In this document: positions 1 through 64,000 of the stretch, in pieces
Position numbering within the stretch: the stretch's first letter is position 1
Layout of the letters: the number at the start of each line of letters is the position of its first letter
Source of the DNA: Myxococcales bacterium
GTDB taxonomy: Bacteria > Myxococcota > Myxococcia > Myxococcales > Myxococcaceae
Assembly: GCA_020846875.1 (NCBI GenBank)
Contig: JADLDB010000030.1
Span: 1 to 64,000, forward strand
Reading direction: 5' to 3'
DNA length: 64,000 nucleotides
Position numbers and translations under genes: made by a program
Notes under the pieces: model-generated
The model's input: the letters and a program-made list of their open reading frames with translations, nothing else
Database searches by the model: none
What the model was told of the DNA's origin: nothing

Positions 1-894
1 CGGCTCGGCCGCAGCGACCGGAGGTGCTTCGGAACCCGCCTCGGTCGGTTCGCGGCGCCCAGTCGGCGCGCCGGAGCGCTCGGCGCCTCCAACGATCACG
101 GCAGCGGGCGGCGCGGTCGCCGCGGATCCCTCTGGTAACGCAGCGGGGCTCCCGGTGGACTCTTCGGCAGCCGCTGCGGCCGTGACTGGGCTGCCCGAGG
201 CGGAGGGCGGGGCGAGACGATCTGCCGGTGCCCCGGCGCCGTCTGCCGAGGGCTCGACGCGCCCGGGCTGCTCCGTCACCACCCGAGCGCCAGTCGCCTC
301 CACCTCTGGAGCCGAATCCGCCGGCGTCGGCGCGGCTGCGGCCGGGCTCGCCTCCACGGACGCGGCACCAGGCGACGTCGCCACCTCCTTCGCGGGGCCT
401 GGCGTCGGCACCTCGGCGCCGCTGGCTTCAGGGACTGGCGGCGGTTCGCTCCACGCACCTCGCGGTGGGGGAAGCGGAGCGCTCACCGACACCTCGTACA
501 CCTGGGCGCGTGCCTCGGCCGCCGGCGCGGACGGAGCCGGCGTCACCCACGAGAAGCCCTGGCCCCAGCCGCCTGTGCTGATCACCTTTTCCGGACGCGG
601 CGCGGAAGGCGCCGGCTTCGACGCCGGCCCCGCGCCCGGGCGATCGCGCGGAGGCAAGCCGATCGACACGTCATAGGCGTCGCGCTGCTCCTCGTCCGTG
701 AGCACGTCGAGGGCCTGCTTCAAGCGCAGCCGCAGCATGTCAGCGCGCGCCGCGTCCACGAGCCCGTACAGGGCCACCTGCTCCTCTGAATAGAGCCGGG
801 TCAGCCGATCCCACGCGCGGCGGATCTCCTCCGTCGTCGCGCCGACCGAGACCTCCAGCACCTCGTAGTGCGTCTGAACCTGAAACGGCTTCAC
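1..894 (-). CDS. Degenerate J-domain protein with Pro/Ala-rich region (partial)
   Basis: The reading frame is open from a GTG at 894 to the window edge, so the 3' end is missing. The first ~75 residues follow a DnaJ J-domain pattern (HYEVLEVS, then EEIRRAWDRL, then LTDEEQRDAYD), but the HPD tripeptide needed to stimulate Hsp70 is replaced by a YSEEQ-like stretch, so chaperone activity is unlikely. The remaining ~220 visible residues are Ala/Pro/Glu-rich and low complexity. The start overlaps the stop of the upstream ATPase gene as GTGA, which implies translational coupling. The partner ATPase suggests a cell-organisation role, but function is unknown; a distal domain may lie beyond the window. 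Confidence 0.7.
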   Translation of the reverse strand, partial: MKPFQVQTHYEVLEVSVGATTEEIRRAWDRLTRLYSEEQVALYGLVDAARADMLRLRLKQALDVLTDEEQRDAYDVSIGLPPRDRPGAGPASKPAPSAPRPEKVISTGGWGQGFSWVTPAPSAPAAEARAQVYEVSVSAPLPPPRGAWSEPPPVPEASGAEVPTPGPAKEVATSPGAASVEASPAAAAPTPADSAPEVEATGARVVTEQPGRVEPSADGAGAPADRLAPPSASGSPVTAAAAAEESTGSPAALPEGSAATAPPAAVIVGGAERSGAPTGRREPTEAGSEAPPVAAAEP

Positions 895-1856
895 CGCTCC
901 AATGCAATCAGGTTTTCCGCGAGGCGCAACACGCCACTGGCGGCCGCGCTCTCGGGGAAGGCGTGGATCAACGCCCGGCGGGCGCGCACCGACTGCCACA
1001 CCGAGTCGTCGTGGCTGACGCAGCCCAAGTACCCCAGGTCGAGCCCGAAGAACTTCTTCCACGCGGACGCCACCGTGGGGCCTACGTCGAAGTCGTTTCG
1101 CGTGCGCGCCTGGTTGATGACGATCCACGGGTGGAAGCCGCCGAGGGTCAGCTCGAGGCGCGCCGCGCCCGGAGGATCGACGGCCCGCAGATCCTCCACC
1201 ACGTCCCACGGGGAGCGCGCCGGCCGGCCGTCCCGAGGAGCGATCGCCGCGCCCACCCGCTGCGCGAAGTCCGAGTCGGGGGCGTCGCCCTGCAGCTTGC
1301 GGAAGAAGGCCGCCTTGATGAAGCGGTACGCGTTCTCGATGGACGTGGGCTCGGGCAGCATCACCACCACGCCGGTGTCCGCCAGCAGGAAGAAGTCGAG
1401 CACGTTGAAGCTGGTGCCTGCGCCGAGATCGAGCAGCACGTAGTCGACCTCCAGCGTCCGCAGGTGCCGCAGGAGCTTGGTCTTCTGGGCGTGCCTGGGG
1501 TTGGCCGCGTCCAGCCCATCGGAGGCGCCGGACACCAGCGACAGCCCGTCCACGCCCGTCGGCACCGCCACGTCGTCGATCCGCACCACCCGCTTGTCCA
1601 CGAAGTCCGAAAGCGTCACCGCTGGCTGGTTGATGCCCAGGCAGGTGTGCAGATTGGCGCCGCCCAGATCCGCGTCCACCAGCACCACCTTCGCCCCCCG
1701 CTGCGCCAGCGCGATCCCCAGGTTGGCCGAGAGCAGCGACTTGCCGATGCCACCCTTCCCTCCGCCGACGGCGATGATCCGCCGCGCGCGCGCCTTGCGA
1801 GGCCCGCTGGAGCGCGCCCGCAGCTCGATCACCCGTGCTTCCGAGTCCTGGCTCAT
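891..1856 (-). CDS. MinD/ParA-family P-loop ATPase
   Basis: 321 aa. A deviant Walker A motif (GGGKGGIGKS, residues 31-40, signature Lys34 and Lys39) is followed by VDADLGGANLH and a DYVLLDLGAG segment, the order seen in MinD, ParA and FlhG/FleN ATPases that position structures in the cell. The N-terminal ~25 residues are basic and may be an extension. No MinE, ParB or flagellar gene is visible, so the cargo is unknown. Its stop overlaps the start of the J-domain-like gene, and the HNH gene ends 13 bp upstream, so all appear to be one transcript. Family assignment is firm; specific role is open. Confidence 0.85.
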   Translation of the reverse strand: MSQDSEARVIELRARSSGPRKARARRIIAVGGGKGGIGKSLLSANLGIALAQRGAKVVLVDADLGGANLHTCLGINQPAVTLSDFVDKRVVRIDDVAVPTGVDGLSLVSGASDGLDAANPRHAQKTKLLRHLRTLEVDYVLLDLGAGTSFNVLDFFLLADTGVVVMLPEPTSIENAYRFIKAAFFRKLQGDAPDSDFAQRVGAAIAPRDGRPARSPWDVVEDLRAVDPPGAARLELTLGGFHPWIVINQARTRNDFDVGPTVASAWKKFFGLDLGYLGCVSHDDSVWQSVRARRALIHAFPESAAASGVLRLAENLIALER

Positions 1857-1869
1857 GTCTCAGCTGCCT

Positions 1870-2469
1870 CTAATCCTCTCCGAGCTCGACGTTCCAGTAC
1901 GACGCGTCGGCCAGGGTGAGGAAAGGCAGCCAGGCCCTCACGGTGTCCTTCCGGGCCGCGCCGCGCATCAGCGGCGTCCACTTCGGCCGGAAGGGGGCGC
2001 GGAGCAGCTTCATGCCCGCCTGATCCGGCGTGCGTCCGCCCTTGTTCAGGTTGCACTCGATGCACGAGCACACCACGTTCTCCCAGCAGGTCCGGCCCCC
2101 CTGGGTCCGGGGCACCACGTGATCCAGGTTGAGCTCGCTGCGCCGCAGCCGCCGCCCACAGTACTGGCAGGTGTCCTTGTCGCGGGCGTAGATGTTGAGG
2201 CGCGAGAAGCGCACCCGCACCCGCGGCAGCTTCTCGAAGGCGGTCAGCACCAGCACCCGGGGGACCTTGATCCGCCGCGAGATGGTGTGGATCGCCTCCT
2301 CCTCCACCGCCGCGGACAGGGCCGCCCAGTCGGCGAAGTCGTACAGCCGGTATTGCTCGTCAATGGCGCGCGCCACGCCCTGGTACAGGAGCGAGACCGC
2401 CCGCTTCACGTTGGTCACGTGCACCGGCTGGTAGTGCCGATTCAGCACGAGGACAGCCCCGTTCACCAT
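1870..2469 (-). CDS. HNH endonuclease family protein (copy 1, downstream of selA)
   Basis: 199 aa starting at ATG 2469, which overlaps the selA stop by 7 nt; the longer in-frame extension runs through selA and was not used. The centre has CQYC, then LDHVVPRTQGG, then a second pair CIECN, the zinc-knuckle HNH pattern of single-domain bacterial HNH nucleases. The N-terminus (VLNRHYQPVHVTNVKRAVSLL) matches the paralogue on the other side of selA. Whether it cuts DNA in vivo is unknown; such solo HNH genes are common in myxobacteria and lack an assigned role. Confidence 0.82.
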   Translation of the reverse strand: MVNGAVLVLNRHYQPVHVTNVKRAVSLLYQGVARAIDEQYRLYDFADWAALSAAVEEEAIHTISRRIKVPRVLVLTAFEKLPRVRVRFSRLNIYARDKDTCQYCGRRLRRSELNLDHVVPRTQGGRTCWENVVCSCIECNLNKGGRTPDQAGMKLLRAPFRPKWTPLMRGAARKDTVRAWLPFLTLADASYWNVELGED

Positions 2470-3845
2470 GTGCGCTCCCTGGCGGCGACCACGCAGCGGG
2501 CCACCGCGTCGACGTCGGCGTCCGACAGGCACCGCACGTCCAGCCACACCTCGTCGTCCGCGATGCGCGCGACCACGGGTGGATCTCCGGCCCTCAAGCG
2601 ATCATGCAGCTGCGCCGCGCCCTCGCCCTCCACCGCTACCGCTACCGCCCAGGACGGCGGCTCCGCCAGCGGCATCGAGCCCCCGCCCACCCGCCCGGTC
2701 ACCTGCACCACCCGGGAGCGCACCTTCACCGCCTCGAGCGAGGTGGCCAACACCTTCGCGCGGGCATGGAGCGTCTGCGTCTTCGCGGCGAGCAGCGCCC
2801 GGGCCGGCACCTCGCCGTCCTTCCCGTCGCGGTAGAGTTCCAGCGTCGCCTCCAGCGCCGCCACCGTCAGCTTGTCTACGCGCAGCGCCCGGTCGAGCGG
2901 GTGCTTCTCCAGGCGCGCGATCAGCTCCTGCTTGCCCACCACCACACCGGCCTGTGGCCCCCCCAGCAGCTTGTCACCGCTGAAAGAGACGAGATCCGCC
3001 CCTGCGGAGATGATCGAGGCCACCGTCGGCTCAGCCGTCAGCCCCTCGCCGTGCAGGGGCAAGAGCGCCCCGCTGCCGAGATCCTCGTAGAGCGGCACGC
3101 CCCTCTCGCGCGCCAGACCGGCCAGCTCGCGCGTGCCCACCTCCTCGGTGAAGCCCACCACCGCGAAGTTGGAGCGGTGCACCTTCACCAGCAGCCCCGT
3201 CTCGGGCCCCATCGCCCGGGCGTAGTCCACAAGGCGCGTCCTGTTGGTGGTGCCTACCTCGACCAGCGTGGCGCCGGACTGGTGCATGACGTCGGGCACC
3301 CGAAAGCCGCCGCCGATCTCCACCAGCTCTCCGCGAGAGACGACCGCCTGCCTGCCCTGCGCCAGGGCGCTCAAGGCGAGCAGCACCGCCGCCGCACAGT
3401 TGTTCACCACCAGAGCTGCCTCGGCGCCGGTGAGCGCACACAGGGCGTCCACCACGTGCACGTAGCGGCTGCCCCGCTCGCCCTCGTCCAGATCCAGCTC
3501 CAGGTTGCAGTAGCCCCGCGCCACGGCGGCGATCCGCTCCACGGCGCGCTCGGCGAGCGGCGCCCGGCCCAGGTTGGTATGCAGCACCACGCCGGTGGCG
3601 TTGAGCACCTTCCGCAGGTGGGGACGGGTCAGCCGGGCGAGCGCCTCGGCGACATCGGCGTCGGCGAAGGCGCGATCCTCCCCGCCCAGCAGCCGGGCGC
3701 GCGCCGACGCCACCGCTTCCCGCAGCACCCGCACCTGGAGCGGCCGGGGTTGGTCCGAAAGGAGCGACGACACCGCCGGACGAGCGAGCAGCTCGTCGAT
3801 CGACGGGAGCGCGCGCAGGCGCTCCATTCGGGTCGCTTCGTCCAT
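2463..3845 (-). CDS. selA: L-seryl-tRNA(Sec) selenium transferase SelA
   Basis: 460 aa, the usual SelA length. SelA is the PLP-dependent enzyme that turns seryl-tRNA(Sec) into selenocysteinyl-tRNA(Sec) with selenophosphate. The PLP lysine is in SFSGDKLLGGPQ (Lys292 by my count), with the family motifs NATGVVLHTNLGRAPL near residue 80 and ALRVDKLTVAALE downstream. It is flanked on both sides by HNH endonuclease genes rather than by selB, and neither selB, selD nor selC (tRNA-Sec) is visible here. A TAGACT box 14 nt upstream of the ATG and no good ribosome site suggest a very short leader. Confidence 0.93.
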   Translation of the reverse strand: MDEATRMERLRALPSIDELLARPAVSSLLSDQPRPLQVRVLREAVASARARLLGGEDRAFADADVAEALARLTRPHLRKVLNATGVVLHTNLGRAPLAERAVERIAAVARGYCNLELDLDEGERGSRYVHVVDALCALTGAEAALVVNNCAAAVLLALSALAQGRQAVVSRGELVEIGGGFRVPDVMHQSGATLVEVGTTNRTRLVDYARAMGPETGLLVKVHRSNFAVVGFTEEVGTRELAGLARERGVPLYEDLGSGALLPLHGEGLTAEPTVASIISAGADLVSFSGDKLLGGPQAGVVVGKQELIARLEKHPLDRALRVDKLTVAALEATLELYRDGKDGEVPARALLAAKTQTLHARAKVLATSLEAVKVRSRVVQVTGRVGGGSMPLAEPPSWAVAVAVEGEGAAQLHDRLRAGDPPVVARIADDEVWLDVRCLSDADVDAVARCVVAARERTW

Positions 3846-4150
3846 GACGACTGAACCAAAGTCTAGCCAACCCCCTTCGGGAGAGCGACTTTCGGGAGAG
3901 AAAACACCGGGTTCGCGCGGACAGCGAGGACTGCTGCCCGCGCGAGAGGCGCGACCCGGCGGCGCGTGAATGCCCCGTGTGGTGACGTGTGGGTGTCAGG
4001 CGATCGTCTATCGGGCCGCATGGGGCGCCATGGTCCTGTGCAGCTTGGACCAGCGCCCAGCACTGCCGCTTCGGGCAGCCACTGTGCTCCATGCCGACTC
4101 GACGACGAACGCTGTAACGCCCGTCACCGCGATGAACACGACAACCCGCC
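3846..4150. other. Intergenic region between selA and the second HNH gene
   Basis: 305 bases with no supportable gene. Short frames exist on both strands but have no recognisable protein content or ribosome site. It contains a TTCGGGAGAG direct repeat (3876-3885 and 3891-3900) and, on the minus strand, a TAGACT box at 3860-3865 that could be the -10 element for selA. I looked for a selC-type long tRNA and did not see one. Confidence 0.5.
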
Positions 4151-4696
4151 TCAATCTTCCTCGAGGCTGCCGTGCCAGTAGGTCAGATCCCTCAGCCAGT
4201 TCTTCCAGGTCGAAGGCATGCCCTTCTGCCAGGTGAACGTGAAGCGGAGCGTCTGCGGGAGCTTCGTGGGCTTCACGGGCGCGGTGAGCAGCCTCATGCG
4301 GGCCTGCTCGGGCGTCATGCCGCCCTTCGCCTGGTTGCAGGGGACGCAGGCGATCACGATGTTCTCCCAGTGCGTGCCGCCACCCTTCGAGCGGGGGATC
4401 ACGTGATCGTACGTGGCCTCCGCCCGGGTGACGTTGCGGCCGCAGTACTGACAGCGGCCCAGGTCACGCGCGTAGACGTTCTCTCGGCTGAAGCGGATGA
4501 CCGGCTTGCGGCGCTTGAGCATCCGCAGGAAGCGGACCACCGACGGCATCTTCACCTCGAAGGTCACCGAGCGGATGGTCTTGTCTTCGTACTCCTCGAC
4601 CAGCTCCACCTTGCCCAGGAACAGGAGGGTGATGGCGCGCTGCCAGGGGATGCGGGCGACGGGCTGCCAGCCAGCGTTCAAGACCAACGTTTCCAT
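4151..4696 (-). CDS. HNH endonuclease family protein (copy 2, upstream of selA)
   Basis: 181 aa. Layout as in copy 1: N-terminal VLNAGWQPVARIPWQRAITLL, then CQYCGRNVTRAEATYDHVIPRSKGG and CVPCNQAKGG, giving two zinc-binding Cys pairs around the HNH core. A strong ribosome site (AAAGGAGGTGG, 8 nt before the ATG at 4696) fixes the start and predicts efficient translation, unlike its neighbours. It lies 305 bp upstream of selA on the same strand. The paralogue pair probably arose by duplication; the biological substrate is not known. Confidence 0.85.
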   Translation of the reverse strand: METLVLNAGWQPVARIPWQRAITLLFLGKVELVEEYEDKTIRSVTFEVKMPSVVRFLRMLKRRKPVIRFSRENVYARDLGRCQYCGRNVTRAEATYDHVIPRSKGGGTHWENIVIACVPCNQAKGGMTPEQARMRLLTAPVKPTKLPQTLRFTFTWQKGMPSTWKNWLRDLTYWHGSLEED

Positions 4697-4828
4697 GTGC
4701 GTGCCACCTCCTTTCCCCGGGGTTCAAGCCGGCTCACTTCGTCCTGGACGGACGACGCCGCTCGCCATTCCTGAACGCATCACAAGCAGTTGCGGGCCTG
4801 TGGGGGCAAGTCGCACCGGCCAAAGGCG

Positions 4829-7201
4829 CTACCCCTTCCCGGCCCTGGGCGGGGTGGGGGCGCGCTCGAAGGGGGCCACGGTGCGGGCCACGTCGGCCGG
4901 CGCGTAGAGCAGCTTGTACGTGTTGTAGCTGCGCAGCACGCGCTTCACGTAGCCGCGCGTCTCCTGCAGGGGGATCTGCTCGACCCACGCGGCCAGATCC
5001 TCGTCGCCGTTCTCCCTCCGCCAGCGCGACACCGCCGACTCGCCGGCGTTGTAGCCGGCCAGCGCGAACTGCTTCACGCCGCGGGCACGCAGGAGCAGAT
5101 CGGACAGGTAGCGGGACCCGAGGCGGATGTTGAGATCCGGCTCGAGCAGCTGTGCGTGCGAGGGCCGCTTGAGCTTCAGCTTGCCGGCCACCTCGGCGGC
5201 CGTGGGCGGCATCAACTGGCACAGGCCCAGCGCGCCCGCCCAGCTGAGCGCCTTCGGGTCGAGCGCGCTCTCTTCCCGCATCAGGGCCTGGAGGAGATCG
5301 GGATCGAGGCCGTCGGCCGCGGCGCTGTGCGTCACCACCAGCTCGCGGAACGCGCGGGGGTAGGCGATCTCCCACAGCGCGCGGCGCTCGGTGGAGATGG
5401 GCCCGGCGAGATCGCCCTTGAGCCACAGCCGGGCCAGCCCGTGCGCCTGACGCTCCTGGCCGGACATGGCCAACACCAGCACCAACAGCCGCACCGGCTC
5501 GCGGGGGAGCCTGCTGCGATCGATGGACAGGAGCTCACCGGGCACCAGCTCGCCCATGCCCAGCCGCAACAGCTCCACCGCGCCGAGGAAGCGTCGGTCC
5601 TTCGCCAGCGGCCCCGGGTGGACGGGGAAGGGATCGCCCGTCTGGGCGGCGGCCGCCACGTCCGCGAGCAGGCCCACGCCCTTGTGGGGATCGAGCTGCT
5701 CCACCCGCTCGCGCGAGATGAGTCCGTAGTACGTCGCCGGGTGCTCCAGCGCGTTCTTCACCAGCAGCGCCACCGCGTCGTCCTTCTGACCCAGTTGCTC
5801 CAGCACCCGGCTGCGCCAGTAGCGCGCGCGCTCGACCTCGTAGCCGTCCTCCGCGCCGGCGTAGCGCCCCTCCAGCTCCTCGAGGAAGGGCCGGGCCTCG
5901 TCCCACCTGCCTTCCTGCCAGCGCGCCCAGAAGAGCTTGAAGAGGGCCTCAGCGGCGAAGTCGCCCTGCGGGTAGCGATCGACGACGTCCAGCAGGCGCT
6001 CCACGGCGGCGTCCGTCTCTCCGCGGTGGAGGTGCACGTCTGCGGCGAAGAAGAGCGCGTCGTCCGCGAGCGGGTGATCCGGGAAGCTCTTCGCCAGGCT
6101 GGCGTACGTTCCCGCGGCCAGCACCGGGGCGGACATCGTCTGGCTGAAGCCCAGGGTGAAGAGCGCCTTCGCCTTGAGTTCCGGGTCCTTGCAGCGCCTG
6201 GCCACCGGCGCGAGCGTCTGGACGGCGATCGAATGCTTGCGCAGCTTGCGGTAGCCCTTCCCCACGGCGAAGTGCGCCCGGCAGGCCGCGGCGTCGGGCA
6301 GAGCCAGGCCGGGCAGCAGCGGCTCGATCAGCGCCACCCCCTGGGCGTTGCGGTGCGCGTCGATCAGCGCCTCTCCGCGGGCGACGAGGGCGTCGGTGCC
6401 GACGGCGGACAGGTCGCCCAGCCGCTCCTCCGCGCGCGCGGCTTCGCGCCGGGCCATGGGGTGCTTCGACCACAGCGAGAGCAGCGCCTCGCGCTCCTTC
6501 TTCTGATCGCCGCGCCAGGCGTAGACGTCGGCCTGCACCAGCAGCGCTTCAGCGCCCACGTCGCGGCCCCAGGGCGGGGCCGGGCGATCGACCCAGGGCG
6601 CAAGCAGCTTGAGCGCGTCCGACGACTTCTTCAGGCGCGTCAAGGCGCGCGCCCGGCCCAGCCCCGCGTCGGTCCCGAGGCGTGACTCGGAGGACACCTG
6701 CGCGTACACCCGCTCGGCGGCCGCCCAGTCCTTGAGCTGCTCGTAGGCCTGTCCGGAGTGGACGAGGCAGCGATCCGCGAGGGCCGGCCAGTCCGCCGCC
6801 AGCTTCTCCAGCTCTGCGCCCGCGAAGGCGAAGTCGCGCTCCCGCAGCGCCGAGAGCGCCCGGAGGAACCGCACCGGCTGGCTGTCCGGCACCTCGGCCA
6901 ACAGGGACCGCGCGGTGGAGTACCGGCCCGCGTCGAAAGCCGCCTTCGCCTCCGCCAGGATCCCCGAGCCGAAGTACGGCGCGAAGTCCGCGCGGCTCAA
7001 GGTGGGGCCAGGATCGATGGCTTCGACAACGCGCGGCAACGGGAAGGCCGGGTTGTCCACGCGCAGCAGCCCGGGGTCGGACACGTCCTCACCCTCGGGT
7101 GGCAGGGAAGGCTCGTCGGTGGGCTCTGCGGGTTGCGCCAGCGCGCCCGTGCACAGGCACGCCGCCAGGGTGAACGTCGAGGGGAAGCGCACGAGCCGCA
7201 T
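4829..7201 (-). CDS. Slt-type lytic murein transglycosylase with TPR-like N-terminal region
   Basis: 790 aa. An N-terminal signal (LAACLCTGALA) could be cleaved after ALA or processed as a lipoprotein at the LAAC box; either way the protein is exported. Roughly residues 60-600 are alpha-helical TPR-like repeats, as in the Slt70 superhelix. The C-terminal SLT domain has the catalytic Glu (EES, about residue 644), then GALGLCQLMPPTAAEVA and AGYNAGESAVSRW, diagnostic for family 1 transglycosylases that cleave peptidoglycan to 1,6-anhydro products. It diverges from the histidine kinase gene across only 29 bp. Confidence 0.92.
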   Translation of the reverse strand: MRLVRFPSTFTLAACLCTGALAQPAEPTDEPSLPPEGEDVSDPGLLRVDNPAFPLPRVVEAIDPGPTLSRADFAPYFGSGILAEAKAAFDAGRYSTARSLLAEVPDSQPVRFLRALSALRERDFAFAGAELEKLAADWPALADRCLVHSGQAYEQLKDWAAAERVYAQVSSESRLGTDAGLGRARALTRLKKSSDALKLLAPWVDRPAPPWGRDVGAEALLVQADVYAWRGDQKKEREALLSLWSKHPMARREAARAEERLGDLSAVGTDALVARGEALIDAHRNAQGVALIEPLLPGLALPDAAACRAHFAVGKGYRKLRKHSIAVQTLAPVARRCKDPELKAKALFTLGFSQTMSAPVLAAGTYASLAKSFPDHPLADDALFFAADVHLHRGETDAAVERLLDVVDRYPQGDFAAEALFKLFWARWQEGRWDEARPFLEELEGRYAGAEDGYEVERARYWRSRVLEQLGQKDDAVALLVKNALEHPATYYGLISRERVEQLDPHKGVGLLADVAAAAQTGDPFPVHPGPLAKDRRFLGAVELLRLGMGELVPGELLSIDRSRLPREPVRLLVLVLAMSGQERQAHGLARLWLKGDLAGPISTERRALWEIAYPRAFRELVVTHSAAADGLDPDLLQALMREESALDPKALSWAGALGLCQLMPPTAAEVAGKLKLKRPSHAQLLEPDLNIRLGSRYLSDLLLRARGVKQFALAGYNAGESAVSRWRRENGDEDLAAWVEQIPLQETRGYVKRVLRSYNTYKLLYAPADVARTVAPFERAPTPPRAGKG

Positions 7202-7230
7202 CGTACACGGCTAGGATGTAGGTCAACTTC

Positions 7231-9426
7231 ATGGATATTCGCACCCAGTCCAGCCTGCTCGCCGCGATCGTCGGCCTGGCCCTGGGTCTGTCCATGCTGC
7301 TGCGGACCCAGCGGGCGCGGGTGCTGACGCTGTTCGGCATCTTCACCTTGTCGGTGGGCAGCTTCCACCTGGCGCGCTTCTTCGAAGGCATCTTCCCCTT
7401 CTCCGCGGGGCTCGCGTCCGGGCGGATCGCGATGGGCGCCACCATCGTGCTGGGCGCGCTGGTGCCGTCCACGGCGCTGGCCTTCTTCCTCGAGTTCCTG
7501 TCCTTCAGCCCCAGGGCGGCGCGGTACGGCCGGCGGGTGTCCTGGTTCTCCCTGCTGCTCGGCCTGGCGGTGGGCGCGAGCCCGCTGGCGGAGCTGCTGT
7601 GGGCCCGGGTGTCGGTGTCGGCGTGGGTGCTGTTGGCCCTGTCCTTCTCGGTGTCGCTGGTGGTGGGGCGGATGAGGACCAGCGAGTCGCGGATCGATCG
7701 GATCCGCCTCCTCTACCTGGCCGTCGGCGCGGCGGCGTCGGTGATCTTCTCGGGCCTCGACTTCCTCGGGCGCTTCCAGATCCCCTTCCCCGCGCTGGGG
7801 CCCATCGTCTCCACCCTGTACCTGTTCTTCCTCTCCCAGACGCTCTTGCGGCTGCGGCTGATGGACCTGCACGAGCTCTTGGGGAAGATCGCCTCGCAGG
7901 CCTTCCTGGCGGCGATCCTCGCCGTGGTCTTCGTGGTGCTGACCGCGTGGGTGGATCGCAACGCCAGCCTGTACCTGTTCAACACCCTGGTCTCGGCCTT
8001 CGTGATGCTGATCCTCCTCGAGCCCTTGTCCGAGTGGGTCGAGGAGCGGGTGATCCAGATCTTCTTCCGGCAGCGCTTCGCCTTCCTCGAGTCCACCCGG
8101 CAGCTCGCGCGGCGCACCGCCAACGTGATCGATCCTCCCGCGCTGGCGGCCATGCTGCTCGACGGGCTCAACGAGACCCGGCGCGTCACCCACGCGTCGA
8201 TCTACCTGCTGGCCGAGGATCGACCCGGCTTCCGGCTCCTCGACAGCCGCGGGCCCACCCCGGCGCTCTTCCTCGACGCGGGCACCGCGCGAGCGCTGGT
8301 CGGCCGCTCCGAGCGCGCCCAGTTGCTCGAGACGGTGGAGCGGCGGATCGGCGAGATCAAGGCCCAGCCGCTCGAGGCCCGGAAGTCGCGCGACGAGCTG
8401 CGGCGCCTGTCCGACGTGCGCACCGCGATGCAGCAGATGCGGGCCGGCATCACCGTCCCTCTGGTGGGCAACGATCGGGTGCTGGGCTTCCTGAACCTGT
8501 GGGACGAGCGCGTCCCCGAGGCCTTCGCCTCGGATGAGATCGCGGTGATCCTCTCGCTGGCCGACCACTTCGCCACGGTGGTGGAGAACTCCAAGCTGTT
8601 CGACAAGATGCGCGAGCGCGATCGCCTCGCCGCCCTGGGCGAGATGGCCGCCGGCCTGGCGCACGAGATCCGCAACCCCCTGGGGGCGATCAAGGGCGCG
8701 GCGCAGTGCCTCGATCCGAAAGAGCTTCCCCCCGAGGAGAAGGAGTTCATCGAGGTGATCGTCGAAGAGGTGAACCGCCTCAACGGCGTGGTGTCCGCCT
8801 TCCTCGATTACGCGCGCCCGCTGAAGCAGAACTTCGGCCCGACCGATCTCAACGAGGTGGTGCAGCGCACCTTGCGGCTGATCCAGAACGACCTACCCAG
8901 GAAGCTCACCGTGACGCAGGAGCTGACCGAAGGCCTGTCGCGCGTGGACGCGGACGCCGAGCAGCTCAAGCAGGTGCTGATCAACCTGGTACAGAACGCG
9001 GCGCAGGCGCTGGGTGAGCAGGAAGGCACCGTCACCATGCGGACGCTCAAGCCGGAGCGCTTTGGTGACTTCCGTTCCCCCGAGATGGTGGAGCTGCAGG
9101 TGTCGGACAACGGGCCCGGCATCCCCGCCGAGCAGCAGGTGAACATCTTCGTGCCCTTCTTCACCACCAAGCAGCAAGGCACCGGGTTGGGCCTGGCGAT
9201 CTGCCAGCGGATCGTGAAGAACCACGGAGGGGTGATCACCGTACAGAGCCGGCCTGGGGAAGGCACCACCTTCGTGATCCGCCTGCCGGCGCTGGTCGAG
9301 GCGGAGGCGCCCGCCGAGGCGCTGCCTGCTGAAGGGACGCCCATGCCCGGCACCGTGGCCGCTCCCGTGCGCGAAGCCGAAGAGAAGCGATCGCGCCGCG
9401 AGAAGAAGCGCCGGCGCGCCGGGTGA
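7231..9426 (+). CDS. Membrane-anchored sensor histidine kinase with GAF-like region
   Basis: 731 aa. About 270 N-terminal residues form seven or so hydrophobic segments, followed by a GAF-like region (~290-450), a HisKA dimerisation helix with the phospho-acceptor His478 (LAHEIRNPLGA), and a HATPase_c domain with N box (INLVQNAAQAL), G1 (VSDNGPGIP) and G2 (GTGLGLAIC). The last ~15 residues are highly basic (KRSRREKKRRR). No response regulator is adjacent, so it may act on an unlinked partner. A TAGGAT box 13 nt before the ATG with no clear ribosome site suggests a nearly leaderless mRNA. Confidence 0.92.
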   Translation: MDIRTQSSLLAAIVGLALGLSMLLRTQRARVLTLFGIFTLSVGSFHLARFFEGIFPFSAGLASGRIAMGATIVLGALVPSTALAFFLEFLSFSPRAARYGRRVSWFSLLLGLAVGASPLAELLWARVSVSAWVLLALSFSVSLVVGRMRTSESRIDRIRLLYLAVGAAASVIFSGLDFLGRFQIPFPALGPIVSTLYLFFLSQTLLRLRLMDLHELLGKIASQAFLAAILAVVFVVLTAWVDRNASLYLFNTLVSAFVMLILLEPLSEWVEERVIQIFFRQRFAFLESTRQLARRTANVIDPPALAAMLLDGLNETRRVTHASIYLLAEDRPGFRLLDSRGPTPALFLDAGTARALVGRSERAQLLETVERRIGEIKAQPLEARKSRDELRRLSDVRTAMQQMRAGITVPLVGNDRVLGFLNLWDERVPEAFASDEIAVILSLADHFATVVENSKLFDKMRERDRLAALGEMAAGLAHEIRNPLGAIKGAAQCLDPKELPPEEKEFIEVIVEEVNRLNGVVSAFLDYARPLKQNFGPTDLNEVVQRTLRLIQNDLPRKLTVTQELTEGLSRVDADAEQLKQVLINLVQNAAQALGEQEGTVTMRTLKPERFGDFRSPEMVELQVSDNGPGIPAEQQVNIFVPFFTTKQQGTGLGLAICQRIVKNHGGVITVQSRPGEGTTFVIRLPALVEAEAPAEALPAEGTPMPGTVAAPVREAEEKRSRREKKRRRAG

Positions 9427-9432
9427 AGCGAG

Positions 9433-11607
9433 CTACAGCGTGAGGACCCGGCGGCGAATGGTGAGCTCCAGCGGCTGGCCATTGCGCAGAAAGCCGAGCC
9501 GCACGGGCGTCCCAGCCGGGCCCCGGATCCGGTTGACGATCTGCTGCAGGGGTTGGCCCGCCACCGGCGCCCCGTCCACGGCCACCACCACGTCACCCGC
9601 CAGCACGCCCGCGCGCTCCGCCGGCCCGCCCTCGTTCACCTGCATCACGCGCGCGCCCGCGGGGTTGGCGTCGAGCACCATGCCCACCCCCTCGAACTGC
9701 AGGGCGTCGGGCGGCCGGGGGCCACCCTGGAGCGGCTGGAGCGCGACGTCCCAGCGATCCCCGTCCACCGCGCGGCGCCACTGCTGGGCGAAGCCTTCGC
9801 GGCGCACCACCAGGTTGGCGGACCGCGGCACCGGGGGCAGTTGGAACTCGCCCCGCGCGTCGGTCACCACGCTCACCCGCGTCCCCCGCCCCAGGTCGCC
9901 GCTGAAGGCCTCGACCCGCGCGCCGGCGAGGGGGAGCTGCGTGGCCGCGTCCCGCACCGTGCCCCGCACCGTCACCGAGGTCTCCAGCGACAGCCGCACC
10001 TCCGCGCCCTTCTCGGTAACCGTCACCTGCGCCGGTGCGCTGCGTCCCCTGCCCGGCACCTCCAGCACCAGCTCCCACGGGCCGTTGGGGAGCTCGAGCC
10101 GCGTCACGCCGTCGGGGGCCAGCAGCAGGTGGGTGCGCACCGCGCCCGTCTCCAGGCTGCGCGCCAGCAGCATTCCGTCGGTGACGGGGACGTTGGTGTC
10201 GTCCACCAGGTGGACGATCACCTGGCCCCGCTGCAGCGTCAGCACCACCGCGTCACCTGCCCGCGCGCGGGCGGTGGCCGCTCCGGCTGGCCCCTCTGCG
10301 TCCACCGAGACCCACTCCGCTGGGAGCCCTTCGAAGCGGAAGGCGCCCTGCGCGTCGGTGATCGTCTCCGCGGCCGGCCCGGACCAATCCCCGCCGCGCC
10401 AACGCACCCGCACTCCGGCTGAAGGAGGCTCCACCCGCCCCTGCAGCACCCCGCCTTCCGCGACGTCCACCGCCCAGGGGCGGCCTTCGCCCTGGTGCTC
10501 GAAGGGGCCGGCGATGGCCACGAAGCCGCCCAAGCGCACCTGCACCAGGTAGCGCCCCAACAGGAGTGAGTCGAAGCGGAAGCGGCCGTCCGGCCCGGCC
10601 GTGGCGAACGCGGCCACTTCCTCGTTGGTCGCGTCCACCGCGGCCAACTGCGCGCCCGGAAGCGGCACGCCGCCTCGACGGACGACGCCCTCGGCGCTGG
10701 TGGCGTCGCCGGCCTCGAGGACCAGCCCCTGCTTGCGCTCGCCCACCGCCAACCGCAGGTACGGGCCCTTCACCCGAGTCCCCCGCGGCGTCACCGCCGT
10801 CAGCTTGAGCCCTCCGGCCGCCGACTCGACGGCGAAGCGGCCCTGCGCGTCGGTGAAGACGGTCATCGAGCGCTCGCCCCGGTGCGCGCCGTCGGCCTGC
10901 TCGGCCCACACCGTGGCCGCGGCCACCGGCGCCCCGCTCTCCAGCACCTGCCCCTCGAGGAAGGAGGCCGGCGTCAACACCACGTCCAGGCGGCCCCCCG
11001 CCAGCGCAAGCTCCAGGGACACCCACTCGGTGCGCGAGAGGAAGCCTGGCGCGGTGACGTCGAGCCAGGTCTGCGCGCGCGCGCCCTCCAGCGTGAAGCG
11101 GCCCGCCTCGTCGGTGCGCAGCGCCTGGGAGGCCGAGATCACCGTCGCGCCAGCCACCGGCTTCTGGGTGAGGAGGTCGACCACCCGCCCCTCCACCCTC
11201 ACCGCGGGCACCAACACCAGGGTGAGGCCTTCGAGCCTCCCTCCCGCCGGGAGCTGCAGGGGGCCGATCACCTCCGAGGCGGCGCCGGGCGCCGAGGCCG
11301 AGAGGTACAGCACCCCGGCGGGTACGTCGTCGAAGAGGAAGGCGCCGTCGTCCAGGGAGAGGCTGACGAGCGGCGCGGCGGCCCGCAGCGTCACCCGCGC
11401 CCCGGCGACCGGCTGGCCGTCACGCAGGACGTGGCCCAGCACGCGTCCGCGCGGCTCGGCGGGGGAGCGCTCGGTCGTCGAGTTGGCCCTTCGCGGCGCG
11501 CTCCCCACCGCCGGCTCCACCGGCGCCGGCTCCGCGTCCGGCCACAACCACCACGCGCCCAGCGCCAGGGCGAGCACCACCGAGAGAGGCAACCAGAAGC
11601 GCTTCAC
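9433..11607 (-). CDS. Membrane-anchored carboxypeptidase-regulatory-like/PDZ protein
   Basis: 724 aa. One N-terminal membrane anchor or uncleaved signal (residues ~5-22) is followed by about seven beta-sandwich modules of the carboxypeptidase regulatory type (repeated 'VRDAATQLPLAGARVEA'-like strands with TDARGEF turns) and a C-terminal PDZ domain (~635-720, with GGPAERAGVLAGDVVVAVDG). Most of it would lie in the periplasm or at the cell surface. It follows the giant coiled-coil gene by 13 bp on the same strand, so the two probably share a transcript. Function is unknown; the PDZ domain suggests binding of a protein C-terminus. Confidence 0.8.
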   Translation of the reverse strand: MKRFWLPLSVVLALALGAWWLWPDAEPAPVEPAVGSAPRRANSTTERSPAEPRGRVLGHVLRDGQPVAGARVTLRAAAPLVSLSLDDGAFLFDDVPAGVLYLSASAPGAASEVIGPLQLPAGGRLEGLTLVLVPAVRVEGRVVDLLTQKPVAGATVISASQALRTDEAGRFTLEGARAQTWLDVTAPGFLSRTEWVSLELALAGGRLDVVLTPASFLEGQVLESGAPVAAATVWAEQADGAHRGERSMTVFTDAQGRFAVESAAGGLKLTAVTPRGTRVKGPYLRLAVGERKQGLVLEAGDATSAEGVVRRGGVPLPGAQLAAVDATNEEVAAFATAGPDGRFRFDSLLLGRYLVQVRLGGFVAIAGPFEHQGEGRPWAVDVAEGGVLQGRVEPPSAGVRVRWRGGDWSGPAAETITDAQGAFRFEGLPAEWVSVDAEGPAGAATARARAGDAVVLTLQRGQVIVHLVDDTNVPVTDGMLLARSLETGAVRTHLLLAPDGVTRLELPNGPWELVLEVPGRGRSAPAQVTVTEKGAEVRLSLETSVTVRGTVRDAATQLPLAGARVEAFSGDLGRGTRVSVVTDARGEFQLPPVPRSANLVVRREGFAQQWRRAVDGDRWDVALQPLQGGPRPPDALQFEGVGMVLDANPAGARVMQVNEGGPAERAGVLAGDVVVAVDGAPVAGQPLQQIVNRIRGPAGTPVRLGFLRNGQPLELTIRRRVLTL

Positions 11608-11620
11608 CCCTGGAAAGGTA

Positions 11621-14600
11621 CTACTTCTTGCGGGGATCCTTGCTGCCCGGATCGGTGGCTTCGTCCTCCAGCAGGACGATCTCCTCCGCGTCGTCGCCGT
11701 TCTCCCCGGTCGCCACTTCCAGCTCGAAGACCTCCACCGGGGGCGAAGGCGGCGGCACCACCGGGATCGACGGGGTGGTGACGGGCGTGGTGATCGGCGG
11801 CACCACCGGCAGGGGCCGGGGCGGCGGTGGCACGGGCTTCGGCGGGGGCGGGGCCGAGGGCCGCACCGCGGAGGGAGAGGAGGGGCGCGGCGCCACGGGC
11901 GCGGGCCTGGCCGCGCGAGCCTGGAGCAACTCCTTCTCGAGGGCTGCGAGGCGCACTCGGAGCTGAGGGACGTCCCGGGCCGAGGCCTCGGCCGTCTCGA
12001 GCAGCCCGGCCATGCGCTCGCGCTCTTGATCCATCAGCTCGTTCTCGGCGCGGGCCTCCTGCAGATCCTCGTGCAGTACGTTGGCCTCGTGCTGCAGATC
12101 GCCGTACTTCACGCGCAGTGCGAGCAAGAGGTCCTCGGCCTGGCGGCGGCCGGCCGTGGCCGCGTCCACCTCGCCCTTCGAGGCCACGCGGGCGATCTCC
12201 AGCTCGGCCTCCAATTCGGGGATCCGCCGGCGCAGCGCGGTGACGTCGTCGTCGCTCTGGGGCCCGGCGCTGACCGCCTCGGCCAGCTGCGCTTCGGCCA
12301 CCGCGGCCTTGCGGCGCAGCTCGGCCAGCTCGGCGTCACCCGCCAGGCGGGCCTCGCGGAGGCGGGTCAGCTCGGCTTCGGCCACCGAGGCCTGCTGGAG
12401 CGCGTCCTCGAGCTGCTGCTGCAGCTCCCGTGATCGCTGTCCGGAGTCCTGGCTGGACGACTCGAGCTCGGCGGCGCGCGCCCGGGCCTGCTCCACGCCC
12501 AGCTCCAGCTCCAGCACCTTCGCCTCGCTCAGCCCCTTCGCGGCCTCGGCCTGCTCGGCCACCTGCTTCGCGGTGCTCAGCTCACCTTCCAGTTGAGGCA
12601 CGCGGGCCTGCAGGCGCTCCACCTCGGGCACCAGGCCCTTGAGCTGGCCCAGCTCGCCTTCCAGCGTGGGGATCCGCTGGCGCAGCCGCTCCAGCTCCGC
12701 TTCCAACTGGGCGCGAGACTCGGCCATCGCGCGGGTCTCCCCGCCGGCCTGGGCCAGCGAGGCGCGCAACCCGGTGAGCTCCTCGCGCAGGGTGTCCAGC
12801 TCGACCTGCATGGTCTGCCGGCCGGCCAGGAGGTTCTTCACCTCGGCCTGGCTGCGCTCGAGCGCCATCTTCCCGTCGGCCTGCTGGCGGTGCAGCAGAT
12901 CGATCTGGATCTGGTTGGCCTGGCGCTGTTGCTCGGAGAGCTGCCGGGAGCTCTCCAGGTCCTTCTGGAGCACCTGGCGGGCCTTCTCGATCTCAGCCGC
13001 CTTCGCCTCGACGGCGGCCACGGCCTTCGCTTGCTCCTCGCTCTTCGCGGCGAGCGCCTTGTCGGCTTCCTGCCGGTGGCCTTCGAGTGACTGCCGGTAT
13101 GCCCCGGCCTGCTGCTCCAGCGCCTGCTGGTGCTCCTCGCGCAGCGCCTGGACCCGGCTCTCCGCCTCGGCGGCCTTGGCCTCCAGCGCGCGCGCCGCGG
13201 CCTGGGTGCCGGCGTCCAGTTGCGCCTGGTGCGACTCCTTCTGCCGGGTCCAGCTGACGCGCTCCTTCTCCAGCGTCTCCTTCGCGGTGGCGAGCTCCTG
13301 GCCAAGCGCCGTGGCGGACGCGCTGGTGCGGGCCAGCTCTTCGCGGGCAGCAGCGAGCTGGGCGCTGGTGGCGGCCTGGGTGGCCTCCAGCTCGGAGCGC
13401 AGCTTGAGCTCCACCTCGCGGGCGGTGAGCGCCTCCTCCAGCTCGGCCTTGACGTGCTCCGCCTCGCTCATCGCCGCGGCGAGCGATTGGGTGAGCTGGC
13501 TCTTCTCCTCGGCGACACGGGCCGCCTGGAGGCGTTCGCCTTCGAGCTGGCTGGTGACGGCCGCCAGCCTGGACTCGGCGTCGGCGAGGCTGGCCTTCAG
13601 CGTGTCGCGCTCGGTCCCTGCCGCCTGTTCGCCACGGGTGTGCTCTTCGACCGACGTCCGCGCCTCCGCCAGCGAGGCCTCGAGGCGGGCGATGGTGTCC
13701 TTCTGGGCGGTGACCGAGGCCTCGAGGTCGGCCAGCTGCCGCTCGAGCTCCCGGCCCCGATCCAGAGAGGCGTCGCGCGCGCGTTCGAGCTCGCGTCCCC
13801 GCTCCTCCGCCTGCTTGAGCTCTGCCTCGCGGGAGGTCGCCTCGCGCTCCAGGAGCTGCAGGCGCTCCTTCAAGGCCGCGTCGTCGGACTCGAGGCCCTG
13901 GTAGCGCTGGGTGACCTCCTCCAGGCGCGTCCGCACCGAGTCCAGCTCGCCGCGGGCCTCGGCCAGCTCCTCCCGGGTGATCGAGAGCTCGGCCTGGGCG
14001 CTCTTCGCGTCGGCGCGGCTGGTGACGAGGTCCCCGGAGAGCTCGGCGCGCTCCGCCTGGGAACGTTGCTCGAGCTCCCGCAGCTCGGCGCCCAGGGTGC
14101 GGACCTGCCCCTCCAGCTCCTCGGCGCGATCGCTGACCAGGCGGGCCGCGGACTCCAGGGTACGGAAGCGTTCCTCCAGCTCCTGCTTCTCGCGCTCCAG
14201 GCCGCGGAGGCGCTCGGTGAGCTCTGTTTCCCGGCGGGTGAACTCGTCCCGCGCGTTCTGCGCCTGGCCACCCACGCGCTCCAGGTCGCCGCGCAGCGCG
14301 TCGAGCTGCCGCGCCGTCTCCTCCACCCGCGCGCGGGCCTGGTCGCGATCGGAGCGGGCGGTGTCCAGCTCCTGCTTCGTCGCCTCGAGCTCGACCTCGA
14401 GCGCCTGGCGCCGCTCCGCCGCCTGGCCCAGGTCCTTCTCCCGCTCCTCCAGCGCCCCCTTGAGCGCCTTCTCCTGAGAGCTCGCGTCGGCCGACAGGCG
14501 CCCCAGCTCGTTGCGGGCCTCGGCCAGGGCGCTCTCGGTCTGTCCGAGTCGCTGCTCCAGGTCGCCGAGGCGCTGGGAATCCTCCTCGATGCGTCTCAAG

Positions 14601-16525
14601 TCCGCCGCGCGGACCTTCTCGAGATCGCCGAGGGCGGCTTGCAGCTCGTCTCGCCGGGTGACGAGTGCGTCGCGATCGTCGGTGAGCTCCCTCACCCGCG
14701 CCTCGGCGCCGGCGAGCGCAGCCTCGGCCTGCTCCTTCGCGGTGCGCTGGGCGGTGATCGCTGTGCCCAGATCGAGCTCCAGCCGGCGGGCGCGCGCCAC
14801 CTCCGCGTCCCGGGCCGCCTCCAGCTGGGCCACCTGATCGGAGAGCGCCTGGACGTTCTGGGCGCTGCCGGAGAGCTGCTGCTCGTATTGCTTCGCCGTC
14901 TCGCGCCAGGTGCGCTCGCCGTTGGCCAGCGTCTCCACGTCGCGCAGCGCGCGGGTGTGGGCGGCCTTCGCGGCCAAGAGCTCGGTCTCCAGGCCCGAGG
15001 CCTCGGTGGAGCTCTGCGCCAGGTCGGCGGCGAGCTGCTGGGCGCGGGCCTGCTCGCGCTGCAGCGCCGTCTCCAGCTCGGCGCGCGCCCTCAGCACCAC
15101 GTCAGCGGAGCGCAGGGCGGACAACCGATCCGCTTCCTTCTCGTCGGCCAGCCTGCGGGCCTCGGCCAACTGCTCGCGCAGCTCCCGGAAGCCGTTCTCC
15201 AGGTGCTCGATGGCCTTGAGCGACTCGGTGCGGGCGTCGGCCAGGGCCAGCTCGCGCTCGCGCGCCTGCGCCAGCTCGCTCTGGGTGGAGAGGACCGTCT
15301 CCTTGAGCCGCTCGATCTCGATCTTCGTGCGCTCGTGATCGATCCGCTCGCGCGAGGCGGAGTCCTGCACCAGCCGCAGCTCCTCGTAGCCCTTCGCCAG
15401 GCGGGCGCGGGAGTCCTCCAACTGGGTGGCCAGCTCTTCGCGGCGGGCGCGCTCCAGCCGGACCTGCTCCATCGCCGCCAGGGCCTGGACGGTCGAGTCC
15501 TTCTGGACCTTCTGGACGGCCTCCAGCTCGCTGCGGGCCACGGTGACGCGGCCTTCCGCGTCGAGGGCGCGCTCCCGAGCGACGGTGAGCTCGGCCTCCA
15601 GTTGCCGGACGCGGGTGGCCAGCTCCTCCCGATCCCGGATCAGCTCGGGGCGCTCGCGGTTGGACTCGAGCTGCGCGGTGAGGCGGCTGACGGCGTCCTT
15701 CGCGGCCTCGAGCTGCTCCTTCGTTTCCTTGAGCTCGCCTTCCCGCGCGGTCAGCTCGGTCGTCTTCTTGGTGAGGACGTCCTTGAGGCGCTCGGTGCGA
15801 TCGCGCCAGTCGCGGGCCCGCTGCGCCGCGTCCTCCAGCTTTCCGCCGGTGAAGGCGAGCGGCTCAGGGGGCAACTGCACCCAGGTCGGATCGAAGTTGC
15901 GCACCTCCTCCTGTCCGGCCAGCACCACGTAGTAGGCGGCCTCGGAGGATCCGGCCAGCGTCCCGTCGACCTGCAGCCCCTCACCGCGCTCGAAGGCCAA
16001 CTGGTAGCCCAGCACCGGCGACTGGGTCGCCACCTCGATGGAGTTGAAGTGCGCCGACAGCGCGTCGAGCAGCTGGCCGTAGGTGGGCGGCGGCTCGTCG
16101 CCCTCCCCTTCGATCACCGTGGACAGGGCCAGGCCGGCCGGGTTGCGCAGGCCCCCCATCAGGTAGCCGGACTTCGCCACCAGCCGGGCCAGCTCCTTGA
16201 GCAGCTCGGGGGCGCGCACGTACGAAGCGAGATCCGCGACGATGACCAGATCGAAGCTGCCCGACTCGAAGTCGTCGAAGACGGTGGGCCGGAAGCGCAG
16301 GTTGGGACCGGCCAGCTTGAGCTGCGCCTGCTGCACCGCCTCCAGATCCGAGTCCGCGGCCACGACGATCCGCGCTCCGCGGGTGGCCAGGAACCGGGCC
16401 GACTGGCCCAGCGTCGAAGCGACCGCGCCGATCTCCAGCACGCGACGCCGCGCGTAGAGGCTCTCGGCAAAGATGTAGCGGGGGAGCAGCTCACTCTGCC
16501 CCAGCCGCTTGAAGGTGGAGGTCAC
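11621..16525 (-). CDS. Giant methyltransferase-like/coiled-coil protein
   Basis: 1634 aa from GTG 16525; this start was chosen because a TAGAGT box lies 10 nt upstream and the longer frame runs into the divergent gene. Residues ~1-230 have a Rossmann methyltransferase layout (RRVLEIGAVASTLGQSARFL, VVAADSDLEAV, FDLVIVADLASY), although motif I is degenerate. Then come ~1250 residues of near-continuous heptad coiled coil rich in Glu, Ala, Leu, Arg and Gln, and a ~120-residue Pro-rich and acidic tail. The shape recalls large myxobacterial scaffold proteins such as AglZ and FrzS, but those carry receiver-type domains, so that is analogy only. Substrate and role are unknown. Confidence 0.8.
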   Translation of the reverse strand: MTSTFKRLGQSELLPRYIFAESLYARRRVLEIGAVASTLGQSARFLATRGARIVVAADSDLEAVQQAQLKLAGPNLRFRPTVFDDFESGSFDLVIVADLASYVRAPELLKELARLVAKSGYLMGGLRNPAGLALSTVIEGEGDEPPPTYGQLLDALSAHFNSIEVATQSPVLGYQLAFERGEGLQVDGTLAGSSEAAYYVVLAGQEEVRNFDPTWVQLPPEPLAFTGGKLEDAAQRARDWRDRTERLKDVLTKKTTELTAREGELKETKEQLEAAKDAVSRLTAQLESNRERPELIRDREELATRVRQLEAELTVARERALDAEGRVTVARSELEAVQKVQKDSTVQALAAMEQVRLERARREELATQLEDSRARLAKGYEELRLVQDSASRERIDHERTKIEIERLKETVLSTQSELAQARERELALADARTESLKAIEHLENGFRELREQLAEARRLADEKEADRLSALRSADVVLRARAELETALQREQARAQQLAADLAQSSTEASGLETELLAAKAAHTRALRDVETLANGERTWRETAKQYEQQLSGSAQNVQALSDQVAQLEAARDAEVARARRLELDLGTAITAQRTAKEQAEAALAGAEARVRELTDDRDALVTRRDELQAALGDLEKVRAADLRRIEEDSQRLGDLEQRLGQTESALAEARNELGRLSADASSQEKALKGALEEREKDLGQAAERRQALEVELEATKQELDTARSDRDQARARVEETARQLDALRGDLERVGGQAQNARDEFTRRETELTERLRGLEREKQELEERFRTLESAARLVSDRAEELEGQVRTLGAELRELEQRSQAERAELSGDLVTSRADAKSAQAELSITREELAEARGELDSVRTRLEEVTQRYQGLESDDAALKERLQLLEREATSREAELKQAEERGRELERARDASLDRGRELERQLADLEASVTAQKDTIARLEASLAEARTSVEEHTRGEQAAGTERDTLKASLADAESRLAAVTSQLEGERLQAARVAEEKSQLTQSLAAAMSEAEHVKAELEEALTAREVELKLRSELEATQAATSAQLAAAREELARTSASATALGQELATAKETLEKERVSWTRQKESHQAQLDAGTQAAARALEAKAAEAESRVQALREEHQQALEQQAGAYRQSLEGHRQEADKALAAKSEEQAKAVAAVEAKAAEIEKARQVLQKDLESSRQLSEQQRQANQIQIDLLHRQQADGKMALERSQAEVKNLLAGRQTMQVELDTLREELTGLRASLAQAGGETRAMAESRAQLEAELERLRQRIPTLEGELGQLKGLVPEVERLQARVPQLEGELSTAKQVAEQAEAAKGLSEAKVLELELGVEQARARAAELESSSQDSGQRSRELQQQLEDALQQASVAEAELTRLREARLAGDAELAELRRKAAVAEAQLAEAVSAGPQSDDDVTALRRRIPELEAELEIARVASKGEVDAATAGRRQAEDLLLALRVKYGDLQHEANVLHEDLQEARAENELMDQERERMAGLLETAEASARDVPQLRVRLAALEKELLQARAARPAPVAPRPSSPSAVRPSAPPPPKPVPPPPRPLPVVPPITTPVTTPSIPVVPPPSPPVEVFELEVATGENGDDAEEIVLLEDEATDPGSKDPRKK

Positions 16526-16535
16526 TGGCCGTCCC

Positions 16536-16541
16536 ACTCTA
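16536..16541 (-). promoter_or_regulatory. Possible -10 element for the giant coiled-coil gene
   Basis: TAGAGT on the minus strand ends 10 nt before the GTG at 16525, with TTGGGG 16 nt further upstream. There is no ribosome site in between, so transcription would begin within a few bases of the start codon. Inferred from spacing only. Confidence 0.35.
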
Positions 16542-16619
16542 GCCCGGCCCTCGAAACCCCCAAGGATTCCACCCGGCAATGAGGCGGGGGCCCATTTCGT
16601 ACTACCGTGCGTGCACGCC

Positions 16620-17477
16620 ATGGATAACCAGCCGAAATTCGGGGCTCGCCTGCTTCGTGCCTTCCGCAACCTGGTGCTGTTCGGCCTGGTGCTGGTGGCG
16701 GCGGGCGCGGCCGTCTATGCGATGTCGCTGCTCAACGCGCGCACCTACACGCTGGAGATCCGCAACGGCCAGCTGGTGGTCCTGAAGGGCCGCATGATGC
16801 CGACGGGCGCCGAGCCCTGGCTGCCGGCAGATCCCACGCTGGCTGACACCTACGCGCCCATCGATCTGGAAGGGAACACCTCGCTGGCGGTGCTGAACCA
16901 GAAGTTCCAGGAGCGCGACGAGCTCGATCGCGCGCTCTTCACGGTGTTGTCGATGCTGGCGACGCCGCGGGTGGCGTCGGACTCGCCGAAGGACTGGGAG
17001 AAGGCACTGCTCTACGTGCGCCGGGCGGAGCGCCTCACCGGGCTGTCGGAGGATCAGCGCGCGGCGCTCAAGAAGCTGCAGGTCGATCTGGCCTTCTACC
17101 TGGCGCGAATCCGCCTCGACGACGCGCGCCGGCAACTGGAGGAGGCGCTGGCCCAGCTCAAGCTGGCCGCCGAGTCGGACTCCCGTCACAAAGACGACGC
17201 CAGCCTGATGCTGATGGCGGTGGAGCCGCAGGTGCGCCTGTTGTCCGGCACCCTGCGCGCCACGGCGCAGACGGACATGAAGACGCTGTCCAAGGCGCTG
17301 GAGCCGACGCTGCAGTCGATGTTCGAGGCGCTGAAGCAGAAGCTGCCGCCGCCGCCCGAGTCCCCGACCCCACCGCCGCCCGAAGCGCCGAAGCCGGCCG
17401 AGGGGCCGAAGCCGGTGGACACTCCGAATGTCCCCGTCCCCGGCCCTGCTCCCACGACGCCGGTTGCGCCTCCGTGA
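16620..17477 (+). CDS. Membrane-anchored helical protein with Pro-rich tail
   Basis: 285 aa from ATG 16620; the longer frame starting at 16509 would overlap the divergent gene and is not supported. One membrane segment (residues ~16-36) is followed by a ~190-residue helical region without recognised motifs and a ~45-residue tail of Pro/Glu/Lys repeats (PPPPESPTPPPPEAPKP). The tail could span the cell wall or bind a partner. A TACCGT box sits 11 nt before the ATG. The stop codon directly abuts the stop of hpt on the other strand. I do not recognise the family. Confidence 0.7.
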   Translation: MDNQPKFGARLLRAFRNLVLFGLVLVAAGAAVYAMSLLNARTYTLEIRNGQLVVLKGRMMPTGAEPWLPADPTLADTYAPIDLEGNTSLAVLNQKFQERDELDRALFTVLSMLATPRVASDSPKDWEKALLYVRRAERLTGLSEDQRAALKKLQVDLAFYLARIRLDDARRQLEEALAQLKLAAESDSRHKDDASLMLMAVEPQVRLLSGTLRATAQTDMKTLSKALEPTLQSMFEALKQKLPPPPESPTPPPPEAPKPAEGPKPVDTPNVPVPGPAPTTPVAPP

Positions 17478-18011
17478 TCAGCCGGCGTTCATCACGCCGA
17501 TGAAGGGCAGGTTCCGGTACTTCTCCCCGTAGTCGAGGCCGTACCCGACGACGAACTTGTCTTCGATCACGAAGCCCTTGTAGTCGATGGGGATCTTCAC
17601 CTTCGCGCGGGCGGGCTTCTCGAGGAGCGCCGCTACCTTGATCGACGCGGGGTGCCGGGCGCCCAGGTTCTCCAGGAGGAACTGCATGGTGAGCCCGGTG
17701 TCGACGATGTCCTCCACGAGGATCAGGTGCCGGCCGTGCAGCGGCTTGGACACGTCGTGGGTGATCCGCACCTCGCCGGTGGTCTCCGTGCCGCCGTGGT
17801 AGCTGGACACGCCCATCAGCTCGATGGTGACGGGCAGATCAACGGCCTTGGCCAGATCCACCAGGAAGAAGACCGAGCCCTTCATCACGCCGATCAGCGT
17901 GACGTCCTTGCCGGCGTAGTCCTTGGTGATCTGCGCGGCGAGCTCCCTCACCTTCGCCTGCACCGCGTCCGCGCTGATCATCACGTCGACGTCTCGCTCG
18001 TAGAAAGCCAT
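17478..18011 (-). CDS. hpt: Hypoxanthine phosphoribosyltransferase
   Basis: 177 aa. It converts hypoxanthine or guanine plus PRPP to IMP or GMP in the cytoplasm. The PRPP-binding motif is VEDIVDTGLT (residues 99-108), preceded by the flexible-loop region MGVSSYHGGTETTG and the GVMKGSVFF loop, all typical of bacterial Hpt. The ribosome site AAGGGAG lies 4 nt before the ATG. It is the last gene of a nucleotide-salvage run, 10 bp after the uracil PRTase gene, and its stop directly abuts that of the convergent plus-strand gene. Confidence 0.95.
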   Translation of the reverse strand: MAFYERDVDVMISADAVQAKVRELAAQITKDYAGKDVTLIGVMKGSVFFLVDLAKAVDLPVTIELMGVSSYHGGTETTGEVRITHDVSKPLHGRHLILVEDIVDTGLTMQFLLENLGARHPASIKVAALLEKPARAKVKIPIDYKGFVIEDKFVVGYGLDYGEKYRNLPFIGVMNAG

Positions 18012-18021
18012 TCGTCTCCCT

Positions 18022-18837
18022 TCAGACGTACGCGTTGTTCATCACTTCGCCCATGCCGCCGCCGCCGGGGACGATGTACTGGCGATCGTCCAGCCCGCGC
18101 TCCTTCTCCCAGAGCTCGCCGGGCGCGGTGGTGAAGACCTCGGGCGGCGACAGGCCGCGATCGAGCCTGAGCGCGAACACCAGGGCGTCGGGGTGATCGG
18201 TGGTGATCCGCTTCACGTACTCGGGGGTGATGATCAGGTTCAGGCAGATCACCTTGCGGATCGTCCCCGGCACCTTCTCCTTGTACATCTTGATGGCGGT
18301 GGACAGGGAGCTGCCGGTGGCGCCCATCGGATCCGGGAAGAGGACGAAGGCCCCGTCCACGTCGCCGCCGATCTTCGAGCCGCCGATGTTGGAGCCGACC
18401 ACGTGCTCGGCCGCGTCCAGCTCCCGCGACATGATGATGTGATCCTGCCGGACCAGGCGCGGCTCGAGGATCGTGTTGAGCAGATCGTACGTCACCTGGC
18501 TGGGCAGCGTGCCCGCGCGCGCGATGTTCACCGAGATGGCGCGCACGTTCGGGTCCAGCACCTCGCCCTGGTAGATGCCCCGCGGGGTGTGCTCGATCAT
18601 GCGCGTGGGGATCGACGCCTGCCGCCGGGGGAACTCCTGGTTGACGGCCATGGTCACCAGCTCGGCGTACAGCGTGCGCACCAGGGTGTTCACCTCGGGC
18701 TGCTGCGTCTCCTTGGCGCACAGCTTCGCCAGCAGCGACAGCAGGTAGGGGTTTCCGACCAGGTGCACCGTGGGGCCGTAGAAGTGGCGCTGCTCGCTCA
18801 GCCGGTAGGGGACGTTCTCGTACAGCGTGTCACGCAT
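18022..18837 (-). CDS. upp: Uracil phosphoribosyltransferase
   Basis: 271 aa, about 60 longer than E. coli Upp (208 aa), with the extra length at the N-terminus and in inserts. It makes UMP from uracil and PRPP. The PRPP loop is PDPMGATGSSLSTAI and the uracil-binding C-terminus reads YIVPGGGGMGEVMNNAYV, matching the family's YIxPGxGDxGDR end in a diverged form. It follows tdk by 9 bp and precedes hpt by 10 bp, so it belongs to a salvage operon. A UPRT-like regulator is possible but the binding motifs look intact. Confidence 0.88.
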   Translation of the reverse strand: MRDTLYENVPYRLSEQRHFYGPTVHLVGNPYLLSLLAKLCAKETQQPEVNTLVRTLYAELVTMAVNQEFPRRQASIPTRMIEHTPRGIYQGEVLDPNVRAISVNIARAGTLPSQVTYDLLNTILEPRLVRQDHIIMSRELDAAEHVVGSNIGGSKIGGDVDGAFVLFPDPMGATGSSLSTAIKMYKEKVPGTIRKVICLNLIITPEYVKRITTDHPDALVFALRLDRGLSPPEVFTTAPGELWEKERGLDDRQYIVPGGGGMGEVMNNAYV

Positions 18838-18846
18838 GGCGATGGC

Positions 18847-19446
18847 TCACTTGAAGAGATCGAGGTTCTGCGGGGGCGTGGCTTCCACGGGCGTCGGCAC
18901 GTGGCACTTGCGGCATCGGGCCTCGTACGCGCCGGCGGCGCCCACCACCACCCGCTCGGCCGAGTCGAGGATCCGCTGCGATCGATTGGCCGGGTTGCCG
19001 CACACCACGCAGATCGCCAGCTCCTTGGTCACGTACTCGGCGATCGCCAGCAACTGCGGCATCGGCTCGAATGGCTTGCCCTGGTAGTCCTGGTCCAGGC
19101 CCGCGCACAGCACCCGCACCCCGCGCGCCGCCAGCGCCTCGCACACCCGCACCACGTCGGGCCCGAGGAACTGCACCTCGTCGATCCCCACCACCTCGGT
19201 GTCCGGCTTCAGGTGCTGGAGGATCTCCTCGGCGCGCTCCACCGGGGTGGCGACGATCTTGAGCTGCGAGTGGCTCACCACCGCCAGCTCGTCGTAGCGC
19301 TTGTCGATGTTCGCCTTGAAGACCTGCACCTTCTGCTTCCCGTAGAGGGCCCGCTTCAAGCGCCGGATCAGCTCCTCCGTCTTGCCCGAGAACATCGAGC
19401 CGCAGATGACCTCGATCCACCCGATGTCTTTCGGGAACTGGTGCAT
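18847..19446 (-). CDS. tdk: Thymidine kinase
   Basis: 199 aa type II thymidine kinase, which phosphorylates thymidine with ATP. The P-loop is GSMFSGKT (residues 16-23), followed by VVGIDEVQFL (Walker B-like, catalytic Glu) and a zinc site formed by CVVCGNP and CRKC near the C-terminus. Its ATG shares one base with the stop codon of the Nudix gene, so translation is likely coupled. Length and motif order match cellular, not herpesvirus-type, kinases. Confidence 0.95.
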   Translation of the reverse strand: MHQFPKDIGWIEVICGSMFSGKTEELIRRLKRALYGKQKVQVFKANIDKRYDELAVVSHSQLKIVATPVERAEEILQHLKPDTEVVGIDEVQFLGPDVVRVCEALAARGVRVLCAGLDQDYQGKPFEPMPQLLAIAEYVTKELAICVVCGNPANRSQRILDSAERVVVGAAGAYEARCRKCHVPTPVEATPPQNLDLFK

Positions 19447-19853
19447 CAGGAGTCCAGGTCGAGCAGCTTGGCCAGGGTGCGGGCGTCGGCGTCGGGGAAC
19501 TTGAAGGTGCTCATCTCCTCCAGCGACACCCAGCGGTGATCGTTCACCTTCGCGTGGCTGACGTCCTGCCTCGCGTCCTTGAGCCGGCAGTGGAAGACGC
19601 GGAAGTCGACGTCGTAGCTGGGGTACTCGTGGTGGGTGGAGCCCGCCGCCTCGTCGACGATCACGTCCAGGCCCAGGCGCTCCTTGAGCTCACGCGTCAG
19701 CGCCTGCTCGTCGCCCTCGCCCTCGTTGACGCGGCCACCGGGGAACTCCCACAGCAGCGGCAGCGAGGCGGCCTTCTGCCGCTGGGTGATCAGGTACCGG
19801 CCGGGCTCGCGCTCGAGCATCGCTCCCACGACGCGGATCTTCCGACGCGACAT
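19446..19853 (-). CDS. Nudix hydrolase (MutT-like)
   Basis: 135 aa from ATG 19853; the longer frame upstream runs into nadD and is not supported. The Nudix box is GGRVNEGEGDEQALTRELKE followed by RLGL, so the usual EE pair of the box is Glu-Arg. The N-terminus (VVGAMLEREPGRYLITQRQK) and the size resemble small MutT/NudG enzymes that remove damaged or modified nucleoside triphosphates. Its place between nadD and tdk fits nucleotide-pool housekeeping. The exact substrate cannot be told from sequence. Confidence 0.85.
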   Translation of the reverse strand: MSRRKIRVVGAMLEREPGRYLITQRQKAASLPLLWEFPGGRVNEGEGDEQALTRELKERLGLDVIVDEAAGSTHHEYPSYDVDFRVFHCRLKDARQDVSHAKVNDHRWVSLEEMSTFKFPDADARTLAKLLDLDS

Positions 19854-19900
19854 GGCGGGGCGCGTAGCACTTTCGGGCCCCGCAGCAAACGGCCTCCGCG

Positions 19901-20458
19901 CTAGGGCTCGAGGCCGTACAGCCGCTTCGCGCGCGCGTAGTCCAGCACCGGCCTGGGCACGAGCTGCGCGGGCGCCTGTCCGGCTTCGAGCAGCTTGCGG
20001 ATCTCCGAGGAGGACACCATGGCCAGCGGCGGCCCGATCGCCTCCGGGGCCGGGTAGCCCGCCCGGTGCAGCACCGTCACGGTGACGAGCTGCTGGATCC
20101 GATCCCACGCCTTCCACTTGGGCAGATCAGCCAGGATGTCCGAGCCGATCACCCAGCGGAACTTCACGCCTTCGTGCCGCGGCAGCAGGTACTCGAGCAG
20201 CTCGATGGTCCGCCCTTCCCCGCCCACCGAGGCCTCGGCGCGGCTCACCAGGAGCCAGGGGCCCACGTCGCGGGCCATCGCCCGGCACAGGTTCACCCGA
20301 TCGTCGAAGGGGGCCAGCGGCTTGCCGAAGGGGTGGTTGAAGCTGGGCACCAGCCAGACCTCGTCGCAGCCCACCACGCTCCTCAGGTAGAGCGCCGCCA
20401 TCAGGTGGCCCACGTGCGGCGGGTTGAAGCTGCCCCCCAGCAGCGCCACGTCCATCAC
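19901..20458 (-). CDS. nadD: Nicotinate-nucleotide adenylyltransferase NadD
   Basis: 185 aa. It joins nicotinate mononucleotide and ATP to deamido-NAD in NAD synthesis. The nucleotidyltransferase signature GGSFNPPHVGH is at residues 8-18 and the C-terminal SSSEIR motif (family consensus ISSTxIR) is present, with WVIGSDILADLPKW between them. The start overlaps the stop of the phosphoesterase-like gene by 4 nt (ATGA), so the two are translationally coupled. Confidence 0.94.
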   Translation of the reverse strand: MMDVALLGGSFNPPHVGHLMAALYLRSVVGCDEVWLVPSFNHPFGKPLAPFDDRVNLCRAMARDVGPWLLVSRAEASVGGEGRTIELLEYLLPRHEGVKFRWVIGSDILADLPKWKAWDRIQQLVTVTVLHRAGYPAPEAIGPPLAMVSSSEIRKLLEAGQAPAQLVPRPVLDYARAKRLYGLEP

Positions 20459-21129
20459 TTCACCGAGACCTTCGACTTGCCGCCGACGGTGAGCTGCTGG
20501 CGATCGATCACCGTCTTGCCTTCGAGGGTGAAGGCAGAGAACGCGAGCGCCCGATCCGTCGCCTCCAGCAGGCCCACCACCGGGCGCTTGCCGCCCTTGA
20601 GCCGTCCCGGGCTGACGAAGGTGCGCGGGCCGATCTGCACCACCTGCGGCTCAGGCTCCTTGCCGTGCACCAGCACCACCGCGTTCACCATGTCTTCCTT
20701 GTTGAGATCGTTCTTGTCGTGGACCACGCAGCACAGCGTGTCGCCCAGCAGATCCATCACCTTCTTGGGGATCGCCGAGTCCTGGTAGGCCAGCGACCCC
20801 TTCTCCGGCGCGCGCAGGATCTTGTCCTTCATCCGGGTGAGCTCTTCGATCGCGCGGATGGACTCGTAGGCGGTGCCGAAGGCCGCGGGCCGATCGAGCT
20901 GGTCCAGGCCGACCAGGAAGCGCTGCACGTCCTCCAGGAAGTCGTCGTTCGAGTAGTCGGACTTGGAGCGCACCTCCTCGCGCTTCCACTTCACCCACTC
21001 GTCCAGATCCTCGTAGCGGCCCCCGGCGAAGAGGAACCGGCGCGCGCCCCTGGCGGCAAGGAGCTTGAGCGCGGCGTCGAACGCCTCCAGATCGCCCTCG
21101 CTGTCGGAGAAGATGCCGATCGCCGCCAT
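20455..21129 (-). CDS. Degenerate calcineurin-like phosphoesterase-fold protein
   Basis: 224 aa. The opening IGIFSDSEGDLEAFDAAL mirrors the first metallophosphoesterase motif (SDIHGNLEAL), but the metal-binding His is Glu11. The second motif is FAGGRYED rather than GDxxDRG, and the C-terminal GHTH/NPGS region survives only as VHGKEP and SPGRL. I infer a phosphoesterase fold without the metal site, perhaps a binding or regulatory protein. It is coupled to nadD and lies 3 bp after the NamZ-like gene. Family membership is inferred from motif positions only. Confidence 0.6.
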   Translation of the reverse strand: MAAIGIFSDSEGDLEAFDAALKLLAARGARRFLFAGGRYEDLDEWVKWKREEVRSKSDYSNDDFLEDVQRFLVGLDQLDRPAAFGTAYESIRAIEELTRMKDKILRAPEKGSLAYQDSAIPKKVMDLLGDTLCCVVHDKNDLNKEDMVNAVVLVHGKEPEPQVVQIGPRTFVSPGRLKGGKRPVVGLLEATDRALAFSAFTLEGKTVIDRQQLTVGGKSKVSVK

Positions 21130-21132
21130 GAC

Positions 21133-22308
21133 TCAATACAGAGCATAGCGTTCCCGCAGCGGCTCAAAAGAGCGCAAGTCGGCGTCGAAGCCCTCCACCA
21201 GCTTTTCGAGCGGCCAGCCGGCCTCCAGGCCCTTTCTGACTTGATCGGTCCCGCAGAGCAGATCGAAGGCCGGCACGTCCTCGACGAACTCGTAGGCGTC
21301 CGCGCGCCAGGCGAAGGCGTCGCCGCCCAGCTCGCGGCACACCTTGAAGACGGCGATGCCGGTGAGCAGCGGCCGGAAGATCTGGCGATCGGTGACGTGG
21401 ATGAAGGCGCCCCCGCAGGACCGGCCCGTCCACTTGTCGAAGGTGGGGGTGAAGCTGCACGGGCGGAAGGTGACGCCGGGCAGGGCGAAGCGGTTCAGGC
21501 GATCCGCCACCTCCTGGCTCTTCAGGTACGGGGCGCCGAACTGCTCGAAGGGGCGGCAAGTGCCCCGGCCCTCGCTGACGTTGGTGCCTTCGCCCAGGCA
21601 CATCCCCGGGTAGACGAGCGCGGTGTCGGGCGTGGGCATGTTGGGCGAGGGAGGAATGAAGTTGCGCCCGGTGTCGCTCCACCACAGGTCGCGGGTGAGG
21701 CCTTCGCAGCGCACCACCGTGAGCTCCGCGCCGAAGCCCTGCGTCTCGTTGAGCAGCCCGGCGATCTCCCCCGCGGTGAGGCCGTGCCGGTTGGGCAGCG
21801 CGTACAGGCCGACGAAGGAGCGGTACTTCTCTCCCACCAGGTTTCCTTCGACGTGGGTGAGGCCCAGCGGGTTGGGCCGATCGAGCACCACGAAGCGCAC
21901 CTTCGCCTGCGCCGCGGCCTTCATCGCCAGGGCCATGGTGTAGACGTACGTGTAGTAGCGGCTCCCCACGTCCTGGATGTCGAAGACGAGCGCGTCCAGC
22001 CCTCTGAGCCACTCCTGCTTCGGGGTGAGCGACTCGAAGGTGCTGCCGTAGAGGCTGTAGACGGGCGCCCCGGTGCGATCATCGCGGGGCACGTCGTCGA
22101 CGGCCACCATGTACTGCGCTTCGCCGCGGATCCCGTGCTCAGGCCCGAAGAGCGCGCCCAGGGTCACGCCCTTCGTCGCGTGGAGCAGGTCCACCAGGTG
22201 ATGGAAGCGCGCGTCCACGCTGGTGGGGTTGACGATCACGCCGACCCGCTGGCCCTCGAGCGCCGAGAAGCCCTGAGCCACCCACACGTCGAGTCCGGTG
22301 CGAACCAT
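21133..22308 (-). CDS. NamZ/DUF1343-family exo-N-acetylmuramidase-like protein
   Basis: 391 aa. Conserved DUF1343 blocks are present: VGVIVNPTSVDARFHHLVDLL, LFGPEHGIRG, VFDIQDVGSRYYTY, VLDRPNPLG and PSPNMPT followed by YPGMCLGEGTNVSEGRGT. The founding member of this family, NamZ, removes MurNAc from the non-reducing end of peptidoglycan fragments. No signal peptide is visible, so action in the cytoplasm on recycled muropeptides is possible. It lies 13 bp after a TPR gene and 3 bp before the phosphoesterase-like gene. Confidence 0.85.
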   Translation of the reverse strand: MVRTGLDVWVAQGFSALEGQRVGVIVNPTSVDARFHHLVDLLHATKGVTLGALFGPEHGIRGEAQYMVAVDDVPRDDRTGAPVYSLYGSTFESLTPKQEWLRGLDALVFDIQDVGSRYYTYVYTMALAMKAAAQAKVRFVVLDRPNPLGLTHVEGNLVGEKYRSFVGLYALPNRHGLTAGEIAGLLNETQGFGAELTVVRCEGLTRDLWWSDTGRNFIPPSPNMPTPDTALVYPGMCLGEGTNVSEGRGTCRPFEQFGAPYLKSQEVADRLNRFALPGVTFRPCSFTPTFDKWTGRSCGGAFIHVTDRQIFRPLLTGIAVFKVCRELGGDAFAWRADAYEFVEDVPAFDLLCGTDQVRKGLEAGWPLEKLVEGFDADLRSFEPLRERYALY

Positions 22309-22321
22309 GTTGCGCGCGAGC

Positions 22322-23758
22322 CTATTTCTTCGGCTTCTCGCCGAGCTCGAACTCGAAGACAGGCTCGCCCTTCCGCTTCTCGTAGCTGGCGTCCTTGAGG
22401 CCGAAGTAGACGTGCCCGAGCAGCACCGGATCCTTGAGCGTGTCCTCCAGCACGTCGATCCCCTCCGCCACGCCGGCGGCGCCGATCCGCACCCGGACCC
22501 GCAGCTTGCCGGAGCGCGGCCCCTTCATCGCCACCCGCTCCTTGTACAGCTTGTCCAGCGAGCTGGACACGGACCAGTACACGTTGTTTACGTTCCCCTT
22601 CGGCTTCTTCTTCGGCAGCTTGAACTCGGCCTCGAGGCGCTCGACCTCGGCCTTCGCGGCGGTGGAGGTCGCGTCCAGCGCGAGCGCCGCCCGGAAGGAC
22701 TCCAGCGCCTCCCAGGGCAGCTCCATGGCCAGCTTGACCTGCGCCAGCTTCAGGCGGGCATCGACGCGCTTCGGATCCCGCGCCTGCGCCTCCAGCAGGT
22801 GGCCCACCGCGCCTTCATGATCCTTCTTCGCCTCCTTCAGCTCGGCCAGCCGCAGGCACGAGTCCACGTCCTTGTCGTCGATGGACACCAGGTTCTGCAG
22901 CGTGCGCTCTTCCCCCTCGCCGTCCGAGAGATCCCGGTAGAGGCCGGCGGTGCGCCGCAGCACGGAGAGCTCCATGTTCCCCAGGCGGAGGAGCCGCTCG
23001 TACTCCTTCGCCGCGCCGGCCTTGTCGCCCGAGTCGAAGCGCAGGTCGGCGAGCAGCCTGCGCGCCTCGCGATCCTTCGGCCGGAGCTCGGCCAGGGCCT
23101 CGGCGGCCTGCAGCACGTCGGGGTCCTTCGCCTCGATGGACAGCTTCACCAGGGTGGTGAGCGCAAGGGGCTGCTCGGGGTACTTCGCCGTGGCCAGCTT
23201 GAGCTCGGCGCGGGCCTCGTCCTTCTTGCCCTGCCCCACGAGCGTGAGGCCCAGGCCGGCGCGCGCGAGCGGATCGTCGGCGGCGATCGCCAGCGCTGCC
23301 CGGTAGTGCTTCTCGGCGGCGCCCCAGTCCTCCTTGAGGCGCGCCAGATCCCCCAGCACGACCATCGACGGGTAGAAGCTCGGGTCCGCCTTGAGGGTGA
23401 GCGCCAGCTCCTTCTCGGCGAGGTCGCGCATCTTCCAGGTCGTGTAGATCCGCCCCATGCCGTAGTGGACCCAGGGGTTGTCGGGGAAGATGGTGGCGAT
23501 CGCCTTGAGCTCGTTCCACGACGCGTCGGACGGCAGCGAGAGCCACGCCAGGTACACCCGGGGCATCGGATCGCCGGGGCGCGCTCGAGCCTCTTCGGAG
23601 TACCGGATCCGATCCTTGTCCAGGGAGCCGTGGTAGCCGGCGGCCTCGAGGCGCCGCAGCTCCTTCATCACCTGCGCCGCGGGCGGCAGAGCGGCAGGCG
23701 CGGCGGACCAGGCGCGCAGCGCACCCAACACGGCGAAGAAGACGAGGGCCCGGCGCAT
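22322..23758 (-). CDS. Exported TPR-repeat protein
   Basis: 478 aa. A signal peptide (~residues 1-19, ending WSAAPA) is followed by about nine TPR-like helical pairs (for example HYRAALAIAADDPLARAGLGL) and a ~110-residue C-terminal region (GKLRVRVRIGAAGVAEGIDVLEDTL) resembling the TonB/AgmX C-terminal beta fold, in which an assembled column links cell-envelope parts. No transmembrane helix other than the signal is seen. It sits between another TPR gene and the NamZ-like gene on the same strand. Role unknown; periplasmic scaffolding is the best guess. Confidence 0.75.
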   Translation of the reverse strand: MRRALVFFAVLGALRAWSAAPAALPPAAQVMKELRRLEAAGYHGSLDKDRIRYSEEARARPGDPMPRVYLAWLSLPSDASWNELKAIATIFPDNPWVHYGMGRIYTTWKMRDLAEKELALTLKADPSFYPSMVVLGDLARLKEDWGAAEKHYRAALAIAADDPLARAGLGLTLVGQGKKDEARAELKLATAKYPEQPLALTTLVKLSIEAKDPDVLQAAEALAELRPKDREARRLLADLRFDSGDKAGAAKEYERLLRLGNMELSVLRRTAGLYRDLSDGEGEERTLQNLVSIDDKDVDSCLRLAELKEAKKDHEGAVGHLLEAQARDPKRVDARLKLAQVKLAMELPWEALESFRAALALDATSTAAKAEVERLEAEFKLPKKKPKGNVNNVYWSVSSSLDKLYKERVAMKGPRSGKLRVRVRIGAAGVAEGIDVLEDTLKDPVLLGHVYFGLKDASYEKRKGEPVFEFELGEKPKK

Positions 23759-23809
23759 CTGGTGGCGTGAATGTACCCAACCCGGTGGACCTGGCCATGA
23801 TTCGGCCGC

Positions 23810-24484
23810 TCACCGGCGGGAAGGCTTGAGGGCGCGCAGGGCCTTCTTCGGCGGCTCGAGGGCGCGGCGGATCTTCTGGGCTTCGGCCTTCCGGCCCCGG
23901 CGCTCGAGCAGCTCGGCGAGGCGGTGGCCGGCGACAGACCTGGAGGCAGGGACGTCCATCAGGGCTTTGAGCTCCTTCTCGGCGAGCGAGTCCTGCCCGC
24001 TGCGCTCCCAGGCGGACGCGAGCTGGAGGCGGGCGCCGGTGGCCTCCGGGTGGCGCGCGGTGTACTCGGCGTAGGCCTTCGCGGCGCGCGGGTAGTCCCC
24101 GTCAGCGAAGAGCAGGCCCGCCAGGCGAAAGCGGGCGTCGGCGTAGTCGTCCCTCAGGGCGAGGGCCACCTCGAGGGCCCGCACTGCGGCGTGACGGCGG
24201 CCCTGCTCGTCCGCGGCCAGCGCGTAGAGGTAGTGGGCCCGGGGATTCTCGGGCGCCAGCGAGCGCGCGATGTCCAGGTGCACCTCGGCCGCCTGGGGGT
24301 GTTGGCCCAGCTTGAGCTGCAGCCGCCCCAGCTCGAGGCGCGCCATGGCCCAGGCGGGATCGCTGGCCACCACCGACTCGAGGATGGCAGCGGCGCCGGC
24401 GTCGTCCCCCCCATTCTCCAGCGCCTGGGCCTTCGTCAACGCCGCGTCGGCGCTGGTGGCCGCGAGCAACAGCACCATCCACAT
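23810..24484 (-). CDS. Exported small TPR-repeat protein
   Basis: 224 aa from ATG 24484; the much longer in-frame extension upstream is antisense to the 24.6-kb plus-strand genes and is rejected. A short signal peptide (MWMVLLLAATSADA) precedes four to five TPR units (ARLELGRLQLKLGQHPQAAEVHLDIARSL and similar) and a basic C-terminus (KKALRALKPSRR). It is probably the first gene of the long minus-strand run that ends with hpt. TPRs bind other proteins; no partner can be named. Confidence 0.75.
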   Translation of the reverse strand: MWMVLLLAATSADAALTKAQALENGGDDAGAAAILESVVASDPAWAMARLELGRLQLKLGQHPQAAEVHLDIARSLAPENPRAHYLYALAADEQGRRHAAVRALEVALALRDDYADARFRLAGLLFADGDYPRAAKAYAEYTARHPEATGARLQLASAWERSGQDSLAEKELKALMDVPASRSVAGHRLAELLERRGRKAEAQKIRRALEPPKKALRALKPSRR

Positions 24485-24616
24485 GGGTTCATTCGTACCG
24501 CATCGGCGGCGCTGACGCACCGGTAGGAAGGAGCCATGGCGCTCGTCACCCAACGGCGACCGCCAGCCACCGCAAGCGGTGTTGCCTCCCATTGAAGACG
24601 CTAACGTGCGGCGTCC

Positions 24617-25552
24617 ATGTGCCTCACCCGGTGCCTTCCTCTGGCCGTCCTGCTGCTCGCGCCGTCGTCGCTGGCCGCGGAGGCCTCGAAGGAGCTGGAG
24701 AGAGCGCGCGGCGCCCTGAAGGGGCTGGCCTTCGAGGAGGCCGCGCAGGCGGCGGCGCGCGGTCTGGAGGCGGGCGACGCGAGCCCCCTGGAGACGGCCG
24801 AGTTGCACTTCCTCATCGGGCAGGCCAGCGCGGTGCTGGGCCGAGCCGACGCAGCGCAGCGCGCCTTCGCTCGCGCGCTCGAGCTGTCGCCCGGCCTCGA
24901 GCTGCCGCTGGGGGCTTCGCCGAAGCTCGCTGAGCCCTTCCAGGCGGCGCGGACGGCCCTCAAGGGGGCGCGCCTGGCGATCGCGCCGAGCGGCGAGGTG
25001 CTGGCCAACGGCAGGGCCCGGGTGCAGGTCCACATCCACGGGGACGTGGAGCTGCTGGTCGACCACGGCGTGCTGCGCTTCGGCTTCGACTTGACGCCCG
25101 GCGAGGTGCCGCTGACGCGCACCGATCCGCCAGAAGCCAGCCTGCCCTGCCCGGCGCCGCCCTGCGCCTACTCGGTGTCGCTGTTCGACCGCGCGGGCAA
25201 CGGGCTGTTGGAGGCGGGAAGCGCCACCTCGCCGCTCTTCGTCGGCGCCCCCGCGAAGCCCGTGCCCCCGTCCGCCCCGCCAGCCACCACCTCGCAAGAC
25301 GCTCGCGTCTGGTACCGGCGCCCCTGGCCGTGGCTGGGTGCGGCCGTCGCCTCCGCCGTCGCTACCGGCCTCTTCGCCTGGCAATTCACCAGCGCGCGCG
25401 CCAGCGTCGAAGCCATCACCGCCAACCCCGGCGACTTCACGTGGGCCCAGGCCCAGGCCGCCGACTCCTCCCAGAAGCTCTTCTTCGGGCTGACGCTCGG
25501 CTCGTCCGTCCTCACCGCGGCCTTCGGGGCTGGCGCTGTCGCCGTCTGGTAG
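24617..25552 (+). CDS. Exported TPR protein with C-terminal membrane segments
   Basis: 311 aa. A signal peptide (~1-20, LLAPSSLAA) precedes one or two TPR units (~25-105), a beta-rich region with a PAPPCAYSVSLFDRAGN strand, a Pro-rich linker, and two C-terminal hydrophobic segments (~237-253 and ~290-310) with a short loop. This layout recurs in myxobacterial proteins encoded beside FHA regulators and Ser/Thr kinases, as here: the sigma-54 activator starts 13 bp downstream. A TAACGT box lies 9 nt before the ATG. It could be the envelope sensor of the module, which is an inference from position. Confidence 0.68.
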   Translation: MCLTRCLPLAVLLLAPSSLAAEASKELERARGALKGLAFEEAAQAAARGLEAGDASPLETAELHFLIGQASAVLGRADAAQRAFARALELSPGLELPLGASPKLAEPFQAARTALKGARLAIAPSGEVLANGRARVQVHIHGDVELLVDHGVLRFGFDLTPGEVPLTRTDPPEASLPCPAPPCAYSVSLFDRAGNGLLEAGSATSPLFVGAPAKPVPPSAPPATTSQDARVWYRRPWPWLGAAVASAVATGLFAWQFTSARASVEAITANPGDFTWAQAQAADSSQKLFFGLTLGSSVLTAAFGAGAVAVW

Positions 25553-25565
25553 GCTGACCCTGGCC

Positions 25566-26892
<1,327 letters not shown>

Positions 26893-26915
<23 letters not shown>

Positions 26916-28437
26916 TCAGCTCGGCCCCTGGCGCCTCTACGAGCGCCTGGGCTCGGGCGGGATGGGGTACGTCTTCGCCGCCGAGCCAGCGGGCGGCGGC
27001 CCTCGGGTCGCGTTCAAGGTGCTGCGCGCGGACGAGCCCAGCGCGGCGCGGCGCTTCCTCGAGGAAGCGGCCCTGGGCGCCTCGGTGTCTCACCCCAACG
27101 TGGTGCGCGTGGTGAGCTCCGGTACGGAGAACGAGGTCGCCTGGCTGGCGATGGAGCTGCTGGAGGGCTGGCCCTTGTCCGCGCTGGTGGGCCCCGGCGC
27201 GCCGCGCCTGCCGCTGGGGCTGGTGGTGGACCTGGGCCTGCAGGCGCTGGCGGGCCTCACCGCGGTGCACGCGCGCCTCATCCACCGGGACATCAAGCCC
27301 TCCAACCTCTTCCTCACTCGCGAAGGTGTCCTCAAGGTCATCGACTTCGGCATCGCGCTGGCCGAGGGCATCGACCGCACGCAGACCAGCACCGGCATGG
27401 TGCGCGGCAGCCTGCCGTACACGACGCCGGAGCAGGCGCGGGGCGTGAAGCTGGACGCGCGCGCTGACCTCTTCGCGCTGGGCCTGGTGCTGCACGAGCT
27501 GCTCACCGGCCGGCGCGTCTTCGACCAGGACAACGACGCCGCCATCCTCACCGCGCTGATCATCAACCCCATTCCTCCTCCGGAGGCGCGCCGGCCCGAC
27601 GTGCCCCCCGAGCTGTCGGCCGTCGTCATGCGCGCGCTGGAGGGCGAGCGCGCGAGCCGCTGGGCGGCGGCGCCCCAGATGGCCGAGGCGCTGGCGCAGG
27701 CGCTGCCCTCCTCGAAGCGCTGGACGAGCGCCGACGTGCGCCAGTGGGCAGCCACCTTCGTCGCCACCCCGCCGCCCGTCCGCCCCGTGACGGCGTCAGT
27801 GCCGCGGGCAGACGCGCTCGCCGCCCCCGGCGAGCCTTCAGCCCCCGCGCCTCCGCCGAGGGCTTCGCGCCTGGGGCTGGGCCTCGCCGCCGCCGGGCTG
27901 GGACTGCTGCTCGTCGGGCTGGGCGGCGCGCTCGTCTCCTCGCAGTTGCCCGCCGCGCCTCCTCCGCCGACGCCGCTGGCACAGCTGGCCCCGGGGGGCA
28001 ATGGCCGTGAGGAGCCAGGCGCCGGGCCGGGTGAACAGGAGGCGGCGAGGCTGCTGCCGGAGGACGGCCCGCCGGGAGATGCGGTGGGCGCGGGCGGGCA
28101 GCGTCCCCCACCGGAGCCAGAGGAGGCGCCAGCCGAGGCCGCGGTGACGGCCGATCCCGGCGGGGAGCCAGGCAGGAGTGGGGCTCAGCCTCCGCCCACC
28201 GGGCCGAGGAAGGCCCGGGCACAGGCCCAAGGCGCGGGCTGGGTGACGGTGGACGCGAGGCCGACGTGGGGCAAGGTGCTGGTCGACGGGCGCGAGGTGG
28301 GGGTGACGCCGCTGTTCCGCCACTCGCTCGCGTCGGGCAAGCACACCATCGTGGTGGTGCGCGACGACGGCCGGAGCAAGAAGCAGGTGGTGACGGTGCG
28401 CGCCGGGGAGGAGCGGCGGGTGCTGATCCAGTGGTGA
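26893..28437 (+). CDS. PEGA-domain Ser/Thr protein kinase
   Basis: 514 aa. A Hanks-type kinase domain fills residues ~12-275: glycine loop LGSGGMGYVF, Lys42 (VAFK), HRDIKPSN with Asp133, DFG at 151-153, then a membrane helix (~326-350) after a Pro-rich linker. A PEGA-like C-terminal domain (~448-514, VDARPTWGKVLVDGREVGVTPL region) would be extracytoplasmic. The cytoplasmic kinase could phosphorylate proteins read by the FHA domain of the overlapping upstream gene. All catalytic residues look intact. Confidence 0.93.
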
Positions 28438-28441
28438 GCCG

Positions 28442-29593
28442 TCATGGCCACACGTCGTGGAGCGCGTCCACGAAGGCGCCGTAGCCGGAGTCGCTCGGGT
28501 AGTTGGTGGCCGACTCCACCTGTGTGCCGGCGGGCCAGTTGTTGAAGCTGACCAGGTAACGGAAGCGCACCCCGGCGTCGTTCCACGCCGCGAGCTGCTG
28601 GCGGAAGCGCGTGAGGTCTCTCGAGAGCCTTGGCGCGGTCTCTGCCGACTCCCACCAGGCGGGCATCAACGTGGCGCCGTCCTCACGGACAAGGAAGCCA
28701 GGGCCCTGGTCCCAGGCGAGCCAGGCGGCGGGCTGCTTCGAGCAGGCGCGCACCGCCAGGTTGCCCGTGTTGGGGGCGCGCAGCACCAGGAAGGCCGGGC
28801 GGCCCAGCGAGTCATTCGCCGACACCCACCGCTGTGAGACGGAGCAGGGGTCGCTGTCTGGCTCGGCGTCGAGGACGAAGAGAAAGCCGCCGTCGACGTA
28901 CGCGTAGGATGGGCGGCTGGCGAAGCGATCTCTGATGGATCTCAACACCACCGCGGCGGCCCCGGCGTCGGGATGATCGTTCGGCTCCCGCCGGTACATG
29001 ACCGCCCAGCGGAGCGGCGAGCCCGCGTCGGTGGTGATGTTCAGCACGCGGCTCACGTCGTTGTCCGACGGCGTGCCCGGTCCCCACCAACTGGCTAGCC
29101 CGATGTCGACGTGGGCGTACCGGAGGGCCTCGAGGTGGCTCTGCACGAGGGGGGTGTCGTTCGTGTTGTAGAAGCCCGCCGAAGGCGTCTCGTGAGGAGG
29201 GCTCGCCGTGAACTGGTAGGGGTAGCCGACCTCGTAATAGGCCATGCGCCAGGACGACCGCGCCGCCCCCCCGTCCTCTCCAGCGTCGCCCCCGCCGTCC
29301 ACACCCGCGTCTCCCACCCCACCCCCGGAGCCACCGCCACCACCACCTGCGCCGCCACCACCGGAGCCGCCACCACCGGCGCCGCCACCACCACCTCCTC
29401 CAACCGTGACGCAGACCGAATCAGCGCCGCAGACCGTGCCGCCCCCGCAGTCCGCGTCGTCGTTGCAGTGAAAGCCGGCGGGGCTGGCTGGTACCGGCGC
29501 ACAGTGGACCGTTACGAGGCAGAAGAGAGAGCCCAGGATCGCCGCGCGCCACCGCACGCGCCGCACTGTACCCGCTCTTCGAATGTACTTCAC
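28442..29593 (-). CDS. Exported GH99-like protein lacking the catalytic glutamates
   Basis: 383 aa from GTG 29593. An N-terminal export signal (AILGSLFCLVTVHC) is followed by a small Cys-rich unit (CNDDADCGGGTVC), a Gly-only linker (~70-95) and a ~270-residue barrel. The motifs YYEVGYPY, IGLASWWGPGTPSDND and LVSFNNWPAGTQVES align with the glycosyl-hydrolase-99-like pattern SFNEWHEGTQIE. Both glutamates of that EWHE motif, catalytic in endo-alpha-mannosidases, are Asn and Ala here. It may be a carbohydrate-binding pseudo-enzyme. It is followed upstream by a second glycosidase-like gene. Confidence 0.72.
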   Translation of the reverse strand: MKYIRRAGTVRRVRWRAAILGSLFCLVTVHCAPVPASPAGFHCNDDADCGGGTVCGADSVCVTVGGGGGGGAGGGGSGGGGAGGGGGGSGGGVGDAGVDGGGDAGEDGGAARSSWRMAYYEVGYPYQFTASPPHETPSAGFYNTNDTPLVQSHLEALRYAHVDIGLASWWGPGTPSDNDVSRVLNITTDAGSPLRWAVMYRREPNDHPDAGAAAVVLRSIRDRFASRPSYAYVDGGFLFVLDAEPDSDPCSVSQRWVSANDSLGRPAFLVLRAPNTGNLAVRACSKQPAAWLAWDQGPGFLVREDGATLMPAWWESAETAPRLSRDLTRFRQQLAAWNDAGVRFRYLVSFNNWPAGTQVESATNYPSDSGYGAFVDALHDVWP

Positions 29594-29605
29594 TGCGACC
29601 GGCCG

Positions 29606-31252
29606 TCAGGGCGTGGCGAGGACGGCGCGCGGATCGAGGAGGAACTGGCGGAACATGGTGCGCTGCTCGCCGGCCAGCTCCCAGCTTCCCGAAGGAGAGT
29701 TGAGGCCCGAGTCGAAGGCGCACAACCCCACCACGCGCGCGCCAGCGCCGTCGGTCGCCGAGGCCGCTGCGGCGTCGAACCACTCGCGCACCCGCTGCCC
29801 GGCGGCGGCGTCGGTGCCGCGCATGCCCCACTCACCCACGGCGAGGTCGAGGCCCTTGCTCCTGGCCCAGCCGCGGATCGACGCCCAGGTCGAGTCGAGC
29901 AGCGTGGCCTCGCTGTCGCGGTAGTGATCGATGCCGATGAAGTCGTAGATGCCGGGGGCGAACCACGCCTCGGGGTCTCTGCCGCTGGCGCTCTTGAAGG
30001 TGTAGGACATGAGGACGGGAGCCAGGGCGACGTTCCTCACGCCGAGCGCGGTGAGCCGTTGCCGGACGCGCCGGTTCATCGCGACGTGGCCTGCCGGGCC
30101 GGCCGGATCGTCGGGCGAGTTGACGCCGCCGCCGCCCTCGGGCTCGTGGTGCAGCGTGAGCCACACCGGACCGCCGAGCGCGCTGAGGGCGCGCAGCATG
30201 GCGTCGATCTCGGCGTCGTACTGGCCGTTGCCCATCGCTGCCCACGAAGGTGTCTTCACCGACACCCAGGGGATCCGCTCCGCGGCGAGATCATCGGCCG
30301 CCGTGTCTACCAGCCGCGAGGTGCGGTCCGCCCACTGCCAGAAAGTGCGGTGCACGCCCATCGCGCGCCCGGCGGCGGTCTCGTGACGCGACACGGGGTC
30401 GCCGTTGCCGGAGATGGCGGCGCCCCAGTGCAGCGTGCCGGGCCTCGGCTGCCCTGCGTACGCGGGGGTGAAAGGAGGCGGCGGCGGAGGTCCAGCGTCG
30501 GGCGTGCCAGTGGAGGCGGAGCGGCGCACGCGCAGCGAGTAGGCGGAGGCGCCCGTCTTGCACTTGAGGCTGACGGACCAGGTGCCGCTGGCGGTGGCGA
30601 CGACGCTGAGCACCTCGGGGCGGGCGGTGGTGCCGTTGGCGTAGGCCAGGGGCGAGGACACGCTGGGCGCGTAGAGGAAGACGTTGAAGTCGGCCGATGA
30701 GCTCGTCCAGTCGAGGGTGACGTCGAGGCGCTCTCCGGCCTGCGCGTCGAAGGTGTGGGTGAGCCACGAGGGGCCGGCCGCCGCCGCCTCTCCTGCGAAG
30801 CTGGTCTCGACGTAGGCGGGCGCAAACGAGGCGGTCAGGGTGTAGCTGCTCGCGCCGGTCTTGCACTTGATGCCCACGAGGTACCTGCCGGGCGCGGCCA
30901 CGTCGATCGAGAGCCGCTCGGGCCGCTCGGTGGAGCCGTTGGCTGAGGCGGCCACCTTCCCGTCGAGCCCGTAGAAGAAGAGGTTCAAGTTGGCGCCGGC
31001 GCTGGCCCAGCCCAGCGAGAGCTCGAGGTGCCCCGGGGCCGACAGCTCGATGGGGTGGGTCACCCAACTGGTGCCGGAGGCGGCCAGCGAGCCGGTCACG
31101 GAGGAAATGTCCTGCGTCAGGCGCAGCTCGGTGCTCTCGAGCGCCTCGGCCGGATCCTCCACGAGTTGTTCGCTGACGCCGCAGGCAGTCAGCAGCGCCG
31201 CCACAATGGCGGCCATCCACAACAGCTTCGAATTGGTCCTGGTCTGGTGCAC
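29606..31252 (-). CDS. Lipoprotein with two PPC-like domains and a GH26-like glycosidase domain
   Basis: 548 aa from GTG 31252, chosen because GAGGA precedes it and it yields a clean lipoprotein signal (AAIVAALLTAC). Two tandem ~110-residue beta domains of the bacterial pre-peptidase C-terminal type follow (WVTHPIEL...IKCKTGASSYTL and WLTHTFDA...LKCKTGASAYSL). The C-terminal ~270 residues form a glycosidase barrel with candidate acid/base Glu in LTLHHEPEGG and nucleophile Glu in LAVGEWGMRG, as in GH26 beta-mannanase-like enzymes. It probably acts on an extracellular polysaccharide; substrate unknown. Confidence 0.8.
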   Translation of the reverse strand: MHQTRTNSKLLWMAAIVAALLTACGVSEQLVEDPAEALESTELRLTQDISSVTGSLAASGTSWVTHPIELSAPGHLELSLGWASAGANLNLFFYGLDGKVAASANGSTERPERLSIDVAAPGRYLVGIKCKTGASSYTLTASFAPAYVETSFAGEAAAAGPSWLTHTFDAQAGERLDVTLDWTSSSADFNVFLYAPSVSSPLAYANGTTARPEVLSVVATASGTWSVSLKCKTGASAYSLRVRRSASTGTPDAGPPPPPPFTPAYAGQPRPGTLHWGAAISGNGDPVSRHETAAGRAMGVHRTFWQWADRTSRLVDTAADDLAAERIPWVSVKTPSWAAMGNGQYDAEIDAMLRALSALGGPVWLTLHHEPEGGGGVNSPDDPAGPAGHVAMNRRVRQRLTALGVRNVALAPVLMSYTFKSASGRDPEAWFAPGIYDFIGIDHYRDSEATLLDSTWASIRGWARSKGLDLAVGEWGMRGTDAAAGQRVREWFDAAAASATDGAGARVVGLCAFDSGLNSPSGSWELAGEQRTMFRQFLLDPRAVLATP

Positions 31253-31359
31253 GGTGTCCTCGGGTGGAAGTGACAGTTGGCCTGCCGGAAAGCACCCAGC
31301 GTGCCGCAGGCTCGGCTCAAGGAATCCACGTGCTTGTCCCGTGCTCACGAGGACGTGGT

Positions 31360-31386
31360 GTCAACCGGCGGGTGACAGCGGTTGAC
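31360..31386. repeat. Inverted repeat upstream of mutS2
   Basis: GTCAACCG and CGGTTGAC, perfect 8-bp arms separated by 11 bp, lie in the 271-bp gap between the GH26-like gene and mutS2. It could be an operator or a hairpin in a leader. Nothing else in the gap is recognisable. Confidence 0.4.
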
Positions 31387-31523
31387 GCCGGCCGGTTTTG
31401 GGCGCTCGAGCCGCTCCACACTGATCTCACGCCCAATTCCGCTTTGCCTTTCGGCCTGGGGGGCGTCATGGAGCGCCAGATGATGAGTCAGGGCTCCCCC
31501 TCCCCCGCCGACCGGTGCGCGTC

Positions 31524-33926
31524 ATGGAAGTGAACGAGCGCACCCTGGCGTCTCTGGGCTTCGAGGAGGTTCGCGCCGCGCTGGCCGGCCGCTGCCGCAC
31601 CGACGTAGGCCGGGACCGCGCCCGCGCGCGCCCCTTCCTCGACACGAAGAATGAGGTGCTCGCCGCCTACGCGCTGGTCGACGAGGCCCGGCTGCTCAAG
31701 AGCGAGCCCCTCTCGCTGCCGATCGGGGGGCTCATCGACACCCGCCCGGCCGTCGATCGCGCCGCGCGCGGCGGCATGCTGGAGCCCCGCGAGCTGCTGG
31801 CGATCACCGCCGCCCTCTTCGCCTTCGAGCGCGCCAACGAGGTGCTGGGCGAGCGCGCGCAGAAGCTGCCCGGCCTGGCGATCCTCGGCCGAAGGCTGCC
31901 CGTGCTGAGCCGGCTGGCGACCCGCCTCGACCGATCCTTCGAGGCCAGCGGAGAGATCAGCGACCGCGCCTCGGTGGAGCTCAAGGACGCGCGCGACCAG
32001 GCCCGCGCCCTGCACAAGCGGATCCGCGCCCGGCTGGACGAGCTGCTGCGCGACGAGCGCTTCGCGCCCAACCTGCAGGAGGCGTACTACTCGGTGCGCA
32101 ACGACCGGTACGTGGTGCCGGTGAAGTCCAGCCACCAGCGAGAGGTGGGCGGCATCGTCCACAACGCCAGCCAGACCGGCCAGACGCTCTTCGTCGAGCC
32201 GTCCGAGCTGATCGGCCTGGGCAACGAGCTGGCCATCGCGCAGTCCCTGGTGGTGGAGGAGGAGCGCAAGGTGCTCCTCGAGCTCTCCGGCCTGGTGGGC
32301 CGGGAGGCGAGCGGGATCATCGGGGGCGTCGAGGCCTCCGCGCAGTTGGACGAGCTGGAGGCGATCGCCGGCCTCGCGGCCGATCTGCACGCCATCACCC
32401 CGGCCCTGGAGAACGCCGACGGCGCGCTGGTGATGAACGGGCTACGCCACCCGCGGCTGGTGCTCAAGGGCGGCGAGGTCATCGCCAACAACGTCGAGCT
32501 GCACGACGCGCGGGCGCTGGTCGTCTCCGGCCCCAACGCCGGCGGCAAGACGGTGACGCTGACCGGCGTCGGCCTGTGCGCGCTGATGGCAAGGGCCGCC
32601 CTGCCCGTCCCCTGCGATCCCGGCTCGCGGCTGCCGCTCTTCAACCAGGTCCACTCCGCGGTGGGCGATCTCCAGGATCTGCAGCAGGGCCTGTCCACCT
32701 TCAGCGCGCACGTCACCATGCTGCGCGACATCGTCCAGGTGGCGCGGCACGGCTCGCTGGTGCTGATCGACGAGATCGCCGCAGACACCGATCCCCGGGA
32801 GGGCGCGGCGATCGCCACCGCCGTGCTGGAGGAGTTGCTGGGCAAGGGCGCGGTGATCCTGGTCACCACCCACCTCGAAGAGCTCAAGGCGCTGGCGCAC
32901 CTCGACAAGCGCTTCGTCAACGCGCGGGTGGGCTTCGATCCCAGGCGCATGGCCCCCACCTACCGGCTGCAGCTCGGCTTCGCGGGCGCCTCGTCGGCGA
33001 TCGACATCGCCCGCCGGGTGGGGCTGCCGGAGGCGATCTGCGCGCGCGCACACGATCTGGCCACCAACGCCGGCGGCGCCCTGTCGAAGGCGATCGCCGC
33101 GGCCGAGGACGAGCGGCGCAGGCTGTTCGAGCAGCGCGACGCCGCCGAGCAGGACGCCCAGCAGGCCCGCGCCGCGAAAGAGCGCGCCGAGGCCGTGCTG
33201 GAGGCCGCCACTCGCGCCCGCAAGGAGGAGGAAATCAGGTTCCGCTCCGCGCTCCAGGCCGAGCTGGAGTTCGCGCGCACGCAGATCCGCGAGCTGGTCG
33301 AGAAGCTGGAGCAGGATCGCTCCGGAAAGGCCCTCAAGGCCGCGCAGTCGGCGGCCGCGGAGCTCACCGCGAGGATCAACGAGCAGGCGGTGGCCGAGCG
33401 ATCGACCCGCACCGAGCTCAAGGGCGAGGTGCGCGAGCTGGCCCCGCTCGAGCTCAAGCCCGGCGCGCGCGCACGGCTCAAGAGCCTCGACACCGAGGTG
33501 GAGATCCTCGACGTGGCCCAGGACACCGCCACCGTCGCGGCCGGCGCGATGAAGATGCGGGTCCCCCTGGCCGAGCTGGGTCCTGCCGGCAAGGCGAAGG
33601 GCGCCTCGCGTCCTCCCGGTGTCGAGTCGAAGGCCGCGCGCCTGGAGAAGGCGGAGAAGGCCGCGGCGAAGCCGCTCGCCATGGCCAGCCCCACCCTCGA
33701 CGTTCGCGGGGAGCGGACCGAAGACGCGCTGCGCCTGGTGGAGCAGTTCCTCGACCGCGCGCTGCGGCAGGGGGAAGCGGCGGCGGTGATCCTCCACGGG
33801 CACGGCACCGGCGCCATCAAGCGCGAGCTGCGCGAGCACCTGCGGAGCTCTCCCTACGCGCGGTCCTTCCGCCCGGGCGACGGGACGGAGGGCGGCGACG
33901 CGGTGACGGTGGTGCTGCTGGGCTGA
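31524..33926 (+). CDS. mutS2: MutS2-family ATPase with Smr domain
   Basis: 800 aa from ATG 31524; GTG at 31515 or 31530 are alternatives and none has a clear ribosome site. The order is clamp/lever region, ATPase with Walker A GPNAGGKT (residues 336-343) and Walker B LVLIDEIAADTDP, a long charged helix (~520-640), and a C-terminal Smr nuclease domain (LDVRGERTEDALRLVE, HGHGTGAIKRELREHL). MutS2 proteins suppress homologous recombination or rescue collided ribosomes in the species studied; they do not act in mismatch repair. Length fits the family. Confidence 0.93.
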   Translation: MEVNERTLASLGFEEVRAALAGRCRTDVGRDRARARPFLDTKNEVLAAYALVDEARLLKSEPLSLPIGGLIDTRPAVDRAARGGMLEPRELLAITAALFAFERANEVLGERAQKLPGLAILGRRLPVLSRLATRLDRSFEASGEISDRASVELKDARDQARALHKRIRARLDELLRDERFAPNLQEAYYSVRNDRYVVPVKSSHQREVGGIVHNASQTGQTLFVEPSELIGLGNELAIAQSLVVEEERKVLLELSGLVGREASGIIGGVEASAQLDELEAIAGLAADLHAITPALENADGALVMNGLRHPRLVLKGGEVIANNVELHDARALVVSGPNAGGKTVTLTGVGLCALMARAALPVPCDPGSRLPLFNQVHSAVGDLQDLQQGLSTFSAHVTMLRDIVQVARHGSLVLIDEIAADTDPREGAAIATAVLEELLGKGAVILVTTHLEELKALAHLDKRFVNARVGFDPRRMAPTYRLQLGFAGASSAIDIARRVGLPEAICARAHDLATNAGGALSKAIAAAEDERRRLFEQRDAAEQDAQQARAAKERAEAVLEAATRARKEEEIRFRSALQAELEFARTQIRELVEKLEQDRSGKALKAAQSAAAELTARINEQAVAERSTRTELKGEVRELAPLELKPGARARLKSLDTEVEILDVAQDTATVAAGAMKMRVPLAELGPAGKAKGASRPPGVESKAARLEKAEKAAAKPLAMASPTLDVRGERTEDALRLVEQFLDRALRQGEAAAVILHGHGTGAIKRELREHLRSSPYARSFRPGDGTEGGDAVTVVLLG

Positions 33927-33976
33927 CGCGTCGTGCTTGAAGTCGCGCGCCATTTCCCCTTCACTCCGCGGCCTCC

Positions 33977-34663
33977 ATGCGAACCACCGTCCTGTTGACC
34001 GCCGCTGCGCTCCTGTCGTTCGGCTGTGCCACCTCGTCGTCGTCGCAGGGCTCGCCCAGCTTCGACTCGCGCCTGCCCAACATGGGCGACATCGTGAAGG
34101 CCGCGCGCGCCCAGAGCTGGGGCGCCGAGCTCAAGCAGATCCCCGCCGTCGTCGTGGAGGTGGGCAGCCTCTCCTCCGTCCCCTACATGTCCTTCGGAGC
34201 GACCGACCTGGAGATCAACGTCTACGGAGATCCGGCCGAGCCAGCGGGCATCGAGATCGGCACGAAGAGCGAGTCGCCCGAGGTCCGCGCGCAGCTCCGC
34301 GCCTTCCTGGCCGGCCTCCTGTCCGAGGCAGATCGCAAGCCGCTCGACGGGCTGGCCGACGGGGCCGAGGTGACCAACGACGGCCTGGCGCTGGAGATCA
34401 CCCCGCCCACCGCGGTCGACGGCTTCGGCGCCTGGTGGGTGACGGCGTTCCACCCGGCGGGCGTGCAGAGCGCGAAGGTCAGCGTCGGAGAGGTGGAGCA
34501 GCTCTCACAGGCCGCCGGCGATCCCCTGACCGCGCCCCTGGCCTTCAGCGACGTGGGCTTCCACCCGGCCTTCTCCAAGTACCCGCGGTACAAGGCGCCG
34601 GCGGGCGGGAAGATCTGGGCGACCAGCTACTACAAGCAAGACGGCGTCTACCGCCGTCGCTGA
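33977..34663 (+). CDS. Putative lipoprotein of unknown function
   Basis: 228 aa. The N-terminus (MRTTVLLTAAALLSFGCATSS) looks like a lipoprotein signal with Cys17, though the box LSFGC is not the usual L-A/S-G/A-C. The rest is a mixed alpha/beta domain without motifs I recognise; one acidic segment (GDPAEPAGIEIG) and a C-terminal basic end are visible. It lies 50 bp after mutS2 and 14 bp before the dus gene, so co-transcription is possible. Confidence 0.65.
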   Translation: MRTTVLLTAAALLSFGCATSSSSQGSPSFDSRLPNMGDIVKAARAQSWGAELKQIPAVVVEVGSLSSVPYMSFGATDLEINVYGDPAEPAGIEIGTKSESPEVRAQLRAFLAGLLSEADRKPLDGLADGAEVTNDGLALEITPPTAVDGFGAWWVTAFHPAGVQSAKVSVGEVEQLSQAAGDPLTAPLAFSDVGFHPAFSKYPRYKAPAGGKIWATSYYKQDGVYRRR

Positions 34664-34677
34664 ATCAGCGCCTCACG

Positions 34678-35643
34678 ATGGCCCTTCGCCTCGGAGCTCT
34701 CGCCCCGGCGAGCCCCTTCATCCTCTCGCCGATGGAGGGCGTGTCCGACGCGGCCTTCCGCCGCCTCTGCTGGGAGCAGGGCGCGGGCTTCACCTGGACC
34801 GAGATGATCCGCGCCCGGGGGATCGTCCGGAACAACAAGAGCACGCTGGAGCTCGTCGACTCCTTCGATCCGGAGGTGCCCACCGGGGTGCAGCTCTTCG
34901 TGGTGAACGAGGAGGAGCTCACCGCGGCGCTCGCGCGCATCGAGGCCTTGGCGGACACCACCCACCCGCACTTCAGGAATGTCACCGCGGTCGATCTCAA
35001 CTTCGGCTGCCCGTCGCCTGAGGTGATCCGCGTGGGCGCCGGCCCGGCCCTGCTCAAGCGCCGCGCGAAGCTCCGGGCGATCTTCGAGGCGCTGCGGGCC
35101 TGGAAAGAGACCACCTCGCTGCCCATCGGCGCGGTGGGCGCGAAGATCCGCCTCGGCCTCAACCGGATGGAGCTGGATCAGAAGGTCTACCTGCCGATCA
35201 TCGAGCTGGCCAACGACACGCTGGACTACCTGGTCGTCCACGCGCGCCACGCCCGGCAGCAGAGCGCCGACAAGCCCACCTGGAGCGCGATCGCCGAGGT
35301 GAAGGCCCGCGCGCGGATCCCGGTGATCGGCAACGGCGACGTCTTCTCACCCGCCGACTGGGAGCGCCTGCGGCGCGAGACGGGGGCCGACGGCGCGATG
35401 ATCGCCCGGGGCGCCATCCGCTCTCCGTGGATCTTCCGCGCGCTCACCGGGCGGGGACCGGGCGAACCCACCCGCGCCGAGCTGGACGCCGCGCAGGCTG
35501 GGTACGACGCGCTCGCCACCCGCCTGGGCAGCAAGGAGAAGTTCCGCGCCTGGCACCGCGAGGGCTTCCGGCGAATGCGCGCGCGGCTCGAAGGACAGCC
35601 CGAGGCGGGCGAGGCCATGCCGCACAACGAGCACATGGCCTGA
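34678..35643 (+). CDS. tRNA-dihydrouridine synthase family protein
   Basis: 321 aa. An FMN-dependent TIM-barrel enzyme that reduces uridine in tRNA. SPMEGVSDAAFRRLC at the N-terminus binds FMN, VDLNFGCPSP carries the catalytic Cys, and VHARHARQQ, IPVIGNGDV and GADGAMIARGAIRSPWIF complete the family signature. The longer frame upstream overlaps the lipoprotein gene and was rejected in favour of ATG 34678. Which of DusA, DusB or DusC it matches cannot be settled by eye. Confidence 0.9.
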   Translation: MALRLGALAPASPFILSPMEGVSDAAFRRLCWEQGAGFTWTEMIRARGIVRNNKSTLELVDSFDPEVPTGVQLFVVNEEELTAALARIEALADTTHPHFRNVTAVDLNFGCPSPEVIRVGAGPALLKRRAKLRAIFEALRAWKETTSLPIGAVGAKIRLGLNRMELDQKVYLPIIELANDTLDYLVVHARHARQQSADKPTWSAIAEVKARARIPVIGNGDVFSPADWERLRRETGADGAMIARGAIRSPWIFRALTGRGPGEPTRAELDAAQAGYDALATRLGSKEKFRAWHREGFRRMRARLEGQPEAGEAMPHNEHMA

Positions 35644-35654
35644 GCCGAGGAGAG

Positions 35655-36032
35655 CTACGGCCCGGTGGGCGGCGTCTCGGGCTGGGGCGTGGCCGGCTTC
35701 GCGAACAGGTTCCCCAGCGCATCCAGCACCTTCGTCGCCGGTGAGCGGCCCCGCGCCTCGAAGGGCGTGAGGAACCAGATCATCGCGTACACCCACAGCA
35801 CCAGCCCGCCCGTCACCGCGAGGCTCGCCACGAAGAGCACCCGCATCAGCGTCACGTCCCAGTTGAAGTGGAGCGAAAGCGCCGCGCACACGCCGCCGGC
35901 GAGCCGCCCTGGCACGTCGCGGTACAGCGACGGCGCGTCCGGTTGGCGCTGCGCACAGAAGGGGCACCGCGAGGCGCGCGCGTCGATCTCCTTGAAGCAC
36001 GACGGACAGTTCTTCGAGGTCGGGTCGCTCAT
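35655..36032 (-). CDS. Zinc-ribbon PspC-domain membrane protein
   Basis: 125 aa. An N-terminal zinc ribbon (CPSCFKEIDARASRCPFC, residues 9-26) precedes a PspC domain (~38-92: YRDVPGRLAGGVCAALSLHF and a hydrophobic helix LVLWVYAMIWFLTPF) and a Pro-rich tail. PspC proteins take part in envelope-stress responses with PspA, but no other psp gene is near. It lies 21 bp after menE on the same strand and may be co-transcribed with the menaquinone genes. Confidence 0.82.
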   Translation of the reverse strand: MSDPTSKNCPSCFKEIDARASRCPFCAQRQPDAPSLYRDVPGRLAGGVCAALSLHFNWDVTLMRVLFVASLAVTGGLVLWVYAMIWFLTPFEARGRSPATKVLDALGNLFAKPATPQPETPPTGP

Positions 36033-36053
36033 GCCCTCTCTACGGGGTACCCG

Positions 36054-37406
36054 TCAGCCCATTGCGAGGGCCAACAGCTTCCGCCGATCCCCTTTTCCCC
36101 CTGCGTTTCTCGGCAGCTCCGGTACCCGCACCCACACCTTCGGCACCTTGAAGGCAGCGATCCGCCCGCGCGCCCAGCCGGTGAGCTCGGCGTCCTCACA
36201 AGGTGCGGCGAGCACCACCACTCCCACCGGCTCCTGACCGAAGTGGGGATGGGGCCTCGGCACCACCGCGACGTCGCGGATGAGCGGGTGACGCTTGAGC
36301 AGCGCCTCCACCTCGGCCGGGTAGACGTTCTCGCCGCCGGTGACGATCAGGTCCGTCCGCCGCGACACCACCGTGAGGCGCCCGCGCTCGTCGAGGGAGC
36401 CGAGATCCTTCGTCTTCAGCCACGGCCCCAGGCCGCGCGCCACCGTGGGCCCGTGGACCTCGATCTCTCCGATCGCTCCAGGCGCCACGAGCGCGCCGTC
36501 GTCTCCGACGATCCGCACCTGCACGCCCGAGATCGGCGGCCCGGCCGTCGTCCCATCCGCCTCGCCCCGCCGCTCCGTCGTCACCTGCGAGCACGCCTCC
36601 GTCAGCCCGTACGTCTGCAGCACCGGGAGGTGGAGCTCCCTGGCGCGCCCCAGCAGCTCCGGCGTCATCGGCCCGCCGCCGATCAACACCGCTTCCACGC
36701 CGGAGAAGGGCCGCTGCCCACGCGCGTCGAGCAGCCGCTCCAGGGTGGTGGGCACCAGGCTCGCGTGGGTGATCCCCTCGTCGAACAGCCGGTTCGCGCG
36801 CGCCGCGTCGAAGCCGGGCTCCAGCACCAGCGCCGCGCCGGACCTCGCGCACCGGTACAGCATCGCCAGGCCGCCGACGTGAAACAGCGGCAGCGTGCCC
36901 AGCCAGCGATGCGCCGGCGAGGCGCCGAGGTTCTCCGCCGACGCGTCCGCCGACGAGATGAAGTTCGCGTGGGTGAGCTCGACCAGCGAAGGCGCGCCGG
37001 TGGTGCCGGAGGTGAACAGCGCCGCCGCGGGGAGCGCGGGATCGATCGACGCCAGCGCTGGCTCTCCTTCGCGGGCCGCGCCCTCGAGGGGACTCGAGGT
37101 GAGCTGGTGCAAAGCCAACAACTGCGCGCGCTCGGCGTCGGTCAGCCGCATGTTGAGGGGCACCAGCGCGGCGCCGACGCGTCCTGCAGCGAAGAAGTGC
37201 ACCACCAGGTCCGGGTGGTTCCACGAGGCGACGCCGATCCGAGCTCCGGCCGCAGTCCCCCGGGTCCTCAACGACACGGCGGCGGCTGCGACGCGCTCGT
37301 CCAGCTCGGCCCAGCTCGTCGTGTTCGCGTCCCACACCAGGGCCGGGCCGCGCGGCCACCGCCGGGCCGCCTCTGCCACCGGACAGGGGATCACCCGATG
37401 CCCCAT
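36054..37406 (-). CDS. menE: o-Succinylbenzoate-CoA ligase MenE
   Basis: 450 aa from ATG 37406, overlapping the menC stop by 16 nt; the longer frame into menC is rejected. It activates o-succinylbenzoate with ATP and CoA in menaquinone synthesis. The AMP-binding signature reads ALFTSGTTGAPSLVELTH, with QTYGLTEACSQVTT, the adenylation hinge VVSRRTDLIVTGGENVYPAEVE and the C-terminal catalytic Lys region NAGGKGDRRKL. Context in a men gene run makes MenE far more likely than another acyl-CoA ligase. Confidence 0.9.
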   Translation of the reverse strand: MGHRVIPCPVAEAARRWPRGPALVWDANTTSWAELDERVAAAAVSLRTRGTAAGARIGVASWNHPDLVVHFFAAGRVGAALVPLNMRLTDAERAQLLALHQLTSSPLEGAAREGEPALASIDPALPAAALFTSGTTGAPSLVELTHANFISSADASAENLGASPAHRWLGTLPLFHVGGLAMLYRCARSGAALVLEPGFDAARANRLFDEGITHASLVPTTLERLLDARGQRPFSGVEAVLIGGGPMTPELLGRARELHLPVLQTYGLTEACSQVTTERRGEADGTTAGPPISGVQVRIVGDDGALVAPGAIGEIEVHGPTVARGLGPWLKTKDLGSLDERGRLTVVSRRTDLIVTGGENVYPAEVEALLKRHPLIRDVAVVPRPHPHFGQEPVGVVVLAAPCEDAELTGWARGRIAAFKVPKVWVRVPELPRNAGGKGDRRKLLALAMG

Positions 37407-38434
37407 CCCGGCGTCTGCGGGAGGTGGATGACGCCGTTGACCGGCGTGAAGGCGTCGGGCTCGGCGCCACCGAAGAGCTCCACCGTGGACAGCCCGTGCG
37501 CGAAGCCGTCGTTCCCCGGCAACACCGAGGCGAGGTGCGCCGCCGCCGCGCGCGCCAGCGGTCCGTCCATCAGCGTCGTCGCGTAGGCCCCGACGCCGGC
37601 AGCGTGCGCGGTGCGGGCGATCTGAAGTGAGCGGATGAGCCCTCCCAGCGCCGTGGGCTTGAGCACCACCACGTCCACCGCCGCCGCAGGATCCTTCTCC
37701 AGCATCCGCGTCAGCACCTCGGGGAGGAGCATCGACTCGTCCGCGGCGATCTTGCACGGCACGTAGTGACGGATTCGCCGCAGCCCCTCCACGTCGTCCG
37801 CCGTCACCGGTTGCTCGCACAGCTCGGCGTCGAGCGCCTCCAGGCCGCGCAGCGCCGAGCGGGCCCCGGCTTCAGTCCACCCTCCGTTGGCGTCGAGGCG
37901 AATGCCTACCTTTGGGCCGACCGCGCGCCGCACCGCGAGCAGGCGCTGCGCCTCCACCGACAGGGGGCGCGCAGCCACCTTCACCTTCACCACCGGGTAG
38001 CCGTCCGCTGCCGCCCGCTCGGCCGCCTTCGCCAGCGCCGCGGCATCGTCGCCCTCGATCAGCGCGTTCACCTTGAGCTGCGTCCGCGGCGTGCCGAGCA
38101 GCGCCGCCACCGGCACCTTCTTCCGTCGCGCCAGGTGCTCCAGGAGCGCGCACTCCACCGCGAAGCGCGCCGCCGGCGTGTTGGACAGCGCCTCGGTCGC
38201 CCGGGCGATCTCCTGGAGGCTGTCCGGCATGCGCTCCAGCTCGAAGGCCCTCAGGGCCCGCTCGGTCGCCGGCGCCGGCTCGGTGAAGGACGTCATGGGC
38301 ATGGCCTCGCCCCGCCCGGTGACGCCGTCGGCCTCCAACACCACCCGCCACCCGGTGCGCACGTCCATCGGGCCATGCGCCGTCTGGATGGGGCGCGTCA
38401 CCTCCAGCCGCACCGGCGCCATCACCAGCTTCAT
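37391..38434 (-). CDS. menC: o-Succinylbenzoate synthase MenC
   Basis: 347 aa. An enolase-superfamily dehydratase forming o-succinylbenzoate from SHCHC. The KxK catalytic lysine pair is in PVVKVKVAA, the metal ligands are in RLDANGGW, LCEQPV and IAADES, and the second catalytic Lys is in VVLKPTALGG. Its ATG overlaps the menA stop by 4 nt (ATGA). A muconate cycloisomerase or dipeptide epimerase would share these residues; the men context decides. Confidence 0.88.
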   Translation of the reverse strand: MKLVMAPVRLEVTRPIQTAHGPMDVRTGWRVVLEADGVTGRGEAMPMTSFTEPAPATERALRAFELERMPDSLQEIARATEALSNTPAARFAVECALLEHLARRKKVPVAALLGTPRTQLKVNALIEGDDAAALAKAAERAAADGYPVVKVKVAARPLSVEAQRLLAVRRAVGPKVGIRLDANGGWTEAGARSALRGLEALDAELCEQPVTADDVEGLRRIRHYVPCKIAADESMLLPEVLTRMLEKDPAAAVDVVVLKPTALGGLIRSLQIARTAHAAGVGAYATTLMDGPLARAAAAHLASVLPGNDGFAHGLSTVELFGGAEPDAFTPVNGVIHLPQTPGWGIG

Positions 38435-39330
38435 CGCGACAACCCCACAGCGAAGAGGAGCCCGAAGACGAGCTGCAGCCGCGCCGTCCCTGCCAGCGCC
38501 TGGTTCAGCAGGGCGCCTTCTGCGCGGAAGACGAGCCGCCCCGGAGCCACCGCCAGGGGGGTGGACGCCAGCGGCAACAGCACCCACGCGCCGGCCAGCC
38601 CCGCTGCGAACAGGCCCACCGGCACCAGCGAGGAAGCCACCACGCAGCCCAGCCACTCGGCGCGCCCGAAGGCCCGGCCCAGGCGCACCACCAGCGTGCG
38701 CTTGCCCGCGGCCGCGTCCGTCTTCTCGTCCCTCGTGTTGTTCACCGCCAGCAGCGCCACGCCGAGGAGGCCAACCGGAAGCGACGCCCACAGCGCCAGC
38801 GGGCTCAGCGCGTGCGCTTGCACGAAGTACGTCCCGCCCACCGCCACCAAGCCGAAGAAGGCGAGCACGAAGAGATCGCCCAGCCCGTGGTACGCGAGGG
38901 GGAACGGGCCGGCTGTGTACGCCAGCCCCGCGGCGATCGACGCTAGCCCCAGCACCAGGATCGCCGGGCCGCCGACGCTGACCAGGTACAGCCCGACGAG
39001 GAGCGCCGCGCCGAAGCACCCCAGCCCAGCGGCCAGGACCGCGCCCGGGGCCAGCCACCCCTGCTGCGTCGCCCTCGGAGGGCCCAGGCGATCGGCCGTG
39101 TCCGCTCCGCGCTTGAAGTCGTAGTAGTCGTTGGCGAGGTTGGTGCCGATCTGCAGGAGCAGCGCCCCGGCCAGCGCCGCGAGAGCCACCAGCGGTTGGA
39201 AGTGACCGTCGCGCAGGGCCACCGCCGATCCGACGGCCACCGGCACCACGCCTGCCACCAGCGTCCTGGGGCGAACCGCCAGAAACCAGGCGGCCAGGCC
39301 CGAGGGGCGCTGCGCGATCGCCGTGCTCAC
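38431..39330 (-). CDS. menA: 1,4-Dihydroxy-2-naphthoate polyprenyltransferase MenA
   Basis: 299 aa from GTG 39330, overlapping the menH stop as GTGA. A UbiA-family membrane enzyme with about eight helices that attaches the prenyl chain to DHNA. The first Asp-rich motif is NDYYDFKRGADTADRLGP and the second is DEKTDAAAGKRTL, which bind the prenyl diphosphate through Mg2+. It is the membrane step of the menaquinone path. Confidence 0.92.
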   Translation of the reverse strand: MSTAIAQRPSGLAAWFLAVRPRTLVAGVVPVAVGSAVALRDGHFQPLVALAALAGALLLQIGTNLANDYYDFKRGADTADRLGPPRATQQGWLAPGAVLAAGLGCFGAALLVGLYLVSVGGPAILVLGLASIAAGLAYTAGPFPLAYHGLGDLFVLAFFGLVAVGGTYFVQAHALSPLALWASLPVGLLGVALLAVNNTRDEKTDAAAGKRTLVVRLGRAFGRAEWLGCVVASSLVPVGLFAAGLAGAWVLLPLASTPLAVAPGRLVFRAEGALLNQALAGTARLQLVFGLLFAVGLSR

Positions 39331-40187
39331 GCGCGCACCTCCGCCGCGTGCTCGTCCCCGCGGACCGGGCCGACCTCTACCTCCGGCACCTCGGCGGCCT
39401 CCTCGCGCCACGGCGTCGACAGGAACCGTCGCGCCTCGTCCGCCCAGGCGCGGGGGCACTCGAGGTGCGGCGCGTGTCCGACTCTGGGGAAGCAGACGCG
39501 CCAGCTCACCGGAAGCTGGGCCGCCATCTGGCAGGCGAGGCGGGTGTACTTCTCGTCGCAAGCGCCGCTGAACAGCAGCGTGGGGACGTAGAGGGTCGGC
39601 AGGGCGGGCCAGAGATCCGGTTGGATCCCCTGCCCCAGGCAGCGCAGCGCCCCCGCCAGCCCGTCCGCGCGGTGCGCCGTCCTCCGCTGCCGCAGCGCCT
39701 CGCGATCTGCCTCGCTCAAGCACCTCAGCCCGGCGAAGAGGGGCAGGGCCTCCCAGCGGGCCACGAAGGCGGCCACGCCCCGGGTGGTGATCAACTCCGC
39801 GAGGCGCTCGTCCGCCTCCCGTCGCTGCGAGCGCGCGCGCCGCTGGCGCAATCCGGACGAACCGCTCTCCAGCACCAGGCGGCTCACCTGCCGGGGCCGT
39901 CGCACCGCGAGCGCCAACGCCAGCCGCGCTCCTTGCGAGTAGCCGATCACCGCCGAGGGCCGATCGAGGAGCTCCGCGAGCGCGTCGATGGTCTGCGCGA
40001 AGCCGTCCGCGCCAGAGCCCGAGGGCAGCGGCGCCTCTCCATGGCCCGGCAGCTCCACGCAGGTCGCGGTGAGGACGTCGCCCAGCAGCGGCTCGAGGTG
40101 CCGGAAGCTTTCCCGGCCGCCGGTGAAGCCGTGGAGGAAGAGCGCCGGCAGCGGGCCCTGCCCCCAGCGGATCACCGGCAGCTTCAC
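39327..40187 (-). CDS. menH: SHCHC synthase MenH (alpha/beta hydrolase)
   Basis: 286 aa from GTG 40187, overlapping the menD stop as GTGA. It eliminates pyruvate from the MenD product SEPHCHC. The nucleophile elbow is GYSQGARLAL, the oxyanion region LFLHGFTGGRESF is near the N-terminus, and the catalytic His is in VGHAPHLE. The C-terminal ~25 residues are acidic and longer than in E. coli MenH. Position between menD and menA supports the call over a generic hydrolase. Confidence 0.87.
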   Translation of the reverse strand: MKLPVIRWGQGPLPALFLHGFTGGRESFRHLEPLLGDVLTATCVELPGHGEAPLPSGSGADGFAQTIDALAELLDRPSAVIGYSQGARLALALAVRRPRQVSRLVLESGSSGLRQRRARSQRREADERLAELITTRGVAAFVARWEALPLFAGLRCLSEADREALRQRRTAHRADGLAGALRCLGQGIQPDLWPALPTLYVPTLLFSGACDEKYTRLACQMAAQLPVSWRVCFPRVGHAPHLECPRAWADEARRFLSTPWREEAAEVPEVEVGPVRGDEHAAEVRA

Positions 40188-41851
40188 AGGGCCTCCGCCA
40201 GCGCCCCGAAGAGCGCGCGGTGATCCATGACGTTGGCTTTGCGCTGGGTCCGCACCTCGACGAGGTGCAGGCCGCCTTCGAGCCCGGCGATCACCGCGGC
40301 CCTCAGCTCGCCGGGCTCGGTGGGCCGGTGCAACGTGGCTCCGCCCAGGGCCGCGACCGCGGAGAGATCCACCCCGTGGGGCGTCGCGAAGAGGCCCTCG
40401 AAGTGCGGGGTGTGCTCGGCGACGGGCAGGAAGTGAAAGATGCCTCCTCCGTCGTTGTTGACGATCACCGCGGTGAGCGAGAGGCCGAGCCGCCGGGCGC
40501 TCACCCACGCGGAGAGATCGTGCAGGAGCGCTACGTCTCCCAGCAGGGCCACCGTGGGTCGCTTCGCCGCGGCGATCCCCAACGCCGTCGAGGCGATCCC
40601 GTCGATCCCGTTCACGCCCCGGTTGGCGAACACGCGCAGCCCCGCGGCCCCGGTGGGCGCGAAGGCGTCGACGTCGCGAATGGGCATGGAGCTGGAGACC
40701 AGCAGCGACGCGCCCGGCGGCAGTGTGGAGACCACCTCGCGGGCCACCAGGGGCTCGCTCAGCGCACCGGAAGAAGACAGCCACTTCGCGCGCACCTTCC
40801 GCTCCGACTCGAGCCACCACCGGCGCCACGCCGCGGGCGCCTTCGAGCGCTCCAGCGCCTCGCAGGCGAGGAGCGCCTCCCCTCCGAGGATCTCCGCCGC
40901 CCGGTGCAGGGGATCGATGATCCGCTCGTCCTCGGCGAAGACAAAGGTGGGGGCGCCGCTCACGTCCAGCCAGGCCTGCAACCCCTTCGCCGTCAGCGGG
41001 CCTCCGAAGCGCAGCACCACGTCGGGCCTCGCCTCGCTGGCAAAGGAGGGCACGCGCAGGAGGGCGTCATACATCCCCACCGCGCCCGCGAAGCCGAAGC
41101 GCGCGTTGGAGGCCGCCTCCGCCAGCACGGGGAAGTGGAGCAGCGCGCCCAGCCGGTGAACGGCCTCGGCGAAGCCATCGTCGCGCTCCCTCGGCCCGAC
41201 GACGATCACCCCCCGCTCCGCGCGCGAGATCGCCTCGGCCACGCGGGAGAGTTCCGGGCGACGCGACGCGGAAGAGAAGCGCGCCACCGGTGGATCGATC
41301 ACCGGCCCCGGCGCCTCCCCAGCGAGCGGCTCGTCGAACGGCACGTTGAGGTGCACCGGCCCCCGCGCATCCATCGCCCGGAAGACGGCCCGCGCCGACA
41401 CCGCCGCCAGGTGCGCCAGCGCCTCCTGGCGCACCGATGGATCCGAACAGTCCACCTCGTCCACCACGAAGCGGCCGAACAACCCGCGCTGCTCCGCCGT
41501 CTGCGGCGCGCCGAAGCCGAGCAGCGCCCAGGGGCGATCCGCCGTCAGCACCACCAGCGGGCTGGCGCCCAGCCGCGCCTCCATCACCGCGGGCAGGAAG
41601 TGCGCCCCCGCCGTCCCCGAGGTGCACACCACCGCGGCGGGCCCTCCGGTGGCCTTCGACAGGCCCAGCGCGAAGAAGGCCGCGCTCCGCTCGTCGTGCA
41701 CCGAGAAGACGCTCACCTCGGGGCGGTCGGCGAAGGCGAGCGCCAGCGGCGTGGAGCGGCTGCCCGGGGCGATCACCACCCGGCGAACGCCGCTGCCTAC
41801 CAGCGCGCCCACCAGTGTGGCGGCCCACCGTTGGTTGACGGTCTCAGGCAC
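40184..41851 (-). CDS. menD: SEPHCHC synthase MenD
   Basis: 555 aa from GTG 41851, which has GGAGGAG about 10 nt upstream and overlaps menF by 8 nt. A thiamine-diphosphate enzyme joining isochorismate and 2-oxoglutarate. The N-terminal substrate region reads VVIAPGSRSTPLALAF, with VCTSGTAGAHFLPAVMEA and LTADRPWALLGFGAPQTAEQ, and the ThDP-binding part contains ANRGVNGIDGIASTALG and VALLGDVALLHDL. All are MenD hallmarks. Confidence 0.94.
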   Translation of the reverse strand: MPETVNQRWAATLVGALVGSGVRRVVIAPGSRSTPLALAFADRPEVSVFSVHDERSAAFFALGLSKATGGPAAVVCTSGTAGAHFLPAVMEARLGASPLVVLTADRPWALLGFGAPQTAEQRGLFGRFVVDEVDCSDPSVRQEALAHLAAVSARAVFRAMDARGPVHLNVPFDEPLAGEAPGPVIDPPVARFSSASRRPELSRVAEAISRAERGVIVVGPRERDDGFAEAVHRLGALLHFPVLAEAASNARFGFAGAVGMYDALLRVPSFASEARPDVVLRFGGPLTAKGLQAWLDVSGAPTFVFAEDERIIDPLHRAAEILGGEALLACEALERSKAPAAWRRWWLESERKVRAKWLSSSGALSEPLVAREVVSTLPPGASLLVSSSMPIRDVDAFAPTGAAGLRVFANRGVNGIDGIASTALGIAAAKRPTVALLGDVALLHDLSAWVSARRLGLSLTAVIVNNDGGGIFHFLPVAEHTPHFEGLFATPHGVDLSAVAALGGATLHRPTEPGELRAAVIAGLEGGLHLVEVRTQRKANVMDHRALFGALAEAL

Positions 41852-43112
41852 GGGGACGCTCTCCTCCGCGTGACTCGAGCGCGGGGCCGGGCGGCACGCC
41901 GTCCTCGTGAACTCCCAGCGCCGGCAGCAACGCACGCGCCTTGCGCTCCGTCTCCAGCCACTCGTCTTCCCCCCGGCTCCCCTCCACGATCCCCGCGCCC
42001 ACGAAGACCTGCGCCCTCGTGCCAGCCAGCAGGGCCGAGCGCAGCGCCACCGCCAGGGTGACACCGCCTTCCCCCATCGCGCCCACCGCTCCGGCGTACC
42101 AGCCGCGGGAGAACCCCTCCCGGCCCTTCAGGAAGGCCAGCGCCGGCTCGCGGGGCAGCCCAGCCACCGCCGGCGTGGGGTGCAGCGCCCGCGCCACCTC
42201 CAGCGGCGTGACGCCCGGCTTGAGCTGCGCGCGGAACGGCGTGTGGAGATGATCCACGTTCGCCAGCACCTTCACCGAGGGGCTGGCGGGCCGCTCCACC
42301 AGCGTCGAGAAGGGCGCGAGGATCCGGGCGATCTCGTCCGCCACCGCCGCGTGCTCCCGCCGCTCCTTCTCGCTGCGCAGGAGCGTGCCGCCCTGCCCGC
42401 CGGCCGCCGTCCCCGCCAGCGCGTCGACGTGAAGGACGCCGTCCCGCGCCTCACACAGCACCTCCGGGGAAGCGCCGACGAAGGCCCGCCCATCGTCTCC
42501 GCGCACCAGGAAGGACCAGCACTGCTTGTGGCGGGCCTCCAGCGCCTTGAGGATCGCCCGCTCCGGGAACGGCTCGGGCGACTCCACGTCGATCACCCGC
42601 GCGCACACCACCTTCTCGAAGCGACCCGCGTCGATCGCCGACAGCGCTCCGTCCACCAGCTTGCGCCACGCCGCCTGGCTGCCGTCGAGGCGCCTTCCCT
42701 GCACGCCGGTGGTGTGGGGATCGAGTTCCTCCACCGCGTCCAGCCGCCGCTCCAGCGCTTGCGCCCCGACACCCTCGGGCCCGAAGGAAGCGAGCCACGG
42801 CGCTCGGCCATCCCACCAGGCCAGCACCTCCGGCAACACCCAGCGCTCCGCAGGAAAGCCAGCCCAGGGGCGCGCCGCGTCGAAGGCCCAACCGCCAAAC
42901 CACGGGCCCGGGGGCGGCCTCTGCGGGGCCTCGGACACCCAGCGGACTCTGCCGCCGCCCACTCCCGCCACCCCCAGCCCCGCGCTGTGCAACCCCCTGG
43001 AAGGGTTGGCCCACGCCACCGACAAGGCCTGAGGCCCCAGCCGCAGCAGCGCCCCCAGGCGCCCCGGCCGGCAGACCGCTTCGTACACGGCGCTGGCGGG
43101 GGGCTGTTCCAT
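41844..43112 (-). CDS. menF: Isochorismate synthase MenF
   Basis: 422 aa. It converts chorismate to isochorismate, the first committed step to menaquinone. The chorismate-binding domain has FEKVVCARVI, FVGASPEVLCEARDG, DALAGTAAGG, and the C-terminal YAGAVGAMGEGG and VFVGAGIVEGSRGEDEWLETE signature with Mg-binding glutamates. It is first in the minus-strand men run and diverges from the DAHP synthase gene. An EntC-type enzyme would look alike; the neighbours decide. Confidence 0.92.
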   Translation of the reverse strand: MEQPPASAVYEAVCRPGRLGALLRLGPQALSVAWANPSRGLHSAGLGVAGVGGGRVRWVSEAPQRPPPGPWFGGWAFDAARPWAGFPAERWVLPEVLAWWDGRAPWLASFGPEGVGAQALERRLDAVEELDPHTTGVQGRRLDGSQAAWRKLVDGALSAIDAGRFEKVVCARVIDVESPEPFPERAILKALEARHKQCWSFLVRGDDGRAFVGASPEVLCEARDGVLHVDALAGTAAGGQGGTLLRSEKERREHAAVADEIARILAPFSTLVERPASPSVKVLANVDHLHTPFRAQLKPGVTPLEVARALHPTPAVAGLPREPALAFLKGREGFSRGWYAGAVGAMGEGGVTLAVALRSALLAGTRAQVFVGAGIVEGSRGEDEWLETERKARALLPALGVHEDGVPPGPALESRGGERPRA

Positions 43113-43142
43113 GGAACGGTTGTCTTCTAAGCCAACCCCGCT

Positions 43143-43196
43143 ATAGATGCATCACCGAGTTCAAAACAGCTTGAACTCAGTGAACAGGAGAGCTTC
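43143..43196 (+). promoter_or_regulatory. Promoter and palindromic operator of the DAHP synthase-ubiE pair
   Basis: TATAGA at 43143-43148, with TTGTCT 16 nt upstream, fits a sigma-70-type promoter reading toward the DAHP synthase gene. Directly after the expected start point lies GAGTTCAA-AACAGC-TTGAACTC (43157-43178), a perfect inverted repeat with 8-bp arms, ideally placed for a repressor. An AGGAG ribosome site at 43186-43190 precedes the ATG. The site also lies in the leader side of the divergent men operon. Confidence 0.5.
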
Positions 43197-44060
43197 ATGG
43201 CGGGCAGCGGACCCACCCGGGTGATGCGCGACGGGGCGACGACGACGCGGGTGCACCTGGGGCACGGCCTCGAGGTGGGCGGCGGGGGCTTCGTGGTGGT
43301 GGCCGGCCCGTGCGCGCTGGAGAACGCGGAGCAGGTGGAGAAGACGGTGGCGGCGGTGGCGCAGGCCGGCGCCCACGCGCTGCGCGGCGGCGCCTTCAAG
43401 CCCCGCACCTCGCCCTACGCGTTTCAGGGCCTGGGCGAGCCGGGCCTCAAGCTGCTGGCCGAGCAGGGACGGAAGCTGCGGCGCCCGGTGGTGTCGGAGG
43501 TGCTGGACGCCTCGCAGCTGCCGTTGATGGTGGACTACGTGGACGTGCTGCAGATCGGCGCGCGCAACATGCAGAACTTCACCCTCCTGCGGGCGGCGGC
43601 CAAGTCGGGCCGGCCGGTGCTGCTCAAGCGCGGCTTCGGCGCGACCCTGGACGAGTGGCTCCTGGCGGCGGAGTACCTCCTCGACGGCGGCAACGAGGCG
43701 GTGGTGCTGTGCGAGCGTGGGATTCGCAGCTTCGACACCACCCTGCGCAGCACGCTCGATCTCGCGGGCATGGCCTGGATGAAGGAGAAGTGCCGGCTGC
43801 CGGTGCTGGTCGATCCCTCGCACTCCACGGGCACGCAGTCGCTGGTGACGCCCATGTCCCTGGCGGCGGCGGCGGCCGGCGCGGACGGGCTGCTGGTGGA
43901 GGTGCACGTCAACCCCGCCGAGGCGCTCTGCGACGGACGCCAGGCGCTCACCCCTCCCCTCTTCGACGGCCTGATGCGGGCGCTCCCTCCCGTCCTGTCC
44001 GCCACCGGTCGCTCGCTGGCCCGCGCCGAGGCGCTCCACGCGGTGGGAGGCACCCGGTGA
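43197..44060 (+). CDS. 3-Deoxy-7-phosphoheptulonate (DAHP) synthase, type I-beta
   Basis: 287 aa. It condenses phosphoenolpyruvate and erythrose 4-phosphate, the entry step to chorismate. VVAGPCALENAEQVE, LRGGAFKPRTSPYAFQGLG, DVLQIGARNMQNF, LLKRGFGAT, CERGIRSFDT and PVLVDPSHSTG are the conserved blocks. It lacks the N-terminal ferredoxin-like and C-terminal chorismate mutase domains that give feedback control in some relatives. Beside the men genes it would supply chorismate for menaquinone. Confidence 0.92.
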   Translation: MAGSGPTRVMRDGATTTRVHLGHGLEVGGGGFVVVAGPCALENAEQVEKTVAAVAQAGAHALRGGAFKPRTSPYAFQGLGEPGLKLLAEQGRKLRRPVVSEVLDASQLPLMVDYVDVLQIGARNMQNFTLLRAAAKSGRPVLLKRGFGATLDEWLLAAEYLLDGGNEAVVLCERGIRSFDTTLRSTLDLAGMAWMKEKCRLPVLVDPSHSTGTQSLVTPMSLAAAAAGADGLLVEVHVNPAEALCDGRQALTPPLFDGLMRALPPVLSATGRSLARAEALHAVGGTR

Positions 44061-44746
44061 GCCAGCACGTCCACCAGATGTTCTCGCAAATCGCCCCGCG
44101 CTACGACGCGACCAACGACGTGCTGTCGCTGGGCGTGCACCGGCTGTGGCGGCGCGAGGCGGTCAAGCGCTCGAAGGCGAAGCAGGGCGATCACGTGCTG
44201 GACTGCGCCACCGGCACCGGAGATCTCGCGCTGGCCTTCAAGCGCGCGGTGGGCAGCGAGGGCCGCGTGGTGGGCACGGACTTCAACGCAGACATGCTGG
44301 CCCGCGCCCCGGCCAAGGCGGCGGAGGTCGGGCTCGAGGTCAGCTTCGAGGTCGCCGACGTGATGAAGCTGCCGTACGAGGACTGCTGCTTCGACGTGGC
44401 GTCGATCTCCTTCGGGATCCGCAACGTGGACGAGCCGAAGCGGGGCGTGTCCGAGCTGGCGCGCGTGGTGAGATCCCGCGGCCGGGTGGTGGTGCTGGAG
44501 TTCGGCCAGCCCCGGGGCGTCTTCGGCGCGGCCTACCGCCCGTACGCGCGCTTCGTGATGCCGCGGATCGGCCAACTGCTCACCGGCAGCCGGGAGGCGT
44601 ACGAGTACCTGCCGTCGACCGCCGCCGCCTTCCCTTCGGGCGAGCAGTTCGTCGAGCTGATGCGGTCGACCGATCGCTTCGCCGAAGTGGAGGCCCACCC
44701 GCTGCTGAGCGGCCTGGCGTGGATCTACGTGGGCACGGTGCGCTGA
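44057..44746 (+). CDS. ubiE: Demethylmenaquinone methyltransferase UbiE/MenG
   Basis: 229 aa from GTG 44057, overlapping the DAHP synthase stop as GTGA. The last step of menaquinone synthesis, a SAM-dependent C-methylation. VHQMFSQIAPRYDATNDVLSLG, VLDCATGTGDLALAF (SAM motif I), FDVASISFGIRNV and the C-terminal YEYLPSTAAAFPSGEQF are UbiE hallmarks. It completes, on the opposite strand, the path encoded by the divergent men genes. Confidence 0.94.
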   Translation: MSQHVHQMFSQIAPRYDATNDVLSLGVHRLWRREAVKRSKAKQGDHVLDCATGTGDLALAFKRAVGSEGRVVGTDFNADMLARAPAKAAEVGLEVSFEVADVMKLPYEDCCFDVASISFGIRNVDEPKRGVSELARVVRSRGRVVVLEFGQPRGVFGAAYRPYARFVMPRIGQLLTGSREAYEYLPSTAAAFPSGEQFVELMRSTDRFAEVEAHPLLSGLAWIYVGTVR

Positions 44747-44808
44747 TCGCCGCACCGAGCCGACCTCCTGCTGGCCGAATACTTGGCCGGAGGCACCGGG
44801 CTGAGAAC

Positions 44809-46446
44809 ATGCGCCGGGTCAGGGGGTCCACCTTGTCTGCCTTCGCGCTGCGCCTCGTCCTCACGTCGCTGCTCCTCTCGCCCCTCGCCCAGGCCGCGGA
44901 CAAGTCGGAGGCGATCCCGACCGCGCCGGTCGTCATCGACGGCGTCGAGCTCTTCCAGGTCCGTGGGGTGACCGCCTTTCCGGCCCAGGAGCGGGCGGCG
45001 ACCATCACCGGCCTGGTGGAGGAGTGCGCGGCGAGCGAGCTGGCCCTCCCCGCGCTCTCCCTCGAGAGCACCGAGCTGGGCATTCAGATCCGGTGCGGGC
45101 CCACGCTGCTGATGACGGCTCTCAACGCCGACGCGGAGCTCGAGGGCGTTCGCCTCGGGGTGCTGGCCGAGGTGCAGCGACGCAAGCTGGAGGAGGCGAT
45201 CGCCCGGTGGCGGGCAGATCGCACGCGCGACGCCCTCCTCCGAGGCGCTGGGATCGGCGCGGCGGTGCTGGTGGGGCTGGTGGTGGTGGTGCTGCTGCTG
45301 CGCTGGATCTTCCGGCGCATCGACACGCGCCTGGACGCGGTGCTGAAGGCGCAGGTGAAGGACGTCGGCATCCAGAGCTTCCAGTTCCTCCGGGCGGAGA
45401 CGATCTGGCGGGCGCTCCGGTGGGTGATGGGCACCCTGCACCTCTCGCTGGCGGTGGCCGCGCTGCTGGTGGCTGGACAGCGGATCCTGGTGCGCTTCCC
45501 CTGGACGCGCGGCGCGGCCCACGGGCTGGCCGAGCTGGTCCTGGGGCCGCTCAAGACGCTGGGCGGCAAGGCGCTGGGCGCCGTCCCCGGGGTCATCTTC
45601 ATCGGGATCCTCGTCTACCTGGCCAGAGCGGTGCTCAAGGCCTTGCACCTCTTCTTCACCGCCGTCGAGCGCGGGAACGTCAGCTTCAAGAGCTTCGCGC
45701 CGGAGTGGGCCAACCCGACGTACCGCTTGATCCGCCTGCTGGTGATCGGGCTGACGCTGGTGATCGCCTACCCGTACATCCCCGGCTCCGACTCGGAGGC
45801 CTTCAAGGGGCTGTCGATCATGGTGGGCGTGCTGCTGTCCCTGGGCGGCTCGTCCTACGTGTCGAACATGATCGCCGGCTACACGATGACCTTCCGCCGC
45901 GCCTTCCGGGTGGGCGATCGGATCCGCGTGGGAGACGTCGCCGGAGTGGTGAGCGAGACGCGGCTGCAGGTGACGCACGTGCGCACCATGAAGAACGAGG
46001 AGGTGGTGCTGCCCAACAGCGAGATCCTGGGCAGCGCCGTCACCAACTACTCCTCGCTGGCGAAGACGCAGGGGCTCCTGCTGCACACCAACGTGGGCAT
46101 AGGCTACGAGACGCCCTGGCGCCAGGTGGAGGCCATGCTGCTGCTCTCGGCCAAGCGCGCGTCGACGCCGGAGCACGCCGCCGGCGCCTTCGTGTTGATC
46201 AAGGCCCTGGGCGACTTCGCGGTGACGTACGAGCTCAACGTGCCGCACGCCGACGCGCTCACCATGGACCGCCAGTACAGCGTGCTGCACCGCCATGTGC
46301 TGGACGTCTTCAACGAGTACGGGGTGCAGATCATGACCCCGGCGTACGAGGGCGATCCGGAGCAGCCCAAGCTGGTGCCGAGGAAGGACTGGTTCACCGC
46401 GCCCGCCACGCCCTCCGCGGAGAGCGGCGAGACGAAGGCCACCTGA
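44809..46446 (+). CDS. MscS-family mechanosensitive channel
   Basis: 545 aa. A signal peptide (~1-26, LLLSPLAQAA) and a ~100-residue periplasmic region precede four to five membrane helices. The pore helix and upper beta domain read SIMVGVLLSLGGSSYVSNMIAGYTM and FRVGDRIRVGDVAGVVSE, followed by VVLPNSEILGSAVTNYSS, the MscS signature. The C-terminal cytoplasmic part is ~200 residues. Such channels release solutes on osmotic downshock. It converges with the TVP38 gene with 8 bp between stops. Confidence 0.9.
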   Translation: MRRVRGSTLSAFALRLVLTSLLLSPLAQAADKSEAIPTAPVVIDGVELFQVRGVTAFPAQERAATITGLVEECAASELALPALSLESTELGIQIRCGPTLLMTALNADAELEGVRLGVLAEVQRRKLEEAIARWRADRTRDALLRGAGIGAAVLVGLVVVVLLLRWIFRRIDTRLDAVLKAQVKDVGIQSFQFLRAETIWRALRWVMGTLHLSLAVAALLVAGQRILVRFPWTRGAAHGLAELVLGPLKTLGGKALGAVPGVIFIGILVYLARAVLKALHLFFTAVERGNVSFKSFAPEWANPTYRLIRLLVIGLTLVIAYPYIPGSDSEAFKGLSIMVGVLLSLGGSSYVSNMIAGYTMTFRRAFRVGDRIRVGDVAGVVSETRLQVTHVRTMKNEEVVLPNSEILGSAVTNYSSLAKTQGLLLHTNVGIGYETPWRQVEAMLLLSAKRASTPEHAAGAFVLIKALGDFAVTYELNVPHADALTMDRQYSVLHRHVLDVFNEYGVQIMTPAYEGDPEQPKLVPRKDWFTAPATPSAESGETKAT

Positions 46447-46454
46447 CGGGCAGC

Positions 46455-47132
46455 TCACGCTTCGCGGGCCGCGCGGCGCTCCCACCAGCCCACCAGAAGG
46501 CGCGTCCCCAGGGCCAGCGTCACCACCAGCGCCGCGGCGATCACCACCCGCACCGTGGCCGCCTCCCTCGCCCCCTCCACCCCGTCGGCGAGGCTGGACG
46601 CGAGGTGGGAGATCACCAGCGTGCCGGGCGCCAGGCCGAGCGCATTCCCCAGCGCGAACTTCCGCCAGGCGATGGGCGACGCCCCCGCCGCCACGTTCAC
46701 CGCCACGAAAGGCAGCGGCACCTGGCGGATCATCACCATGGCCAGCACCCCCCCGCGCTCCAGCTCCCTCAACACGCGCGTCACCCCGCGGCGCGCCAAC
46801 GCCGCCTTGAGCCGCTCCCGGCCCAGCAGCCGCCCCGCCCAGAAGTGCAGGTTGGACCAGAGGTTGGTCACCAACCAGGCGATGAGACACCCCGGCCAGA
46901 AGCCCCACGTCAACCCCGCCACCACCACCATCGCCATCGCCGGCCCCAGCAGCGTGGTGGCGAGGCCGAACAGCGCCACATAGGCGGGGATCGCCCACCC
47001 CTGCTCTCCCAGCGCGCGCAAAGCCTGCACGAGGGCCTGGGGCTCCAGGCGGGCGCCAAAGACGCGATGGAAGAGGACGGCAGCGGCGATGAAGGCCACG
47101 AGAAGCCCGACGATCAGCGCGCGACGCTTCAC
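46455..47132 (-). CDS. TVP38/TMEM64-family (VTT domain) membrane protein
   Basis: 225 aa with about five hydrophobic segments. The family core is visible: GLATTLLGPAMAMVVVAGLTWG, then NLHFWAGRLLGRERL, and MIRQVPLPFVAVNVAAGASPIAWRKFALGNALGLAPGTLV (given here in overlapping parts of the helix 4-5 region). Relatives (DedA, TMEM41B, VMP1) are lipid scramblases or undecaprenyl-phosphate carriers; the substrate here is unknown. The last ~10 residues are basic. Confidence 0.85.
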   Translation of the reverse strand: MKRRALIVGLLVAFIAAAVLFHRVFGARLEPQALVQALRALGEQGWAIPAYVALFGLATTLLGPAMAMVVVAGLTWGFWPGCLIAWLVTNLWSNLHFWAGRLLGRERLKAALARRGVTRVLRELERGGVLAMVMIRQVPLPFVAVNVAAGASPIAWRKFALGNALGLAPGTLVISHLASSLADGVEGAREAATVRVVIAAALVVTLALGTRLLVGWWERRAAREA

Positions 47133-47191
47133 GGCAGGAGGTTCTACTCTTTTTCGTTGAAAGTGCTGGGTCCCCGTGAAAACTGACAGCC

Positions 47192-48481
47192 ATGCCCCAG
47201 GACACGCTCTCCATCACCGACAACCGCACCGGCAAGGCATACGAGCTGAAGATCGAAAATGGCTGCATCCGAGCCATGGATCTCCGGCAGATCAAGACCG
47301 GCCCCGAAGACTTCGGGCTCATGGCGTACGATCCGGCCTTCCTCAACACCGCGAACTGCAGATCCGCGATCACCTACATCGACGGTGACAAGGGCATCCT
47401 CGAGTACCGCGGGTACCCCATCGAGCAGTTGGCCGAGCAGTCGAGCCACCTCGAGGTCAGCTACCTGCTGATGAACGGCGAGCTGCCCACGAAGACGCAG
47501 CTCGACGACTTCGTCAACAAGATCACCCTGCACACCTACGTGCACGAGAACATCAAGGGCTTCATGGACGGGTTCCGCTACGACGCGCACCCGATGTCCA
47601 TGCTGGCGTCCACGGTGGCGGCGCTGTCCAGCTTCTACCCGGAAGCGAAGAACGTGAAGTCGAAGGACGTGCGCCGGGTGCAGATGAACCGGCTGATCGC
47701 CAAGATGCCCACGCTGGCGGCCTTCTCGCACCGCCACAGCCAGGGCCTGCCGTACGTGTACCCGAACAACGAGCTCTCCTACACGGAGAACTTCCTCACC
47801 ATGGTGAAGTCGATCGGCACCACCAACTGGCGGCCCCACAAGGCCCTGGTGAAGGCGCTCGACATCCTCTTCATCCTGCACGCGGATCACGAGCAGAACT
47901 GCTCGACGACGGCCACGCGCGTGGTGGGTAGCTCCGAGGTCGACCCCTACTCGGCGGTGGCGGCGGGGATCACCGCGCTCTACGGCCCCCTGCACGGCGG
48001 CGCCAACGAGGCGGTGCTGCGCATGCTGCGGGAGATCGGCGACAAGAAGAACGTCGCTGAGTTCATCAAGCGGGTGAAGGCCGGCGACGGCACCAAGCTG
48101 ATGGGCTTCGGCCACCGGGTGTACAAGAACTACGATCCGCGGGCGAAGGTGATCAAGAAGGCCTGCGACGAGGTGTTCGCGGTGACGGGGAAGAACCCGC
48201 TCCTGGACATCGCCGTCGAGCTCGAGCGCATCGCCCTGCAGGACGACTACTTCGTGCAGCGCAAGCTGTACCCGAACGTCGACTTCTACTCGGGGCTCAT
48301 CTACGAGGCGATGGGCTTCCCCGCCGAGTTCTTCACCCTGCTCTTCGCCATCCCGCGCACGGTGGGCTGGGTGACCCAGTGGGAAGAGATGATCACCGAC
48401 AACGAGCAGAAGATCAGCCGCCCGCGGCAGATCTTCACCGGCCAGCGCGGCCGCAACTACGTGGCGATCGACAAGCGCTGA
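47192..48481 (+). CDS. gltA: Citrate synthase
   Basis: 429 aa, the length of Gram-negative type II (GltA) enzymes. It condenses oxaloacetate with acetyl-CoA. Motifs: ITYIDGDKGILEYRGYPIEQLAEQ (N-terminal domain), GPLHGGANEAVLRML with an active-site His, and GFGHRVYKNYDPRA with the second His. A 59-bp gap separates it from the divergent TVP38 gene. A GC-rich hairpin follows the stop codon. Malate and isocitrate dehydrogenases lie 4-7 kb away on the other strand. Confidence 0.95.
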   Translation: MPQDTLSITDNRTGKAYELKIENGCIRAMDLRQIKTGPEDFGLMAYDPAFLNTANCRSAITYIDGDKGILEYRGYPIEQLAEQSSHLEVSYLLMNGELPTKTQLDDFVNKITLHTYVHENIKGFMDGFRYDAHPMSMLASTVAALSSFYPEAKNVKSKDVRRVQMNRLIAKMPTLAAFSHRHSQGLPYVYPNNELSYTENFLTMVKSIGTTNWRPHKALVKALDILFILHADHEQNCSTTATRVVGSSEVDPYSAVAAGITALYGPLHGGANEAVLRMLREIGDKKNVAEFIKRVKAGDGTKLMGFGHRVYKNYDPRAKVIKKACDEVFAVTGKNPLLDIAVELERIALQDDYFVQRKLYPNVDFYSGLIYEAMGFPAEFFTLLFAIPRTVGWVTQWEEMITDNEQKISRPRQIFTGQRGRNYVAIDKR

Positions 48482-48503
48482 AGCGACGCGCCGGTGTCCT
48501 CAC

Positions 48504-48529
48504 GGCCGGCTCGGGCAACCGGGCCGGCC
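48504..48529. terminator. Hairpin terminator between gltA and the acyl-CoA ligase gene
   Basis: GGCCGGC and GCCGGCC arms (perfect 7 bp) enclose a 12-nt loop in the 58-bp gap between two converging genes and are followed by CTCGTATTTCT. The T-tract is weak, so it may be a bidirectional or Rho-assisted terminator. Confidence 0.6.
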
Positions 48530-48539
48530 CTCGTATTTC

Positions 48540-50330
48540 TCAGGCGTACAGACGGGCGATCAGCTCGGCGTACTTCTGCTCGCACACCTTCCGCCGCACC
48601 TTGAGCGTGGAGGTCAGCTCGCCCCCTTCGACGGTGAAGTCGTGGGGCAGCACCTCGAACTTCTTGATCGTCTCGAAGCGCGCCAGCCGGGGGTTGACCT
48701 CGCCCTCGATTCGCTGCTCGAGGTGCGCGCGGAAGGCGGCGCTCTGCGCCAGGGCCTCGGGATCCGCCGGCAGCCCGTGCTTCCGCGAGAACGGCCCCAC
48801 CTTCTCGGGATCGACGGCGAGGATCGCCGTCAGGTAGTTGCGCGACTCGCCGATCACCAGCGCGTTCCCCAAGGGCTCCAGCGCCTTGAGCAGGCCTTCG
48901 ATGTTGGCGGGCGCGGTCTTCTTGCCGCCGGAGGTGACGATGATCTCCTTCTTGCGCCCGGTGATGCGCAGGAAGCCCTCGGGATCGAGGTGGCCCACGT
49001 CGCCCGAGTGCAGCCAGCCGTCCTGGAGCAGCTCGCCGGTGGCCGTCTCGTCCTTGAAGTAGCCGGCGCAGACGTTCTCTCCGCGCACCAGGATCTCTGA
49101 ATCGTCGGCGATCCGCACCTCCACCCCCGGCATCGGGCGCCCCAGGCTGCCCAGCTTCATCGCGCCCTTCACGTTGACGGACGTGGGGCCGGTCACCTCC
49201 GACTGGCCGTAGACCTCGGCGATCACCATGTCGAGGGACGCGAAGAACTCCAGCACCTCCTTCGAGATCGGCGCCGCGCTGGTGGCGAAGATGTGCGCGC
49301 GATCGAAGCCGATGCGCGCCTTGAGCTTCTGGAAGACGAGGCGCTGGGCCAGGGCGTACTGCGCCTGCAGGGAGAGCGACGGCTGGCGGTGGGCCAGCAC
49401 CTCCTCGTGGTAGCGGCTGGCGACGCCGCGGGCCCAGGCGACGATCCGCTGGCGCGCCCTGGGCTGGGACTCGATCCCCGCCTGGGCCTTCGCCAGGAAC
49501 TTCTCCCACACCCGCGGCACGCCGAAGAAGGCGGTGGGCCGCACCTCGCGCAGGTTCTCCGGCAGCTTCTCGAAGGACTCGGCGAAGTAGACCTGGATCC
49601 CGTTGAGCAGCGGCCCGTAGATGGTGCACACCTGCTCGGCGATGTGCGACAGCGGCAGGTAGCTGAGCAGCACGTCGTTCTCGTCCGTGGGGTGGCACAG
49701 CGACAGGTGCACCGCGGTCCAGGTGAGGTTGCGGTGCGTCAGCATCACGCCCTTGGGGTTGCCCGTGGTGCCGGAGGTGTAGATGAGCTGGGCCAGGCCC
49801 TGCGGCTCCAGCTTCTCGAGGCGCGCGTAGTACTCGGCGTCGTCGGCCTTCGCGCCCCGCTCGAGCACCTCGGCGTACGTCAGCGTCCCCGGCGCGGGCA
49901 TCGCCGGCGGCTCCATGACGATCACGTGCTTGAGGGCCGGGAGCTGCGCGCGCACCGAGAGCAGCCGATCCAGGTACTCGGCGTTTTCCACCAGAGCGAT
50001 CGGGGCCTCGCAGTGCCCGGCGACGTACGCCACCTGCTCGGGGCTCGAGGTGGTGTACAGCCCCACCGCCACCCCGCCGCAGGCCATGGCCGCGAGATCG
50101 GCCACCACCCACTCCTCGCGGTTGAAGCCCATCACCACCATCGCCTGCTTCGCGCCGAAGCCCAGAGACAGCAGCCCCAGCGCGAAGTCCTTCACCCGCT
50201 GTGCATACTGCCGCCAGGAGGTCGGCTGCCAGGTGCCGCTGCGCCTGGTCCACAGCGCCGGTCGATCCTTGAGCCGCTCGGCCTGCGCGTGAAGCTGGTG
50301 CACCATCGTCCTGGGGATCGCGGAGCTCAT
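48540..50330 (-). CDS. Long-chain fatty-acid--CoA ligase (AMP-binding)
   Basis: 596 aa. It activates fatty acids with ATP and CoA. LIYTSGTTGNPKGVMLTH is the AMP-binding signature, with LPLSHIAEQVCTIYGPLLNG, YGQSEVTGPTSVN, LHSGDVGHLDPEGFLRITGRKKE and the C-terminal YLTAILAVDPEKVG region typical of the FadD15/FAA long-chain type. The longer frame is rejected for lack of similarity upstream of 50330. It diverges from the zinc-ribbon gene over 68 bp that hold a perfect palindrome. Confidence 0.9.
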   Translation of the reverse strand: MSSAIPRTMVHQLHAQAERLKDRPALWTRRSGTWQPTSWRQYAQRVKDFALGLLSLGFGAKQAMVVMGFNREEWVVADLAAMACGGVAVGLYTTSSPEQVAYVAGHCEAPIALVENAEYLDRLLSVRAQLPALKHVIVMEPPAMPAPGTLTYAEVLERGAKADDAEYYARLEKLEPQGLAQLIYTSGTTGNPKGVMLTHRNLTWTAVHLSLCHPTDENDVLLSYLPLSHIAEQVCTIYGPLLNGIQVYFAESFEKLPENLREVRPTAFFGVPRVWEKFLAKAQAGIESQPRARQRIVAWARGVASRYHEEVLAHRQPSLSLQAQYALAQRLVFQKLKARIGFDRAHIFATSAAPISKEVLEFFASLDMVIAEVYGQSEVTGPTSVNVKGAMKLGSLGRPMPGVEVRIADDSEILVRGENVCAGYFKDETATGELLQDGWLHSGDVGHLDPEGFLRITGRKKEIIVTSGGKKTAPANIEGLLKALEPLGNALVIGESRNYLTAILAVDPEKVGPFSRKHGLPADPEALAQSAAFRAHLEQRIEGEVNPRLARFETIKKFEVLPHDFTVEGGELTSTLKVRRKVCEQKYAELIARLYA

Positions 50331-50356
50331 GAGCGGACCGGAGGCTTCCTGAACGT

Positions 50357-50388
50357 CGTTGACAGGTCAACGGTGGCGCCACTATCTG
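50357..50388. promoter_or_regulatory. Promoter with palindrome between divergent genes
   Basis: CGTTGAC-AG-GTCAACG (50357-50372) is a perfect inverted repeat. Its left arm supplies TTGACA (50359-50364), which with TATCTG (50383-50388, 18 nt spacing) forms a plausible plus-strand promoter; the right arm supplies TTGACC on the minus strand. A protein bound here could control both the acyl-CoA ligase and the zinc-ribbon gene. Confidence 0.5.
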
Positions 50389-50398
50389 CCCACCAGCC

Positions 50399-50752
<354 letters not shown>

Positions 50753-50781
50753 TCGCCGCGTCCACGGCCCCTCACGCAACT

Positions 50782-50820
50782 GAAAGCCCGGCCCCCCTCC
50801 CAGGGTGCTGCCGGGCTTTC
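50782..50820. terminator. Bidirectional hairpin terminator
   Basis: GAAAGCCCGGC and GCCGGGCTTTC form a perfect 11-bp stem with a 17-nt loop. The stem ends in TTTC on the plus strand and, read from the other side, also in TTTC, so it can serve the zinc-ribbon gene and the converging DUF4870 gene. It is the clearest terminator in the window. Confidence 0.8.
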
Positions 50821-50848
50821 GACTCTCCAGGGAACTCCGAGAGAAGCT

Positions 50849-51208
50849 CTAGAACTTCTCGGAGAGGTCCGCGATCACCGGCAGGCGCCAGCGCTCACCC
50901 TTGAGCGCCTTGAGAATAGCCATGATCGAAACGACGAGCAGGCCCAGGGAGAGGATCGGCCCCAGACACGCGCCGATCCCGATGAAGGACAGGGGGATCG
51001 TGATGGCGATGATAGCGATGAAGCCGACCACGCAGAGCGTGAGCCCCTGCTTGGCATGCCATTTCACGTACTCGCTGTCCTTCACCGTCAGGAAGGGGAT
51101 CAAGCTGAGGCAGCCGAGGTAGGCCAGCACCAGTTGGATCTTGTCCTGCTCGCGGACCGTGTCTCCGCCGACTGACTGAATGGGGCTCTGTTGGTCTTGC
51201 GGTGTCAT
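50849..51208 (-). CDS. DUF4870-family small membrane protein
   Basis: 119 aa from ATG 51208; GGAG 5 nt upstream supports it over the GTG at 51214. After a polar N-terminus come three hydrophobic segments with the family pattern LAYLGCLSLIPFL, YVKWHAKQGLTLCVVGFIAI and a C-terminal ILKALKGERWRLPVIADL. DUF4870 (YtcA/TIC20-like) proteins are widespread small inner-membrane proteins of unknown function. It ends 29 bp from the terminator hairpin shared with the zinc-ribbon gene. Confidence 0.85.
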   Translation of the reverse strand: MTPQDQQSPIQSVGGDTVREQDKIQLVLAYLGCLSLIPFLTVKDSEYVKWHAKQGLTLCVVGFIAIIAITIPLSFIGIGACLGPILSLGLLVVSIMAILKALKGERWRLPVIADLSEKF

Positions 51209-51280
51209 TTCCACTCCGGGGAGAGAGCTACGACAGCAACGGCAAGGCGTCGCGCATCGTGATCTCCCTGACGCGGAGAG

Positions 51281-52339
51281 TCAAGGTAAAGCTGGTGTGT
51301 CCTCGATCTGAAAGGTGCTGACGGTGCCCAGGCGGCGCACTGCCGTCCGCAGCACGTCGCGCTCCTGGCGCTTGAGGCGCGCGCCGGGAGGCAGGCGGAT
51401 CACGACGCAGGTCAGCGCGAGGCCCTTGAGCAGGACGAGCAGCGACGCCGCGTCTCCCACCTTGACGTCCAGGCCCACCGAGGATCCGTCCGGTCCGCTC
51501 AAGTCGAGCTCCAGGCGGGGGAAGCGCTGGCCGACGCGGGTGAGCGTGTACCGCACGTCGCGAAAGACCGTGCCCCAGCGGGTCAGGCGCGGCAGCTCTG
51601 CGGCGCGCGACTCGTGGCCACTCTCCAGCCAGGCCGCCGCGCCCTCCGTTACTCCGTAGCGCGCGACCAGCTCGATCTCGTCGAAGTGCTGCAGCGCGGC
51701 GCGGAACCCCAGCACCGCCGTGCGCACGTCCGTCGTCACGATGCGGTTGATGAACTCGCTGGTGATCAGATCGAGCCGGCTGGCGCTCTTCATCGACTGG
51801 GCGACCGCCAGCTCGCGGAGCTCCCGATCGAAGGTGCCCCAGCTCAGCAGCGCCAGCCGCCGAGGGGCGAAGGCCAGCGGCTGGCGCCCGATCGCCTCCA
51901 GGAGCTCCGCCCCCAACTGCAGGGACTCCACGTTCCGAAGCACCGGGTGACCGAGGAAGGCCACGGCTGGCCGCGGCTCGCCCAGCACCGAGAACTGCAG
52001 CGCGCGCACGGTGGCCAGCCGCGGGTCGCCCGCCACCGCCTCCCACGCGGGTGCCGGAGGCGCGCCCACCGCGAACAGCTCCAGGAACCCGCCTTCCCAC
52101 CGGCACGCCGAGACGTCGGCCACCGTCACCAGCGGGCCCAGCCAGGCCGCTGCGTGTTGCTCGGTGAGCCGCTGCACCCTGCGCCGCTGCGTCAGGGACA
52201 GCTCGCCCTTCGCGCCCAGGGCGATCACCTCCCCGCGCGGATCGCCCTGATCCAGCAGCCAGTCCGCAAAGACGAGACGGAGCGCTCGATCGAACGGACG
52301 CTCCGCAAGTCGTGCAAGCAGCTCGTCGCCCTGCGACAT
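51281..52339 (-). CDS. TIGR02996-domain protein
   Basis: 352 aa from ATG 52339; the longer frame runs into mdh and is rejected. The first ~45 residues match the TIGR02996 domain (FDRALRLVFADWLLDQGDPRGE), a short module at the start of many leucine-rich-repeat-like or repeat proteins in Myxococcota and Planctomycetes. The rest has weak Leu-rich periodicity (VRALQFSVLG, VLRNVESLQLG) and no enzyme motif. No signal peptide is seen. Function unknown. Confidence 0.72.
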   Translation of the reverse strand: MSQGDELLARLAERPFDRALRLVFADWLLDQGDPRGEVIALGAKGELSLTQRRRVQRLTEQHAAAWLGPLVTVADVSACRWEGGFLELFAVGAPPAPAWEAVAGDPRLATVRALQFSVLGEPRPAVAFLGHPVLRNVESLQLGAELLEAIGRQPLAFAPRRLALLSWGTFDRELRELAVAQSMKSASRLDLITSEFINRIVTTDVRTAVLGFRAALQHFDEIELVARYGVTEGAAAWLESGHESRAAELPRLTRWGTVFRDVRYTLTRVGQRFPRLELDLSGPDGSSVGLDVKVGDAASLLVLLKGLALTCVVIRLPPGARLKRQERDVLRTAVRRLGTVSTFQIEDTPALP

Positions 52340-52374
52340 GACAGGGGCATTGTCCCCCGCCCGGCCCGGCTTTG

Positions 52375-53358
52375 TCAGCCCAGCATGCCCTTGATCGCCT
52401 CGCGCTCCTCTTCCAGCTCCTTCAAGGTCGCGGCCATCTTGCCCCTGGAGAACTCGTCGATCTCCAGGCCCTTGACGATCTCGTAACTGCCGCCGCCCGC
52501 GCAGAGGGTGGGGAAGCCGTAGACAATGTCCTTCGGGATCCCATAGTCGCCATTGGACGGGACGCCCATGGTGACCCACCGGGAGCCGGCCCCCAGCCAC
52601 CAGTCACGCAGGTGATCGACGGCCGCGTTGGCCGCCGAGGCCGCCGAGGACAGCCCGCGCGCCTCGAGGATCGCCGCGCCTCGCTTACCCACGGTGGGGA
52701 TGAAGGTGTCTTTGAGCCACGCCTCGTCGTTGACCAGCGCCTTCACCGCCTGACCGCCCGAGGTGGCGAAGCGCACGTCGGGGTACATGGTGGGCGAGTG
52801 GTTGCCCCACACGGTCAGCTTCTCGAAGCTGTCCACCGGCTTGCCGGTCTTCTTGGAGAGCTGCGAGAGCGCCCGGTTGTGATCGAGCCGCAGCATGGCG
52901 GTGAAGTTCTCGCGCCTCAAGCTGGGCGCCGACTTCATGGCGATGTAGGCGTTGGTGTTGGCCGGGTTGCCCACCACCAGCACCTTCACGTCGCGGCGGG
53001 CCACCTCGTCCAACGCGCGGCCCTGCACCTTGAAGACCTCGGCGTTCTTCTCCAGCAGGTCGCGGCGCTCCATGCCCGGCTTGCGCGGCGTCGCGCCCAC
53101 CAGCAGCGCCACGTCGGCGTCCTTGAAGGCGACCTTCGCGTCATCGGAGGCGCTCATCCCGTGCAGCAGCGGAAAGGCGCAGTCGTCGAGCTCCATCATC
53201 ACGCCGTTGGTGGCCTTGAGCGCCGGGGTGACCTCCAGCAGGTTCAGGATCACCGGCTGGTCGGGCCCCAGCATCTGCCCCGAGGCGATCCGGTAGAGGA
53301 GCGCGTAGCCGATCTGGCCGGCGGCGCCCGTGACTGCAACGCGAACAGGGGACTTCAT
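52375..53358 (-). CDS. mdh: Malate dehydrogenase
   Basis: 327 aa, type 2 (LDH-like) malate dehydrogenase. NAD-binding [14 protein letters not shown] is at residues ~11-24, followed by [15 protein letters not shown] (substrate loop with catalytic Args), [11 protein letters not shown] and [12 protein letters not shown] with the catalytic His. The ribosome site AAGGAG lies 6 nt before the ATG. It follows icd by 33 bp on the same strand, so the two TCA-cycle enzymes are likely co-transcribed. Confidence 0.95.
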
Positions 53359-53391
53359 GGCGTGCTCCTTGGGTGAGTGGGCCTTGACGGC

Positions 53392-54675
<1,284 letters not shown>

Positions 54676-54793
54676 GGTGGATTCCTCCTCGTCGGGGTGT
54701 GTCGAAAGTGCTGCGGAATGTGGGCGCCGGGGCCGGTTTCGTCAACGAGAAGATGCTTTCCCAACCCGCTCGTTGTGGTGCCACACGCATCGG

Positions 54794-54799
54794 TATAGT
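54794..54799 (+). promoter_or_regulatory. Probable -10 element of the second FHA activator gene
   Basis: TATAGT lies 11 nt before the ATG at 54811 and there is no ribosome site between them. The expected transcript would begin about 5 nt before the start codon. A -35 element is not obvious (TTGTGG 15 nt upstream). Confidence 0.45.
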
Positions 54800-54810
54800 C
54801 ACCAACACTG

Positions 54811-56148
<1,338 letters not shown>

Positions 56149-56160
56149 GCCTCGCCGCCC

Positions 56161-56528
56161 AAGGTGCGGCGTGAGGTGGAGACTGCTGCCGAAGTACTGC
56201 CAGAAGCACACGGCGCCGCCGGTGAGAGTGCCTTCGTGGCCGAGGCGGCGGGCCGTGGCGCGCTCAAGCCGCCAGACGGCGCCCACGAGGCGCATCTCGA
56301 GGCGCTTCAAGAGGGCGGGCTGCTTCACGACGTGGAAGCGCAGGGCAATGGGCAGACTCGACTCAGAAGCGTCCACTGGCGGTGGGGGACGCGGGGCAGC
56401 GTGGACTCGAGGTGGGCGCCGGTGTCCAGCGCGCGACGCGTGGTGCACGACGGGCACCAGCCGCGGCCCTTGCAGGAGAAGGCGACGAGGCGCGCGTCGT
56501 CGACGGCGCGCGAGGCCATCTCGGTCAT
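56161..56528 (-). mobile_element. IS91-family transposase remnant
   Basis: Read on the minus strand, 56528-56370 encodes a zinc-binding start region typical of IS91-type transposases (LVAFSCKGRGWCPSC, then LPRVPHRQWTLL). After a frameshift near 56365 the sequence continues in another frame as LPIALRFHVVKQPALLKRLE and GGAVCFWQYFGSSLHLTPHL, the next conserved transposase blocks. It then stops abruptly at 56161, beside the FHA gene, before the catalytic region. Only about 120 of an expected 350-400 residues remain, so it is dead. It joins the dipeptidase pseudogene at about 56510. Confidence 0.78.
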
Positions 56529-57891
56529 CGTGTCGCTGTCCGAGAAGTACGGCTACGCCAGCGAAGGCGAGCCCTTCTCGGTGGCGGACCCGAACGAGGT
56601 GTGGCTGTTCGAGTTCATCGGCAAGGGCCCGGGGAGCAAGGGCATCTTGTGGGTCGCCCGCAAGGTGCCCGACGGCCACATCAGCGGCCACGCGAACGCG
56701 GCGCGCATTCGCCAGTTCCCGCTGACGTCATCAGCTTCGCGCGCGCGAAGGGCCGGTTCACCGGCAAGGACTCCGAGTTCTCCTTCGCCGACGCCTACAA
56801 CCCGGAGGACTTCGGCGCCCGCCGGCTCTGTGACGCGCGCGTGTGGTGCATGTTCCAGCGCGCCGCCCCGAAGGCGAACGCCCCCGTGTCCTCGGTGACG
56901 GGCGTCGCCCGAAGGCCCCGCCGCTGCCGCTGTGGATCAAGCCCGAGCGCAAGCTGACCGTCAGCGACGTGATGGGCTTCATGCGCGACCACTTCGAGGG
57001 CACACCGCTGGACATGACGAAGGACGTGGGCGCCAGCCCCTAGCGCTGCCGTACCGCTGGCGGCCGCTGACGTGGAAGGCCGAAGGCCAGCAGTTCTTCA
57101 ACGAGCGCGCGGTGTCCACCCAGCAGACCGGCTTCTCCTTCGTCGCGCAGTCGCGCGGCTGGATGCTGGCGCCCATCGGCGGCGTGCTGTGGTTCGGCGT
57201 CGACGACACGGCGGCCACCGTCTACTTCCCCGTGTACGCGGGCAGCAGCGAGGTGTCGAAGCCCTTCGCGGTCGGCACCGGCTCCTTCCACCACGTCACG
57301 TGGGACGCGGCCTTCTGGGTCTTCAACCAGGTGTCGAACTACTCGTACCTGCGCTGGAGCGAGATGAGCCGCGACGTGCAGAAGGTGCAGGCCGAGCTCG
57401 AAGGGAAGTACCTGGCCGAGCAGGCAGAGGTGGACGGCGCGGCGCGCGCGCTGCACAAGCAGTCGCCGAAGCTGGCCCGCGACTACCTCACCCGCTCCTC
57501 GGTGGCCGCCGGCGACGAGGTGATGGCGCGCTGGCAGGAGCTGTCGAAGCAACTGCTCGACAAGTACCTGGACGGCAACCTGAAGGACGCCACCGGCAAG
57601 GTGACGCACCCCGGCTACCCCGAAGACTGGTACCGCACCGTCGCCAAGCCCACCGGCGAGAAGCTGCGCACCCACAAGCTGCCGGCCGAAGAGGCCGCCG
57701 AGCGCGAAGAAAAGGCGAAGGCGAAGGCCACCGCCGAGGGCATGTTGAAGCTGCTCGAGGCCCGCAGGCTCAAGGTGGACGCGAAGCTGCGCGAGCAGGT
57801 GCTGGCGACCGGCGACTTGAAGAAGCTGGAAGGCTGGCGGGTGAAGGCCGCTACCGCGAAGGCGGCGGCCGAGGTCATCGACGCGAAGTAG
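56509..57891 (+). pseudogene. C69-family dipeptidase, truncated and frameshifted
   Basis: Similarity to peptidase family C69 (PepD-like) runs through at least four pieces: 56509-56722 (EKYGYASEGEPFSVADPNEV), 56725-56900 in another frame (FSFADAYNPEDFGARRLC), 56905-57043 in a third (PLWIKPERKLTVSDVMGFMR, ending at a TAG) and 57048-57891 back in the first (LPYRWRPLTW, STQQTGFSFVAQSRGW). The last piece, intact for 280 codons, includes the C-terminal half. The N-terminus with the catalytic Cys is missing and the IS91 remnant lies in its place. Not a working enzyme. Confidence 0.82.
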
Positions 57892-57961
57892 CGCCGTCGG
57901 CGCGCCACGCGGCTACCGGGGCACGCCGGCCGTCGCTCGTCGTCGCTCGCGTGGGCGTACC

Positions 57962-60331
57962 TCATTGAATCGGCAACCGGAGCGCCAGCAAATAGCTGAC
58001 GAGTCCGCCCGGAACCGGCAGCACATGGGTGCCGAACGACGTGCTCGACGTGACAGGCGGGCTCGAGGATGCCTGGAGCGGCATGAGGAGCGTCTGCCCA
58101 GCGAGCGCAGTGTTCGCCAGCCCCCTGAAGCGGTCCACGTCATTCACCATTCCTGCGAGGCAGGTGCCCCACGTCATCCGCCCAGTCTGACTGTCATGGG
58201 TCGTGATCCAGACATGGTAGGGCCTTGAACCCGTGGACGGCGGGCACTCGACCGTCAGCCCATCTCTCGATTGGAAGCCGCGAGCCCACCCGCCGGATGC
58301 GGACCAGATGCCAACGAGCGTCTGTCCGCTCGAGAGGACTCGGTAGGGAATCAGGCCCTCGAGGGCTGCGGGGGGCCGTGTCTCCACCGGCAGCACCGGA
58401 ATCTCCCAACGCCGGTTCAGATTGGCATCGAACGAGTGCAGGTTGAGTTCGGTGCGCTCGGTCGGCGGGAACGCGGTCGATGTTTGAAAGAACAGGGAGT
58501 CGCCGTTCGAGAGGAGCGGGGTCCCGTAGTAGAAGCGACCGACTGTCGCGGGCTCGGCAACGGCCTCGACCAACCGGCTGCACGCCATGCCTAGACTGAC
58601 CCGCGCAAGATACGGCATGCCCCTGAAGGATGAGGTGGGCGCGCAGGATGCTGCCGGAAGCGGAGCCCCCGCGACGAACAGCATCGCCGGGCCGGCCGAG
58701 GTCGTCGCGAAGCTGGCGCTGAAAGCTGGAACCGGCTCATAGCTCTGACTGGCCCACTGGCCCGAGAAGGTCCCGAGTCCAGACGATCCCTGCGAGTATC
58801 CTCCATCCAGCAGCGTGCCGCTCGAGTCCCTGAAGTGAAGGCCGAAGCGGCCTTCCCCGAGCGCTGCCGCCCCCTCCGTCGTCACAGTGACGAGCGAGTC
58901 GGGAAGACTCGCCGGAACCACCGCGAAGGACGTGGGTTGGAACTGTGCCTCGTCAAACTCAAGCAGCGCGAACTCGGGCCGAGACCGCTCCGGCACGCTC
59001 GCGTCCACCGTGCCCCAACGAATGGCCGAGCGCGGCGCCATGCCGATGGGCACGTTGCGCATCGGGCCGGCGACCAGCAGCCGTCCGTCAGGCACTTCGA
59101 TGAACTCCGGCGGTTCCAGACCACGACCGGCCGCGGAAGCAGAAACCCGGCCTGCCCCACCGTCGAGCGCGATTTCCGCGACGGCCGACCCCCCGACGGC
59201 CAACGGCAGCCACGACGGCAGAGGACCAGCACCTGCTGGCGTGCTGAGCTTGAACGCGACGAGAAAGCCCCCGTCGCGCGCCACGACGTCAGTCCCGAGT
59301 GCCCCGTCGAGCTGCAGGACCCAGTCGTAGAACCGCTGCACCCGGACCTTTCCATTGACGGAATGGGGCGGCGACACGCGGCACTCGTCGACGCGCCTGG
59401 CAGGCGCACAGTCCAGCCCGTCGAAGCCGACCACGACGTCGTCTGGTCCAGCGACACCGAGAATGTGCACCTCGGTGCCGCGGGGGACCAGCGCCTCCCA
59501 CGGCAACACGACCGAGGCTCCGTTGACGAGGGCGCCAGCGACTGTGTCACCTTCGCCCTCCAGCGTCACTCGCACTCGCGGTACGAACGTGACGTCGAAG
59601 AGCGCGTCGACCGACGAGGTGCACGTCACGCCGGCGCATCGAGCCGGCGTGTTCCACAGCACGAGGTCCATCAGCGGGTCCGCGGGTTCGGCGACCGCGG
59701 TCAGCTCTGCGAGTGCTGCCGCTCGGCCGCTGCAGGTCGACTCGGCCGGGCAGACGATACCGGCCGCCTCGACACGCACCACGCCGCTGCCATGGGTCCG
59801 CACAGTGACGAGGCGCTCGCCGGAGGTGACGGTAATCTTGCGCGGACGATTTGAAATGAACGTACACTGCTCGCCCAGCACCGAGTCGCAGTCGCCGGAG
59901 AAGGACACAAGCACGCCGCTCGGGGAGACCGCGCGAACCGCGCCGGAAGCGCCGATGGGAATGACGGATTCGCACCAGCCGACGCAGCGTTCGCCGAGCG
60001 GCTCCACTGTCACCTCATGCAGCTCAGCTGCGGTCGCATCGACGATGAGCGGCCAGCCCACGCGGCGAAAGCGCGCAGCTCCAGCTTCAGAGGCCACGCA
60101 ACTCCGCGCAGTGCCGCAGCGCCCGGACCACTCCACGAAGGCACACTCCGGCGTATCTGCGGCCACGACCAACGCGTCTGAGGCGAGGTCCGCGCAGCCA
60201 TCTGATGGGCAGCGCTCGGAGCCGACGAACAGGCTGCCTTCACAGTCGCCCGTCTGCCCGACCGACCAACGCGCTCCACACCCAGCGACCAGAACAGCCA
60301 CGCTGGCGAGCGTGCAGCACCGCCAGGTCAT
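57962..60331 (-). CDS. Large lipoprotein of unknown function
   Basis: 789 aa from ATG 60331, which overlaps the upstream stop (ATGA) and gives a clean lipoprotein signal (LASVAVLVAGC). The first ~320 residues are Cys-rich beta modules (for example CAFVEWSGRCGTARSC, VSFSGDCDSV), then a region of beta-propeller-like repeats (DGGFLVAFKLSTPAG, PDGRLLVAGPM, YGTPLLSNGDSLFF). The DNA is visibly less GC-rich than its neighbours, which suggests transfer. I recognise no family; cell-surface binding or structure is a guess. Confidence 0.75.
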   Translation of the reverse strand: MTWRCCTLASVAVLVAGCGARWSVGQTGDCEGSLFVGSERCPSDGCADLASDALVVAADTPECAFVEWSGRCGTARSCVASEAGAARFRRVGWPLIVDATAAELHEVTVEPLGERCVGWCESVIPIGASGAVRAVSPSGVLVSFSGDCDSVLGEQCTFISNRPRKITVTSGERLVTVRTHGSGVVRVEAAGIVCPAESTCSGRAAALAELTAVAEPADPLMDLVLWNTPARCAGVTCTSSVDALFDVTFVPRVRVTLEGEGDTVAGALVNGASVVLPWEALVPRGTEVHILGVAGPDDVVVGFDGLDCAPARRVDECRVSPPHSVNGKVRVQRFYDWVLQLDGALGTDVVARDGGFLVAFKLSTPAGAGPLPSWLPLAVGGSAVAEIALDGGAGRVSASAAGRGLEPPEFIEVPDGRLLVAGPMRNVPIGMAPRSAIRWGTVDASVPERSRPEFALLEFDEAQFQPTSFAVVPASLPDSLVTVTTEGAAALGEGRFGLHFRDSSGTLLDGGYSQGSSGLGTFSGQWASQSYEPVPAFSASFATTSAGPAMLFVAGAPLPAASCAPTSSFRGMPYLARVSLGMACSRLVEAVAEPATVGRFYYGTPLLSNGDSLFFQTSTAFPPTERTELNLHSFDANLNRRWEIPVLPVETRPPAALEGLIPYRVLSSGQTLVGIWSASGGWARGFQSRDGLTVECPPSTGSRPYHVWITTHDSQTGRMTWGTCLAGMVNDVDRFRGLANTALAGQTLLMPLQASSSPPVTSSTSFGTHVLPVPGGLVSYLLALRLPIQ

Positions 60332-60846
60332 CGAAGCACCGCACTGTCGAGAACGTAGTCGCCCCCCCACTCGAGCTGCTTCGGGTCCGGGCAATAGTAC
60401 GCGCCATAGCACCACGCCCTCGGGTCCTGATTCGCAGGCAGAGTCGGCAAGTCGAGTACCTCTCTCCCATTGACGAGCGCTTGCACTTTCGCGCTGGCCC
60501 CGAATGCGTTCTCACAATCGGAGGTTCCTGCGCCGATCGCGCTGGTCTTCATGAAGAGCCCGTTGAACATGAACGAGTCGTTCATCTCCGTCCTAAACGA
60601 AAACCCAGTCAGCGCGCAGGGCGACGCCCCTCCGTACGGCGAGTTGAGGTTGAGAGTTGTGGCCACGGGAATCAGTTGGACCGGCGCACCAGTGAGCGAA
60701 CAATCGGTCTGTACCAGGGGCCTGACCGCGATGTTGGCGTCAGCGAAAACGGCGACATAGTCCGCCGAACAACCGGTGAACTGTGGCCCAGGACGATTGC
60801 CCTCCAGGCGACAGTTGAGTGCCACATCCGCGCCGGCCTGCGTCAC
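60328..60846 (-). CDS. Cys-rich protein, probable 3' half of a frameshifted gene
   Basis: 172 aa from the formal GTG 60846. Seven cysteines and no signal peptide. Upstream of that GTG the same frame keeps reading as plausible protein back to about 60990 (ELGPYVGLPWTCGLHVQTEQ, then GVNLASFEFFATPVV), while the overlapping end of the upstream gene in the other frame reads as low-complexity Arg/Ser. I infer that this and the next gene are one broken gene of about 410 codons. It overlaps the downstream lipoprotein gene as ATGA. Confidence 0.55.
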   Translation of the reverse strand: MTQAGADVALNCRLEGNRPGPQFTGCSADYVAVFADANIAVRPLVQTDCSLTGAPVQLIPVATTLNLNSPYGGASPCALTGFSFRTEMNDSFMFNGLFMKTSAIGAGTSDCENAFGASAKVQALVNGREVLDLPTLPANQDPRAWCYGAYYCPDPKQLEWGGDYVLDSAVLR

Positions 60847-61574
60847 AACAGGCGTCGCGAAGAACTCGAAACTCGCGAGATTGACGCCCTGCGGGCTTCC
60901 TCCTGGGGTGAGGCCCTGCTCCGTCTGTACGTGAAGGCCGCAAGTCCAAGGTAGGCCAACGTAAGGCCCGAGTTCGTCGTCAGAGCTTTGAGACCTCCAG
61001 CCGAAGGGCCCGGACCGGAAACACCGTGGCTGAACGGCTCGACCGAAACAAACACCGAGTACGACGGGTCCACTGCAACGACTTCGATCCCAATGAGCAG
61101 ATCACGATGTTCGGGCGAGAAGTACTCGGGCGCCCCTGCGGCGTTGAACCGGTACTTGAGATCGATCACCAACTCCGGGCCAGTGGGTGGATGCTCGACC
61201 CGCTGGCCAGACAGCGCGTAGGAGAGGTGGTGAATCTGTTCGACCCACTCCTCTGGAGCCTGCTCCCAGTTCACCGACCACTGGTACCACGCGGTGATGT
61301 AGGCGGCAGCGTGCTCGAATGCGACTTTCCCGCGGGGTCTGCAAACACCACTGGACACCAGAAGCGGAATGCGGAGCTCCCCGGAGCACTCTCCATCCGG
61401 TGAGCTGCATCGGGCGGCGATCGTTCGTGACAGCACGACGATGGCTGCTTGGCTATCGCACTTGTCGGAACCAGCCGATGTGACACTCATCCAATCAAAG
61501 GATTGCGCTATTGCGTTTGGTGCGGGCAATACGAGCAAAACCCCCAGGAACACACCAAGCGAACGCATACGCAT
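60843..61574 (-). CDS. Exported protein, probable 5' half of a frameshifted gene
   Basis: 243 aa from ATG 61574 (AGAAGG 7 nt upstream). A signal peptide (LGVFLGVLLVLPAPNAIA) is followed by a ~175-residue mixed domain (for example VAFEHAAAYITAWYQWSVNW, LVIDLKYRFNAAGAPEYF). From about residue 195 the frame turns into a Ser/Arg-rich tail (SISRVSSSSRRLL) that looks non-coding, whereas the +1 frame continues as sensible protein into the next gene. Family not recognised. It heads the three-ORF run with lower GC. Confidence 0.6.
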   Translation of the reverse strand: MRMRSLGVFLGVLLVLPAPNAIAQSFDWMSVTSAGSDKCDSQAAIVVLSRTIAARCSSPDGECSGELRIPLLVSSGVCRPRGKVAFEHAAAYITAWYQWSVNWEQAPEEWVEQIHHLSYALSGQRVEHPPTGPELVIDLKYRFNAAGAPEYFSPEHRDLLIGIEVVAVDPSYSVFVSVEPFSHGVSGPGPSAGGLKALTTNSGLTLAYLGLAAFTYRRSRASPQEEARRASISRVSSSSRRLL

Positions 61575-61749
61575 GACTGAGCCTTCTTGTGATGGGGCCA
61601 CTCGACAAACGAAACAGCTAACGAAGAGGACCGTAGGCGATCAGCTCGTGCGTCATCAACCAGCTCGCGACCTGGCCAAACGTGTCTCGCTCTGGAACTG
61701 ACGCGTCGCGTTGGCCCTCGCTGTGGTTGGGCTCGAGGTCACCGCGTAC
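61575..61749. other. Intergenic region with a possible gene-end remnant
   Basis: No intact gene. On the minus strand 61680-61618 reads FGQVASWLMTHELIAYGPL before a stop, which looks like the last residues of a real protein cut off by rearrangement, but it is too short to name. The rest shows nothing. Confidence 0.3.
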
Positions 61750-61856
61750 TCCACGCAGCAGACCGGCTTCTCCTTCGTGACACAGTCGCACGGCTGCCGG
61801 CGCCCATCGGCGGCGTGCTGTGATTCGGCCTCGACGACACGGCGGCCACCGTCTAC
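61750..61856 (+). repeat. Second, decayed copy of a dipeptidase segment
   Basis: These 107 bases match 57115-57225 inside the C69 pseudogene with about eight mismatches and one 4-nt gap. The copy has lost its frame and gained a TGA (TGG to TGA). It ends exactly where the Asp-Ala-Gly repeat tract of the neighbouring lipoprotein gene begins, and that gene's TAG stop (61853-61855) lies within it. Confidence 0.88.
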
Positions 61857-62710
61857 CCCGCGTCGGTATCACCCGCGTCGGCACCCGCGTCCGGTTGGCC
61901 CGCGTCCGGTTGGCCCGCGTCCGGTTGGCCCGCGTCCGGCTGGCCCGCGTCCGGCTGGCCCGCATCCGGCTGGCCCGCGTCGGGCTGGCCTGCGTCGGGC
62001 TGGCCTGCGTCGGGCTGGCCTGCGTCTGGCTGACCCGCGTCCGGCTGACCCGCGTCCGGCTGACCCGCGTCCGGCTGACCCGCGTCCGGCTGGCCCGCGT
62101 CCGGCCGACCTGCGTCCGGCCGACCTGCGTCCGGCTGACCTGCGTCCGGGATGGGCGGGATCTCGATGACGCCCGAGTCCTCCTTCATCCCCGCGTCACC
62201 CTCCATAGGGATTCCACCGTCCGGCAGGCGATCGGCTCGCAGGACGATGAAGGGCGAGAGGTGATCGATCTCCCCGCTGATCTCGTTGCGCACCCGGTCC
62301 ACGAAGGAACTGGCCAGCGGCTGCCACCCGTCATTGGTCGCCCCCTCCGTCCAGGTGTAGATGCGCATCAGGCTCTCGTTGGGCACCGAGTCCTGTTGGA
62401 CCAGGTCCAGCGAGAAGATCACCCGCGCCGGCTTGAGGAAGGTAACCCGGGTGCTGCCCGTCGGAGAGATGTCATAGCCGGGGCTGAGCGCCCCTCCGGG
62501 GATCTCGCCGGACATGGGCGCGATGCGGAAGCTCTCGTAGTCGGCCAGGCCGCCGGGCGGCACCTCGAGGCAGACGGTGCGATCGGGCAGACAGATGGTC
62601 CCGCCGGTGGGATCGAGGCCCCCATCCACGGTGGTGCCTCCGCACCCCGACCACAGGACCAACACCAGCACGGGGACGACGAGGAGCCAGCGGAGCCGGG
62701 ACGTGCGCAC
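61853..62710 (-). CDS. Lipoprotein with C-terminal Asp-Ala-Gly-Gln-Pro repeats
   Basis: 285 aa from GTG 62710, which gives a textbook lipoprotein signal (LLVVPVLVLVLWSGC); GTG 62761 with AAGGA upstream is the alternative and adds 17 residues. A ~150-residue beta-rich domain follows (ICLPDRTVCLEVPPGG, FLKPARVIFSLDLVQQ, SPFIVLRADRLPDGG), resembling the ZU5/LbR-like strand pattern seen in myxobacterial surface proteins but not assignable. The tail is about 18 DAGQP/DAGRP units and ends in DAGADAGDTDAG at a stop supplied by the dipeptidase fragment. Confidence 0.75.
   Translation of the reverse strand: MRTSRLRWLLVVPVLVLVLWSGCGGTTVDGGLDPTGGTICLPDRTVCLEVPPGGLADYESFRIAPMSGEIPGGALSPGYDISPTGSTRVTFLKPARVIFSLDLVQQDSVPNESLMRIYTWTEGATNDGWQPLASSFVDRVRNEISGEIDHLSPFIVLRADRLPDGGIPMEGDAGMKEDSGVIEIPPIPDAGQPDAGRPDAGRPDAGQPDAGQPDAGQPDAGQPDAGQPDAGQPDAGQPDAGQPDAGQPDAGQPDAGQPDAGQPDAGQPDAGQPDAGADAGDTDAG
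61870..62140 (-). repeat. 15-bp tandem repeat coding for Asp-Ala-Gly-Gln/Arg-Pro
   Basis: About 18 copies of a 15-bp unit (plus strand: GCGTCCGGCTGGCCC with variants at a few positions). The units keep frame and vary mostly at silent or Gln/Arg sites, pointing to expansion by slippage or unequal crossover. Copy number is likely to differ between strains. Confidence 0.9.
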
Positions 62711-62830
62711 GGAGAGCGAGCATAGACCTGCCCGGGGATCGGGGCACCACCGTTTGCCCACTCAAGTCCTTGACCCCTGCCCCAACCGCGCCAAAGTCGG
62801 GCTCTTCTTTCCTCGAAAGGGAGCCCTCTC

Positions 62831-64000
62831 GTGAACCGCTTGTCTTGCGCCGCGCTGGCGCTTTCGCTCTGTGCGTGTGGCGGCACCGCCGTGACCCAGG
62901 TCGCCTCCTCCAACCCGCTCGGGACCCTGTCGGGCCTGGTGCAGAACACCCGCTTCGAGCCCATTGAAGGCGTGGGCGTCACCCTCGTGCTGGGCGAAGG
63001 CGGCGACGGCAGCGCCACCTTCAAGGCGAACACCAATGCCCAGGGCGCCTTCTTCTTCCAGGACGTGCCGGCCGGCTCGTCGGGGCAGGTGACGGTCTTC
63101 AAGTCGGGCTTCGGCTCCGCGCGGCAGGCGGTGAACATTCCGTCGAGCGCCGGCAACTTCCCGCTGGAGAACGGCAACGGCAACACCGGCATCTTCGTGC
63201 TCACGCAGCTCGACAGCACCGTCCGCTTCGTCATCTACAGCGCGTCCGGCAAGCCGGCGAAGGGCGCCCGGGGCCTGCTGGAGGTGATGCCCGCCTCGAT
63301 GATCACCACCTCCAGCGGCACCTACGGCAGCCAGCAGGGGGTGATCAGCGTGGAGGCCACCGGCGACGACAACGGCGCGCTCACCTTCGCGGGCGTGCCG
63401 TCCCCGGCAGAGCTGACCCGCGTCAGCGGGACGTACCAGCTCACCATCGGCGCGCTGGACGAGGACAATGACGGGAGGATCGACTCCCTGGGGACCACGC
63501 GGACCTACAGTGGAACGACGCTCTTCACCAACCCCAACCAGAGCATCGTCCTTGGCTCTGCCAACACCACCGCGACGCTGGCGATCTCCGCCGCGAACCT
63601 GGACTCGCTGACCAGCGCCTTCGGCGGTGCGGCGCCGTACCTCAACGCGCTCAAGCCCAACGAGCCGATCACCGTCGTCTTCAACCAGCCGATCGTCGAG
63701 GCCACGCGCACGGTGAAGGTGGTGGCCGAGGACTGCTCGACGAACGCGGCGGTCACCGTCACCCAGCGGGCGCCCAACGTGCTGTCCATCGCCCCCACCG
63801 CCTCGTGGACCACCGGCGCCGAGTACCACGTGGTGATCCGCGCCACCGGCCTCGACTCGGCCACCACCCGCGACTTCCGCGGCTACTTCTTCGCCATCGA
63901 TCCGGCCGCCCCACGCCCCGTGGGCGCCTCCGCCACCTTCATCGCGAAGAAGGCCGCGGGCGCGATGAACGCCGGCGTCTTCGAGAGCGGCGACGAGCTG
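62831..64000 (+). CDS. Lipoprotein with carboxypeptidase-regulatory-like domain (partial)
   Basis: 390 codons from GTG 62831 to the window edge, open throughout. GGGAG lies 7 nt before the GTG. The signal ends in ALSLCAC with Cys16 as the likely lipidated residue. Residues ~27-115 form a carboxypeptidase-regulatory beta-sandwich (VQNTRFEPIEGVGVTLVLG, TNAQGAFFFQDVPAG). Later strands (LKPNEPITVVFNQPIVEATR) resemble Ig-like SbsA/BIG-type modules. It is probably a surface protein; the 3' end is outside the window. Confidence 0.8.
   Translation, partial: MNRLSCAALALSLCACGGTAVTQVASSNPLGTLSGLVQNTRFEPIEGVGVTLVLGEGGDGSATFKANTNAQGAFFFQDVPAGSSGQVTVFKSGFGSARQAVNIPSSAGNFPLENGNGNTGIFVLTQLDSTVRFVIYSASGKPAKGARGLLEVMPASMITTSSGTYGSQQGVISVEATGDDNGALTFAGVPSPAELTRVSGTYQLTIGALDEDNDGRIDSLGTTRTYSGTTLFTNPNQSIVLGSANTTATLAISAANLDSLTSAFGGAAPYLNALKPNEPITVVFNQPIVEATRTVKVVAEDCSTNAAVTVTQRAPNVLSIAPTASWTTGAEYHVVIRATGLDSATTRDFRGYFFAIDPAAPRPVGASATFIAKKAAGAMNAGVFESGDEL

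Follow-up and report, generated by a model that had tools for sequence, protein, structure and literature searches.

The short spacer that separates two convergent genes most likely holds a composite, lineage-specific insertion that was put together through several illegitimate (non-homologous) joins, a reading to which we assign a probability of roughly 0.7. The window analysed here is a 64,000-nt stretch of one contig of a draft genome. From left to right, the insert contains a fragment of an IS91-type transposase gene, a C69 dipeptidase pseudogene, a block of two genes and a small scrap of dipeptidase DNA (Table 1).

Table 1 Features of the lineage-specific interval and of the two genes that flank it
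Feature	Position	Strand	Evidence or remark
Left flank: sigma-54-dependent activator (FHA + AAA+ + Fis-type HTH)	54811..56148	+	Pfam; orthologues 78-87% identity in relatives
Lineage-specific interval between two convergent stop codons	56149..61852	.	5,704 nt here vs 3-304 nt in eight relatives
IS91-type transposase gene fragment, 341 bp	56162..56502	-	91% to contig C173; Pfam Zn_Tnp_IS91 match
C69 dipeptidase pseudogene	56503..57891	+	84% DNA identity to intact C8 paralogue
Second block gene: 789-aa predicted lipoprotein, LVAGC lipobox	57962..60331	-	No Pfam/NCBIfam match
First block gene: secreted protein, apparently broken by one frameshift	60331..61601	-	Homologue beside lipoprotein homologue in L103
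Non-coding upstream region of block, 141 bases	61602..61742	.	No similarity to dipeptidase locus found
Dipeptidase gene scrap, 114 bp, copy of segment now at 57108-57225	61743..61856	+	Repeat comparison
Right flank: Asp-Ala-Gly-repeat lipoprotein gene	61853..62761	-	Stop codon 61853-61855 inside dipeptidase scrap

The insertion site in related genomes

On the left side, the activator is adjoined by the isocitrate and malate dehydrogenase genes, and its stop codon is the final ancestral landmark ahead of the insertion. On the right side, a predicted lipoprotein with a long Asp-Ala-Gly-rich repeat tail is encoded on the opposite strand. The tail is a 15-nt tandem repeat whose length differs among relatives. 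This gene resembles the other predicted Asp-Ala-Gly-repeat lipoproteins of the lineage in being kept beside the activator in eight relatives, but it differs from them in that its stop codon sits in inserted dipeptidase DNA.

Relatives were searched with the activator, and the DNA downstream of it was then read in each genome. The order of isocitrate dehydrogenase (IDH), activator, short spacer and convergent Asp-Ala-Gly-repeat lipoprotein was common to eight relatives, representing six genera, none of which is the genus of the source genome. The stop-to-stop spacers in these genomes were 62 nt (G076), 3 nt (G078), 93 nt (G079), 150 nt (G138), 248 nt (G018), 69 nt (G002), 304 nt (G013) and 94 nt (G001), whereas the same two stop codons are separated by 5,704 nt in the window. 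The dipeptidase, the IS91 piece and the block were all absent behind the activator in the relatives examined, which comprised these eight as well as G005, G004 and a second G138 locus. This difference in spacer length marks the whole interval as an insertion specific to this lineage, and the sequence comparisons strongly support insertion on the branch of the source genome as the sole economical reading. An earlier sequence-only reading of the window had proposed looking for an empty site in related genomes; eight of them show one, and the insertion is borne out. Relatives carrying the block and both dipeptidase copies as intact genes, which would have spoken against it, were looked for and none was found.

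It should be noted that other genes were found behind the activator in G004 (L048) and at the second G138 activator locus (L120), so the spacer does vary and may often accept insertions. In G005, the activator is followed by a different repeat protein, and a small frame was present in G013 (L050).

The dipeptidase pseudogene, the two-gene block and the scrap

Two pieces of the pseudogene match the Peptidase_C69 profile (Pfam PF03577; E-values of 2.9e-13 and 3.2e-11), placing it with the C69 family dipeptidases (PF03577; NCBIfam NF033678). However, the window copy differs from the family in lacking the first ~132 residues of the N-terminus, among them the Cys predicted to act as nucleophile, and in carrying three frame-breaking indels. 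This Cys is presumably the catalytic nucleophile, and the piece probably yields no active enzyme. An intact paralogue, identified by reading its open reading frame, is present on contig C8 of the same genome and matches NF033678 below the cut-off. Over the open 3' half, the pseudogene and the C8 gene show a dS of 0.35 and a dN of 0.13 (ratio 0.37), so that selection acted on both lineages for much of the time since they separated. In a weakly supported grouping, the two copies fall together beside those of G078 and G079. The pseudogene has a native-like GC3 of 0.96. Given the constraint on its lineage and its divergence from C8, the pseudogene is an ancient paralogue that has since died rather than a newly made copy.

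The dipeptidase gene had been described as split around the block. Instead, it is truncated at its 5' end and broken in frame, and it keeps its own 3' end, with a stop codon at 57891. Insertion of the block into a resident dipeptidase gene was also rejected, since a dipeptidase is missing from this site in every relative examined and the block thus had no resident gene to split.

The dipeptidase stop codon is separated from the block operon by 70 nt. The large gene of the block has a GC3 of 0.79 and the two smaller frames have values of 0.74 and 0.675, compared with a mean of 0.905 (SD 0.066, n = 37) for the other genes of the window; codon adaptation of the block is also low, in agreement with its earlier description as less GC-rich. 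However, low GC3 is not confined to the block, because a few other frames in the window have values of 0.69-0.78, and composition alone is therefore no proof of foreign origin. The high GC3 and past constraint of the pseudogene, set against the low GC3 of the block, point to different histories for the two.

The secreted-protein gene is read in two frames (60331-60846 and 60843-61601), with a likely start near 61574 and a predicted signal peptide ending in AIA-Q. Homologues of the lipoprotein with 31-35% identity were found twice in G078 (L102 and L103) and once in G139 (L104), at loci unrelated to the window site, and a partial homologue with 27% identity is present in the source genome itself (L105). 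On contig C22 of G078 (L103), the lipoprotein homologue is immediately preceded by a gene homologous to that of the secreted protein. This identical gene order indicates that the pair constitutes a small accessory cassette in these bacteria; judged by the same comparison, the secreted-protein gene of the window seems to be frameshifted. A search for further relatives of the secreted protein confirmed none in the genome contigs and found none in 38 other genomes. Neither protein matched a Pfam or NCBIfam family, the AlphaFold model of the lipoprotein was unusable (mean pLDDT of 36), and no structured RNA was detected in the region at Rfam gathering thresholds. A phage- or plasmid-borne block was rejected, as the block DNA had no match among plasmids and the lipoprotein had none among phages. 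Of the block genes, only the one for the predicted lipoprotein remains intact, whether or not it is expressed.

The repeat noted earlier at 57115-57225 and 61750-61856 is real and slightly longer, covering 57108-57225 and 61743-61856. The two segments differ at 12 of 114 aligned bases and by a gap of 4 bases. Their match scores 127 bits, whereas 60 random 114-mers of the window reached no more than 49.9 bits in matches elsewhere in the window. The last bases of the scrap provide the stop codon of the right-flank lipoprotein gene. The scrap differs less from the pseudogene (12/114) than from the C8 gene (18/114). The proposal of two ancestral paralogues is supported for the pseudogene and the intact C8 gene, but not for the origin of the two copies in the window. 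Furthermore, at three sites where the pseudogene has changed, the scrap has the base common to most relatives, which led us to reject a recent origin of the scrap from the pseudogene in its current form. The scrap would have been copied from the ancestor of the pseudogene or from a close sister, and not recently.

For the scrap alone, one variant of the composite insertion, which does not exclude it, is a tandem duplication of the 3' part of the dipeptidase gene together with the operon once the insertion was in place, followed by a deletion up to the lipoprotein gene that took away most of the second copy and left the 114 bp. The scrap has the strand and order expected from such a duplication, lies directly upstream of the operon and is closer to the pseudogene than to C8. 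However, no trace of a second operon copy accompanies these 114 bp, positions 61602-61742 show no similarity to the dipeptidase locus, and the three bases shared with most relatives argue against a recent copy. We consider this variant possible but doubtful.

The IS91 fragment and its joins

The fragment corresponds approximately to residues 66-170 of the longer copy on contig C173, from the zinc-finger region to a point immediately ahead of the HUH motif, and begins thirteen bases past the activator stop codon. Alignment to the C173 copy and other copies showed that both ends are internal to the transposase gene, and that oriIS, terIS and the catalytic region (HUH and Y2 motifs) are absent from the fragment. 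The fragment joins the dipeptidase at 56502/56503, and at most ~1-2 nt are shared at both of its joins. A search of the source genome with PF04986 (Y2_Tnp) gave no match in this contig, and the IS91 copies found in the draft genome were all broken, at differing points. The truncated IS91-type transposase recognised by the sequence-only reading is thus present and abuts a dipeptidase without its front, but it is a mid-gene piece with neither element end, and the suggested search for IS91 terminal sequences at the joins found none.

That reading had proposed rolling-circle capture, or duplication with one-ended transposition, to explain the layout. In such a scheme, one-ended transposition of an IS91 element would have brought the dipeptidase and the block, with the element ends lost later. 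IS91-family elements are known to mobilise adjacent DNA (PMC3189936). The orientation of the fragment fits, with the oriIS side of the transposase toward the old chromosome and the terIS side toward the carried genes. In addition, CAAG, a target tetranucleotide of the IS91 family, occupies 56160-56163, exactly at the left join and in the expected orientation, although oriIS is absent. However, one-ended products of the family are recognised by an intact right end (oriIS) and a boundary at GAAC, GGAC, CAAG or CGAC (PMC3189936), whereas the window fragment has neither element end and is cut off at the codons of the HUH motif. The scheme would call for two distinct deletions at a later time, one of them reaching exactly to CAAG, and no GAAC/CAAG-type tetranucleotide was found within 15 nt of the right-hand joins on either strand. 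Moreover, most IS801 fragments in Pseudomonas syringae genomes were attributed to DNA reorganisation and not to one-ended transposition (PMC3189936). With only relics among the IS91 copies found in the genome, capture of this kind is unlikely, and carriage by an IS91 transposon cannot be shown.

The truncated IS801/IS91-family fragments of P. syringae are similar to the window fragment in that both are partial IS91-family sequences beside rearranged genes (PMC3189936). However, the one-ended products in P. syringae keep the right end (PMC3189936), which the window fragment lacks, and the latter, unlike the P. syringae case, occupies a spacer flanked by convergent genes in a bacterium that gene content and genome size mark as a probable myxobacterium.

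CGAC is found on the minus strand at 56502, the other end of the fragment; single matches of this kind are plausible by chance given the densities of these tetranucleotides. Another IS91 relic, on contig C176 (L024 6727), is cut 1 nt before GTTC. From the measured densities, the chance of a match within two bases is ~5% per join, and the remaining relics had nothing as close. Broken copies without oriIS might be moved or trimmed by an IS91-type activity at GTTC/CTTG and ferry neighbouring genes, an idea that we regard as very unlikely. If such relics were still moved in this way, the two of five that end at such a tetranucleotide would represent a signature and not chance. We treat CAAG at the left join as an unexplained coincidence, while leaving room for a minor role of IS91 activity.

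Assembly and persistence of the patchwork

The genome is a 200-contig draft, which speaks for a chimera produced during assembly. However, every join lies within one 72-kb contig. The closest copies of the pieces elsewhere in the genome show 83-91% identity, which means that there are no long exact repeats of the type that confuses assemblers; an assembly chimera is thus highly improbable. An ancestral interval lost in the relatives is barely tenable, since no point in its favour was found, parallel loss with restored short spacers would be needed in eight genomes of six genera, and the composition of the block is unlike that of the flanks.

Under the composite insertion, the DNA would have arrived piecemeal or as already rearranged material, and several illegitimate joins would have assembled the patchwork in the spacer. 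At the far join, the scrap may represent templated filler or what remained of a duplication. Because insertions between two gene ends would harm neither neighbour, the region would then have persisted at a neutral site.

We regard the 5.7-kb patchwork as ordinary genome wear that shows no new mechanism. An IS91 fragment beside rearranged genes is by itself no evidence of IS91-mediated capture. The secreted protein and lipoprotein form a cassette that matches no described family and is accessory in these genomes. The interval represents a clean, well-bounded case of a convergent-gene spacer gathering dead and foreign pieces.
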